Shown here one piece after another: positions 1 through 64,000 of a stretch of DNA of 64,000 nucleotides; position 1 is the first letter of the stretch, and the number at the start of each line of letters is the position of its first letter. The stretch covers positions 2,940,481-3,004,480 of the forward strand of contig BQUP01000002.1 in assembly GCA_022835595.1 (NCBI GenBank), given 5' to 3'. Made by a program: the position numbers and the translations under genes. The notes below the pieces were generated by a model. The model saw only the letters and a program-made list of their open reading frames with translations. It had not been told where the DNA came from and searched no databases. The stretch comes from Cystobasidium ongulense. Taxonomy: Eukaryota > Basidiomycota > Cystobasidiomycetes > Cystobasidiales > Cystobasidiaceae.

Positions 1-31
1 AGGTGAATCTGGCCGGCGTAGAGCGAGCGAC

Positions 32-3000
32 ATGCAAAGATCATCGATACCAAGCAAGCATGCCCCCAAGATTCAGCTTCGTCAGTGCCCTTTGCCACCC
101 CAAACGTTTGTCATCGGTACGTTGTCTGACAGCATGCTGATGACCCATGCCATGCATTCGGATCTTACAGCACACCACCATCCAGAAGCACCCGGAACTC
201 CATGGCCCGAGTCTCCCCCTCAGGAAGTTGTTAACGATTTTGAAGAAGCTCAACGTATACCCCACGGGGACACTAGCCGACCACCCTTGCCGGCGTATGC
301 GGAGGGAGTAGCCGTACTCTCAAATGCCGCTTCTGCTCGACCTGCAAGCATGTCGACTGCAACAGCTCCCTTGCTCCCTGAACAATCGCCTGCAACCTTG
401 GTGACCTGCGATGTCATCGAAGGTCCTCGAGCCGATAGCCCCGTTTCGGAAGCACTACTGAAAGCGTCCAAAGGCAGTAGTGAAGATTCTCATCTGCCGA
501 GTGCTAGCGAGCTGTCACCCGAAGCACTTCGGGAATACATTGCTTCCATGGAAATAATCAAGCCTAAATCTCGCCCGAGAAGGAAGCACTTGGACTACAA
601 GCTGCAACAACAAAAACTGAAGCAGCAGCTTGAAGAGATACTTACTCGTCGCGCCGAACTAATCAAGCTTGAGGAGTCCAATTCAGTGCCAGCTGAAGCG
701 GCCCACGAGACAAGGGACATCAACAAATTCAACGATGTCCAGGACACTTCTTCTGAGCACGGCGAAGCATACGATGAAACGTCGAATTCTACCCACCATA
801 CATTATACGACCGCTCGACTGCCTCTGGCGACTCACAGCGCCATCCATTAAGCACAAGCGGCACTTCCACCTTAGCTATTAGTATCGAAGAAGAAATATA
901 TCGACTCAATGACCACATAGAAGCGCTCATGGTCTCGATTAATGAACTGGATAAAATAAAGGACCCTCAGATAGAACTTAGTTTCACAGGTCCTAAGACC
1001 AAGAATCTGCAGCGCGCAAGACCAGACGATGACCTTTGGACTGACTTGACTGGGCGTGCGCCTGGCATTGTGAGCATCAACAGTTGTTATATTGTACCGA
1101 GGGCGAGACAGCTGACCATATGGAGCGATCTGTAGCGTCGCTTATCAGGATTTGGCACGGCATACGACACCGAGAGAACGATTTTGACTCCAACTGTCAG
1201 GTGGGAAATAACTCTTCACTGCGTAGTACGCCTAGTGCTGATGTGTTCTCTATCAGTGAATGCTCTGAGGTACCAACACTTTCACCAATGTCAAGCCGCT
1301 CGAATCTTAGTATTGCTTCGTCACGCTCGGCACATTCGCTTCGCTCAAACCGTTCTCAAGTTGGACATCGCTCGGTCCACAAAGTCTCCATTATGCAAAC
1401 GCTGACTGAAGCCGAAGACTCGGACCAAGCTTCTTTTCAGAACGCAAGCTATGCACCTTGCACAGACGAGGGCTCCCAAGCCGTCACCGCCGGTAGCGTG
1501 GCAAACGATCATGGAAGGTGGCATAGAGACCTTGGAACTTGGGCTCGTAGGTCTTCTCCATCCCCTGTGGAAGGGTCAAGGGACCGACAATTGTCAGTAG
1601 AAGAAGCGCCGGCTAGCCCCACATCTTTCTCTGAGGCAAGACGACGGGAAGAAAGCAGAAGGTTGTCTAAAGAGCGTCATCGAAGGGCGTCTTTAACAAT
1701 GGGGACGGCCAGTTCAACAGTCTCGCGTCTTGGGCACTCGGATGCTACTTCTCCTCCTCCACAGACGACCAGCGATAGCGGGAGTAGCGACTCTCAGTCT
1801 CATAAGCCATCTCTGCATGCTCCGCATGTCTCACAGAAGAACCCATCTCGCAAGCCACCCTCTACAAAACGTACACGTCAGGCACACCTTGTCGCTGGTC
1901 TGCAAGGCGCCGAGTGGACTGGACACAGGCGCTTGACGGCTGAGCTACAAGTAGCTACAGATATGCAGCGGAAATCGAGTCCTGAAGGATCATTCAAGAA
2001 ACTTGAAGAGAGCCTATCAAAGGACCATGCCTGGACGGAATGTCTGTCTCAGGAGCGCGAGCAGATGTTGTACTCGGCCAATCCTTCGAGAGAGCACTCG
2101 TCGCTTGATGCAGCGGCTACACTGCGTTTAGCAGCCGAAACTTTAGTGGCATCCGTAGCCTCAGCTGCGCATGCCTTTCATGTCGCCTTCGAGTCATGGG
2201 AAGCTTCAGAACTTGCTAAACAGGCTCGTTCGACAAAAGGGATAACTGTTTCACCCCCAGATCGGCTGGCGTTACAGCCCCACAGCCATATATACGATCT
2301 TCCGACTTCGCAGGATCAGCCAGCCTTCACCAATGGATTTCACAATTCTATACGGCAGGAAAATCTTGAATCTGTCGACCTACGAGCCATCGAACATCTA
2401 CAGCAACAACAGACATTATGTCATAAAGTCCCTCTTGCGAAAAGGTCGAAGCGACCTCGGTTGACGGAAGCAGAGCTTGAAGAGAAACGCGTAAAAGAAG
2501 CGGCACGCCAGATCAAGGAACAGCATAAGGCAGCTCGATGGCATCAGCGGCGTTTAGCAATTGATGCCAAAAAGATTTTTCAAGCAAAGAAGGATGAGCT
2601 GCATACTAGACTCGCCAATACTAGGAACGACGACGCTCGCTCTGAAGTGCAATGGGAGCTAGGAGAGCTTTACGCTGCTTATGCATGGGGCGAGCCTAGC
2701 GAGGATGTACAAGGTCGGGACAAGCCTGCTCTAGGCGCAGGTGCACTTACGCACGCTCTCCGTCGCATGTATGAAGCGCTATACTCGCCTTCGCGAAGGG
2801 AGAAGGGATCCTTACCGGCTGTTGCCTTCGATTCGACGAAATGGGCGCGGTACGCCCATCTTCATATGATCATGTGGAGCCAGACGGGAGGTAAGACTCA
2901 CTTAGAGTGGGCACTACGGGCTTATGGTGAAGCTATCAAGCAAAGTGGAGACCGGACTGAACAGTCTGGCGATATATGTACCACTGCTGCTCAATCCCTC

Positions 3001-3573
3001 CAGGGTACGTGATCCCACGCAGGCCTCTGTCGTAAGCCTAACTTCGGGCTGACCGTTAGCTTGCAGCACAAGCCGGGAACAGCGCTGAACTGCTTCAGCG
3101 TGCCGTCACATTCTGGCAAAGAAGTACAAGATGCGAATGTTCAGATAATGTCCGTATGGCATGGCGATACATCAATCTGGCCCACTGTTACGACGTCTTG
3201 ACGAGCCTAAGCATAGCTCGTGGTGACGAGGATTCGGATCCTGCCACTCTGTAAGTGTCTCAAAAGAAAAGGTGCCGCGGATTGATGACTTATGGCTCCT
3301 TTCAGACGGAATCTATGCATCGACGCTATCGAAAAAGCTCACAGTCTAGATCCGGCTAATGGAGCCAATGCCGAGCGCTTGAGGTACTACAAGAGCCTAC
3401 AAGACGATGAGCAAGTTAGCTTGGAAGATAGCGGCGAACCTACCGACTACGGCGAGAATAGCACCCATTCTCCATCGTCCACCCACGAGTCGCCACGGGG
3501 CCTCGAGATGGCAATGTCCGAGCACAATCAGCATGGAAATATCGAGATGATAGAAGACACTTCCAATGCATGA
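32..3573 (+). CDS. Unrecognised Ser-rich protein with C-terminal TPR-like helices
   Basis: Four exons (32-1069, 1126-3004, 3067-3250, 3306-3573) give about 1122 residues. Introns start GTGAGC, GTACGT and GTAAGT, end in AG and keep frame. The N-terminal two thirds is Ser/Thr-rich low complexity, with a Gln/Lys/Leu-rich coiled-coil stretch near residues 185-225. A long charged helix lies near 790-850. After that come helical pairs that look like TPR or Sel1 repeats (for example WALRAYGEAIKQ and MAWRYINLAHCYD) up to about residue 1050, then an acidic/Ser tail. I do not recognise the family. A scaffold or cell-polarity role would fit this build, but that is a guess. The frame is open back to base 2, so the start at 32 may not be the true N-terminus. 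The last codons and stop lie in a 74-base tandem duplication. Confidence 0.7.
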
Positions 3574-3678
3574 AAGCAGACTACAATACTGCCTTTTGAT
3601 GAAAGCATGGAAATATCGAGATGATAGAAGACACTTCCAATGCATGAAAGCAGACTACGGTACTGCCTTTTGATGAAA
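3531..3678. repeat. 74-base tandem duplication over a stop codon
   Basis: Bases 3531-3604 are repeated at once at 3605-3678, with two differences seen (AA versus GG, around 3584 and 3659). The first copy holds the last 13 codons and the TGA of the upstream gene. The second copy is therefore a non-coding echo of the gene's end. Near-identity points to a recent event. Confidence 0.95.
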
Positions 3679-4135
3679 GCTTTGAGGCAAGCGAATCAAG
3701 GTACAAGCATTCCTATCAGTCCTAGCAGGATTCACCGACAATACGGTTACACAGTGGAAGGGAGTCTGCGGAGTCTCACAAAGTTACGCTGTCAGCCTTA
3801 AACCAGCCTACGGAATATCCTGATATTTTCCAACCAGCTGGTGAACGACCCGGCCATAGACGCATGGCTCACCCTCCACCAGTTTGATAGAAGCTTAAGC
3901 TTGCCCTGCCAGACTTGGTGCACCCATTCATTACCTACTAACAATAGTAGTACTTCAAACCAATGTAGCATAGGTCTGGCCTTCAGTTCGAGAATGGTAT
4001 AGCAATGCTCTTGCCACAACTTGCTTGCTTTCAGCTGCGATTGCCTTGTGTTTCAATTCAAAATGCATCAAGCTCTGCTTCTGCTTCGCAATACCAGCAC
4101 AGGCGGACTTGTTGACAGCACTGTCTTCGTAGTCG
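3574..4135. other. Intergenic: 3' flank of unknown gene, 5' flank of trm8
   Basis: It holds the second copy of the tandem duplication (to 3678). Beyond that I see no long open frame or RNA gene. Confidence 0.6.
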
Positions 4136-5281
<1,146 letters not shown>

Positions 5282-5538
5282 CAAGGCAACTAGTGGTATT
5301 TTAATGTTGTACAAGCAAACATCATAAAGACCGAATCTACAGGGTATTGCCCATCCAAAACGCATTCTTCAGGTGCTATTTACCCAATCCATGCCTGTGA
5401 TACCAGGGAACGGATCTGTGAAGGGGTATATTCTGTCTCTGAAAAAGTAACCCTACTGTCAAAATACATGTATTACAGGATCTTACTCCCCCGATACTCA
5501 TGGTTCCGGTACCGCATTGCCCTGGTCTGCGGCAGTGC

Positions 5539-7440
5539 CTAAGCTTCCTCCGCCCCGTCACTTTCACTACCGTCCGCCGAGTTGCGCGCATAGGTATACC
5601 AGTTGAAGACGGGTAGGCCAAGTGCATCACGATATTTTTGTATACTGGGAAGGTAGTAAACGGTCAGGAATGGGTTGTAGAGCTTGGGCTAGTATCTAGA
5701 CTCACTTTCGCGCTTTATCCTTGAGATCAACGTTCGAGCGTTGACTGTGATATAGACAGTATATCGAATCAGTCGACTGAGTAAGAGCTCTGTTGCACTA
5801 AATCAAACTTACGCTAGAATATCGCTCAACGAGCCACCGACACCGTGCTGTTCCTGGATATTTCTCCATCGTTTGTACTGATTCTTGGTGACATCGTTTG
5901 CAGTTTGGTCGCCAAGAGTAGCGCCTTCCATGTACATATCGTTCAACGCCAAGATAAGTGTGATTTCCTCATCTTCAGACCATGGATTGCCCCTAGCTCT
6001 ATCAGCTCCTCGTGTGCGGTGTGCAAGAAAGTTTTTATGCTGCTGGATAGTGAGCTTGCGTATTCTATCACGGATCCATTTCGGCTTGTTTGCTGCAGGG
6101 GTGGGCATAAGAGCGGAGGCACCTGGAGGCTGTGTACCTGTAGCTGGTACAGACCCGCTCGCAACTGGCGTAGCTGCAGCGGAAGTAGCAGTCGCCTTAG
6201 TCGCCTTTGCAGCTTTCTTCGCAGGTGTAGCTACACTGGTTGATGCAGTTGCAGTTTTGGCAGCAGTGCTTTTACGGGTGGTTGGCTTCTTGGCGGTGGA
6301 TGCTTTCATTTTCGATGAAGAACTGGCTGTGGTGGCTTCCGAGACCTTGCTAGCCGCTCCTTTCTGCTTTCTCGCCGATTTTCGTTTGGGTAGATCTTGC
6401 ACCAGGCTCTTCTGGACTTCCTCCTCCGCCTCCTCGGAGCTACTATCTGAAATACTATCGGGAACCGCTATCTCTTTGACAGGCACTGGTGAAATAGCTC
6501 TGGCCTTGCCTTTATCCTTTGCGCTGACTTTAACATTCTTTTGTTGGACCTTCTTCGGGGGTTCTTCGACTGCTTCATTCGCACGCTTACGCTTTTTGTC
6601 GCCCAGATGAGTCGTTGAAGCTGGAGGAGGGGGTGAATCGGATTCGACCGAAGGTGATCTGAAGAGTGCACTCTCTTGTTCGTCTTGTCCAACTGAATCT
6701 GCTTCTTGCGTGGCGAACAACGAATCCCTTATTTCCACTGCAGGTGTGGAACTCTCGCGTCTGGCTTTCAAAAGACGTCTACGCTTCTTGCTAGAGGTGG
6801 CGGGCAAAGGCAAACCACTCGGAGGTGGGGCAGTCGCATCGCCAGAGATAGTAGTGGCAGATTTCTGAGCGAGTGACTGTTTTTCAGCGATATCAGCCTT
6901 ACTGGGACGGCCTCTCTTCTTCTTGGGCGGTGATTGTTGCGCTGGAGTCGGGGTGGCCGTTTCGTCGCGACCTTGACTGCCTTCGGCGGTGGCCTGATGT
7001 GCGACAACAGCTCCGAGAGTGGGGGGTATAGGTGCAGTAAAAGCACCTTCAGACTGATCTGAAGCCTCGGCCAGCTGGTCCACCTCCTCGTCGTCGCTCA
7101 GCTGATCGTTTGTCGAGTTTCCAGATGCGCCGTTCAACAATGGAAGCAAGTCGGCCATCGTGACCGCCTCTGCCTGGCGTGGCGCTGTGCTGCGCACATA
7201 AGAGGTGACTTCTACTTCTTCTTGAATGACTCTAGACCCATTTGCCGCTTGACTGCTTCTGCCCTTCTTGCTGCGTCGAGCACGCTTGACGCTGGTTTGG
7301 TTCTGCTGACTCGCTTTAGCAGGCGAAGCTTCTTCATCCGAGGACAGCGAGTCTGTCACAGTCACATTGGCTCGCGTCGCTTCTACAGCCCTGGCTAGGT
7401 CGGATGCACTGTATGCAGACGTGCGAGCGCGCTTGGCCAT
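5539..7440 (-). CDS. Tbf1/TRF-like telobox Myb protein (shorter paralogue)
   Basis: Exons 5813-7440, 5706-5744 and 5539-5644 on the minus strand give about 590 residues; an in-frame ATG at 7485 would add 15. Most of the protein is Ala/Ser/Lys-rich and disordered, with basic nuclear-signal-like runs and an AT-hook-like KKRGRPSK. Near residues 480-570 is a Myb domain: NPWSEDEE, then YKRWRNIQEQHG, then RSNVDLKDKARN. The last is the telobox (consensus VDLKDKWRN), which reads TTAGGG-type repeats in Tbf1, Taz1 and TRF proteins. The second exon is only 39 bases and encodes the telobox; its splice to exon 3 splits the telobox Asn codon. The expected role is binding telomeric or TTAGGG-bearing promoter DNA. 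The N-terminal half lacks a clear dimerisation domain. It lies directly downstream of the larger telobox gene, same strand. Confidence 0.8.
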
Positions 7441-7926
7441 GCCGTCGTTGTTTCTGTTGATACTGTAATATTGGTGCAATTGCAAGCGGCACGTGCAGAA
7501 TAGTTTGGAATATCATACTTGTTGAAGAAGATACTTCAAGAGTCAAGATATGATACAACACGAGAAAAGGCTGGCTACTTATACAAGGTGAAAAGTCTTA
7601 ATGTGTGATTGCATAGCCCACTATGTAAGGTTCTATCGGGTCATCTGCATAGATCGTAGGATTGCTGTGTGTTCCAGCAGATGAGGCGTTAAGAAGGTTT
7701 GGCAAACATAAAGATGGCAAACGTAGATTTTGTATTGGTACGCTGTGCCATACGTGATTGTATACTTCTTGATATTATCTTGCCTCAAGTGCAGTAGCCA
7801 AGACCTCTGCAATACAATCATAACAGCTCGCATAATCAGCTCGCTAGCACGGGTCATTACGTCTACAAAGTCTCCAGGCTCGTTATACTAGGGCACTGTC
7901 ATATCTCAACCAGGTATCATCTCCAA
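7441..7926. promoter_or_regulatory. Intergenic between the two telobox genes
   Basis: It holds the 3' flank of the large telobox gene and the 5' flank of the small one. No TTAGGG array or other clear element was seen. Confidence 0.5.
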
Positions 7927-10900
7927 TTACGCCTCACTCGCATCCTGAAAATCTTCGATGTCTTCGTCGTCGTTGGTCGCGACACTCTTCCCTCTAGCGT
8001 TCTTCTTTTTGCGCTGCGGCTTGCGGACGATAGTACCGTCAATATCGAGAGCGCTTTGGAAGAAAGCAAAAGCGGGATTGGAAATTGGCGCGTTCTTGTG
8101 CAGGGCTCTAATACTGTTTATAGGGGAAAGATGGTCAGTAAGAGGCTGATGTCCGCTTGGACATGGACGATGGTTTCAACTTACTTCTCTCCTTTGTCTG
8201 ATGATTACGGGTGCAATGTACTAAAGTGCGTCAGTTCTGATACACGCAAAGCTGCTAGCTAAAGCCTCACCTTTTAATTGTGAACTTTTCCTGTTTTTCA
8301 AGTTCCGTGTGACAACGCCATTGATACCATGGTCCATCAAGACACTCTTGAATCTTCTATTTGCGAGCGGATTGGGCATAAGATCAAGCGCAACGAGGAA
8401 TGTTTTTCGTTCCGAGGCATCCCATGTAGATACTGCTGACGCGCGATCGTCTACATACTTGGGGTACAATAGCGCGATCTCATTATAGCGTCGCTTGATA
8501 TCGAGGAAGCGTTCACTTTGCTCTAGACCTTCTCTGTAAGCCTTGATGGCTTCTGCGAACAGTCTTCTCTTTTCAGCCAGCTGTTCCGGATCGTTGTTGA
8601 GGGTATCGTCATCTGGTGCATCTGCCGAATTGGCTAGCGGTGCTGGAGACGACCGTGCTAGAGAAGCAGCGCTTGCTTTGCCTTTGCCCTTCGTCGCTGC
8701 GGGGCCGGGTGCTGGTACCTTAGTCTTCGTCTTCGCGGAGCTAGACGTAGACGCTGCAGCCCGGCGCGGTGCGCCCCGTCGGCGGGGCAGGTCATGCGCT
8801 GCAGCTGAAGTGGATGCCACAGGTGCTGAGTCTTCATCCTCCTCTGCAGGCTCGCTATCAAGTTCGTCGACATATTCGTCTTGCAGCTCTTGCGCTAGCC
8901 TGCGTTCAGGTGTACCCAAATCGTTCAGATCGCTTCGACCATCCCCATCTACTTCCGAGCCAATATGGTCTTCGCTCGATGCCAACTGTGTCGAGTCATG
9001 CTGTGTGACTTTTCTGGGTCTGCCTTTTCGGGCCGGTAGGGTCATTCGAGAAGTAACTTGTTCAGGGTCAGCTGTAGCGGCTTGCTTCGCGCGTCCTTTC
9101 CCCTTCGCTGCTTTCGAAGCTGCTTTTTCTCTGGCGGATTGTCTAGTCGAGGCGACACCAGTTTCACCTCCTGTACCATCACTGCCCTCTTCTTGCGAGT
9201 CTTCTGGCTCGACATATTGGAAGGCTTTACGGCGGGTTCGTGGACCCGTCAATTGCGGTGGAGCAGATGAAAGGATGTCACGAGAGGAAGGTGGAAGATC
9301 ATAATCTGTCGTATCTCCGTTTGGCTCATCTGCATCTTCATGATTAGTTGCGGCTGGAGGTGGACCTGTCGACTTGCGAGCAGCTCGAGTTTTGCTGACA
9401 CTGCCTTTAGCGATTGAGCCCTTGGTAGTCGCTGCCGGCGATGACATCGAGATCTTCTCAGCGTCGTCTTGTTTCGCAAACCAGCTTATGAAATAACAGA
9501 CGCAGAGTTAGCGCGATCGCTATGCTGGGATGTGGAAAATAAAGCACCTACTCTGCTTTTTTCTTCGGAGGTCTGCCTCTACGACGAGGCGCAGCCGGGG
9601 TCGTTTCTTCGACAGCGGGAGCAGTCGATTCTGCCAAGGAGACATCGCCTTCCCCATCTGCTCCCAGGCCCGATTGACCAGTAGCCTCATCCTCTTCCAT
9701 CCGGATGTCACTCTGTTCTGGAGCGGGTGAATCTCTGGCAAGAGTATCTTGAGCAGCATTTGGTGTCGGGACTTCAGAGATATCCACTTCCTCCCCAACA
9801 ATTTGTTCAAACGAATCTATTGCCTCGTCTGCTTGCTGAATAAGCTCATCGTATATACTATCATCGAATGATTGAGGATTTGCAAGGCTAGGTGAAGGGG
9901 CATCAGATCGACCAGGTACAGCTTGAGTAGCCTGACTTTCTTGCTCTTCTTCCAGGACGGGTTCCTGTTCTGCATACGTCGTTATGTCAGCGTAGCTGCC
10001 TGCGTCTTCATGCATAGGCGCCTCGTGCCCTCCTGCACTCTCCAGCTCGTTGCCCCAGAACCCGTGCGTTGCCGTTTCTTCCTGCGCTCCTGATGTATCT
10101 TCTAATCCTCGCGTCATGCCCTCAGGCTCTTGACTTCCACCCGGTGAATCAATTTGACTCTCGCCTTGTGCGGCTGCTTGAGACTCGATTTGAGTCTCAA
10201 GGAAGACGCCCAAAGCAGATCGATCCAGTAGATTACTTTGCACAGCTTGAGTTTCGGGGAATTGCGTTTCAACTGTCACCTCTTCTTCGATGACTTCTTC
10301 TTCAATGACCATAGTGTCGTCCTCGTTAACAGACTCCTGCATACTGTTTTCCCCGCTTCCCCCTTCCGCAACATCTCCCTCTTCCTCCTCACTAGCAGGA
10401 ACAACCGAAGAGCGTGTAATGAGAACATTCTCGACCTCTTCATCAGAGTCATCCTCGTTGTAACTCTGCTGCTGACTATTGTCTTGTACTGCTGAAGTAC
10501 CAACAGCTTGGAAGGCTCTAGCAGAAGTAGTAGCCATAGGAAGGGATCTTCTGACTGGACTTGATTTCCGAGCTTGCCTCAACTGATTTTTCAAGCCTTG
10601 ATAAGGTGAACCTGGCTGTTGTGGTATTTGAGGAGGTGGTGCAGATTGACGACGTGCTTGATCCACTTTCAAACGTTTTCGAGCAATATGCTCGTAGTAT
10701 TTAGATGGCGATGAAGCTATTGTGCTTCCTTGACGTATCACAGGTCTTTTGAGGTGGGCAAAGACACGCTTAACATGCTTGAGGAAAGAAGCTAGGAATG
10801 ACTCGTATGGATATTCTGCAAGTAAATCATCAATATCCGTTTGCCCGCTTAGTATCTGCAATAAACGATGGTAGAGATTAGCTTGTGCGAACCGCGCGAG

Positions 10901-12252
10901 ATGGAAGGGTAAGGAATCAAACCTTCACTTACAGTCGCCAAAACTTGAGCAGCTTTCTGTGAATATTCATCCCAAAGTGCTTCTTGTCCATTATCGACAT
11001 ATCTCAAAGCTAGATCTTGATCGTCGTCCATCAAGTCTTCATTGTCCTCTTCCAAGATTTCGCTCGCAACTCTAGCTCTAGCAAGAACAAGTTGTATTTT
11101 CAATTTCAATTGTAATTCCAACACTTGAAGACCCAACCTCAATCCAAGAGGAACAATAGAAGAAGCAAAGTTCTCAATAGCTACTGGTAGACCTTGTTTT
11201 AATGCTTCTGCGTCTTCCGTATCACTGAATAGCAATAAATAGGTTACGATATCGATTAGTTCTACGATTGAGAAGTCTGGGCCTGCTTGTTTTGTTGCAA
11301 GCTCGAAAGTGTCGAGTAGGACCCGTTCGATGCGAGTCTCGTGCTCGGGCGTCGACAGTCCATTGGAAGGTTGCATGGCTGTTATCGCAAAGAGTATATG
11401 TCAGTCTCTCTGCTCCGAATGTCGGTGACGGTGCACGTTAGAGCGGAGAATGCAGAACAGCAACTCACAACTCAAGAAGCTCGACAAGGTGTCCTTGTCC
11501 TCCAGCGATAGATGTACTGCATCGTCCTCCATGGCGCTTTCAAGTATACGACGCGCTTGACGCGCCAGCTGTCTCAATGATAATGATTCAGTAGTAGTAG
11601 CTCTGGGAGTACCACTTGCATCGCGCCTCGAAGATGAAGATGGCGCGTTCTTCCGTTTCAAAGAGGATCCATTGCTTTGAGATGCGCTTCTGACAGGTAC
11701 CCAGATAGTCTCATCGCCTTCCTCTTCCTCTTCGTCCTCGATGGCATTGGTATCAACTGCTGCCATTCTCTGGCTTGCCTTTGCAGTCTCGAATTGCAAT
11801 TCATCGTCCTCGCTGTCGCTACTGACATCGCGATGGCTAGCAGGAGCGACTGCAAGTCGACTAGCAGAAGAGGTAATTGCAAGTTCATCTTCACTTTCGC
11901 TTGTCGTTTCTTCTTCATTACGTGTGAATGTAGCTCTTGCGACAGCTTGTAAAGCACGTTTCTTAGCAGCTGAAGAAACTGGGTTTGTCGTTTTTCTTGC
12001 ACTTCTAGCTGGTCTGAAAGGTCGTTTGCCTGAAGTAGAAGTAGCGATACTGATCATAGTAGTATTGTTTGTAGTTGTTGAAGTCTCTCGTTTTCGTGGG
12101 CTCGCTCGTCTCCTCGTCGTCTCGCCCTCGCTCTCTGATGGAAGAGCGGATCCTTCTCCAGCACTTGAAGATGCTATCACGACCTCGCTCTCCGAAACTG
12201 ACGAGTCTGATACTGTTCCATCTGCGCGGCCCCGCGCGCGTGTACGCGCCAT
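7927..12252 (-). CDS. Large TRF/Tbf1-like telobox Myb protein with AT-hooks
   Basis: Six exons on the minus strand (11469-12252, 10933-11378, 9552-10855, 8271-9484, 8185-8197, 7927-8113) give 1315 residues; every junction keeps frame. Residues 1-220 are Ser/Arg-rich. About 225-460 is a mainly helical block (for example IVELIDIVTYLLLFS and LRLGLQVLELQLKLKIQLV) in the place where TRF and Taz1 proteins have their TRFH dimerisation domain; that match is inferred from position and build. A long acidic stretch follows, then AT-hooks RRRGRPPKKK (about 835) and ARKGRPRK (about 1000). The end, about 1190-1262, is Myb-like: STWDASERKTF, HGINGVVTRNLKNR, then SSQLKDKGENI, a diverged telobox. A 13-base microexon encodes DKGE of the telobox. 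The likely role is double-stranded telomere binding. A plain chromatin architectural protein is the alternative. Confidence 0.8.
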
Positions 12253-12977
12253 GTTTCAGCACCCTCGACACGGAGTCACGATAGTCTTGAGGCAGTCAGT
12301 GAAAAGGCTGGATTGCAAGCCAACGTGACTTGCCTTGCTACGATCAAAGATAGACGGGCACGTCAAATTGAAGTGAAAGAGCAGCAGGAATAGTAGGATT
12401 GCAACTGTCGCAGCAGCAAGACGAAATAGCAAGATCAATGACTATGAGCTTCGTATAGCGGAAAGCGAGGGTTTGCATTGCAGATTGTCAAATAGGATGA
12501 AAGCATAGTCGAGTTTGGGAAGTTAACAGGTCTAGCAATACCGTATAGCGAGATAGATGAGGAGGGCGAAAGGTGCATGAAGCCTGAAAGGTTCGTCTAA
12601 GCAAGACTGACAAGGGGTATATGAAAAGAATCCGGAGAAAACCTGGCGACCTAAATGAGCGGAAAACGAAGATGAAACGAAATAAAAGATGCTTTAACAC
12701 GACGATACTGTGGTTACCACTGTAACTAGATTGAAGAAATGCCCCCCAGTGGAAGGTGCTTTTGTTGTTTTGCGAGTTACTAAAGTTCGTTATTCTTTCG
12801 AAAGATTTTTCCCTTCGGGTTCCTGCTTGCTGGCATTCATAGAAGAAGGGTGGGAAGGCGTTGTAGAAAGAGACGCAATAACAGTCGTGGATAGTTGGCG
12901 AGCGCTGATGAAGCTCCTGCCAGCCCGGCCAGCCGCCAGCCTCAAACTGACGTTCAAATGAAAATATCGGGCTACTT
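12253..12977. promoter_or_regulatory. Intergenic upstream of the large telobox gene
   Basis: 5' flank of the telobox gene and 3' flank of the HExxH gene, both on minus. A 169-codon frame here has no family likeness and partly overlaps an exon, so I left it out. Confidence 0.5.
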
Positions 12978-14211
12978 TCAATTAAAGAGTTGACCAATTC
13001 GAGTAACTCCGTGAGCGCAATAGCTGTTGACTAAACTTTGAGAAGTGACTAGGTAGTTGTCATGTGTTGACCATGCGGGTATAGGTCCGCCAATGAGGAC
13101 TGAAAGGAGGGTTCGTCAGGATTCCTTTGCAACATGACGAGAATGTGGAAACGGTCGTTCACTCACTCGCCGCCTCCCCGGTCACATCTTGCATAAGTGG
13201 CATACTTTTAAGACCGAGAATTGCTAAAAGGTCATGCTGTGATAGGATAGCTGGTTCTTCGATTATTCTAGGACTGAAACCTCTCCTGACGATTTCGGTG
13301 TCGCCTATTTCCACGAATGGCAATGAGAAAAGCAGACCCAATAGCCAAGTCAGTAAAGTTGTACAGGGAAGCCTCAAGATGAAAGGTATAGCAGGAAGGA
13401 TGCGACTTACCATCAGCGAATGAGATAACTTTGGCGGTAGCACCGATTAACATATCAGTACTTCTAGCGCCTGCATCATCAGGTCTTTGACCGATAGCGA
13501 TCAGATAATCGGGTTTAGTTTGACCAGCTTGAGATACGGATATGTTTGAAGGTCCAATTTTTCCTGATACGCTCGCTTGTATCGCTTCATCTTTGCGAAT
13601 GCTATCTGTTCTGAAACCTTGTATTTTTGTCAAGATCCAATGTGCTGTTTCATGGACTGGAGCAATTGAAGCAGAGTTGGTGAACAGATTTCAGTATAGT
13701 GCAACCATAACATGGGTAGAGAGAAAGAGACAAGAGACTCACCCAAAGCACACAAAAAGAAGAAAGCGAATTTTGCATATTGTTCAGGGTCCTCCTTTGC
13801 ACACCTTGTTAATTCATTGTGAAGGGTAAATCCAAAAAAGAGTGTATTATGTAGACATATTTCATCTTTCTGGCTGTTCGTGTTTTTATTTCCGAGTGCG
13901 GTAGTAGTTGTAATAATTGACCTCGGTTGGCCTGGATTTGGCGTTTGGGCGTGCAAAAAGTCTACTTTTAAAGGTCCTTGAACGCAGACAATGAGTGGGG
14001 TGGATGTGACAAAGAGCTGCTTGATCTGAGCGTCGAGTGTGGGCGAGTAATTGGATGCTGTGGGTAGTGGGAGGGCGTGGTCGACGATGCAGTGTGCGAA
14101 TGCGCGTCGTGCGGCTGTCGAAGCGTCGCTGCTGCCTTGGAGGAGTGCGAACAGCCGAGAAGCGATGGGAGCGAGTGGGGTGCGAGGAAGAGGGCCTGAT
14201 GGAGGTAGCAT
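12978..14211 (-). CDS. Unknown protein with HExxH motif (possible metallopeptidase)
   Basis: Four exons (13743-14211, 13411-13656, 13167-13304, 12978-13099) give 324 residues; introns start GTGAGT, GTAAGT and GTGAGT, and phases fit. After a helical N-terminal half comes FAFFFLCALGVHETAHWIL, made by the first splice. HETAH matches the HExxH zinc-binding motif of gluzincin-like peptidases and sits in a helix-like context about residue 157. No second zinc ligand could be assigned with confidence; a later acidic stretch (PDDAGARSTD) is a weak candidate. No signal peptide is seen. I do not recognise the family, and five residues alone do not prove peptidase activity. The last exon could be missed by a simpler model ending at 13159. 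Confidence 0.65.
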
Positions 14212-14824
14212 GCGACTTGTCAGAGATGGACATCAAGCCAGTCCTATATTATCCCTCACGGAAATGCATGCAGTCCCGTGTCACGAAGACCTGAGCTGGT
14301 GCCGCATTATTGATGCCGTTCATGGTGGCAGAGGAGAGCGCGATTCGAGTATGGTGACCTGGGTGGCCCTGACTGGAGTGCATGGAGTGAAAGCAAGAAC
14401 AGACTGGCTGACTGCCTGCCTGACTGCTGCTCCTGCTCTATCGTCGTCGTGAAAAGCTGCTGCTGTCCGACGCCGGAGAGGGCTGGAATCCAGATACCGA
14501 CGTGAAGCGGACACTGCGTTGAGGTGGATGAAAGCTTGATGCTCGCTGATACCGACGAGACACTCCGACGGAACCTCGTATACACGCATACGATAGCTAT
14601 AGAGTGCCCTACCAGGTCCCAGGCGCTTGTACTCTCTGCGTCCAGCTCAGGTCCATCCAGCTCGCCACCGATCACGTGTTTCCAGAGTCCAATCTCTCGT
14701 GATCCAAGTACCGTACCGCCTACGCAGAGTCTTATGCCGCAGCCTGTCCATGGCGACCCCCAAATCCCCGTATACTTGCGCACCTACTCCGTCCGCGCCG
14801 GCAGTGACCATTCCAGGCCTCTGT
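14212..14824. other. Intergenic between HExxH gene and EFM7-like gene
   Basis: Both flanking genes are on the minus strand. Only short overlapping frames without family likeness are present. Confidence 0.5.
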
Positions 14825-15966
14825 TCAACTCGCCCGTCTCTCTACCGAAAAGGTGTCCGAGCGTTTAAATACGATATGGACCAGCCAGCGTCGTCGTTCC
14901 TCTTCTATGCCTTCAACAATCTCTGCTTTATCACCATCACCTTCAACGATCTGCTTCCAATTCAAACCTTTCTCCCGCTCCTCCCGTCGGTCTATCTCTT
15001 CCGCTCGCTCTATCTCCAGCCCTCCCGCTAACGCCATCTTCAAGAAAGATTGTATCACAAAACGGCCAGTATGCAGACCTGCTAGTATAATAATTCGCGA
15101 ATCTGGACTATACGAAAGCAAACGAGTCATCACCTTCAACTGGGATGAATTGAGGTGATCCATCCACAGCGTGTCGGCCGCCAGGATTCTGCAAGCGAGT
15201 TTTGCATTAGTTCAGATAGATATGTGCCGCTTGTATGAAGAGCACGACGAACCGAGTAAAGCCTTGAGGATGCTTGTGCACCATTTCTTCTAGAGCAATC
15301 TCATCCGTCCAGTCCAACGCTGTTACAGCCACTCTCGACTGCTCCTCTTCCTTTAGATTGGCAGCTACATTCCTCCGTATGGCAGCCATTATTCCAGTTG
15401 CTGGGTAATCTGTAATTTCAACTTGAGAAGCTCCCATCCGTGCTGCTAGCAAGGAAAGTAATGCTGATCCTGCACCAAGCTCGAGGACTGAAGTTTCACA
15501 CATTAACTTGTTAGGTTTACTCACTCAACCTCTTATACCTAGGTTACGCACCTGTTTCGCCTTTTATGCCTATTTTCGACAAACCATCCTGCTTCTCATC
15601 CTCCTCCATCATTTCAGCCAGTCTAGGGCTAGCAGGCCATAACAAATGACTTTGTAATTGAATCTCTTCATAAGTATCAGCGTTTGAATTCAAGTATAAT
15701 TTAAATGTACCATAATATGTAGATTTATGTATTATTGGTTTATCACTTGATGACGTTGAAGTTGCTACTGGTAATGAACCTAACAAAGCCAAGGAAGCTT
15801 CAAAAAGTGAGGTTATAGATGATGTTGTACTAATTTCTGAAGCTGAGCTACTTGTAGAATGACTGCGCTGTCTCTGCTTTGTATTGTCCGAGTCCGAATG
15901 TCGATTCGCATCATGCTCGTCGATTGTGGACCTTCGAAAGTCTTCTTCTGGCTTATCTGGAACCAT
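14825..15966 (-). CDS. EFM7: EFM7/NNT1-like protein N-terminal and lysine methyltransferase
   Basis: Members of this seven-beta-strand family (NNT1/EFM7) methylate elongation factor eEF1A at its N-terminus and Lys2 using S-adenosylmethionine in the cytosol. Exons 15552-15966, 15253-15487 and 14825-15188 give 337 residues. The first exon has a Ser-rich insert, then LLWPASPRLAEMM, like the family's conserved HxLWNAxxxxA stretch. The SAM motif VLELGAGSALLSLLAARMGA is formed across the first splice (about residue 140), followed by ITDYPATGIMAAIRRNV. Post-motif ILAADTLWMDHLNSSQ follows the second splice. That donor is GTTCGT, weaker than the others, so two or three residues there could differ. A related methyltransferase family 16 enzyme (EFM6, METTL21 type) is the alternative. 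Confidence 0.8.
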
Positions 15967-16175
15967 GTATGTTGGCTAACGAGCGTACAGATTGAAACGC
16001 TTCTCTCGTACTTTAAGCTCTAGTCGACTGGAAATCTACCCTTCATCTTCATCTTGTATTTGCTTCTACTTCTGGTGCGTCAGAAGGCAAGTTGTCCCAG
16101 GCAAATAGCAACTGCGGGCCTTGCTTTCAGTCCGACCTACTGCCGGATACCACGCATTTGCATCCAGGCAAGACA
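15967..16175. promoter_or_regulatory. Divergent promoter, EFM7-like / Env7-like kinase
   Basis: Only 209 bases part the two start codons, so both genes must share promoter space. No specific site could be named. Confidence 0.55.
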
Positions 16176-18292
16176 ATGCAGCAACAAGCCATGAACCAAG
16201 CTCTAGACGTATACGAGAGGCTGAAAGATGTTTTCCTGTCATGCACTGGTTCGTGCCTCAAGAGCAGTTCCACATTGACTCTAAACGGCCGTCGTTTCAA
16301 GGTGCGCGCTCTCTACTCCTCGTTTTAGGAGAGTTGTGTGAATTGCGAAGCAGCGATAGATGGCTGAGAAGAATTGGATATCAGATTCACAAACTACTCG
16401 GAGAAGGTGGTTTCTCGTTCGTCGTGAGTTTCACTCCACCCAACGATGGGCATGATCGCAGTACACCAGTGAACTGATTAGTCCGTTCCCACTCTCGTCG
16501 TGGAATGTAGTATCTAGCAGAGGATGAGACTTCAGGTCGCTTGTTCGCTTTGAAGAAGGTGTGCCTCTCTCTCTCCTTCTTTATGCCTGCCTGCTGCCTG
16601 CTTCAATCATGCTCGAGACGAGACAACTGACGCGCTTGGCGATACCTTGCTTGACATAAACATGTAGATACGATGTCCTCTAGGGAGCGAATCAGTCAGA
16701 GAAGCAATGAAAGAGGTGAGTCTCCCTTTTCATCGAGGTATGCTATGGAAACACCAATCTCACGTGTGTGCAAACCAGGTCGAAGCGTACAAGAGGTTCA
16801 GACATCCTAACTGTATAAGATGTCTTGATTCGGCTGTCATTCAAGAGACAGATGGGAAAGTGATCTAGTGGGTCACCTGATTATACAGTATTGCAATGTG
16901 CTTTGAAATGCTAACTTGCTCTTTTGTCGCACGCAGCCTCTTTCTACCTTATTATAAAAAGGGCAATCTCCAAGATGCAATCGCTGCCAACTCTGTATGT
17001 ACATCGTCATGGGAAATACATGCAGTCCTCGAGCTCATACTGAATCATTCCGTGCTTTTTCTTCTCTGTACACCTAACCTGGGTGTTCTGATTTGCAGGT
17101 CAATGGGACCCGCTTCCCCGAACGAGAGATGCTGTCCCTTTTCTTGGGCACGTGTCAAGCAGTCGAATCGATGCATACATACACACCAGGGAGCAGTATT
17201 TCCTATCCACCTTCTCAATCTCGTTTACCTCTTGCAAATCAAGGCAATGGTAATGCACCTCGTAAAGATAGGAAAGGCAAAGGTCGAGCTGCAAGACAGG
17301 AAGAAGAAGAGAATTCAGCTGTCATTTTCGAACAACAGGAGGAAGAAGAGGAAGAAGCTATTAGAGCTTCAGCTGGTGCTGCTGAACCTTTGATTGGAAG
17401 TATGGATAGAGCTGCTTCTTCTGCCGATGACGACGATGACGACGATGAACATGTAGTCGACGAAAGTAATGCGAAGGGTATTGCAGGGCTAGGAGAGACG
17501 AAAGGACAATTGACGGGTCGCTTACCCACTTCTCCGCCTCCTCCTTCATCATCAAATAACAATCAAAATGCGGGTCAAAATAGTAATGGAGCACAACAAA
17601 CACTACAACCTTGGGCGCATAGAGATATAAAACCTGCAAATGTAATGATAACAGACGAAGGAACACCTATATTGATGGATTTTGGATCAGCGTTACATGC
17701 TAGGATATACGTTGATAATAGATCCACTGCTTTGAAATTGGCAGATGATGCTGCCGAGCATTGCTCTATGCCTTATAGAGCGCCTGAATTGTTCGACCCT
17801 CCTGTTGGTGGGTGGTTGGATGAGAAGGTGGTGAGTCGTGATCCGCGTTCCCCTCCTTTTATACATGTCACCGCCGTTCTCCTGTGAGTGTTAAAAGTGT
17901 AACCAAATACTGACACGATTCCTTCGAAATTTTTCCTGTCTCCAGGACATATGGTCTCTGGGATGCACACTCTACGCAATGGCCTACGGACATTCACCGT
18001 TTGAAGTAGAAGGATCATCAGTGGTATTAGCAGTTCAGAATGGACAGTATCGATTCCCACAAAACGATAAAGTATATACTCAGGGATTAAGGGATTTGAT
18101 TGCTTTTATGCTTGTTGTTGATAAGAGCAAGAGACCGAATATACATCAGGTGAGTGGCTGCTCTGATTTCACTCTATCTCTCCCTATCGATGCGACTGAG
18201 CTGAACAAATGTCTGGTTTCTCTGTCTTTCCCATTATGTGACGCTGCTAGGTCATTGAACGCACACAGCAAGCGTTGAGCCGTGTCCAGTGA
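16176..18292 (+). CDS. ENV7: Env7/STK16-like serine/threonine protein kinase
   Basis: Kinases of the NAK group (yeast Env7, mammalian STK16) are lipid-anchored and act on vacuole or Golgi membranes. Nine exons (16176-16301, 16385-16423, 16511-16558, 16668-16715, 16779-16867, 16937-16994, 17099-17830, 17946-18149, 18251-18292) give 461 residues; four exons encode only 13-20 residues each. Kinase marks: glycine loop KLLGEGGFSFVYL, VAIK-type lysine in LFALKKIRCPLGS, Glu in MKEVEAYKRFRHPN, catalytic HRDIKPAN, metal-binding DFGSA, APE as YRAPELF, and DIWSLGCTLYAM. A roughly 130-residue acidic, low-complexity insert sits just before HRD. The N-terminus carries Cys residues after a short helix that could be acylated, as in yeast Env7; that is inference. 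Confidence 0.93.
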
Positions 18293-18940
18293 TGAGAATA
18301 CCGATGTGCTGTTGCTAGAGTGGGGAAAGCTGGTTACGGTCTGCGTTTATGTGCTTGACAGCAGGATCAAATAGTGTGGCGGCCCTCGATACGCAAATCT
18401 CCGTTGATAACCTCGTTAACGTGTGTAAAGTCTTTGGAGCGACAGGGTAGTTGATCTAGCTGTCGTGGAGTGGCCAGAATGGTAGAGCAAGGACAATGGG
18501 TTGATGATTGATGTAGCGAGTGGGACAACCTTGAAGCGCCAAGTTATCTGATGCATGTTGACGACTGGAAACTTGCACACCATCAACGATTCCACAGGCC
18601 AAGAGCTACCCGGCAGCCCGGCAAGCCAGCCAGCCGACGCATTTAAGCGCGAGGTGAGGGTGCCGACGACATCTCCGAGGCTTTCTGCGCTGTGCTGTGT
18701 GTGCCGGGGCTCTCTCGATGGAGTGTAAACGATGAGCGTGGCCGGGGAAACGATGCTCCACTCCGAAGAGTGACTTTCCAGTCATGTGATCGGGCATACA
18801 GAGATGCTTTTCAGGAAGTCGGAAAGGCTAGAGCATGGTGTACTGAGGCTTTGCTGCTGGTTGGATTGGTTGTGGACACGACTTGTCGCTACTGCTCTGC
18901 TTCGTCCCCATCAAGAAACAGCACCGCACTCTCGCCAACC
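18293..18940. promoter_or_regulatory. Intergenic upstream of CYP53-like P450
   Basis: 3' flank of the kinase and 5' flank of the P450. No gene or clear operator seen; GC-rich palindrome-like short motifs only. Confidence 0.5.
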
Positions 18941-21362
18941 ATGGGCATCGTCCAGGAAGCAGGCGCACTCGTCGCGGCATTGTCGCCCATTCAGCTCGCA
19001 GGAGCGGTCCTCGCGCTTGTGGTAGGCTTGATGCAGCCATTGCAGCCTGACCACTCTACCGAGCACATGCTGACTGCCTTGCTTGATGCCTCCCAGCTCG
19101 CCTTCCATGTCGTCCCCTACCTCGCCGACCCGCATGGACTGAAAAAGTACCCAGCTGCAGGACCGTTTGGATTAGGTAGGTCGACACAGCACAAGCATTG
19201 TATGACCAAAGAGTATGTTGGGGCCGGCTAATGCATTGCTCTTGTATCCCACAGCCGCATTCACCGACGCCTGGGTGCGCATATCATACTTGCCGGGTCC
19301 CCGCATCGTTGAAACTGACCATCCTATCCAATCCAATTCGACGTATTGCAATAATAACAGGTCGTATGGCAAGCTCGCCGAGGAAAGCGTTTCGAAGCTT
19401 TGGATGCAGGTGAGTAATTCACCCTCTCAAACCATCATAGATTGTGTAAACTCACTTCATCTTATTTCCCCAGCTCATCGCAAGTATGGAAAATACGTCA
19501 GAATTAGCCCTCGTCAAGTCTCTATTGCCGACCCCAAGGCTCTTGATGCTATCTACGGCCACGGAACCGGTACTATGAAACCTGCCTTCTGTAAGGACAG
19601 ATCCATTCAAGCTCTCCATGTACTGTCGGCTAATCCGGAAATTCGGCAGACGATGCTTTCGTAGGATTGAAGAAAGTCAGAGGTCTCTTCAATACTCGTG
19701 ATAGAGCAGAACATACTAGAAAGCGTAAGATTGTATCTGCTACTTTCGCTCAAAGGTAGGCTTCTACATACTTTTTCGCCACATCTTCTTCTTTCTTTCT
19801 GTTTCTAATGTGACACTTCTATTATGTACACTTCAACCGGGCGTCGCCGGCTCAGGAATGTACTCGAGTTCGAAAGTTACATTGCTGCTATCATGAGACA
19901 GCTATTGGACAAGTTCGATGGAATGTGTGATAAAGCCGTCAAGGATGGTAAAGGTTGGGTTACTTTTGATACCCTGCCTTGGCTCAACTACCTCGCTTTC
20001 GACATCATTGGTGAGTTTGCCTTCCTTGTGAACAACTGGGTATATGATTAGCTGACTTGTCTCTTCAGGCGATCTTGCCTTCGGAGCTCCCTTCGGAATG
20101 GTCGAACGTGAAGCCGATATCTGCGAAATTGAACAAGAAGATGGGACCATCAAGCATTTATCCGCAGTCACCATCCTAAATGAACGAGGAGAGTATTCCA
20201 ACTGTCTAGGAGTAATGCCACCACACTGGAGACCTTTCGCTAGATATGTAGATCCTTGGTTCTCAAGAGGTCATGCTTCCGTTATCAATTTGGCTGGTAT
20301 GGCTAGAGCCAGAGTCAATAATCGACTAAAGACTGGTGCTGGTGACAGAAAGGATCTATTGGCTCGTTTACAAGAGGCTAGAGATGAAAATGGCCAACCT
20401 ATGGAAATCGACGAACTTACTGCTGAAGCATTGACACAACTCATTGCTGTGAGTCTAAATCACATACCTCTTGGTCCCAACTAGATGACACTGATGAATT
20501 CGACCGTATAATACAGGGCTCCGATACTACCTCGAACTCATCCTGTGCAATCATTTTCTATCTAGCTCGTTCTCAGGAATCACAAAAGAAATTACAAGCC
20601 GAACTAGATCAGACATTTAAAGATCGTGGTATTACAGGAGTAATGGAATATGAAGATATCAAAGCATTACCTTATCTAGAAGCTTGCATTAATGAAGCTT
20701 TGAGAATGCATTCTACTTCTTCAATGGGTTTACCGAGATTGATGCCTGCTCAAGGCGCTGAATTCCAAGGTGAATTCTTCAAGGAGGGAACTGAGGTATC
20801 TGTTCCTGCTTATACTATTCATGTGAGTAATTGAGATCCTTATCCAACCTCCCTTTGAGGGGGATAGACAGAGAATGTAACAATCTGACAGACACTATTC
20901 CAGCACCTTGAATCAGTATGGGGAGACCCGTTCACCTACAGACCTGAGAGATGGCTAGGATCAGATGCGAAACAACTTGATAAGAATTTCATTCCCTTCT
21001 CAATTGGACCCCGAAGCTGTGTCGGCCGAAATGTAAGCTCCTCGTATTCGTCGTCTCTGGCATTCATGTTTGATAAAAGTAGGAAACCTGTATGCTGATG
21101 CGATCATTCTCTCGCTATTATAGCTCGCTACTATGGAACTACTCGTTTTCATGTCAACTCTGTTCTATCGATGTGAGTACTCGCGCATCTTGTTCCCGAT
21201 ACCCGTCAACAATTCAAATCTGACCATATTATGCCTTGCCACCTTACAGACGACTTCCGCCTGGCCGACGAAAGCCAGACGAAGCTTGAGACTAGTGAAG
21301 GATTCTTGCGCAAGCCTTTGGAGAGCTGGATTCGCATGAGACGCAGATCAACCGAGGCATAA
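18941..21362 (+). CDS. Cytochrome P450, CYP53-like (benzoate 4-hydroxylase type)
   Basis: CYP53 enzymes add a para-hydroxyl to benzoate, feeding the beta-ketoadipate path and detoxifying plant aromatics at the ER. Eleven exons (18941-19175, 19255-19274, 19361-19409, 19474-19590, 19650-19755, 19856-20010, 20069-20448, 20517-20822, 20904-21032, 21124-21172, 21250-21362) give 552 residues; the second exon is 20 bases. An N-terminal membrane anchor (ALSPIQLAGAVLALVVGLM) precedes PGPF-like GPFGLAAFTDAW. Later marks: I-helix AGSDTTSN, K-helix EALRMH, RPERWL and the heme loop FSIGPRSCVGRNLA. Family assignment rests on AAFTDAW, HRKYGKYVRISP and the heme loop; P450 class is certain, CYP53 membership likely. 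Confidence 0.92.
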
Positions 21363-21660
21363 ACCAAGAAAAAAGAGCTTAGGTTATGAAGCAATTCAGC
21401 TGTCAGACAGACAACATATTGGCTGGAAACAGCGATCTGTGGGGCAGGAGACCGGCTTCTTCATCGTTTTCAACATTATTCATGAGCATGCATCTGGGAT
21501 ATCTAGTATCTAGTTCCGTACCGCCGAATGTACCTCGCTGTCAGGCTTTTCGTCCATACGTGAAATTATAGCAACAACAATGTTTATACTGCTTGTTTTG
21601 TGCTCGACCATCTTGACAGGGCGACCGAAGATTGGCAGAAACAAGTTGGGATAAGAGGAG

Positions 21661-24600
21661 TCATGTCCTCCAGTATTGAGCAGCAGCATGTATACGATCT
21701 AAAACACTCGTCCAAGCTGAAGTTTCATTCAATAGTCCTTCGAAATGCTTGATAGCTTCTTCTTCCGATAAATCCAGTCTAAACTTTTCTTGTACTTTCG
21801 AAACTGCTTTATCTGGTTCGAGCTTGATGTCCGGAATATTGGCATCAATCATGAGCGATACTAAGTTGATTATTAGGTTTGCATTCTTGCGTAAACCAAT
21901 GAAGGCGGTGTAACATAGCGATTTGAATCGTAGATAGTGAGGCGAGGTAGTCCCTCCCATGGCGTCTACCATTTCTTTGCACACTTTGACCGACGGGGGA
22001 AATGGTTTAGGATCACGACCTAGTATGTATCCAAAATCCACTACAAAGTGTATGTCGTCAGCAACACGAACGTAGCATAAATTTGTTTTACGCCCAAAGT
22101 GCCGCGAGCTTACCGTGGAAGAAGTGTCCATCTGGCGTAAGAAGGAGGTTGTCAAGGTGGCGATCACCCACGCCAAGGAGATAAGTGACAACACAATAGC
22201 CTGCACAGCTCCTGACGAATGTATCCAGTACACTGGCAGAAACGCCAAATGCCCCCGCGGGCGATTCATCTGGATTATGTTCTCGTAAATAATTGAGGAG
22301 GCTCCCTTGATATTCGCTGGAAATGGCTCCAAGAGTTTTACTGGGTACGAATTGAACCATTCCATCTAGTGCGCCAGTCGCAAGCACCTTGTATGGTGTC
22401 ATCTTTAGATCGAGGTTTTCTTTCCTAAGCAAGCGATCCATTAACGTGAAGAGTTGAATGACTAGCTGATCTTGACGTAGGTCATCACCGTTCTTGAAGA
22501 TGATGGGATAGTGCAGATCATCTGTACAAATGAGTTCCAGTTTGAGCGGAAACAGATTCGATTTAAAGACGGAAGAGCTCTCTTCTTCAATGCCAGTGAT
22601 AGTGTACCGCGCATCTAGTGGCAGAGGTACTGGACTGGGCAGCTTGGAAAGCTTGCTCTTTGGGTCGTGTATATGGGCTCGCAGCTTCTCTATCTTCTTA
22701 GGCCTTGAGTCGCGTGAAGCTCGCAAGTCTCTCGCTACTTTGCTAATAGACGCAACAAATTCCGCTTGCGCTCTGAGTGTTTCTCTACGTTCAGTTCCAT
22801 TATCCTGTTCTGCCATCTTCATCATAAAATTATATGCGACTCGACCATACATCTTTCCCGTCACTTTATCCTCTACTTCCACCATCAGGTACCAATGGAA
22901 ATTGTTCGCTAGAACAGGATTTCGTACCGCTCGACTGACGAGAAAGTCTTCCAGTGAAAGTAGATTTGCATACTGGGCGACCTTTGCCGCAGCATTCTTT
23001 GATACGCCCCGCGAAGTAACCGAAGTGGCGGACGGAGGTGTAGGTTCGAACTTGAGAGCTTGCACTAGTTGCAGCAAATAGAGCATTAGTTCCTGTGGGC
23101 CCGTATATTCGTTGCGTGAGCTATGTAATGTCACAGTGATGGTACAAGGTGACTCGTACCTCGTCATCCGCCCGCGCCACCTGCTTTACAGCAAAGCTTC
23201 GAACTCTTTTATCGCGGAAAGCATCGCCAGGACCAAGTAGCTCCAGCGCATCGCCAATTTCAATATCGCTCCATAATGGAAGAAGCACATCGACGGCTTG
23301 CTTAACCTCATCCCTATCGGACCACCTGACCGACTTCAGGAATTTCGTCAAAGCCCGCTTATCTCGAGTCAAATAGAAGCGGAATCGCCAGAGAAGATTG
23401 CATTCCGCTGTTGATAACGGCTGAGTTGGCGGATACTCGAGAATGATCTGCCAACAGAAGATGTAGTCAGCTCACGTTTATCTTCCGGGCGTCACAGACT
23501 CACATTTAGCTCATCGCGCGTGGCTGCATTGGGTTTCATTTCTCTATCAAGCGGTCCACTTCGGTGACTTCGCACCAAACGCAGGTGTTTTGCCTCGACT
23601 GGATTGTATCGAGCGATATCGGGATCAACGATTGGAAATATGCTGGCATCGGCTAGCTTCAGTAAAGGTGTTGCAGGCATAGGAGCGGAAGTACTGGCAG
23701 CCCCGGCTGACTTGGAGGATGTTACGAGGCTTGGCAGCGTCGGAAGCGTGTATTCGTGTTCACCATAGAGGACAGGTAAATCAAAGCGAGGCAGATCGAC
23801 ATAGAGGTATAGCTTGTCTGATTTCTCGGACTCCTCCTGTTACAAAGTTGGTCAGAATTGTCTGGAGCTTGTCATGGAAAATGGAGACCACCCACAGCAT
23901 AGATCTTCTCGATTTGCCGATAGACCAATTTATCGAGCCAGTCGATAGTCGGCACGTCTTTTCGTTTCTGTTTCTCCATGATCTAATTTCCCTAGCGCTC
24001 AGTGTGTGTTCATCCAACACTGTGCGCAAGCAAAGCCTCACCTTCTCAAGCCTCCCTCGTTCATCTTTCTCCTGGCCTGTCACCTTGCTAGGCGTTGATG
24101 ACTCCACAGTAGCATCTGCCTCTTTGTCCGGCCAAAGTAGCATCCTTTGCTTCCCCTTCTTCAAGGTATTCTTCTTGCCGAAGAGTCGGAGTGTCGTACC
24201 CCCAAGTGGGACGACGGATGAGTTTGCAGGTGGACCGCCATAGTCGTATATTGTAAAGATGATTTGGGAAGACAAGGGTAGATCGCGGTAGCGGATGGGT
24301 AGAGTGATGCGTTCGTTCCAGCTAGAGCGAAGCATATCTCAGCCGAGTCCTATCCCGATACTTGCAAAGTGCGAATCTTACACATAGCGATCTTTGAAAG
24401 ACTTGTGTGCTGTTTGAAACGGTATCGTCAATGGTTTGTTATCGGCCCAGAGCTGACATATAATGTAAAGGTCGGACGGAAGGCTGAGAGAGAGAGTTCA
24501 GTCAGCTGAGGTATGAAGAGCATGACAGCAGTGTACGACACACTCTTGCTGCACTCCTGCAAACCTGGACCTTGGATCTTGCAAGACTTGCGAGAGTGGC

Positions 24601-24842
24601 TTCTTCGGACGCTTGCCTTCGAAGGCGTCACTGCGCGCAGGCGGATCAGTCAGATAGCAACAGCCAACGTCCTACCAAGCGGAGAGGCTTACATTCGAAG
24701 GGTCACATTGAAGTCGAGGTCGCAAGACCGTGCAATGGTCAGCGAGCGGTCTCTCTCGCGCGCGTCCTGCGGTGGTGGTGCCGCCTCGTGTCAGCTTGAG
24801 CCTCGACCGTCGATCCCAGCAAGCCCCGGGCCAGCTCACCAT
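21661..24842 (-). CDS. VPS34: Class III phosphatidylinositol 3-kinase (Vps34)
   Basis: It makes PI3P on endosomes and autophagic membranes with Vps15, Atg6/Vps30 and Atg14 or Vps38. Ten exons (24840-24842, 24693-24766, 24544-24630, 24382-24483, 24042-24321, 23896-23982, 23504-23836, 23160-23447, 22114-23092, 21661-22040) give 870 residues. The first coding exon is just the ATG. Order: N-terminal SCDLDFNVTLRI, C2 domain with DRYVWNERITLPIRYRDLPL (about residues 84-103), TIDWLDKLVYRQIEKI, helical PIK domain with LTRDKRALTKFLKSVRW, kinase FKNGDDLRQDQLVIQ, catalytic LGVGDRHLDNLLL and HVDFGYILGRDPKPF, and the C-terminal RIHAAAQYWR that is needed for activity in the family. All key residues are present. 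P450 lies tail to tail; an MFS gene is divergent. Confidence 0.96.
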
Positions 24843-25155
24843 GGCGGAAGCATGAGCAAGCTCTTGGACGTCCTCGTCTTGACACGGCTATACTGTTCGA
24901 AGTCACGAGAACGCAACCTCGGTGGTTGCCGACTCACAGAGGCCGATCGAGGCTCTTACTCTCCGGCAGGATGGAGGTGCCGGGGCAAAACACTAAGCAA
25001 GAGAACAGTGCATGGAGCTCTGTTCCTCACGGCTAACTACTCGTTTGCTTTCAACCTGCTTGGTCTATGAGCTCGCAATAACACTGGTCTAGCAGGCGTC
25101 CACTGCCTTGCATTCGGGCAGAATAAGAGCTGGAGATACCCACGGCAACTCCGCC
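24843..25155. promoter_or_regulatory. Divergent promoter, VPS34 / MFS transporter
   Basis: 313 bases lie between the two start codons. No specific sites could be named. Confidence 0.5.
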
Positions 25156-27450
25156 ATGCGTTCAGACGAAGAAGCACAGGCTGCAGCTGTGCCGGCCGAG
25201 GAAGGCGAGACTGCAGCCAATGGTCGAACCTCTCTCAAAGACTCAGACGCTGCTGAAAAGCCAGCTGGGAAGCTGCAAGGTGCTGTGAGAGTGGAAGATC
25301 GCATCGAGGTCAAGCTGGAAGGCAAGGAACACCCTTGGAATTGGTCCAAGACGAGGTGAGGCGACGGATACGCTTGACTCGCATAGGGGATCCGTGCTCA
25401 CACCACTCTTGCTCACTTCGCTACAGTCGGTGGATCATCACCATCCAAACTGCTCTCATGATGTTCAGCGCCACCATCACTTCCTCAGCCCCATCTGGAG
25501 GGGCCCGCCTATTTTCAGCCAACTTTGATACCAGCAGAGAAGTGACCGGGCTTATCGTCTCTGTCTTTCTGGTCGGCTACTCGGTCGGTCCCTTCGTGAC
25601 TGCCCCATCCACCGAAACTTGGGGAAGACGACCCCCTTCTATTATCTTCATGGCATTATATACCATTTTCAATGGAGGTAAGCTTGATCCAGTTCAATGT
25701 TATGGTTTGGAATGAATCATTTGCTGAGCTGACTATCGCCGCAGCTTGTGCTGCTTGCAATGGAATCGTACCGTTACTTATATGCCGTTTCTTCGCGGGA
25801 GCTATGGCATCGTGAGCTGGATAGTCCATCTGCCACAACAGCCAACTTCTATCTAATCATTTGTGTCGATTTGAAACTCAACAGTGGCCCGATAGCGACG
25901 AGCGGGACCATCGTAACTGATATCTGGGCACCGAAAGACAGAGGAATGGTTATGTCGATATGGTCGGTTGGTAGTTTTGCTGGACCGTCCTTGTAAGCGT
26001 TGGCGCCTAGAACGCTATTTGTGAGGAATCTGTGCTGAAATCAGTTCTGTTCGACTGCAGGGGACCTATCGTCGGCGGTTTCATCGCCATAAGCGGCCTG
26101 AATGTTCGCTGGATCTTCATAGTCATGACTCTCCTAAGTGGTTGTTTGACTATCGTCATCTTCTTCGCCTTGCCAGAGACATATGTCCCATTGCTTATCC
26201 ATCGCAAGGCGGAGAAATTGAAGTTGGAAACGCAGGATATGAGGTACTATGCTAAGTTTGGCGAAGACAAGGGAGGTGCATGGAAGAACATATCGGTGAG
26301 CGCAATCTGTCGGGCGAAATATCATTGTGCATCGAGCTGACTGTCTCTTGAACACAGGTCACACTCACTAGGCCGTTCAAGATATTCTTTCGAGAACCCA
26401 TCCTTATTTTATCCACAATCTAGTAAGGCCGTCCCTTCCATGCCTTTCAAAAAGTACATTCCATAGAGATCGCTGATACTCTTCTCCATTTCCGTTCTAT
26501 TCGCTAGCTCCTCCTTCGCGTACGCCGTTCTGTACATGCTCTTCCCATTGTACCCGATCATCTTTCAAGACATTCGAGGTTTGAACGAAGGAGTAGGAGA
26601 TCTACCCTTCTTAGCCACTATGGGAGGTGTCGTCGCGGCTATTGGCATACAGTATCTCTACCAAATCAAATACAGACGAGATCTCGCTGCCAATAACGGT
26701 AAACACACGCCAGAGTTGAGACTTGCTCCAACTTATCTTGGAGGTCCTGTGATGGTCGTAGCACTGGTGAGTAATATTCACTATGTAAACATGACCGTTG
26801 AACTCCAAACTGATTGTTTACTCGTGGTGGATCCTGTGACTATAGCTCTGGCTCGGCTGGACAGGCTACAAATCGAGCATCAGCGCCGCTGTACCTGCTC
26901 TATCAGGTCTTTTGACAGGAATCGCAAGCGTGCTTGTGTTCAGATCATTTTCGACATATGTACTGGAATGCTACAAGGAATTTGGAGCTTCTGCAATGGC
27001 GGCACTCGTGGTGTTCAGAAGTTTATTCGGTGCTGGATTACCTATTGCTGTTGAGCCGCTGGTACGAGCTGTAAGTTTTGGCGGTATTTTGACCTCTATC
27101 AGCCTTTGAGTATTACCATAGTCACTGATGTAGTGATGGTATTTCTATCTTCTAAAATTATGATGTTGATGTCGACTTTCTCTTCGACGCGTTCTTTCTA
27201 TTTGGCTCGGTGCATGAAACGCGTCTCGTCAATTGACCCAAACAGTTGGGCGTGGAATGGTCCGCTACTCTGCTCGCTGCATTCCAGCTGCTCTTGGTTC
27301 CCGTTCCCTTCCTTTTCTACAAGTGGGCTATCTCAGCTTTCTTGTCTTGTCCTGCCTGTAGCCGTTCTGACGCTTTGTATCGTTTCTTCTTCGCTCAGAT
27401 ACGGTGCTAAAATTCGAGCGCGAAGTCCTTACTCTGTCGATGAAGCATAG
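25156..27450 (+). CDS. MFS drug/polyamine:proton antiporter (DHA1-like)
   Basis: Ten exons (25156-25355, 25427-25677, 25745-25811, 25885-25992, 26061-26295, 26358-26422, 26508-26766, 26846-27061, 27246-27322, 27399-27450) give 509 residues. After an acidic cytosolic tail comes HPWNWSK, the usual lead-in of fungal DHA1 transporters, then about 12 membrane segments. GPFVTAPSTETWGRRPP carries the loop 2-3 signature; GPIVGGFIA and LPETYVPLL follow on schedule. The C-terminus FYKYGAKIRARSPYSVDEA is typical of Tpo/Flu1/Caf5-like exporters. The start is the first ATG of the frame. Substrate cannot be read from sequence; polyamine or drug efflux at the plasma membrane is the family guess. Confidence 0.9.
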
Positions 27451-28837
27451 CCCAGCAGCCATGGCAAGTTCTCTCCTTGGACAATTGACCAAACGGCAAT
27501 AAGACGGACGACTCATCCAAATGAATGCATTCATCATCATCATCATCAAGATACCGTCAGTCAGATGGAAAAGATTATGCAGACTGGCAAGGCGATCGAA
27601 TTATCGGTCATGCAAGTACCGTATGCAGCAATTGGGCGGAGAGTATGCAGCGTTATCTAAGCAAGGCACGCCCATATGATATAACGAGGAGGTCTGATGC
27701 TGGTTAGATGGATGTGGGAATGCCAATGCCGATGCGCCTGAAAGGTGGGAAGTGTATGACAGGAAAGCCGAATTATCGAGATCGCCTAGCGAGAATGGTA
27801 CCAGCGAAAATTCTGCGAGAGCCGACCTTGCAAAGCAGGCCAGTCAGCGAAACACATGCATGCATGCAATATACAGTCCTCTGGAAGTATCCGCTGTTCT
27901 CTTCCACATCCTGTCCTTCCCACTGCACCGCCAGTCGCATACTGCAGAATGGAGTGCGCATGTGCATAGGCAGACGATCGGAATAGGGCGGACCTGATGG
28001 TACCTATCACGGGCAGAAGTGGGTCTAGACTGGGTCATGCGGACTGCCTGGCTTGGCTTGGATAGGGGACTAGACTGCATCAAGCTGTCAGCATGTTTCA
28101 ATTGGCAATGTCACAAGAGATCTGCCATTCAGTGCGGAAATGGCCGTCCCAGAAGGTAGAGGAGAGGTGTTCGAACGAGCCAAAGATGGGTGTGGCGTGC
28201 AAATCATGCTGATCTGAGAGATAGCAGAGTGTGCATGCTGAGGTCTCCACTTCCTGCGGGCATCTCATTGGACGCGTCTTGCTTGTCGCCACCACTCTGC
28301 CTCTCAGCTGAAGACTGTCGCATCTGCTTTGCTTCTTCCCACTCGACGCAGCTCTGCTCTACTCTGCGCTGCTCTTCCTCGTCCTGGCTGTTCTAGCTTA
28401 TCTCCTCTTCCAAGCGGACCTCATTCCAGCGATCAAGAGCAGCCTCCATTCTTCGCCCCCTCTCCCTGACTGATCACACGCCAGGAGGCCAAGGTGGGTG
28501 GGATGAGACGACGACGACGACGATTGCCATGCCTGCTGACGCTTCCTCTCTTCTCTCTTTCCATCCATCCGTCACTCGACTCGACTCGACTCGACTCGAC
28601 TCGACGCTCGGTTCGCTCGCACCGCACCTCGGTCCAGCTGTCAAAGGTAGTCGCGTGATATCCTTCACCGCGGCCATCCACTTGGGGAGGTCTAGGACAG
28701 CTGTACAGCGGGTGAGTAGATGCACACACATCGACGCGTCGATGGGCTCGCTAGGCTGACTCTGTCACTCACCACTCTCCCTCCGCCCTTGCCTTCTGTC
28801 TGTCGGGTTCCTGCTCAGTCTCATCCGCCACTTCATC
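27451..28837. promoter_or_regulatory. Long intergenic leader upstream of the C2H2 factor
   Basis: 1387 bases without a supported gene. The last 600 bases are rich in CT tracts and short upstream ATGs, as expected for a long 5' leader of a regulated transcription factor, and hold a pentamer repeat at 28574-28605. Confidence 0.5.
28574..28605. repeat. Pentamer microsatellite (ACTCG)n
   Basis: Six and a bit copies of ACTCG in a row. Each unit junction makes a TCGA palindrome. It lies about 230 bases upstream of the C2H2 factor start. Confidence 0.95.
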
Positions 28838-31523
<2,686 letters not shown>

Positions 31524-32328
31524 GGAATGATGCCTTTAGCTTCAACCCTGCGTATCCCGCCTACTATTGTGTCAGAAGTCAATTAGCAGTAAAGTATCAG
31601 TGATGGAAACGGTGTCTTGCCTCTCATTAGAGCAGACAGGCCTTAAATTAATGTTTATTTCCGTATAGCGCCAATACCATGGCAGCTTAGCAAAACAACA
31701 CTACCAGTAGTAAAAGCAGAAGGTCATCTGTAAGATTGTATGAATTATCACTATTTCTAAACTTTCTGTTGCATTATTAGAACTGTTAGATTCCTGCCTT
31801 TATTGTGATGCAATAGCCAAATCGTCTAAAAGCTCCATGTTGTCAATTCATTTGCCGAAAGAAAAGTTACTTGCCCGTATAAGCATGCATTTTCAATTTG
31901 AGCTGCAGTTATGCGAAGCGGCGAGCTCTTCTCTCAGGCAGAGAAGCGTTCCATCGGGTTCTCAGGTGGGCTGGGATGCAAAGGCCACAAACAACTCCTG
32001 GTTCTGCTTTCAGTAGTACAATGAAGCCAGCATGTCCATAATCAATAGGTAACGCGAATTGACAAACACCTATGGGCATGGATCTTGTGGCGGAAGAGCT
32101 TAGCTGTGCTGCATGATCATCAGTACACGTCGGCCGTGGAATTGCTCACGCAACGCGTATAATCCAGCAAAGCTCTTCCAACATACGTTTGCACTTTCCT
32201 ACAACATGCGGGTGAATGACGGTCTTGATACAATTATTGCTTCTGGAAATTTGAGAGTGTCGTCCTTTCGGGAGTGAAAGCACGCTTGAAATCTGGGACA
32301 AGTATCGGACGCTATAGAGAATTGCGTA
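31524..32328. other. Intergenic, two convergent 3' flanks
   Basis: AT-richer 3' flanks of the C2H2 factor and the E2 gene. No RNA gene or long frame supported. Confidence 0.5.
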
Positions 32329-33410
32329 CTAGTCCCACGCCTCGTCTGCGCTCTTCCGGACCAATCTGCGGACCTTCTTCTTGTAACCTTCGAAATCGTC
32401 TCGAACTTGCTTCGCAGCGTCTACATTGGCAGGAGAGCTTGTGTCTGGCACGTCTGCAGATAGCATCGAAATGATTGACAGAACCTGAGAGGGTGTGAAA
32501 TCTGCATCAGCTTTGTTTGCCTATATCGTTCCCGGCGCTGGACTGACAATAGATTCTATCGTATGTACTGGTAGCCACCGCTCGCCCGACGTCTCGTGTC
32601 CATACTGATCTTCGCCAGGTTCGTGTAGTATTGATATGCACAGTCTTCCGTCGGAGTAAACTGTGTGAATTGGATTGAGCAATGTTAGTAGACAATTGTC
32701 CAAAACAGGCTACAATGGCTTACTGTTAGGATGCCACATCTCCGTTGTGAACTGCATTATTAGTACTCTTCATGTTAGAGAAGGTGCGAAATCGCTGATT
32801 CAAAGCGAAGACGCGCACCTTGAATGTTGGTGGGCGCAATGGGAACTCCTGTAGATCACGTAAAGGGTGAGAATAGCGAGAGCGAAGTTGTCAAGAGCAG
32901 GTACAGACTCACCTGCGGGAAGGTCATCCGCCCTTTCAAAAAGCCTCCCTCGCTGTAGATAACTTAGATCAGCGAGGTAGATCCATTTCAGGATGGCTAC
33001 ACTCACTACAAAGTATCTGCAGGGCTGTAGAGCGGAAAGAGAAACGGACGAACGAGAATAAAGCTTAGTAGAGCGAAATCACGGGACCTGTTCCCAGAAA
33101 GTGTAGCAGTACACACCCGAAGATTGTGACCTGGTGAAATGCAATATCGTAAGCTTAGATCTTCACGCGCAGGCGACATAACGATAACACACCTCCCACT
33201 CATATACGTTGTTGTCGTCGACCAATCCGGCAGAGAAACCGTCAACGGGGTTCTTGCGCAATGCTGCAGTAACAAATATGACAGGCGCGTATGCAGAGAC
33301 AATGTGTATGCGTCAGCTGGAGAGCACTGCGTCTATTCGGAACGGCAGTCGATCATCGTGGCCATACCCATTAGATACCGTCTCAGCATTGATGCTGACC
33401 CAGAAGTCAT
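32329..33410 (-). CDS. E2 ubiquitin-conjugating enzyme, UBE2G1/Ubc7 type
   Basis: It carries ubiquitin for ER-associated degradation; family members build Lys48 chains with ER-membrane E3s. Nine exons (33368-33410, 33193-33263, 33117-33130, 33007-33024, 32913-32952, 32819-32848, 32724-32751, 32548-32660, 32329-32484) give exactly 170 residues, the length I recall for human UBE2G1. Two exons are 14 and 18 bases. In order: LRRYLMALRKNPVDGFSAGL, EWEVTIFGPADTLYEGGF, FPLRPPTFKFTTEMWHPNIY, the catalytic Cys in DGRLCISILHEPGED, the family's acidic loop after it, ERWLPVHTIESIVLSIISML and SPANVDAAK. Every intron has GT..AG ends and fits phase. The donor after exon 4 could be GTAGTG or GTGAGT; the latter gives the family's TLYEGG. 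No long frame covers this gene, so it is easy to miss. Confidence 0.94.
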
Positions 33411-33786
33411 CTTGCAGAACAGTTGCCGGGATAGTGTTGGAAGCGAGTCTCTAGTGTATTCAGCAGTGCTTGCGGACACAGTAAGCCAGTTCCCTATGAT
33501 GCGGGTTCGTGATCGCTATGCTTGAGGTGCTGCTGCTTCGCGTACGCAATACCAACGACCAGCTTGTATGCAGCGAGACGATGGAGAAAGAAAGGGCCTT
33601 GTTGTGCCGAATACGAGAATTCAGACTCGATTTTGTTTCGTGCGCGCAAGATGGTGGTTCTGAACAAACAGTTGCAACAGGCCTGACGGCTCGAGCAAGA
33701 ATGCGGCCAGTCATTGATCGCAGTCGCGGTTGCACTTCTACCTTCCTGACCGACATTGCAGCAGAAGCACGATTATCGTAGGGTGC
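33411..33786. promoter_or_regulatory. Divergent promoter, E2 / HDEL protein
   Basis: 376 bases between the E2 start and the upstream ATG of the next gene. No specific site named. Confidence 0.45.
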
Positions 33787-34339
33787 ATGAGACTATCATA
33801 TAATACAGCGAGCATATTATTAGGCGCTTCCTTGCTGCTTCCGTATCTAGCTATGGCCACAATGCAAGAACCCGACAATAGTCAGAATGCAGCTAAGGTG
33901 CCTCTCATGCTGGAAAACCAGAGCGAAGGCGATGTCACGACGCTCGACATGTCTTCTGGGTCTGCGAGTGTCGAGCTGGGCCCTGTCGTAGTAAACGAGG
34001 ACGGTGAGTAACAGACTTGGGATCTTTGCTGAGGAGTTGTGGCAAAATACATGCAGCAACAACGCTGAAGACGCAACTTCTCCCGTCATTGCTCACCTTA
34101 CAGGAACGCTATCGCGGATCACGAATTGGCTGAAGATGTCAGATTCGGAACGGAAAACCACACTGCGTGTATTGGCCAAGCGCAACCAGTCAAGATTGGA
34201 AGCTCTAAAGGCGCGCGAAGGAAGTCAATCCGAAGAAGCCACAGCAGCGACAACTACAAGTGCAGCAGCCACATCGACCAGCACAGGTGCCTCTCCAGGA
34301 AGTGAAAAGGTGCAAGGTAGCGCACACGACGAATTATGA
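33787..34339 (+). CDS. Small conserved fungal protein with signal-like start and HDEL end
   Basis: Exons 33787-34003 and 34104-34339 give 150 residues; from the inner ATG at 33853 it would be 128. The core LGPVVVNEDG, then GTLSRITNWLKMSD and LRVLAKRNQSRLEALK, is a stretch I know from small unnamed proteins across fungi; I cannot give a function. The upper ATG adds MRLSYNTASILLGASLLLPY followed by LAMA, a good match to a signal peptide (basic start, hydrophobic core, AxA cleavage). The C-terminus reads GSAHDEL then stop. HDEL is the fungal ER retrieval signal. Together these suggest an ER-lumen protein. The inner ATG has better context, so a cytosolic form is possible and HDEL may be chance. 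The middle third after the core is Ser/Thr/Ala-rich. Confidence 0.75.
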
Positions 34340-34612
34340 GATGATGTGGGCCATTGGTACGGTCCATGTACCATATTATACCCTAGTTTCACGCAAGGCA
34401 GGACAAGCCGCTGTTTCACTCTAAAAAAGACATGCAGCAGAAATAACAAGGATGCTTGGATGTACTATAAAAGCTATAGCTCTGACAGCTGTGTAATACA
34501 TATCACGAGCACCCATACGTGCACGATGATCGGACTCCTACTTGCTCCATGCACGACTGAAGCAGCAAAGGGCCTGCTCAGGACCGTCTAGTCACTTTCG
34601 ACGCAAGTTATT

Positions 34613-35431
34613 ATGACGAGTAGACCTGTGCCTCTCGGCCGCTGGGCGCTGCCGCCGGCGTCTGCCATAGGGCCAAGCGACATGTAGGCACCCGGACAGC
34701 ATCTGGCTTCGTTTCCGAGCAGTGCTAAGGCTTATGATAAACTGCAGCAGCAGGAGCGTACAAGTACCGCCTGGGTTCGCGGACCAGGACCGGACAAAGG
34801 CTCCCAGCTCCGCTACGACCGGGGGAACGTCTTCAACTATCGCACAAAAGCAGTCATCATTGCAAGTCTTGCGCACGCAAAAAGCATGGGATCTAGCTAT
34901 TGCACCCGCCAAGGCCGTACCCATGCAAGGCTTCATGATCTACATGTCAGGTGGAGGCGTCCAGATTTTCAGTCTTATGATAGTCTACCAGCTCGTCAAG
35001 AACGCGATTACGGGCATGATGGGCGTGAACAATGGTATGTATGACACATTGAGCAGCCCGTATTGCATTATACCGTCAATCCTTGCTTACAATTGTGATA
35101 CATTGCATTGAAAAGCGTTCGAACATCTTGAGCAAACTTCCGTCGCCTCAACAGCAGAGGGAATCAAACCCACCGTCAAGGCTCCAACATTCACACTTCA
35201 AAAAATAGTACACTGCCTTGCACAATGCTTATTGTTGGCATTAGGCTTGTACAAATGTCATTCTATGGGTCTTCTCCCCACCCATGAGTCAGACTGGCTG
35301 GCTTTCTCGAAACAGCGAATAGTGAGTCAGGCCGCGCTTGAACCGAAACTGAAAACTATGATGCTCACGACTACTCTGTGCAGCCTATAGAGACCTCTAG
35401 CATTTCACTGAATGGATGGTGGCAGCAGTAA
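34613..35431 (+). CDS. EMC4: ER membrane protein complex subunit 4 (EMC4)
   Basis: EMC inserts tail-anchored and weakly hydrophobic segments into the ER membrane. Exons 34613-34683, 34754-35034, 35116-35321 and 35384-35431 give about 201 residues. Clear family marks: [40 protein letters not shown] (first membrane segment), and after the second the signature [18 protein letters not shown]. Two membrane segments are visible (about residues 93-115 and 150-165). The first exon is the least certain: it starts [15 protein letters not shown] and its acceptor lies in a CAG run (34747-34753), so a residue may shift. The preceding VPPGFADQD matches the PPGF found in yeast Emc4. Confidence 0.92.
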
Positions 35432-35797
35432 GACAAGTTTCGCATTGTAACGTATAAGTAGTGCAGAGAACGGGCTGTATAAGTATCGGCGAGCGGACTT
35501 TGCACATTGTGTACACCTTTCTATAAGCATCGTTGTTGCTGGCAGTTGTGACAATCGGCAATGACGTTGATTTGGTCGTCTTAGCTTGCGATAGCGGAGT
35601 GGCTTATCTTTCGCAACAACGCCAGTGTTGCGTGCTGGCTAATCCAATCTTAGCATTGTACGCGAGTCACGTTTACGCTACAAGTGAGCCGACCGGCAGG
35701 AAGTGCAAGTAACCAGCGTTGCTACAATGCACGCAAATATGTATAACAACAGGACTGCCAACTGAACGAGACCCAGCAGTGCCCAATTGCCAAATGA
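35432..35797. other. Intergenic, convergent 3' flanks
   Basis: Between EMC4 and the PDAP1-like gene. Nothing further seen. Confidence 0.5.
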
Positions 35798-36716
35798 CTA
35801 GCGTTTTCGACCGCTGGCTTTGATGGCCGTCTCTTTGGCGGTGTCTTGCTCTGCTTTTTCTGCCGCTTTGCGAGCAGCAGCCTCTTCTCTTTCTTTGCGG
35901 ATGACGGCGAGACGAGCGAGATCTGATTTGGCTTCTGTCGTCTTTCCAGCGCGGTGAAGCTGCGAAAGAGAAATATGTAAGTCAAAAGCGCAAGTATAAG
36001 CGTCTTCAAGGGATCTCACCTCGAGATACTTTTCTCTAGCAGCCTTCTTCGCAGCTTCATCCCTGAAAGACGCAGCAATGACAAGATCAGCCAAAGCACG
36101 TGTCTGATGCATATGTCAATGGTACCGACCTCTCTTTTCGATTCATGCCGGCAGAGGCCCCTTTAGCTGGCTTATCATCTGATGCTCCTAGAGACGACGC
36201 TTTCATTTGCTTGGCCAGGTTTGCATTGCCTCGTCCCGCATTGAGAACATCATCATCGTCGTCACTGTCACTTTCGGCCTGGTTTTTTTGGGCCTTTTGC
36301 TGCTTTGCAGCTTTCTTTGCCTCTCTGGCAGACAGTTCCGGTACATTTCCAAACTTGTCTTTGCCATCAGGTCCAATTTCGGATGCGGCAGTCTGTGTTG
36401 GGGTCGGTCTAGAGGTGGAGGCCTGGGATGGCAGAGAAGCTGTAGTGCTTGGTTGCTCATCTTCGGAACTGGACTCGTCGCTATCTTCATCCTCCTCCTC
36501 CTCTTCATCCTCATCCTCATCTCCTGAGGACTTTTCACCCTCCCACATGCCTTCCTTCTCTTCAGCCTCTGCTCGTAGAGTCCTGGCAGGTGTAAATCTG
36601 ATAATTCGGGCGTTAGCTGTGATATTTCAGCTGCTTATGGGCTATCGAGGCAGTACCACTTACCGCTTCGCTCCACCGCGCTTGGGCTTGCCAAACTTTC
36701 CACTGTTGCGTACCAT
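35798..36716 (-). CDS. PDAP1/PP28-like casein kinase substrate phosphoprotein
   Basis: Exons 36664-36716, 36130-36597, 36020-36062 and 35798-35959 give 241 residues. The family (human PDAP1, 28 kDa heat- and acid-stable phosphoprotein) is small, highly charged and disordered; its role is unsettled. The start GKFGKPKRGGAKRFTPAR is basic. A long Glu/Asp/Ser stretch at about 40-65 and 130-145 offers casein kinase 2 sites. The C-terminal signature is clear: MNRKERDEAAKKAAREKYLE, then LHRAGKTTEAKSDLARLAVI and RKEREEAAARK. The C-terminal part forms a likely long single helix. It is divergent from BAP31, 195 bases apart. Confidence 0.9.
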
Positions 36717-36911
36717 TGTGTGTCTGTGCTGCAAGTGACCTGAGGGTGTCGACTCCAATCAATGTTTGACTAACCTGCAATGTTGCATGATCAGGCCTCG
36801 TCAAGGCCGGCCACGACTGCGGCAACTCTTTGCTTTCCTTCCATCTTCAAGCAACACGTAGTTGCAGTTGCACCGACTATTCGAACACACTCATAAGTAG
36901 CAGGGCCCACC
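36717..36911. promoter_or_regulatory. Divergent promoter, PDAP1-like / BAP31-like
   Basis: 195 bases between start codons; shared promoter space. No site named. Confidence 0.55.
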
Positions 36912-38016
36912 ATGTCTCTCTATCTACAGCTCGTCTTCGCACTGCGTGAGTCCTGCAGCGTCTCCAGGACGCGGTGACGCACAAGGGTAATCGACAGCCT
37001 CACTGACACGTTATGCCTGCGTTTTTACTGGCTGCACAGTCACCTTTGAGGTGAGTCTCATCCATTATCTATGCTTGGCTCGGCTGATCCCCTGTCTCTG
37101 CAGCTGGCGCTCTTCATTGTTCTGGTGGTGCGTCCCAACATAACATGATGCCCGTGGCCCTATGAACAAGAACAAGACTAATCCCTACACTGCACCGCGC
37201 TTAGATCCCCAAACCGTTCAAGTTCCAGAAGCAAATGTTCTTGTTCCTGTCGAATAATCCTGTCGTGTCCCGTGCTATCTATGGGTTGAAGGTGATTCGC
37301 GCTGGACGTCTCGGTCAGTGACGTGGGACATGTTTGCTAACCTTCCATGCTCCGTTATGAATTGCCAGATCCTGTTCATGTAAGTGCGGACAGTACTGAA
37401 TCATTGGAAAGTTACGTTGCTGACTGTTGCTCTTGATGCTAGCTTCGTAACGGTACTTTTCATCGGTGAATCTGCTCCTGCGCCCGGATCAGCTGGAGTA
37501 CCCTTGCTGACGGTACAATACACTGACAGATTCATTGCAACACATGTTGCGAGTCCACAACGAGGGCATGGCCGCCAGAGAAAGAGGCACACGAGGTGAC
37601 CTCCGAGCGGAGACCGACTGGCGCTCTCGCAAGTTCTTAAGCGAGTGAGTAACGGCCGCCTGCAGCCTTTCATTTTGAAGATAGCTTACAATCTGTCGTA
37701 CAGGCGAAACTTCTACCTTACTGGGTCGACGCTATTCCTAGCCTTGTCGCTCAACCGGGTCTATTCTCTACTCCTAGATATTGTCAAGCTCCAGGACGAG
37801 CTAGCTAATGCACGCGCACAAGTAAGTCTCTATGCACGCGTTCTGCTTCAACTCAGCTGATGCATGTGACTCACGTCTGGCTACTACCTTCAGAAGCCGA
37901 CCGTCGGCAATGCCGGCAATGCCGAAAAGTATGAGTCTTTGAAGCGCGACTACGATAACCTCGCTGCCAAGTACAACGCTAAGGAGGGCGCTCAAGCTTC
38001 CAAGAAAGCCGACTAA
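36912..38016 (+). CDS. BAP31/Yet3-like ER membrane protein
   Basis: BAP31 homologues are three-pass ER proteins that aid export and quality control of membrane proteins. Nine exons (36912-36945, 37040-37050, 37104-37127, 37205-37291, 37369-37379, 37443-37465, 37530-37644, 37704-37821, 37894-38016) give 181 residues; two exons are 11 bases. Starts MSLYLQLVFALLTFELALF like yeast Yet3, then VLVIPKPFKFQKQMFLF, KILFIFVTVLFIDSLQHML and a third segment (LTGSTLFLALSLNRVYSLL). The C-terminal tail KRDYDNLAAKY is the start of the family's cytosolic coiled coil, short here. The end KKAD is not a classic KKxx signal. No single frame shows the whole protein, because exons are so short. Confidence 0.9.
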
Positions 38017-39266
38017 GGACGCAGAACTCTGCTAAGGGCTAAAAGACATTGCTTCGAACGCGAACGAGACGAAAGAAAGACAGGCCGCGCCAGTGAAGCT
38101 TTGTCTATTCATGCTCGACGTATCTATTCGTGCACTGTGTTAAGCTATGAACCGCAATATACGAAACGGTGGACAAACTGTCCTTTATGTCCTTTGCGAC
38201 CTTCGGGTAGCCTATCGAGCAATTCCTGTCACCTGTCTGGTTGCCTTGCGGATTACAAACGCACACAACCTTTATTGCATGCGCAGAAAGCAGCTTGTGG
38301 AACGGTAGTGTACTTCCTCACTTAAGGCGCTTACGGCTCAGTCAGCTGATTAACCGAACCTTCGAAGAGCCTATTGATTACAGTAGAAGGAGTCTGCTCA
38401 GTCACTGATGGTCTTGTATAAACTTATTGTTACGTCAAGTCTGGTGGAGTTGACGAAAAGCGAGACGAGTCGCTATGCACTTGACGAGATCGACAAGGTG
38501 GTCCAGGAAGCTTCACGGTATCAGCAGCGTATGCATGGTGGCGAAGTGCGTACGCCACCATTGTACGGTATTACCGTGGGCATGGCATGCAGGACTGGGA
38601 TAACGGCGTGCAGGGAGTACCATGACGGTTCAGTCTGTATGGTAACGCAGGTTCAACTTGCTAGGTAGAATAGAGAGACTTGCGCTTGGCCAGTAAGTTA
38701 CCGTAAGGTTTCATCGTGGAGTCCCAAGTTTGCAAGCTGAGCATTATTCCGATCTCTTTTTCAGACGTGGGAACATCGTTTTCCACCGCGGAAGAAGGCA
38801 AGCCGCATCAAGAGGCGATAATTATACGATATCACGGTACCTGACTGTGTCTATCCTCGCGGTCTTGTATCGGTATCGGCTCGTGCACATGCTGCTCCAG
38901 CATGCGCAATTTCCACGCTGCAAGTGCCCACCCCGCGTCTGAAATTGCCGGGTGGCCATGCATGTGGACCGGAGCGCGGAAGCACGTGCATTTCAAGCCC
39001 AGAGCGCTGTGGCGTCGTTATCACGAGATTTTGCCCGCATGCCAGGCTTCTAAAAGCATCAAATTTGCGTGTGGAAAGCTGAAAGCATGCAGCCCCAGCA
39101 TCTGGGCATCCTATCATCTCTCCTTGATTGCACCTTTCCTCCGCTTCGAGCAGCCCATCGTCCTCCGACTTTCCCTGGCCCAGTTTTCTTCTACCTTTCT
39201 TCTTCGTCTTGTGTACCTCTTGCCTCTGCTCAGCCAGAATCAAGAACGTCAGCAAGACTTTCCACC
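38017..39266. promoter_or_regulatory. Long intergenic upstream of the OPT transporter
   Basis: 1250 bases. One 86-codon ATG frame (38408-38668) has no family likeness. The final 200 bases are CT-rich, as in strong fungal 5' leaders. Confidence 0.5.
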
Positions 39267-41737
39267 ATGGATCACGACCGCATGGCTGTTGGGGCCAATC
39301 CTGATTATGACGATGTCGTCCCAGCTCCTCATTCCCTCCCCCACGATTCGACTATGCCATCCGACAAAGGTGATATGGAAGATCTAAAGGAAAAAGACAC
39401 TGGGTACAACCAGACCACACTCGACATCGAATCTGTTGAAGACACGTACGTTATCGGTGATCCACTAGATCTTGGTGCCGGTGTCGCCGACGAGCCTACC
39501 CAGTTCACACTCCGAGCAGTCTTCGTGTAAGTCTGGGCTTTAAGCTAGCTTGCCACACTTTTACCGCCACCAGAAGCTGATTGTTAACCATTCCACATTC
39601 TACAGCGGATGCTGCCTTGGAGCCATCGTTCAAGCCAGTAACCTGTATTTGGGATTGAAGACTGGTTTTACATTCGGACCGCAACTTCTCGGTGCCCTTG
39701 GTGGTTTCCTCATCCTAAAGCCTCTTTCGCGAGTCATTCCCAAGAATATGCCCGCATGGGTAAGCGGATACTTCTCTAGGATCACGTGCCCAACGCAGCG
39801 CATCTTACTGACAGAGTGATTCAACAACTGCAGGTTGGTGTTGGTAACTTCGGTCCCCGTGAGAACGTAACATGCCAGACCGCTGCCACTGCTGCTGGTG
39901 GTCTCGGAATTCTCTTCGTCTCCGGTTTCCCTGCCATGTACCAAGTCGGCCTCCTCAGTCCTCTACCTTCCGATGATATCGGTCATCTCATTGGTTACAT
40001 GTTCGCTGTCGCTTTCTACGGCATGTCGTTCGCTATCCCTCTCCGCGCTTTCTTCATTCTCCGACAACGCCTTGTTTTCCCTACACCTTCCGCAACTGCC
40101 TATGCCATCCGTTCGCTACACGCTACCGGAGCTGCTGGTGCCGCAGATGCTAAGCGCAAGGGTAAATGGCTATTCTGGACATTCCTCGGCTGCTTCATCC
40201 AGAAGACTGTCTCTACCTACATTCCCGGAATTATCTACGACTGGCACTTCTTCTACTGGATCGCTGGATGGGGTGCTCCCAAGGCTCAGTACCTCGAAAA
40301 CTGGGGCTGGTACTTGGAAATCACTCCCGCTTTCCTGGGTGCGGGTATTCTGTCTGGTATGAACGCATCTTGGTCTTTCTACGGTGGATCCATTCTCGCT
40401 TGGGGTATCATTGGACCTGCTTTGGTTGCGACTGGCCACGCCGCCGGGAAAAATATCCAAGCCGCCTACGACACCGAGCTACCCTACCGCAACTACTACA
40501 ACATGAGTCCTGCCAACCCATCTGGAAACGCGACTTCCCCTCGCTACTGCCTGCTCTGGATCGGTGTCCTCGTCATGTTGGTCGCCGCTTTCGTCGAGCT
40601 TGCTTGCGAATGGAAAACTATCGGCGCTGGTATCGCACCTGGTGTCCTAAAGATCAGAAACATCTTCCGCAAGCGATCCGGCAAAGAGCTCCTCGTTGGC
40701 AAGGTTCAGCCATTGTACGATCCTGCACCAAAGAAGGACCAGGTTCCCTACTGGATCTGGGCTCCTATGTCGCTTGTCGCCGTCGTCATTACATGCGTAG
40801 TCTTGGGTGTCTCCTTCGACGTCAACGTTGGTTTGTCTCTACTCGGTGTTATCCTCTCCGTTATCTTCTGCTTCATCGGAGTCCTCTCCGCCGGAGCTAC
40901 CGATATCAACCCAGTCTCTACCGTCGCTAAGGCTACCCAGCTCATCTTTGGTGGTGCTACCAAAGGCAAGTACACCGAGAGCATCGACCCAACCACTGGG
41001 TGGAATCTCAAGGCTATGCGAATCAATCTTCTCGCCGGTATGGTCGCTGCAGGAGCCGCCGCTCAGGCTACAGACATGACAGGAGACTTGAAGACTGGTC
41101 ATCTCATTGGTGCCAAGCCCATCGCACAGTACTTCGCACAGCTCGTCGGTGCCTTCTGCTCCATCTTCCTCACCGTCGCCTTCTTTATCCTCTTCACCAA
41201 AGCTTCTCCATGCATTCTCGACCGTGATGCCGAAACCTGCCAGTACAGCGTTCCATCTGCTGCTGCCTGGTATGCTGTTGCCATCGTCGTCACTACCACA
41301 GGTGGTCTCCCAATTCCTAAAGTAAGCTTCGCCAAATGTATCAAAATTCTCCGAGACGTTGAGTAAAACTGACTCCCCCTTTTTTTTTTTAGGTTGCCGG
41401 CATTCTCGCTATTGTGTTTGCCGTTCTCAGTGGAGCCCTCATTATCTACCGTGTGTATTACTGCCCCGCCAAGTACAAGGTCTGGGTTCCCAACCCATCT
41501 GCCATCGGTCTCGCCTTCGTTCTTAACGCTACAACGTACTCGTCAGCCATGGCCATCGGTGCAACAGCAGCCTACTTCTGGAAGAAGAGAAAGCCAGAAC
41601 ATTACGAGTCTGTGGCCTTTGCTTTCGCTGCAGGTGGACTTGTCGGAGAAGGTCTGGGAGGTGTTATGCAAGCCATTCTCACAATTGCAGGAGCTGGCCC
41701 AGAGAAGGGTGTCACAACAGGTGTTCCAGAGTATTAG
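39267..41737 (+). CDS. Oligopeptide transporter family (OPT/YSL-like)
   Basis: Proton-coupled carriers of small peptides or metal chelates in the plasma or vacuolar membrane. Exons 39267-39526, 39606-39759, 39834-41321 and 41393-41737 give 748 residues. A roughly 80-residue acidic cytosolic tail is followed by some 14 membrane segments. The first, FVGCCLGAIVQASNLYLGLK then TGFTFGPQLLGALGGFL, is the OPT hallmark; later NFGPRENVTCQTAATAAGG and SATAYAIRSLHATGA. The third exon of 1488 bases without interruption, and C-rich third codon positions, mark a highly expressed gene. The last intron ends in a run of ten or more T. Substrate cannot be told; the YSL-like clade is my best placement. Confidence 0.92.
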
Positions 41738-42154
41738 AGTATTATTTAAAAGTAATTGTCAGGATAGTTGGCTTTAGAATGGCACTTGTTGGTCTTAATG
41801 TTTGAACAGCAATGTGTTATATGACAAAATTCAATGACTGAGTCACGTGCCCTGTGGAAGTCTGACGAAGTCTGTCTTATGATAGAGCCATCCATGTCCT
41901 ATACAGCTGCCCACCGTGACTGGCGACCACAGTTCACTTGTCTGGCAAGTAGTCTTGCTAGGTATGAAGGCCAGCTTTCCCGCTCTCTAGGCTTTTCGCG
42001 TAAGCTACACTGCGACTCAATAGGATGATCGGTAAAATCTGAGCCATGTGCCTCGACGCAACGCAGAGCAGCACACTCACACCAACACTTACAGACAAGC
42101 CAGCTTCGTTACCGCCCCACTTCAGCCCGCGGTGCTTCAGACCATCGCAAGTGC
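41738..42154. promoter_or_regulatory. Intergenic OPT / carbonic anhydrase
   Basis: 3' flank of the transporter and promoter of the carbonic anhydrase. Nothing specific seen. Confidence 0.5.
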
Positions 42155-43554
42155 ATGCCAGGCTCGGCCAGCTCGCTCGTGCGATCTCTCGGAGGCAGCC
42201 TCACACGTTGCAAGGCACCCCAACCGTTTGCTTGGACGGTAGCAACCAGGAAGCAAGGCGCTCGTTACTGCTCTACAAGCACCAACTCGCTTACCACTAA
42301 AAGCAAGGCTCAAGAAAGGTCCTCTGAGTTGCGCAAGTTTGCTCTGTCGGAAAAGAACGCTACTACCAGTATACTCGAAAGTGATAACGAAGCAATGCCC
42401 GGAAGCGGTTGGACAGCGGGCCGCGTGGCTCCTACACCAGCAGACCTGCTATCCACAAAGTAGGTATTGTCACTTTCGTCCTATGGCAAGCTCCCAAGCT
42501 TAGCGCTGATGACCACCACACATCATTTCACGCCTTGGCAACGACAACAGTCAGAAATGGCTAGCAGATGCGGATCCAGAGATGTTCGCATCAACAGCGA
42601 AAGGTACTGTCTCAACGAAATCTAGTCGTTATTATGTGATCTCTTACAGTCTCTCGCAGGTCAATCACCGTCCATTTTCTGGCTTGGATGCTGCGATAGT
42701 CGGGTACCTGCCGAAGTAAGCGTTTCGACATCGTCCTCTTCTGGGATCTTGCGTCCGACTTCACCTGGCTCCTGTCGATAGAGTCATACATCATCGTGTG
42801 ATACTGACATGTCTCATATCATAGCTTATTACAGGCGCTGCTCCAGGAGATCTTTTCGTCCACGTGAGCAGGCATTCAAGTCTTGTGCAATGCGTGCGCT
42901 TGGCTCATTCATTTGTGTCTTTTACAGCGTAACATTGCCAACACCTTTTCTTCAAAGGATGGTTCAGCTCTCGCTGCTTTAGCGTATGCAGTCAACCATT
43001 TAGGCGTTACCGATATTATCGTATGCGGTCATCAAATGTGTGGTGGTGTACAAGCTGCTTTGGCTAGTGCAAAAGAGGTAAGGCAAATTCCCATGCTTAG
43101 CAACAACAAAAGATGGGTCTGATTGAACCGTCTCACAGCGTCAAGCGATGACCGATGCCACCGATGAAGGTACAGAAGCCATCTCGAATTGGCTTTCTCC
43201 AATTAGGGCATTAGCAGTCGCGAATCTTCGAACATCTTCAAGCTTCGCAGCTGAGAAAGATCAAGCGAAAGCTATGCGTACACTTGTGGAACAGAATGTC
43301 TGTTCTCAGGTTAGTAACGTCGCTAGTTGCCCTGTAGTAAAGAGTGCTTGGAGGGCCGGAAAGGATCTTACAGTTCATGGTAAATTTCACTCTTGTTCGC
43401 AACCGACTTGAATGACTGGACAATGAACTGATATGTGACATTCACCCTCCTTTTCTCGAATCTTGTAGGATGGGTCTACGATATCTCAACCGGAAAAATT
43501 GAAGATCTCAAAGTCAGCGAAGGCACCAATGTCAACGGCAATCCTCTCGAATAG
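42155..43554 (+). CDS. Beta-carbonic anhydrase, likely mitochondrial
   Basis: It interconverts CO2 and bicarbonate. Seven exons (42155-42459, 42551-42603, 42660-42715, 42825-42863, 42928-43077, 43139-43379, 43469-43554) give 309 residues. Zinc and catalytic residues are all present: Cys with the Asp-Arg dyad in WLGCCDSRVPAE, then His and Cys in VCGHQMCGG, after PGDLFVHRNIAN. The N-terminal 50 residues are rich in Arg, Ser and Ala and almost free of acid (SLVRSLGGSLTRC, VATRKQGARYCSTS), a typical mitochondrial import signal. A cytosolic form could start at a later Met. The acceptor of exon 2 is the CAG at 42548-42550; the next AG would bring a stop. It supplies bicarbonate for carboxylations. 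Confidence 0.93.
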
Positions 43555-44308
43555 ATCATATAGAAGAGTTCATCGCTTGTTACATCCTAACTTTCTTCAG
43601 ATACTATGCTTCTCGTCTTCCTCGTCAATACCTCCAACTAGCAACCTTTGTCATTGTTCTTACTAGAAATATAATTTACATCTACCTACAATCGCGCGTT
43701 GGATTAAGCGAACATCCCTCTCACATTGCCTCTCATGTGCAATAATAATCTACATCGTTCCGTTCAGTCTTTTCTCTGTTCTCACCCAGCGCACTCTCAT
43801 TGAAACCTTTCAATTCACATCTAATGCGCATCTAACGATGACGAAAGGTTGACAGTGACCTCTCACCCTGACTAGCGACTGGTAAAGTATTGAAGTAATT
43901 GCAAGCAAAGCAAAGCTCAGTGAGAGTCAATGAGGACAGCAAGATCAAAGAACAAAAGCATAGAGTTTCCAAAAAGGCGGGTGTTTTTGTCATTTCAGCA
44001 GCGAAGATACCGAGGCTCGAAAAGGAACAAAAGTGAAACTATCTGGGGATGAAGTAGTAGAATCTTTGATCTAATTGAGTTTCCGTAAACTCGACTACTT
44101 GAAAACAACGGTGGTGGTTGGGTTTGGTAGGTGAAAGAAAGAAGAAAAATAAGACTCTCAGATCTAGATGATTTGAACTGTATCTATCATGAATGATGAG
44201 CCAAATGGTCTAATATCCTCCACACAATGTCGATAATGATGACAAGGGGAATAGTTGGAATATATATGAACTGTTGCTCTAAAAGGGTCTTGAAGAGCGC
44301 GAGCCAAT
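43555..44308. other. Intergenic, convergent 3' flanks
   Basis: 754 bases between the carbonic anhydrase and RPS9 stops. AT-richer than the genes. No RNA gene could be supported by eye. Confidence 0.5.
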
Positions 44309-45046
44309 TTACTCCTCATCCTCATCAGCGGCATCCTCACCACCACCAGCGGCGGCGGCCTTAGCGCGCTTTCTCTTCGCTCGGCCAGGTCGGCCACCTC
44401 CATATGGTGAGGTTAGGGCGAAGTCGATGTGCTGTAGCATCAGAAAGAGTGATTAGCAAGGAGGGCAGGCACATTGAGAAAGACAAGATAAAGAGGAAAC
44501 CAACCTTTTGCGAGTCAAGACGAACGACGAAAGAAGGAACATTGACGATTTGCTTTCCGACTCGAATGTGACGTTGACGGATGAGTACACGGGCGTGGTG
44601 AATAGATTTAGCGAGACCAGATTTGAAGACTTGAGTCTGGAGTCTTCGCTCCATGAAATCTTCTACTTTGAGGGCGAGTACGTAATCGAGACGCATGCGG
44701 GTCTCATCTAGTACTCCGATTCTGACTAGTCGTCTATATAGCATGGAAAGGGGAGGTTGGATTAGTTTTGACTGGCCAAGAGAAAGACAGTGCGAGACAG
44801 ATTGAGAACGCACCGAATCAAGGCGTTACCCTCGAAAAGACGCTTTGGGTCCTTGTCGTCCAACTTTAAAAGTTCACGAGCAGCACGACGAATCTTGGAT
44901 AGGGTCAAAGCGATTCTCCAGATTTCACGCTTGTTTCTCAAACCATATTCTCCTGCGAGTTTCAACTCTGCATCGAGTCTTGGTGCCTCAAAGGGACGTC
45001 TTGGGACCTTTGCGGTCTTGCTGTACTTTCGTGGTGCTAGAGGCAT
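44309..45046 (-). CDS. RPS9: 40S ribosomal protein S9 (uS4)
   Basis: Exons 44814-45046, 44505-44733 and 44309-44431 give 194 residues, the usual length. It binds the 5' domain of 18S rRNA and shapes the decoding region. Marks: [39 protein letters not shown], the S4 RNA-binding part [20 protein letters not shown] and [20 protein letters not shown], and [17 protein letters not shown]. The tail is Ala/Gly then acidic (DAADEDEE). Both introns keep frame (GTGCGT and GTTGGT donors). It lies head to head with the ubiquitin-RPL40 gene. Confidence 0.97.
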
Positions 45047-46026
45047 GTTGAAGTGATTACCCTCTTTGAGAAAAGATTAGAAAGATGGCAGCTGGAAGGA
45101 AGAGGGGGGTATGGTCAGCTGGGGGTCCTTGTAAAGCGGTGGCTCTCTCGGGCTGGCATGGGCGGCGGGCAGTCAGGCGAAGCATGGTCGCAGCATGTGA
45201 TGTGACGCGGTGATGGTGTGCTGTGCTAGTCTAGTGTATGCATCGTGTTGCCAGTGTCATGCTTGTGTGATAGAGGTTGATGAACGTGTATCGGTTGCCT
45301 TGGATGAGTGTCGGCGTGTCCATCGGGCCAGCTTCTTCCAGCTTGGAGAGCGCTGTATCGTATAGTTGATGTGGTTGTCTCGTGTAGCTTTGTCTTTGTC
45401 TTTCCCTTGCAGGCTGCCCTATCCACGGCCATGCACGTTCGTTCGCTGTAGGTGGTGGATGTCCATGGATGGGTCCATAGATGGGTATCCCCGTGCCACT
45501 GCCTGCCCCAGCCACCCGCTGTCCACCCAGTCGTTGAACCCACCTGATGATACGCTGCACCTCTCTGGCTCTTCTCGAGTTCTTGTAGAGTAGTTGATGG
45601 GATTGATTGGGTCGAGTGGATGTCGACGATGCGTGTCCTGCCTCTGTTCTTGCCTGCTGCCTGCCTGCCTCGCCCTGCGCCTCTGCCCGGGTCGCTCCTC
45701 GAAAAGTTCGATCACTCTGGGGAGGGTGAGCAGTGGGACGAGCCTTCCTCGGGGGGGGTCGACCCATTTCCTTCCACCTCTCCCCCCTATTCTCAACCTG
45801 CCCGTCACGTTCAAGGCGCCAATGCAAAGCAGCGCGGTGGCAGCCCCAAGGCAGAAAGAAGAAAGAAGGACGGGCAGAAACACGGCAGACGCCACCAAAG
45901 TTCAGCAGTCCCCCCCGTCGAGTGCGCGCAGAGGCAAAGCAGCAGGCAAACGAGAGCACGGCGGTCAGGCATCACCCACCTCCAGGTCGACTGACTTATT
46001 CAGCAAGAAAGAAGAACTCCAACACC
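45047..46026. promoter_or_regulatory. Shared divergent region of two ribosomal protein genes
   Basis: 980 bases between RPS9 and UBI-RPL40 start codons, both products needed in equal amounts. The region carries CT/GA tracts and GC-rich stretches; overlapping frames here show no family likeness. A shared control region is inferred. Confidence 0.6.
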
Positions 46027-47112
<1,086 letters not shown>

Positions 47113-47486
47113 TGGTTTTTCAATCAATACACCATTACTGCTCTCTTTGGCGCTCGCCTTTTGGAGGAGAGGTACCCTTTTCTCCTTTTTTCTATGTCAT
47201 TCTTTGTGTCGGCTGCTGGCGTGACGAAATTGTCTAGTCATTACCTATTTCTTACAAAGTATGTCTTAGCGAAATGATGGGCAATGAAGACACGAAACAG
47301 CTCTCCAGAGATGGCTGCTTTTTGGCTTGAAAGAGAGTACTTTGATGCTTATATTTGCTCGGGTGCAGACCTTTAAGGGATTGCCATTCACTCTCGGTTG
47401 ATTGATATAAAATCCAAATTTCCATCTATCCATTGTCTCGGCTCGTTTCCAGTATGAGACTCTGCCTTTTTTACGTAGTTTGTAAC
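47113..47486. other. Intergenic, convergent 3' flanks
   Basis: 374 bases between the ubiquitin-L40 stop and the stop of the small membrane protein. A 77-codon minus frame here has no family likeness. Confidence 0.45.
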
Positions 47487-47847
47487 TTAGCTTTGACATG
47501 AACTTTGAGCAGCTGTCCTCCGCTTCTTTATGCTTTGCTTCGTCTTCAGCTCTTTCCTTTGCTTTTCGAACTCATGAAATCTTTCCATTGGTAATTTTAC
47601 TGCAAGTATCTCCACCCAGACGAGTATCAGCGTTGCGATTACGAGTGGCAAGATTGACGTAAATACTCCACTGGCAGTAGGGCAATGTCAGAATACGAGT
47701 TGACAATCTATTCCTGACCTCTCCACTTGTGTTACATTTCAAGGACAGTATCTATCTATCTTCGAATTGATTTGTAGTCGCCCGTGACTGGACTTTGCTT
47801 ACTGTATTATCTCACGTGCGTGAAATAGCAGTAGCAAGTAGTGTCAT
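47487..47847 (-). CDS. Putative 71-residue single-pass membrane protein
   Basis: Two exons (47816-47847 and 47487-47670) join to a 71-residue protein. The donor is GTGAGA, and the acceptor follows a CTGAC branch-like motif and CCCTACTGCCAG. It reads MTLLATAISRT, then one strong membrane segment (TSILPLVIATLILVWVEIL, about residues 15-33), then a basic, helical tail (FHEFEKQRKELKTKQ, KKRR). The upstream frame has a stop just before the acceptor, so the splice is needed. The positive tail suggests it faces cytosol or matrix. I do not recognise the family; small ER or mitochondrial subunits look like this. The join rests on splice signals and protein-like composition only. Confidence 0.5.
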
Positions 47848-48145
47848 ATCGCTCGCGTGTGATAGTTTCAGCACAAGTAGCTGGCGACTCCTACTACTCT
47901 TCCTATACCACACTTGCCTACCATCATGAGAGAGAGAAGGCAGAGCGAGGTGAGCCAGTGTTTCCACGGCCATGATCGAGCTGGGCTGAGAATCACCTGT
48001 GCATCCGGGCATTGACTGCGTCAAACAGCATGGAGCTTTCTCTCCATTTTTCACTCTTATCAAAGTGAGCTTGCTACAAGTTCTGTCTTTGTGTCTGGTC
48101 ATGCCGCGTCTTTAAAAGACCTCTCACGCACTCTTTCTTTCCTCG

Positions 48146-50416
48146 ATGCTTCAGCGCCCCGCTGCTCTTCTCTCCGACGTGAGTGCGCGACTGTGGAGCA
48201 GCGGCAATGGCAACAACAACGACAACGATAGTAACAACGATGGAGAGAGCAACTCCGCAAGCAGTGCTGCTACATCTGTGCAGCAGCAGGAGAACGTCAC
48301 TTCTGATATTGGCAAGAAGAAACGATTCAGCTATCCGTCTGCATTGCTAGAGCGCTTCAGTCATCGAAATAGTGCAGCGACGACGAGTAGTACCACAGCA
48401 GCAGCAGCAGCAGCAGGCGGAAGTAGTACACACCATTCTGCGAATAATGCAGTACCTCACATTTCCATAGCACCTACCACTCACCGCGAAAATACAGCAT
48501 TTCACGCTCTAAAAGATACATTTTACCTACCTTCGCCTTCGACTTTCTTACCTGCACTACCTACTATACCATGCATGTCAGGTCTAGGTCAATCCAATCT
48601 GTTCACCGACTCTCCATCCACAGACACGAATTACTACCCAGGAGACTTAGAATCGCCTCACGAATCTCACTCTCGAAACGCATCATCGCGGCGGCGGAGA
48701 GGATCAAATGAAGATGAAAATATTACGCATCATCAAAAAGCAGGCGCTTTGTTCACCACTGGAAATAAACATGATAGCTTCAAGAAGTTGGAAGGGTCAA
48801 ATGTTCTGATGCTCGGTGGATATAGAGGATCAATATTACGAGATGCAAATACTGGAAGGAGGTTATGGGTTCCCCTTAAAGTTGGATTTAATGTTAGAAA
48901 AGCAGAATTGGCAATTGGTTTGACAGGAGAGGACGAATTGAGGAGTGAGTCTAAACCCTTTTTTCCTATCACTTTACCTCGTTCTGGTAGATGCTGATTA
49001 TCAAAAACTCTTTCTTTCTTCTTTCCCGAAAACCCCGACAGCTACGGAAACTGTAGTCCCTGGCAAAAGCTTAGCTGCTATAGCTGGTTTCGTAGATTTA
49101 GGCAAACGATTAAAGGATCGCTTGAAACAGATGGATAAAGATGGTCAGATTCATTTTCATAGTTGGGGATACGATTGGAGACGAAGCCTGGATCTCAGTT
49201 CGTAAGTTACATTCTCGTGCCTGGCTCGTCAAAAGCGTTAGCATTCTTGTTGGCTCACGACTTATCCTCATCACTCCTTTCGGAACACATCTCGTCGCTC
49301 CATCTCGTAACATGATCATGCAGAGCCGAACTCGTAATCTACCTCGAAAAGACGAGACTCGAAACTGGAAAACCGACTGTCGTCATTGCTCATTCCATGG
49401 GCGGTCTAGTCGCTCTACATGCCCTGGCTCGTGCAGCAGACCCTAGCATTTTCAAGGGCATCATATTCGGGTCTACGCCCTTCGATGGCACTCCGAATAT
49501 TCTACAGCCTTTCAAGCATGGAGATGCTATCCTGATGAACAAGGATATATGCTCGCCCAGTACTGTCTTTTGTAAGTGTCAGCGACTCTGATTCTTCTCG
49601 AACCATGTTCAGCGAGCTAATTTCACATTGTCTCCGAAATGTAGCATTTCGATCTTCTTTCTATCTCCTGCCACCGAATAAAACCTGCTTCTATAACGCA
49701 GAAGGCAAACTTCACCCAGTTGATTTCTTTGATGCCAAAGAATGGATAAAATATGGCTTATCCCCTATGACTTTGCGTCTTGGTGAGACATCGCCTCAAC
49801 GTGATGATGCTCGACATGATGCGACAGAAGCGGATGCAGCGGGAGGGATAGCCCCTATTACTGGTCAACAGCTAGGTGATACAAACGATACGATGTCCGA
49901 AACTTCAGGATCAGAGAATACAAATAATGAAGAACCAAGTGCCTCGGATGAAATGATACGTACATACCTCGAACAGACACTCGCCAATGTAAAGCGTTTC
50001 AGGGAAGAACTATCAAGTTTCTACGATTCAAGTAAAATGAACGATTATCCTCCTATAGTCTTGTTATCGTCAAAGAAAACTGCAACTGTCAAAGGGGTTT
50101 TGATAAATGATGAACAAGAAATTATAGATGGTAATTACGATAGATTACTTTTCGGCGAAGGAGATGGAATCATACTCCATGACTCTGCTTCTGCCCTTCC
50201 TAAAGTCTGGCAACGGCATCAAGTTGGTCAAATCGAGAGTAACAATGGGCAGTAAGTTTATCTCATTCCTGTTGAGTTGGAAAAGCTCCCCTTTTCTCAA
50301 TATGGCTCAAGCTTTATTTACATTTCTTACTATCCAGCGTTTCCATTCTGAGCGACCTCAATTCTATTCGACAAGCTATCGATCTCATCTCGGTTAAATC
50401 GTCCACATCAACATGA
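48146..50416 (+). CDS. Alpha/beta hydrolase (fungal lipase-like)
   Basis: Exons 48146-48944, 49042-49201, 49324-49571, 49645-50251 and 50338-50416 give 630 residues. The N-terminal 200 residues are Asn/Ser/Ala-rich low complexity. The fold begins at VLMLGGYRGSILRDANTG (about 225), then IHFHSWGYDWRRSL, the nucleophile elbow VVIAHSMGGLVALHALA with catalytic Ser, and GIIFGSTPFDGTPNIL. The acid and His of the triad are not certain; GDGIILHDSA and HVSILSDLNSI near the C-terminus fit the positions for Asp and His. The GGYRGS and YDWRR parts recall lecithin:cholesterol acyltransferase-like and PGAP1-like lipases. There is no signal peptide. Substrate unknown. Confidence 0.85.
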
Positions 50417-50527
50417 AGTTATGCATGGTCTTTTGTCTGCAATTTTCAAGCCAAGGTGCATCAAACGACACTGCAATACGAGTGTCCTGATTAGTCTTTT
50501 GCGTTCTCCGAGACAGCGAAGTATAGC

Positions 50528-51146
50528 TCACGCGATGGCCTCAATCTCGACGCTAATGCCTGGCACTGGTAGATTGGCGACCTGAAGGGCAACGCGGGCA
50601 GGCTTGGGGTTGGGAAGAGTCGCTTCGTAAACCTCGTTCATATCGGCGTAGTCGTTTATATCTGCAGACGAAACAATTGATATTCGATCCGACACAGATG
50701 ACTATCGACAATGACTCACCTTGCAAGTATACGGTAACTTTCAAGACTCTAGACCAGTCGGTTCCTGCTTCCTTGAGAATCGCCCCAACTCGCTCGAGAC
50801 ATACTGCTGTCTCGGTCTTGATGCCACCCTCGGGAATACTGCCATTCACAAAAGGTACCTGGCCCGAGACGAAGACGAAGTTGCCGAATTTGGTACCGCC
50901 AGCTAGAAGAGGATCCATCAGTCTCCTTGTTGCCAGGTCAATGCCATCAGATACGGTCTTACACAATAGAGTGCTGGTGCTTCCGAGATAAGTCTATCGA
51001 ATCAAGGTCAAATTCTGCACCAGAAGACACAAGGCGTCGGACTTGCTCACAATATCATTCTCCCTCTTGGTCTGGGTGAGAGGAGAAGCTGCTGCACATG
51101 CTGCAACCAGGAGAGTTGCTAGGGAGCCGAATCTGGGGAAGTACAT
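50528..51146 (-). CDS. RidA/YjgF family imine deaminase with N-terminal signal
   Basis: RidA proteins hydrolyse reactive enamines and imines to keto acids and ammonia. Exons 51051-51146, 50963-50993, 50720-50902 and 50528-50661 give 147 residues. Family marks: KFGNFVFVSGQVPFVNGSIP, IKTETAVCLERVGAILKEAG, VLKVTVYLQDINDYADMNEV, and PKPARVALQVANLP, whose Arg is the active-site residue in the family, then SVEIEAIA. The first exon encodes SLATLLVAACAAASPLTQ, a signal-peptide-like stretch, followed by TKRE, a Kex2-like dibasic site. An in-frame ATG at 51284 would bury the hydrophobic stretch inside a longer leader, perhaps mitochondrial. The second exon is short; other donor/acceptor pairs change 5-10 residues there. 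Divergent from the L-amino-acid oxidase gene. Confidence 0.82.
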
Positions 51147-52092
51147 TGGAAAGAGATGGAATAAATTGAGTCTGAGCAAGTCGACGCTATCCGAGGTGTC
51201 AAGTACGGTGCTGCGATAAGATGAAAGGAGAAAGAAGGGAAGGTATTCGGGGCAGCCGAGAAATTTTTGCGTCTTTCTCGCCATCCTTCACCTCCCACGC
51301 CCTAGTTCAGCTTTACTAGATGGATTAGGCACATGGCCGAATAGCAATGGCTTGGCTATGTCTTGCGGGGAAAGTCGTATCGTAAACCCTACGGAGCTAG
51401 ATAAGATATATGACGGTGGACTGGACTCCTGGGACCTTCTGGTGTCTGCGACGACGCCACCGCCAACCCTATTGCCGACCTTCCCACGGTAGGGCACTCG
51501 AAGGGACGTAGTAAGTTATAGAGTGACTCGTACTGCCAAGAGAAATGGACAATAGTGAAATTCACGGGAAGACCAGCGCCCGCTGTAGCTTAAGTAGTCA
51601 CTCATCAATTAATGTTTCGCACCAGTCGATCATCATTATGATCGCAAAGGTGAAAACTGCTGATAACGAAAAACTTCACTAGCGGTATTTTGTGCTGATA
51701 TCGGATCACAAAGCGTATTTACTTCGTTCCAACCTACAAGTACGCAAACGGTGCCAAGTCACCACATGTGAAGCCGCACTAGTGTCAAGAAACCGACCAC
51801 GGGTCGAAAACGAAATTCATCACTGACTGATAAGGTCATTAAGCTCGGCGAAGTTATCTGCTATGCTTAGAGCTTGCCTCATAGATACCTGCATATGTCC
51901 CAGAGAGGTAGCTTATCTTCAGGCAGCTAGCGAATGGTTTGGCCGCGATAAAAAGTCATCGTGCTGAGCGCCGCTCGCCGCCGGCAAGCTGCAATATTTC
52001 AAGGGAAACGTTCGGCTTTGCTCGGGCGGCCCTTTCTCTCCTCTCCTCCTCTTCTGATTCTTATCCACATATCTCTTTACTCCGACTTCGCA
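51147..52092. promoter_or_regulatory. Divergent region, RidA / L-amino-acid oxidase
   Basis: 946 bases between the two start codons. It could hold shared nitrogen control sites, but I did not map GATA boxes with confidence. A 70-codon minus frame at its left edge has no family likeness. Confidence 0.5.
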
Positions 52093-54531
52093 ATGCTAAG
52101 CTCAGCGATTATAGCTGCCTTCGCGGTCACTGCAATCGGAGCGTCGCCAGCCTGGAAGCCCTCTGTTACCTTCCTCGGGTGAGTCAGGGTATAGCACAGC
52201 ACCTGATACCGATTCTGACAGGAATTTTGCGCTCCCTAGACCTTTCGAGACTCACGCCTCGAATGCTGCCAATATTCACGTTGAATATCAAAGGCCAGAG
52301 GTATTGGCCGGGAGCATCGTGTTCGTTTATGGAGATTGTGAACTAGACTACCACAGTGGAGCCCATCACGAAGTGGGCAGATATACTGCCGAACACTATG
52401 CAACAAAGCCGTAAGTTCCCGAGCTTATATAAGATGGATGTGTTGATGCTTACTGACGAGATTTATGCAGCAATCGTCTAGTTTGGCTAACTCCAGCGGA
52501 CATACCAGATGGAGGCTGTCTCCACGCTTTTTCGGAAATAGGAAAATTAGGCAAATCAGAGCCTATTACTGTTAAACATATGGCACAAAAGCGCCAAACC
52601 TTGTCGGAAGCTGGTGATTCTCTAGGAGCTTGGTTCGACGGCGTTGAATACCTCAAGAGTAAAGAGCCGTCGCAGACATTCGTCGCAAAAGCGAAGGATC
52701 AGCGAGTTGCTATTATAGGCGCCGGCATGAGTGGACTTATGTCCGCCCTGCTCCTAGAGTCGGTCGGGATCTACAATTGGGAACTGATCGAGCAGTCAAA
52801 GCGGATTGGAGGGTAAGTCATGAGATGGATGCAAATTGGCGAAGTCCTCAGCTGATGAGATTTGCGCAGCCGTTTGAGGACGGCTTACTTAGACGATTCC
52901 AAACCGAGCGATTACCAATATCAGGAAATGGGGTAAGCCGATCAACTGCTCATACAGTCTACCTTTGCTTATCACCGTTTGAATAGGCCGATGAGATTTC
53001 CGTTGTCATACACGGTCGACAATGAGACACTCGAGATACAAGACCACAAGCTTGTCTTTCAACTTGCAGATGAACTGAATGTGCTCAATAAGGAAGCAGA
53101 CGAAAGCTACCAAGTCAAATTCATCAAATGGATCAACAGTAACCCTAATACATACCAGTATACATCAGGCGTTCGCAATACAGACGGGACCGTGCCTCGT
53201 AGAAGTGAATATGGCGAAGTGATTGCTGCTCTGAACAGAACTACAGCCGCGGACGAGAGCGAAGCGCACGCTCAAGCGGAAGCCTCTTTGGAGGCTTGTA
53301 AGCGTCTTGTTACGGCAACCTAGAGACGGCGCTGATTGATCCTTCTACTGCAGTCGTTGGCTTCGAGTCGAGGCAAAAGCTTTCTGCCATGAACATCTTT
53401 AAGGCACACAAGCAGTCCATAGAGGATGGTCTTCAAGATTGGTCCGAATCTCTGTTCTTGAAGTACAACCAGGGCCTTGACTGGTCCGAAACAGAAGCCA
53501 ATTTTGGCACTGGCACCTTGTGGGACGACATTTACGACACTGTATACTTCTCGGCGACAGCATGGAAGACCGTTGACAAGGGTCTTAACCGCTTGGCCGA
53601 GGCGTTCCATCCGTTGGTGGACGAGCGGCTCAAATTGGGACGCAAGGTGCAGAAGATTGCTTTCGATAGCGTGCTCAACAAGACAACCGTCCATTGGAGA
53701 GATAATCCGCTCGACAAATACGCAAAGAATGTCACTTATGATAAGACTATTGTCGCTGCCCCTTTTTCGACCGCTAAGCTCTGGCAAATCGATGTACCCT
53801 TATCTCCTGTAATGGCCGAAGCAATCTCCAGCCTTGGCTATTCTCGCGCCTGTAAGGTGGCTTTGCTATACAAGACACGCTTCTGGGAGCATATCAAAAA
53901 CCCCATCTATGGAGGCTGCGGATCTACGGATATTCCGGGAATTGGAAGCTTTTGTTACCCAGCCTACAATATAAACGGTACAGGGCCCGGAGCACTGCTT
54001 GCAGCATACGATACTGGCACTGGACCTAATGCACAGGCATTGAGCGAGGAAGAACATGTTGGCCTAGTGTATCAAGCTATGAGTGAGTTTTATTTACACC
54101 GACTCCGCGGTAGCTTGGACTAACCATCAGCGGATTGTCCTGTATCATTAGTCGATATTCATGGCGAGGTCGCTCGAGAGCAGTACACGGGGAAGTACAA
54201 TCGACAGTGCTGGGGTCTCGATCCAATTGCAGCCAGCTGGGCATCCCCTTATGTTGGTCAGCATGAAAGATACATCCCCGAGTATCACAAGACTCATGGA
54301 AATCATATTTTCATTGGAGAACATACATCCGTTAATCATGCTTGGATCTTCTCGGCCTTGGAATCGGCCGTCCGTGGAGTTGTTCAACTTCTGCTCGAGG
54401 ACGGACTTGTCGACGAGGCGAAGCAAGTTATAGATAAATGTGAGTGATGCTCCCTTCTCTCGGCACTTCCAATGATAGTACAGCATCTGATATCTGTGTT
54501 ATCAGGGATGGCACGATGGATTACTGTTTAA
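52093..54531 (+). CDS. Secreted L-amino-acid oxidase (flavin amine oxidase family)
   Basis: It oxidises L-amino acids to imino acids with release of H2O2; the imine then gives keto acid and ammonia. Eight exons (52093-52178, 52240-52410, 52471-52812, 52870-52932, 52987-53297, 53354-54082, 54152-54439, 54506-54531) give 671 residues. The N-terminus MLSSAIIAAFAVTAIGASPA is a signal peptide. The FAD Rossmann motif is RVAIIGAGMSGLMSALLLES, followed by IEQSKRIGGRLRTAY. Substrate/FAD region MGPMRFPLSYT comes next, and the C-terminal FAD contact is HIFIGEHTSVNHAWIFSALE. The splice at 53298-53353 skips stops in the longer frame. Several NxT/S sites fit secretion. Monoamine oxidase-like activity cannot be ruled out. 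Confidence 0.9.
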
Positions 54532-54824
54532 AATCCTGGAGAATGCCAGTTTGGGGCAAGCTACAAGCAGTCTTATGCAATTGCTCAAGTTCAGAGTTTT
54601 TGAAAGCAGCCAACATCCGCGTCGAGTATTCCGCAGATGTCTCAATTTATTACTTCCGGGTCAGACGAGACCTGTACAACGTGCCACTTGCAATCTTTGA
54701 CCTCTTGCAGTTTCCAAGGATAGACAACTGTACAGATTGGTAGCTTGCATCTAACTCCCTAAGGGATCTATAATGCGCTTCCATAGCCATACAACATTGG
54801 GGTCTGAAGGCAATACGCTGCTGT

Positions 54825-56734
54825 CTACTTCAGCTCGTTATCCGCTTCTACTGCTTGATTGATGACATCGATGACAGCTAGTGATCTTGGCTTAACGATG
54901 CATTCAAAGTCCATCGGCGGTGGAGATGCCAAGAATGCACCCCAATCCATGGGATCCAAACTCGGTAAGACTTTGTTGCCCTGTGCATCTATAGGTGCTG
55001 CTACATTGAATGACCAGACGAAGCTTGCGAGAACTGAAAGAGCGAGAAATAATCAGAGATGGGCGAATCTTGGTAGTAAAGGAATTCTAGCTACCTAGGA
55101 ATAGAGTCTGCTCTGCGAAGTGCATGCCCAAGCATTTCCTGCTCCCGCTGGAAAGAAGTCAGCGTGAACGTGGCGTCATCTTAGGATCCCCCTGCTGTAG
55201 AACCTACAAGCCAAAGCCAGAATGGGGAAGACTATTGAGCTTGCCGTTCTCGTCCAAGAACCTCTCCGGTCTAAATTCGAGATGGTCAGGATAGAGCTCC
55301 TCATCCTCGTGAATGTGTTGCGACAGGGCGAAGATGGTTGCCCCTTTCGGTATGAGATAGCCCGCGTAGAAATCTTCCTCCAATACGGCATGCGGAATTG
55401 CTACAGGCGCAACTGTGCGCCATCTGAACGTTTCTCTCACCATTGCGATGATGTAAGGAATGCGGTGAATGTCTTCAAAAGTCGGCAATCGGTCGCGCCC
55501 AACCGCTTCATCGACTACTTCTTGAGCTTTGCGCAGGACTTCGGGGAAATACATGAAGATGATGAAGAAGACCACAGAGGTCGCCGACAATGTGTCGGTG
55601 CCAGCATCTACAATTGCCGAGCTAATGGTAGTGCCTTCATTTTCACTGATCTGATGCATGTGGTTTTTCATGAGCGTTCGAACAAGGCTTGGATGACCTT
55701 CATCCTCGTTGCTGCGAAGTTTGACAGTGTCCCAAAGCTCTCGATAAAGAGCGTTAACGTCCTTCCTCCACGTCAAAGCTTTTCTTTTCCAGCCCATGCC
55801 AGGTAGCCAAGAAGGAAAGTGTTTTAAAAACGGCAAATAGTCCACGATAAATCGACCCTGAACCTGGGCTGTGAACTGATTATCAGTAGCAGTATTGATC
55901 CTTTCGATGATTGGGTTGTCTAAATCGGATATGGACTCGTGTGCAAATGTTGTGCCGAGCATGACATTAATGGTAAAGCATTTGATGGCGGTGATAAACC
56001 TCTCGGGTTGAGAGACGATTCGCTGAAGGAGCAGGTGAACTTCCGGAGTTTCAGCCGGGTGTGCCCAATCCGGAAGTGCATTGGCTCGCAACCTCTCCCC
56101 CAAGATTTTCCTGTGCTTCTTGTGCGTATCGTGCTTGGTGCGCGAGGTCCCGATATACCAGCCATTCTGGGTGACGAAATCTTGCGCTACTACCAACTCT
56201 GGCCTATCGCCGTAGTTAGTCATTCTCTTCTGTAGAAGATTTTCCGCATGTTCCATCTTGCCAAGTAGAATGACAGGCTTGCCCATGACCCAATACATAA
56301 CGATGTCTCCTGCATTGCACAAACACGCAAGTATAAGTTCAGCCTGTACAGCTGCTGTATTGTCGGGTACTGTAAGTCTGCTCAATATTCAAGTGCCTCA
56401 TCTTGGTATAGCACAGCAAGCCTAATCGATCCGTTTCATGTCTCCCTCAAGTGAGGTTGTGATAGAACCGATTCAACGAAGGCTGCTGTGCTAGCTAGCT
56501 AGCGATTGCGGGGAGATCGACAGCAGAAGCGCTCAACTCACCATATTCCTTCGCCCATTGCCCATACGTGATCCAAGGTCTTTCCTGGTTGATGTCCAGC
56601 AGACTGCCGATAAAAGGCAAGCCGACAGGTCCAGGAGGATAGTGAGGTTTTGTCCGCGTGTAACGGTACAGAGTGATAGCCAGTAGAAGTGCGAAGGCAC
56701 TCACCAAAGGCATTGAAATGCCTTTCAACTCCAT
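54825..56734 (-). CDS. Cytochrome P450 (secondary-metabolism type)
   Basis: Exons 56542-56734, 55208-56309, 55095-55147 and 54825-55033 give 518 residues. A membrane anchor (MPLVSAFALLLAITLYRY) and hinge HYPPGPVGLPFIGSLLDIN start the protein. I-helix DAGTDTLSAT, K-helix VRETFRWR, RPERFLDENG and the heme loop FGFGSRKCLGMHFAEQTLFL, joined by the second splice, are all present. The layout fits the large basidiomycete group related to O-methylsterigmatocystin oxidoreductase-like P450s. Substrate unknown. It has only three introns, against ten in the CYP53-like gene. It lies tail to tail with the amino-acid oxidase and head to head with the carboxymuconolactone-decarboxylase-like gene. Confidence 0.92.
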
Positions 56735-57091
56735 GTTCGCTGGGTAGCTATTATATCAACACCAAAGCTGCACGGAGAGAATGCGCAGCTCGAAGAAGCA
56801 CAGATGCTTATGACAGCTAAGTTATCTCTGCAACTCAAGGCCTGAAGGTGGAACTCGTGCAGCGGCTCGTTAATACGGCCACTGATAGCGATATTGCAAT
56901 TGAATGCGGGCGGCCGCGGGAAGTGGAACCCGCCGGTCTATCGCCGGCCAAGTGATATCGATCAAATAATAGCGGCTGCTGCCGAACTTTCCTTCGAGAC
57001 GTCCACCCAAGACCAGCATCTCTTCCATATAGCATTTGACAAGATCAATAGCCGACAGAACCTCCGAGCCAGCCACCACACACGTCCCGTC
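56735..57091. promoter_or_regulatory. Divergent promoter, P450 / CMD-like
   Basis: 357 bases between two start codons; co-control of the pair is possible. A NotI-like GC-rich core (near 56910) is the only standout. Confidence 0.5.
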
Positions 57092-57761
57092 ATGTCAGGT
57101 CCGCGATACCCGGCTATCCCACCAGAAAAGCTTAGTAGCGAGCAGAAGGTCTTTCACGATGCCATGGAGGACAAGATCAAGAATGGCATGGGCTCAACGT
57201 AGGCATCCGGGCTGGTGCATTCGCAGTGGTCGAGGGTAATATTGATTTTGTGACTGTAGATTCACCCTGCACGGTAAAGATGGCGGTCTATTGGGACCTC
57301 TCAGCATCATGATGTATACTCCACAGTACTCACCACACGTCATGTCACTCAATAAAGAGGTTCTCTCGTTACCACAGCTTGAACCTGCTGTGACGGAAGT
57401 CGCAATTCTGGCAACCCAAGCCCATTATACCAGCAGTTTTGGAGGCTTTTTGACATACTCGCACTCGAGGATAGCAGCAGCAAAGGATCTGCTTACAGAA
57501 GAACAGATGAGGAAGATATCAGAAGGGGAGAAGCCGACTGGTCTGCCTGACAAAGAGAGTGTTGCCTACGACCTCGCGGCAAGATTGGTAAAAGGTGGAA
57601 AGCCGCTCGAGCAAGACCTCTGGGAGCGGGCGAATGCGACATTGGGGAAGGATCAGACGGTTCAAGTCATTCAGCTTGTAGCATACTATAGCTTGCATGG
57701 CGTCACGCTGAATGCTGGTATTATAGGCGCCCCAGAAGGCGAAAGCATCTGGAAGACATAG
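57092..57761 (+). CDS. Carboxymuconolactone decarboxylase-like (AhpD-like) protein
   Basis: Exons 57092-57198 and 57260-57761 give 202 residues. The fold is all-helical; the family holds gamma-carboxymuconolactone decarboxylases and AhpD-type peroxidase partners. Marks: FTLHGKDGGLLGPLSIMMYT, LPQLEPAVTEVAILATQAHY (the conserved helix) and VQVIQLVAYYSLHGVTLNAG. The CxxC of AhpD is missing in the helix where it would lie (ATQAHYTSS), so a peroxidase role is unlikely. No signal peptide. Its place beside a P450 fits a small catabolic or secondary-metabolite set. Exact substrate unknown. Confidence 0.85.
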
Positions 57762-58537
57762 GATCATCTTAGCATCTGCATTGGACATGGCAGCAATCAA
57801 CCAATTCAATAATAGCTTCTTCATACCACGTATCATCCCAAGCATAAAGTCTTTAAATAGGTTGGTGAAGATCAAAATGAAAACCTATCGCAAGATTGAA
57901 CTCGTGATGTAGATTAACGAAGATTAAAGCTACCGACCTATTCCCAGAGTAAAGTGTTTGCATATATATTGGACCTAAACCCAGATAATGATCAACTCAA
58001 GATTATAAAAAATACACCTATTTCAACAGTCTATTCTTGTAATAGGTCAGTTAGAGACTACTCTTAATCTCAAAGTAAGCCACTGGCAATCTATTTCAAC
58101 AGGTTGTTTTGGAAATAGTTTTGCTTGAATTGTTATTTTTGATACGAAGTGTTGCAAATAAACCACTTTTGGAGAGTTTTGCTCACGTGCGACTCTCTGC
58201 TCTGAATTCCGTAATCCTATTTGAAAGTACTCTCTCCAAATAGCTTTACCTGATTCCTACTACTTGCTTCGATTCCAACAAACGCATTCCAAACTACACT
58301 TGTCACAATAGGTTTACGAAATTACTACTATCAGCTTCAATTCCTCTCGATGTATTCTGAGAGTATAGAATATGTTTATTTCATTGCATTTAGATGCTAT
58401 GAAGGGATCACTGCTGGCTACGAAACCATGGCATTCACCGATACTTGTAAGCAGAACAGTCGACAAAAAAAAACCTAACAAGCGATACATGTTGAAAAGG
58501 GTACATAAAGTTGGTCAGGAGAGCGGAGTCGAGGTTT
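57762..58537. other. AT-rich intergenic island
   Basis: Clearly more AT-rich than its surroundings from about 57880 to 58400, with no long frame. It holds a cluster of small inverted repeats (see the repeat entry). It forms the convergent 3' region of the CMD-like gene and Cla4. Confidence 0.7.
58016..58243. repeat. Cluster of three small hairpins with CTATTT arms
   Basis: Perfect 7-base inverted repeats: ACCTATT 58016-58022 with AATAGGT 58041-58047; CTATTTC 58091-58097 with GAAATAG 58112-58118; CTATTTG 58217-58223 with CAAATAG 58237-58243. A nested 9-base pair TTTGGAGAG 58168-58176 with CTCTCCAAA 58232-58240 overlaps the last. All sit within 230 bases. Confidence 0.8.
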
Positions 58538-61460
58538 CTAATTGCGGCTCGCAGTTTTAAAGCGCAACAATGGCGCCAGCTCTGACAGAGAAGCCGCTTT
58601 CGCCAAAAATTCGTGCTGGAGAACAAACAGACTATTAGCGATTACATGTGTACGGCAACAACGGGAACGTACTTGTACAAGCTCATCGGCCGTTGCGCGA
58701 CTTTTCACGTCCACGCAAAGACAGACGGCAAGGAAACTCTTAAGCTCCTTGCTGAGCTTCTCCGGGCGTTTGAGCGTGGGTGTCCCATTGGTGGCGATGA
58801 GATAAAGAGCTTTGAGCGGTTCTTCATCCAGGTAAGGCGGCTCATTCTCAATCATTTCAATAGCCATGATGCCTGGCAAGATATCACCGTTAGCTTGAGA
58901 AGTCCGTGAGGCAAGCGAAAGGTAGACATACCTAATGACCAGATGTCAACCTTGGCACCGTACTCTTTCTGTTTCACTACCTCCGGAGCCATCCAGTAGG
59001 GTGTTCCGACCATGGTGGCTCTCTTGGACTTCTGGTCCGTGAGCTTAGCACAGAACCCGAAGTCGGCTGATAGGGAGACAGGGACACATCAAAATATGTC
59101 TTGCAAAGTGAAGCAAAGGTACTTACTGATCTTGACGTGACCTTGTGAATCCAATAGCACATTGTCCGACTTAATGTCTCTATGAATGATGTGCTGATTG
59201 TGGAGGTGTTGCAAGCCCTTGCAAGTCTGCTCACACGTTCATCGTCAGCATGGACGAGCATCACATGAACCACTGGAAACAGTTGGAATAGGGCATACCT
59301 CGAAACAGATGGCAGAGATCTGTGCTTCCTCAAGGGAATTATTGTCGATAACATCTGTGAGCGCTCCACCTTCCATGTATTCCATGACAACCCAAAGTTC
59401 CGTATTCTTAACCAGGAAACTGTCCAAGAAATTAACGATATTCGGATGCTTGCTATCTTTCATAACGAGGATTTCATTGACAATTAGCTCTTTCCTAGGT
59501 TGAGCGGAGAGGTCCATCTGCTTGATAGCAACTTTGACGCCAGTCTCCAGAGTCTTTGCTACGTAAACAGATCCAGAAGCACCCTGACCAACTTTCTTGA
59601 TTTTGGAGTAAAGTTTCGATGGATCTTGAGGCGAGACAACACTACGGAGCTTAGCTGTTATTTGTGCCTCGGTCATCGTAGATATGCGACGTTCACCGTT
59701 TTGTGCGGACGGCTGCTTGGCAGGTTGGGGTTTCGAAAGTGCCTGCAGAGTCTGCTGGTGGTGCGCATTGTCTGGAGAGGGAAGTGGCTTGGCAGAAAGT
59801 GCACTGCCGCCAGGCTTGACTTGACCTAAGGAAGATGAGGGTGCGGGTGGAGCAGGCCTGGCGATAGCTGAAGGAGCAGCACGAGAAGTTTCTTGAGCAG
59901 GTGCACTAGCTTGTTGACGAGAGTCTGTCGGGCGCTGAGACGCAAGTTGGCCGACGGGCTTGGGGTTCGCTACCTGCTGAGGCGCTGGTGCCGAAGGCAA
60001 AGACTTGCCAGCGGCTGCAGATGGTGGAGCAGGAGCCACCCTGGCTATTGTAGAAGGCGCATTGTGTGCGGCGTGTTGTGGCATGCGTGCTCCATTGGGC
60101 TCCGTAGCCGCAAGTGAGGACCCGCTCGCACTTCGAGGAGGTGCAGGGAAGTAGTCATCTGGAATACGACGAGTCATACCGCTAGGCGTTGTAGCCCCCG
60201 TTGACTTGCTCGCTGATTGAGCATATTGTGGCATCAACGCCTGCGACGATGAGTTCGAGGGAGTCGATCCACTACGCCCCATCGGCTGAGAAGTGCCAGC
60301 GGAAGATGCCTGACTTCCAGCATAGCCAGTGCCAGCGCCGAAGCGTGTTGCGGTGGGTAGTGAGCTTATGTTGGACTGAGTGGAACTGGAGGGTTTAAGG
60401 TTGCCAATATAATCTGGCATCGTAGCTGACGCGGTAGCACTCCAATCGCCGCGCTTTTGATTTTCGGTATAAAATTCGAGGACATCCAAAACAGCCTGGG
60501 GGTTTCTCGCGTAGTCTTCCTTAGTAATAGCACTGGAAATGAGCAGGCGCGTCCACTGTTCAGGTAGACCTGTAAATGCTCCCGATACTGGATCGAAACC
60601 AACGTGGACTTGATGCACAAAGTTGGTAGGTCCAGAGGAGCCAAGGGGCGAATTGTTGTATATTTCGTCCATCCATCCATATAGCTCTTCGTCATTTTTG
60701 AAAGACTGCAGCGGCACAAATGGTGAGATCTTAGCGGAGGCTCAGAAGGTCGCGCTGAGCCAATCTGACAGCTTACAATGTATGTCGTCTTGTCCTTGCA
60801 GCCAATTTCAATACAGTATGGCTTCAAGTCAGTCCTAGAAACTGCGTCTACGTCTTTAAGATTGATGAAGGATGATGCAGATTGAAGACTCTAATGTGAT
60901 GTGGCGAGGTATACCAGGTGAACGGAAGATCAGGAAGGTGGTATTGTGAGGATGCCAGTGCAGCGTGTCAGCCTGTGTTCAAGGTCGGTTCTATCACGAT
61001 ACGCATGGGAGGGGCGAGCTAGCAACTCAGAATTACAACACACCTCTCTATTCTTGTGGAAGGTCAATGCGTTTTGTCGAAGCAAGGCCCAACGCTTGCT
61101 GAAGAACATGCTGCGGATGCCATCTTCCTTGATAGACACCTGACCCTCGCGCAACACATTGCCGGCAGCACTTCCAGTGCCTGCATTCGTGTCGCGACTG
61201 AACAGACTGCTAGTGCGTCCCGAAAAGGATGAACTGCCGCCATGCAGGCTACCGCTTGACGAGCCCGGGCCTGGGCTGCCACCGTTTGAAAGGTTGAGGC
61301 TGTTGACACCACGAGTCAAGGAGCCAGTTGAGCCATTGTTGAAGGACGATGAAGAGTGTGCTGATGTGAGGAGCGGTCGCAGCCCATTGCTTGATCCACC
61401 GCCTGGAACTGGAGGCGCTGGGCGCGAGGGAGTGAGCGAAGAGCCGTTCCACGAGGCCAT
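58538..61460 (-). CDS. CLA4: Cla4-type p21-activated kinase (PH-CRIB-kinase)
   Basis: A Cdc42/Rac effector for polarity, septin assembly and cytokinesis. Seven exons (61044-61460, 60777-60890, 60705 down to 59299, 59127-59226, 58932-59066, 58673-58872, 58538-58615) give 816 residues. Order: Ser/Gly/Pro-rich start; PH domain from about 100 to 210 ([50 protein letters not shown]); [24 protein letters not shown] at about 217; a long Ala/Pro/Ser linker; kinase from about 540 with [48 protein letters not shown] and DIWSLG. All catalytic residues are present. The PH domain marks Cla4/Pak1-type rather than Ste20. Confidence 0.95.
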
Positions 61461-64000
61461 CTTGGGGCGCAGCGGTGTAAGAGGGTGCTTGAAATGACGA
61501 AATGCAGCGTCTAGACCCTGGCTGTCCAGTAGTAAGCGCTAGTGTAAGGCAGTTTGTCGTCTCTTTGCTGTATGACCTTCTAAGTTGGTCGCGTTGTCGC
61601 GCTCAAGCTGTTGCTGTTGCTGATCTTGTGAAGGACGACGAAAGCAGACAGCTAGCGCTGCGCAATGATGTATCTGTGTGTAGGCGTGCTTTCACTTCTC
61701 TCTATGCTTGCTATCCCCTTCTATTCTATTCTATTCTATCCGGTCCTGTCCTGTCTGATCGTCTGGCCTCGACTAGTAGACGCGTTTGAAGGGAAATGTC
61801 CAGTAGGTGGAGGACAAACGTTCTCTCCTGACCGGACAGACGTAAACCTGTGTGTACTGCGAAGGTCAAGTTTATGTTTTCGATGCCTGAGTTCGTCTTG
61901 CTTGCTTGACTGGTTGGAACAGATCCGAGCTGCATGCGCACTGCAGGATTGCCCTGCTCGAATTCTTGACCACCTAAAGTCAGAAGCAGCAAACAGGAAT
62001 GGCTAAGATTACTGAATGTTCTAGCTCAAGCACAGACGTGAAGGCATCCTGACGGTATCGCTGCTCTACTACCAGCTCACTAGCGTACGAAAGCCGAAAG
62101 CCGTGATCTGGATCCTAGACGTGTCATGTACGTCCAGATGAAATACTACATGAAACACTATCGATTGTAAGCGATATTCACGGGAAGGCTGCTTTGATGC
62201 TACAGATGACATTTTGTCTCTGCTCATCCCATCAAGGTCTTCCCGGGATACTCGCACCATCACCTCCGCAAACCGCCACAACTCGAGGCCTGCAGATCTA
62301 GCTTCCTGTCGTTTTTTCCGATCCTTCAGCGAAGATAGAAAGCTAGAGACGCGACACTGACCTTTTCTCGCTTGGATCTCTTCTTGTTACGCCGGCTCTT
62401 TGGCTTTCAATCAGAACTTATGGCTGCTGCAGTGGACGAAGGTAGTTTGGCCCTCACCCTAATGGTCTTTTCAGAGAGATCAAACTTTTAGGGTTATGAA
62501 GCTCTCACTCAAGATATCCTCTCGCTGCGCTACATCTGGTCCCAATGGCCCACATCATTAACCTCCCGTTGTTCCAGCTATAGCATGTGAGCGATAAGAA
62601 CTCGGGCCTGATGCTGAAGTAGAGGAATTCTGTGACAATGGCTCTTTACGAGGGACTGGCCAAATTTCGATGCGATTTCAGCCTTCTTAGTCTACTTCTT
62701 CTAGCGTATGGTATGATGGCACGCTCCCCGGAACATTCTAGCCAGGCGTCGCATGCGAAGACCTGATGCAGCACATTGGGGGGTCTCCGGGATGGCATTG
62801 GGCTCAATAGAGAGAGAATTACAACACTTGTGACATCCTTGTCTGGTTGCGGACTCCGCAATGTCCGTCGGACGTTTGACACATCAGATTACTGAACATG
62901 GATATTGCTCGAGCCACATGTCAGACAGCTGCATCTCTCCACCAGCTTCAGAAAGACTGTCCTGTCAGGCTTATTCCCCAGCTTGCTATTACCCAACGAT
63001 TGGCCAGTACTGCTTAACAAAAGTCTGCAACTGGCCTGGCCCACTACGTCTATCAATTCTGGCAATGCAGGGCAACAGGTAGGTAATGCTACAGCTTCGA
63101 TTCTACGGGTTATCTGTCGACGCTGGCCGCTGCGTAGACTACTATAGTGCGTATGCAGAGCTGCGAACCTCGTTCCGACAGGCCGGCTCAATCTTTCCCT
63201 TCCTCCGAACCCGCCCGGACATCGTGTAATCAAAAGAGCCCATCGCACATATTCTGGAAGAGCTGCAGATCAGAAAGATGCACCTCCTGCCTCCCCTCCT
63301 GGACTTTCTTATGCACAGAAGTCGTGATGCTGCGGTGATGAAGTCCGGCATTGGCACCGTCCTTGGCTCTTGCAAGGTTTAGATCCTGAATGAGCGGTGG
63401 GGCGGTCCTCTACCGTTAGTGAAAACGAGTAAGCTTTGTCCTTTCATTTTGCCCTCTCCCAAACAGTCTGGCTCTATCCCATTGAGAGGTGCTCCAAAAG
63501 CCTCAACACCATAGGCACGCCAAGCATAGATGTTTCACTATCAACATTTTGTCCATTCTATGATGATTAAGACGTGCGGTAGCTTCCGATGTGGACTCCA
63601 GCTACTGTTTTCTGATTTTCGGCGGGCACAGTGCGCGGACTGGTCAGTAAAGCTTCCCGGAGGCGCAATTCACGTTCAGTACAAAGTATGAAGGCTTTCT
63701 TCGTGAAATCCTAGTGAGCTTGAAAGACCTTGTCAGACCATCGCGAATGAGCTTGAAAGACCTTTTAAGAACGGATTCGCTATAGCCATGTGTGTAGCAC
63801 GATCAATAGCACGCTGTTTATTCGAATTACGGAAAGCAATTCGGGAAGGATGCCCTCTACCGTAGTAGGCACAAAACAGTAGAGTCTACCAGAAGAGTGC
63901 TTGCATCGTCGCTGTGATTGCTTGCTTTGTATACTCTTGACAGTGTGTTGGCACGCGATTGACTGACCCGCTGAACTGCTCTACGTCTCTTTCCTCCTGC
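61461..64000. other. Gene-poor stretch upstream of Cla4
   Basis: 2.5 kb with only short frames on both strands and no family likeness. The first part is likely promoter and 5' leader of Cla4. It has a (CTATT)4 run at 61721-61739 and a 17-base direct repeat at 63715 and 63748. A heavily split gene or the start of one past the window edge cannot be excluded. Confidence 0.5.
63715..63764. repeat. Short direct repeat, 33-base period
   Basis: The 17-base string TGAGCTTGAAAGACCTT occurs at 63715-63731 and 63748-63764. Function unknown. Confidence 0.9.

Follow-up and report, generated by a model that had tools for sequence, protein, structure and literature searches.

Two adjacent telobox Myb genes of the Tbf1/TRF kind in Cystobasidium ongulense, one with an apparently altered recognition helix

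Trf1/Tbf1 of Schizosaccharomyces pombe and Tbf1 of Saccharomyces cerevisiae are single-copy telobox Myb proteins. According to excerpts of PMC4839565, Tbf1 of S. cerevisiae is a transcription factor and subtelomere binder for which a function at native telomeres is called unlikely, and Pneumocystis jiroveci carries a further Tbf1-like protein named Tbf-x. Ustilago maydis possesses Tay1 and an essential Trf2 at regular TTAGGG repeats (PMC7952879 and PMC7744550, excerpts). Its Trf2 (UmTrf2/UmTbf1) was described in the same excerpts of PMC7744550 as a protein of 1528 aa with a C-terminal Myb that carries inserts, a linker of about 600 aa, a TRFH domain and conserved contact residues. Tay1, likewise a fungal Myb binder of duplex telomeres, has two Mybs near the N-terminus (excerpts of PMC7952879). 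In human TRF1 the K, D and R of the recognition helix were critical and R425V alone abolished binding, while the telobox-type Myb of TERB1, a mammalian meiotic telomere protein, lacks TRF contact residues (excerpts of PMC8867601). Among the titles and abstract openings of the top-ranked literature matches, no account was found of a linked telobox pair, let alone of one with an altered recognition helix, or of telomeres as irregular as those reported below.

The window, a stretch of 64,000 nucleotides of the C. ongulense genome, contained two minus-strand coding sequences whose exact outer ends were positions 5539 and 12252 (Table 1). The small protein was mostly low-complexity by look, with the Myb close to its C-terminus. 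In the large protein a helical block at about residues 225-470 was followed by a long middle part of low complexity, with the Myb close to the C-terminus. The related sequences, which look like unspliced fragments, comprised three proteins for the small gene (P0001-P0003; 88, 69 and 52% identity) and 11 pieces for the large gene (exon 2 in P0004-P0008, exon 4 in P0009-P0013 and exon 3 in P0014). The splicing of both genes was predicted from the sequence and from the reading frames of these relatives. All seven introns had GT..AG ends and lengths of 61-90 nt, and each held a CTRAY branch-like site 23-37 nt upstream of its 3' end. In the protein alignment of relatives, P0001 and P0003 stopped, and P0002 diverged, at the place of the first intron of the small gene. 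P0012 and P0013 ran past the fourth intron of the large gene into DKGEK and then ended, as would be expected, judging from the protein letters, if an AA/GTAA donor had been retained.

Table 1. Positions of the two genes and their predicted features in the window
Feature	Position	Strand	Remarks
Small gene	5539-7440	minus	590 aa, 3 exons
Small gene exon 1	5813..7440	minus	start codon at 7440; Myb from about 5988
Small gene exon 2	5706..5744	minus	39 nt; telobox NVDLKDKAR + AA of Asn; pattern match C2:2946186-2946202
Small gene last intron	5645..5705	minus	61 nt, phase 2; telobox Asn codon split AA/T
Small gene exon 3	5539..5644	minus	
AT-hook-like stretch, small protein residues 173-182	6895..6924	minus	E 0.035, 14.4 bits, below Pfam cut-off of 17.4
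Large gene	7927-12252	minus	1315 aa, 6 exons
Large gene exon 1	11469..12252	minus	
Large gene exon 2	10933..11378	minus	helical block; 62-95% identity to 5 relatives
Large gene exon 3	9552..10855	minus	
Large gene exon 4	8271..9484	minus	Myb from about 8430; last residues SQLK
Large gene exon 5	8185..8197	minus	13 nt; DKGE + AA of Asn; DKGE also in P0012, P0013
Large gene last intron	8114..8184	minus	71 nt, phase 2; telobox Asn codon split AA/T
Large gene exon 6	7927..8113	minus	
Candidate TRFH-like helical region, large protein residues about 225-470	10676..11580	minus	over exons 1-3; low-confidence models

The original prediction that both genes end in a telobox Myb was confirmed by a phmmer search of the PDB, in which solved Tbf1-type Mybs matched both proteins; Pfam reported a Myb in neither, at E values up to 10. 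The small Myb matched 6k5u and 8ynu ('Telomeric DNA-binding factor trf1') with E 6.6e-6 and 8x6d (TBF1) with 3.4e-4. The best value of the large Myb was 0.0014 (8x6d), followed by 0.0094 and 0.026. The G.GG.....L..R..V.LKDKARN stretch of Tbf1-type Mybs was in register with both proteins, and by their Myb sequence both are of the Tbf1/TRF telobox kind. Paired N-terminal Mybs of the Tay1 type were not found by the Pfam and PDB searches, each protein having one C-terminal Myb instead.

The specificity of the two Mybs was considered through V418, K421, D422 and R425 of TRF1 (numbering of the full-length chain 8ox1_L), which we take to be base contacts. All four were retained in the small protein (V, K, D and R of VDLKDKAR). 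In SQLKDKGE of the large protein, as read across a 13-nt predicted exon, K and D were retained, V418 was replaced by S and R425 by E. Glu occupied the R425 site in all three sequences with a readable exon (the window, P0012 and P0013), the last two being two of the five exon-4 relatives, as in the other three the site falls beyond the frame; the Mybs of P0012 and P0013 are identical, and hence amount to about one further case of the R-to-E change. The large protein thus appears to be without a residue that is key to reading normal telomere DNA. The S. pombe and S. cerevisiae proteins share its Myb type and the extended stretch before the telobox, but keep V, K, D and R. TERB1 belongs to another protein family and has K, D and R all changed (excerpts of PMC8867601), whereas V and R are changed in the large protein.

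It was also observed that in both genes the Myb was better conserved than the rest of the compared exons. In gap-free columns, 38 of 53 Myb columns of large exon 4 were invariant against 73 of 230 before the Myb, and 26 of 57 Myb columns of small exon 1 against 110 of 434. Leaving out gapped columns removed 121 of the 351 columns that precede the large Myb, a part in which P0009 is incomplete, and 52 of the 486 that precede the small Myb. That the large Myb is so well conserved and yet without R425 points to a different specificity or to protein binding, the latter having been proposed for TERB1.

These results bear on the roles originally proposed, in which telomere capping falls to the large protein and the binding of subtelomeric or promoter sites to the small one. 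For DNA reading the assignment is possibly reversed, since the small protein retains all contacts and the large one is without two of them. Such an arrangement, with the large protein as a telomere-capping Trf2 orthologue with a working Myb, would agree with the general build shared with U. maydis Trf2 (excerpts of PMC7744550), namely a long protein with a C-terminal Myb, a long linker and Myb inserts, and with the conservation of both the large Myb and the helical exon 2, in which 68 of 148 positions were invariant in six rows (hand count). The changes of V418 to S and R425 to E in the recognition helix argue against it, as does the failure of PDB phmmer, hhalign and Foldseek to match a TRFH domain, and we consider it unlikely. 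Because of the same two changes the large protein was filed as Tbf1/TRF-related rather than as a Trf2 orthologue. It differs from U. maydis Trf2 also in its irregular telomere repeat, in the telobox paralogue that adjoins it, and in that the TRFH of the large protein is a candidate region only.

The TRFH-like block that had been predicted for the large protein stays a candidate. AF2 models of P0006 (the end of exon 1 with exon 2) and of the gene's own exon 2 were helical throughout, at low confidence (pLDDT 40.7 and 50.8). The candidate region gave no match in Pfam or in a phmmer search of PDB sequences, hhalign against TRF1/TRF2 returned a probability of 0.5%, and Foldseek with the model of pLDDT 50.8 found no match. 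PF08558 matched nothing in the genome and none of 14 controls either, and was hence uninformative. With residues 225-475 as a full-length query, no relatives were found among 5863 candidates at E values of up to 1, the exon pieces having likely been dropped on length.

The two genes are co-oriented neighbours in the window, as predicted, and their linkage looks conserved in one relative. For P0002, P0008, P0011 and P0014 alike, the longest contig measured 66,539 bases (P0008 sits on two contigs), and this common figure makes it very probable, matched on size alone, that both genes lie on one contig there. P0007 and P0010 shared 7,141 bases as the longest contig. For P0001 (7,204 bases) and P0003 (17,573 bases) there was no large-gene partner on a contig of the same size among the matches listed.

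According to the predicted splicing, an intron splits the Asn codon of the telobox in the same phase in both genes, as had been claimed. The telobox blocks of the two proteins aligned gap-free over 33 residues, 11 of them identical, and the shared intron is therefore placed at a homologous site. Only this 3'-side intron was common, however, as the 5'-side introns lay at different positions. With two introns per gene placed uniformly, the probability of one exact coincidence by chance was 0.018-0.040; splice-site preference would raise this figure, and the coincidence alone is thus only suggestive. The two Mybs were identical at 20 of 74 residues. The small Myb was identical to S. pombe Trf1 at 22 and to S. 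cerevisiae Tbf1 at 21 of 56 residues, the large Myb at 18 and 19 of 56, respectively. A Myb tree paired the small and large proteins at 88/85, below the tool's mark for strong support; the sampling was thin, with 53 columns and 14 rows, of which 13 differed.

The tandem duplication proposed at the outset was left weak by these data. Linkage, the same split codon and the tree grouping point to it and speak against the alternative that the intron was already present in the common ancestor of all fungal Tbf1/TRF genes, or was gained twice at a position that favours splicing, with the adjacency of the genes owing to something other than tandem duplication. This alternative is consistent with each Myb resembling the yeast Tbf1 Mybs no less than it resembles its neighbour, and with a chance coincidence of 2-4% before splice-site preference; we hold it to be somewhat unlikely. 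A duplication, if tandem, would be old.

Basidiomycete telomeres consist mainly of TTAGGG, with some variants (excerpts of PMC12506658 and PMC10100673). In C. ongulense, telomere arrays of 40-288 bp were found at 6 of 38 contig ends (the starts of C4, C5, C6 and C9 and the ends of C1 and C17), and four contig starts read N. Exact TTAGGG accounted for 3 of the 137 units, T(3-5)AG(3-4) for 110 and T(2-5)AG(3-4) for 123; the commonest units were TTTAGGGG (31), TTTTAGGGG (25) and TTTTAGGG (20), and (TTAGGG)3 had no exact match in the genome. All 26 matches of CCYTAAAACCCCTA lay in array-bearing contig ends and none was internal, the reversed control giving 0. Within 1144 bp of arrays, TAGGGTT occurred 44 times (38 per kb) and TAGGGGTT 79 times, and TAGGGTTA was absent. 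The irregularity of the repeat makes a special telomere system more likely, and to this extent the originally suggested lineage-specific system gained ground. The telomere arrays were the only matches in a search for a telomerase RNA template, and Telomerase_RBD (TERT) matches were located at C4:616876-617373. Contig C2 ends at window position 64000, where no telomere array was present. The contig-end pairs L007/L013, L008/L028 and L019/L035 opened with nearly identical sequence, either shared repeats or subtelomeric blocks.

AT-hooks are usually considered to require A/T runs of about 4 bases. In the arrays, 121 of 141 A/T runs had at least 4 bases, and these long runs led us to speculate on an AT-hook in the small protein, in which RGRPSKADIA of the AT-hook-like stretch was invariant in all four aligned proteins.

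A Rap1-like frame of 483 aa was found at C2:769012-770463 (L107:713-2164, minus), with Myb_Rap1 and Rap1_C over the cut-offs and BRCT matches below them. Its Myb matched S. cerevisiae Rap1 chains with E 1.4e-7 versus 0.055 for human RAP1. The principal duplex telomere binder could accordingly be Rap1, the situation known from budding yeasts, with both Tbf1-like proteins serving as transcription or subtelomere factors. The domain content of the frame, the affinity of its Myb and the loss of a regular TTAGGG repeat favour this reading, but the frame showed a single Myb, as do the Rap1 proteins that depend on TRF2 or Taz1 for recruitment, and TAGGGTT is still frequent in the arrays. We regard it as rather unlikely. 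The subtelomeric and transcriptional role of S. cerevisiae Tbf1 counts against a telomere location of the two proteins.

Our preferred reading, held tentatively and at slightly less than an even chance, is that the two genes form an old, linked pair of Tbf1/TRF-type paralogues, in which the small protein is a DNA reader and the large one has a scaffold-like role and an altered Myb. The small protein would read TAGGGTT-type sites through its normal recognition helix, perhaps aided on T-rich DNA by the AT-hook-like stretch. The large protein, which resembles U. maydis Trf2 in build also through a helical block in its N-terminal third, would be a scaffold or dimeriser whose Myb no longer reads canonical TTAGGG and may recognize an altered site or bind protein as proposed for TERB1. 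Both would most likely act at chromosome ends together with Rap1, a location that we infer, and a promoter role may also apply. It is quite unlikely, although conceivable, that TRF function was split between a small reader, whose telobox and AT-hook serve TAGGGTT close to T-rich DNA, and a large scaffold with a Myb that the change of R425 to E adapted to TAGGGGTT or to a protein partner, the split being coupled to a repeat grown irregular and longer in T and G. How duplex telomere proteins track a changing repeat is an open question on which the linked pair bears. An intact and an altered recognition helix side by side in a genome with irregular repeats constitute a natural experiment that is directly testable by EMSA.

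Further, the genome was searched for other telobox Mybs. Inspection of the 16 PF00249 matches revealed no telobox, and neither study gene was among them; hence intron-split Mybs, Tay1 for instance, can escape this search. The KDKxRN pattern gave 35 matches against 24 in the reversed control, one being the small gene and the remainder judged on their printed letters only. The only other KDKAR-coding match, C7:1077288, was rejected because it lies in a charged stretch that is unrelated and not preceded by a Myb. An LK[DN][KR]WR-type pattern had five matches, none credible, against five in the control. The Mybs of human TRF1 and S. pombe Trf1 found no match in the genome, and as the S. pombe query missed even both study genes, the two queries were uninformative. 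Mating_C, tried as a marker of Basidiomycota, gave no match, and none in its controls either. In the window, Rfam gave no match at gathering scores. A plus-strand neighbouring frame at window positions 4967-5278 matched Methyltransf_4 with E 5e-30, which we take to be the tRNA m7G methyltransferase kind.
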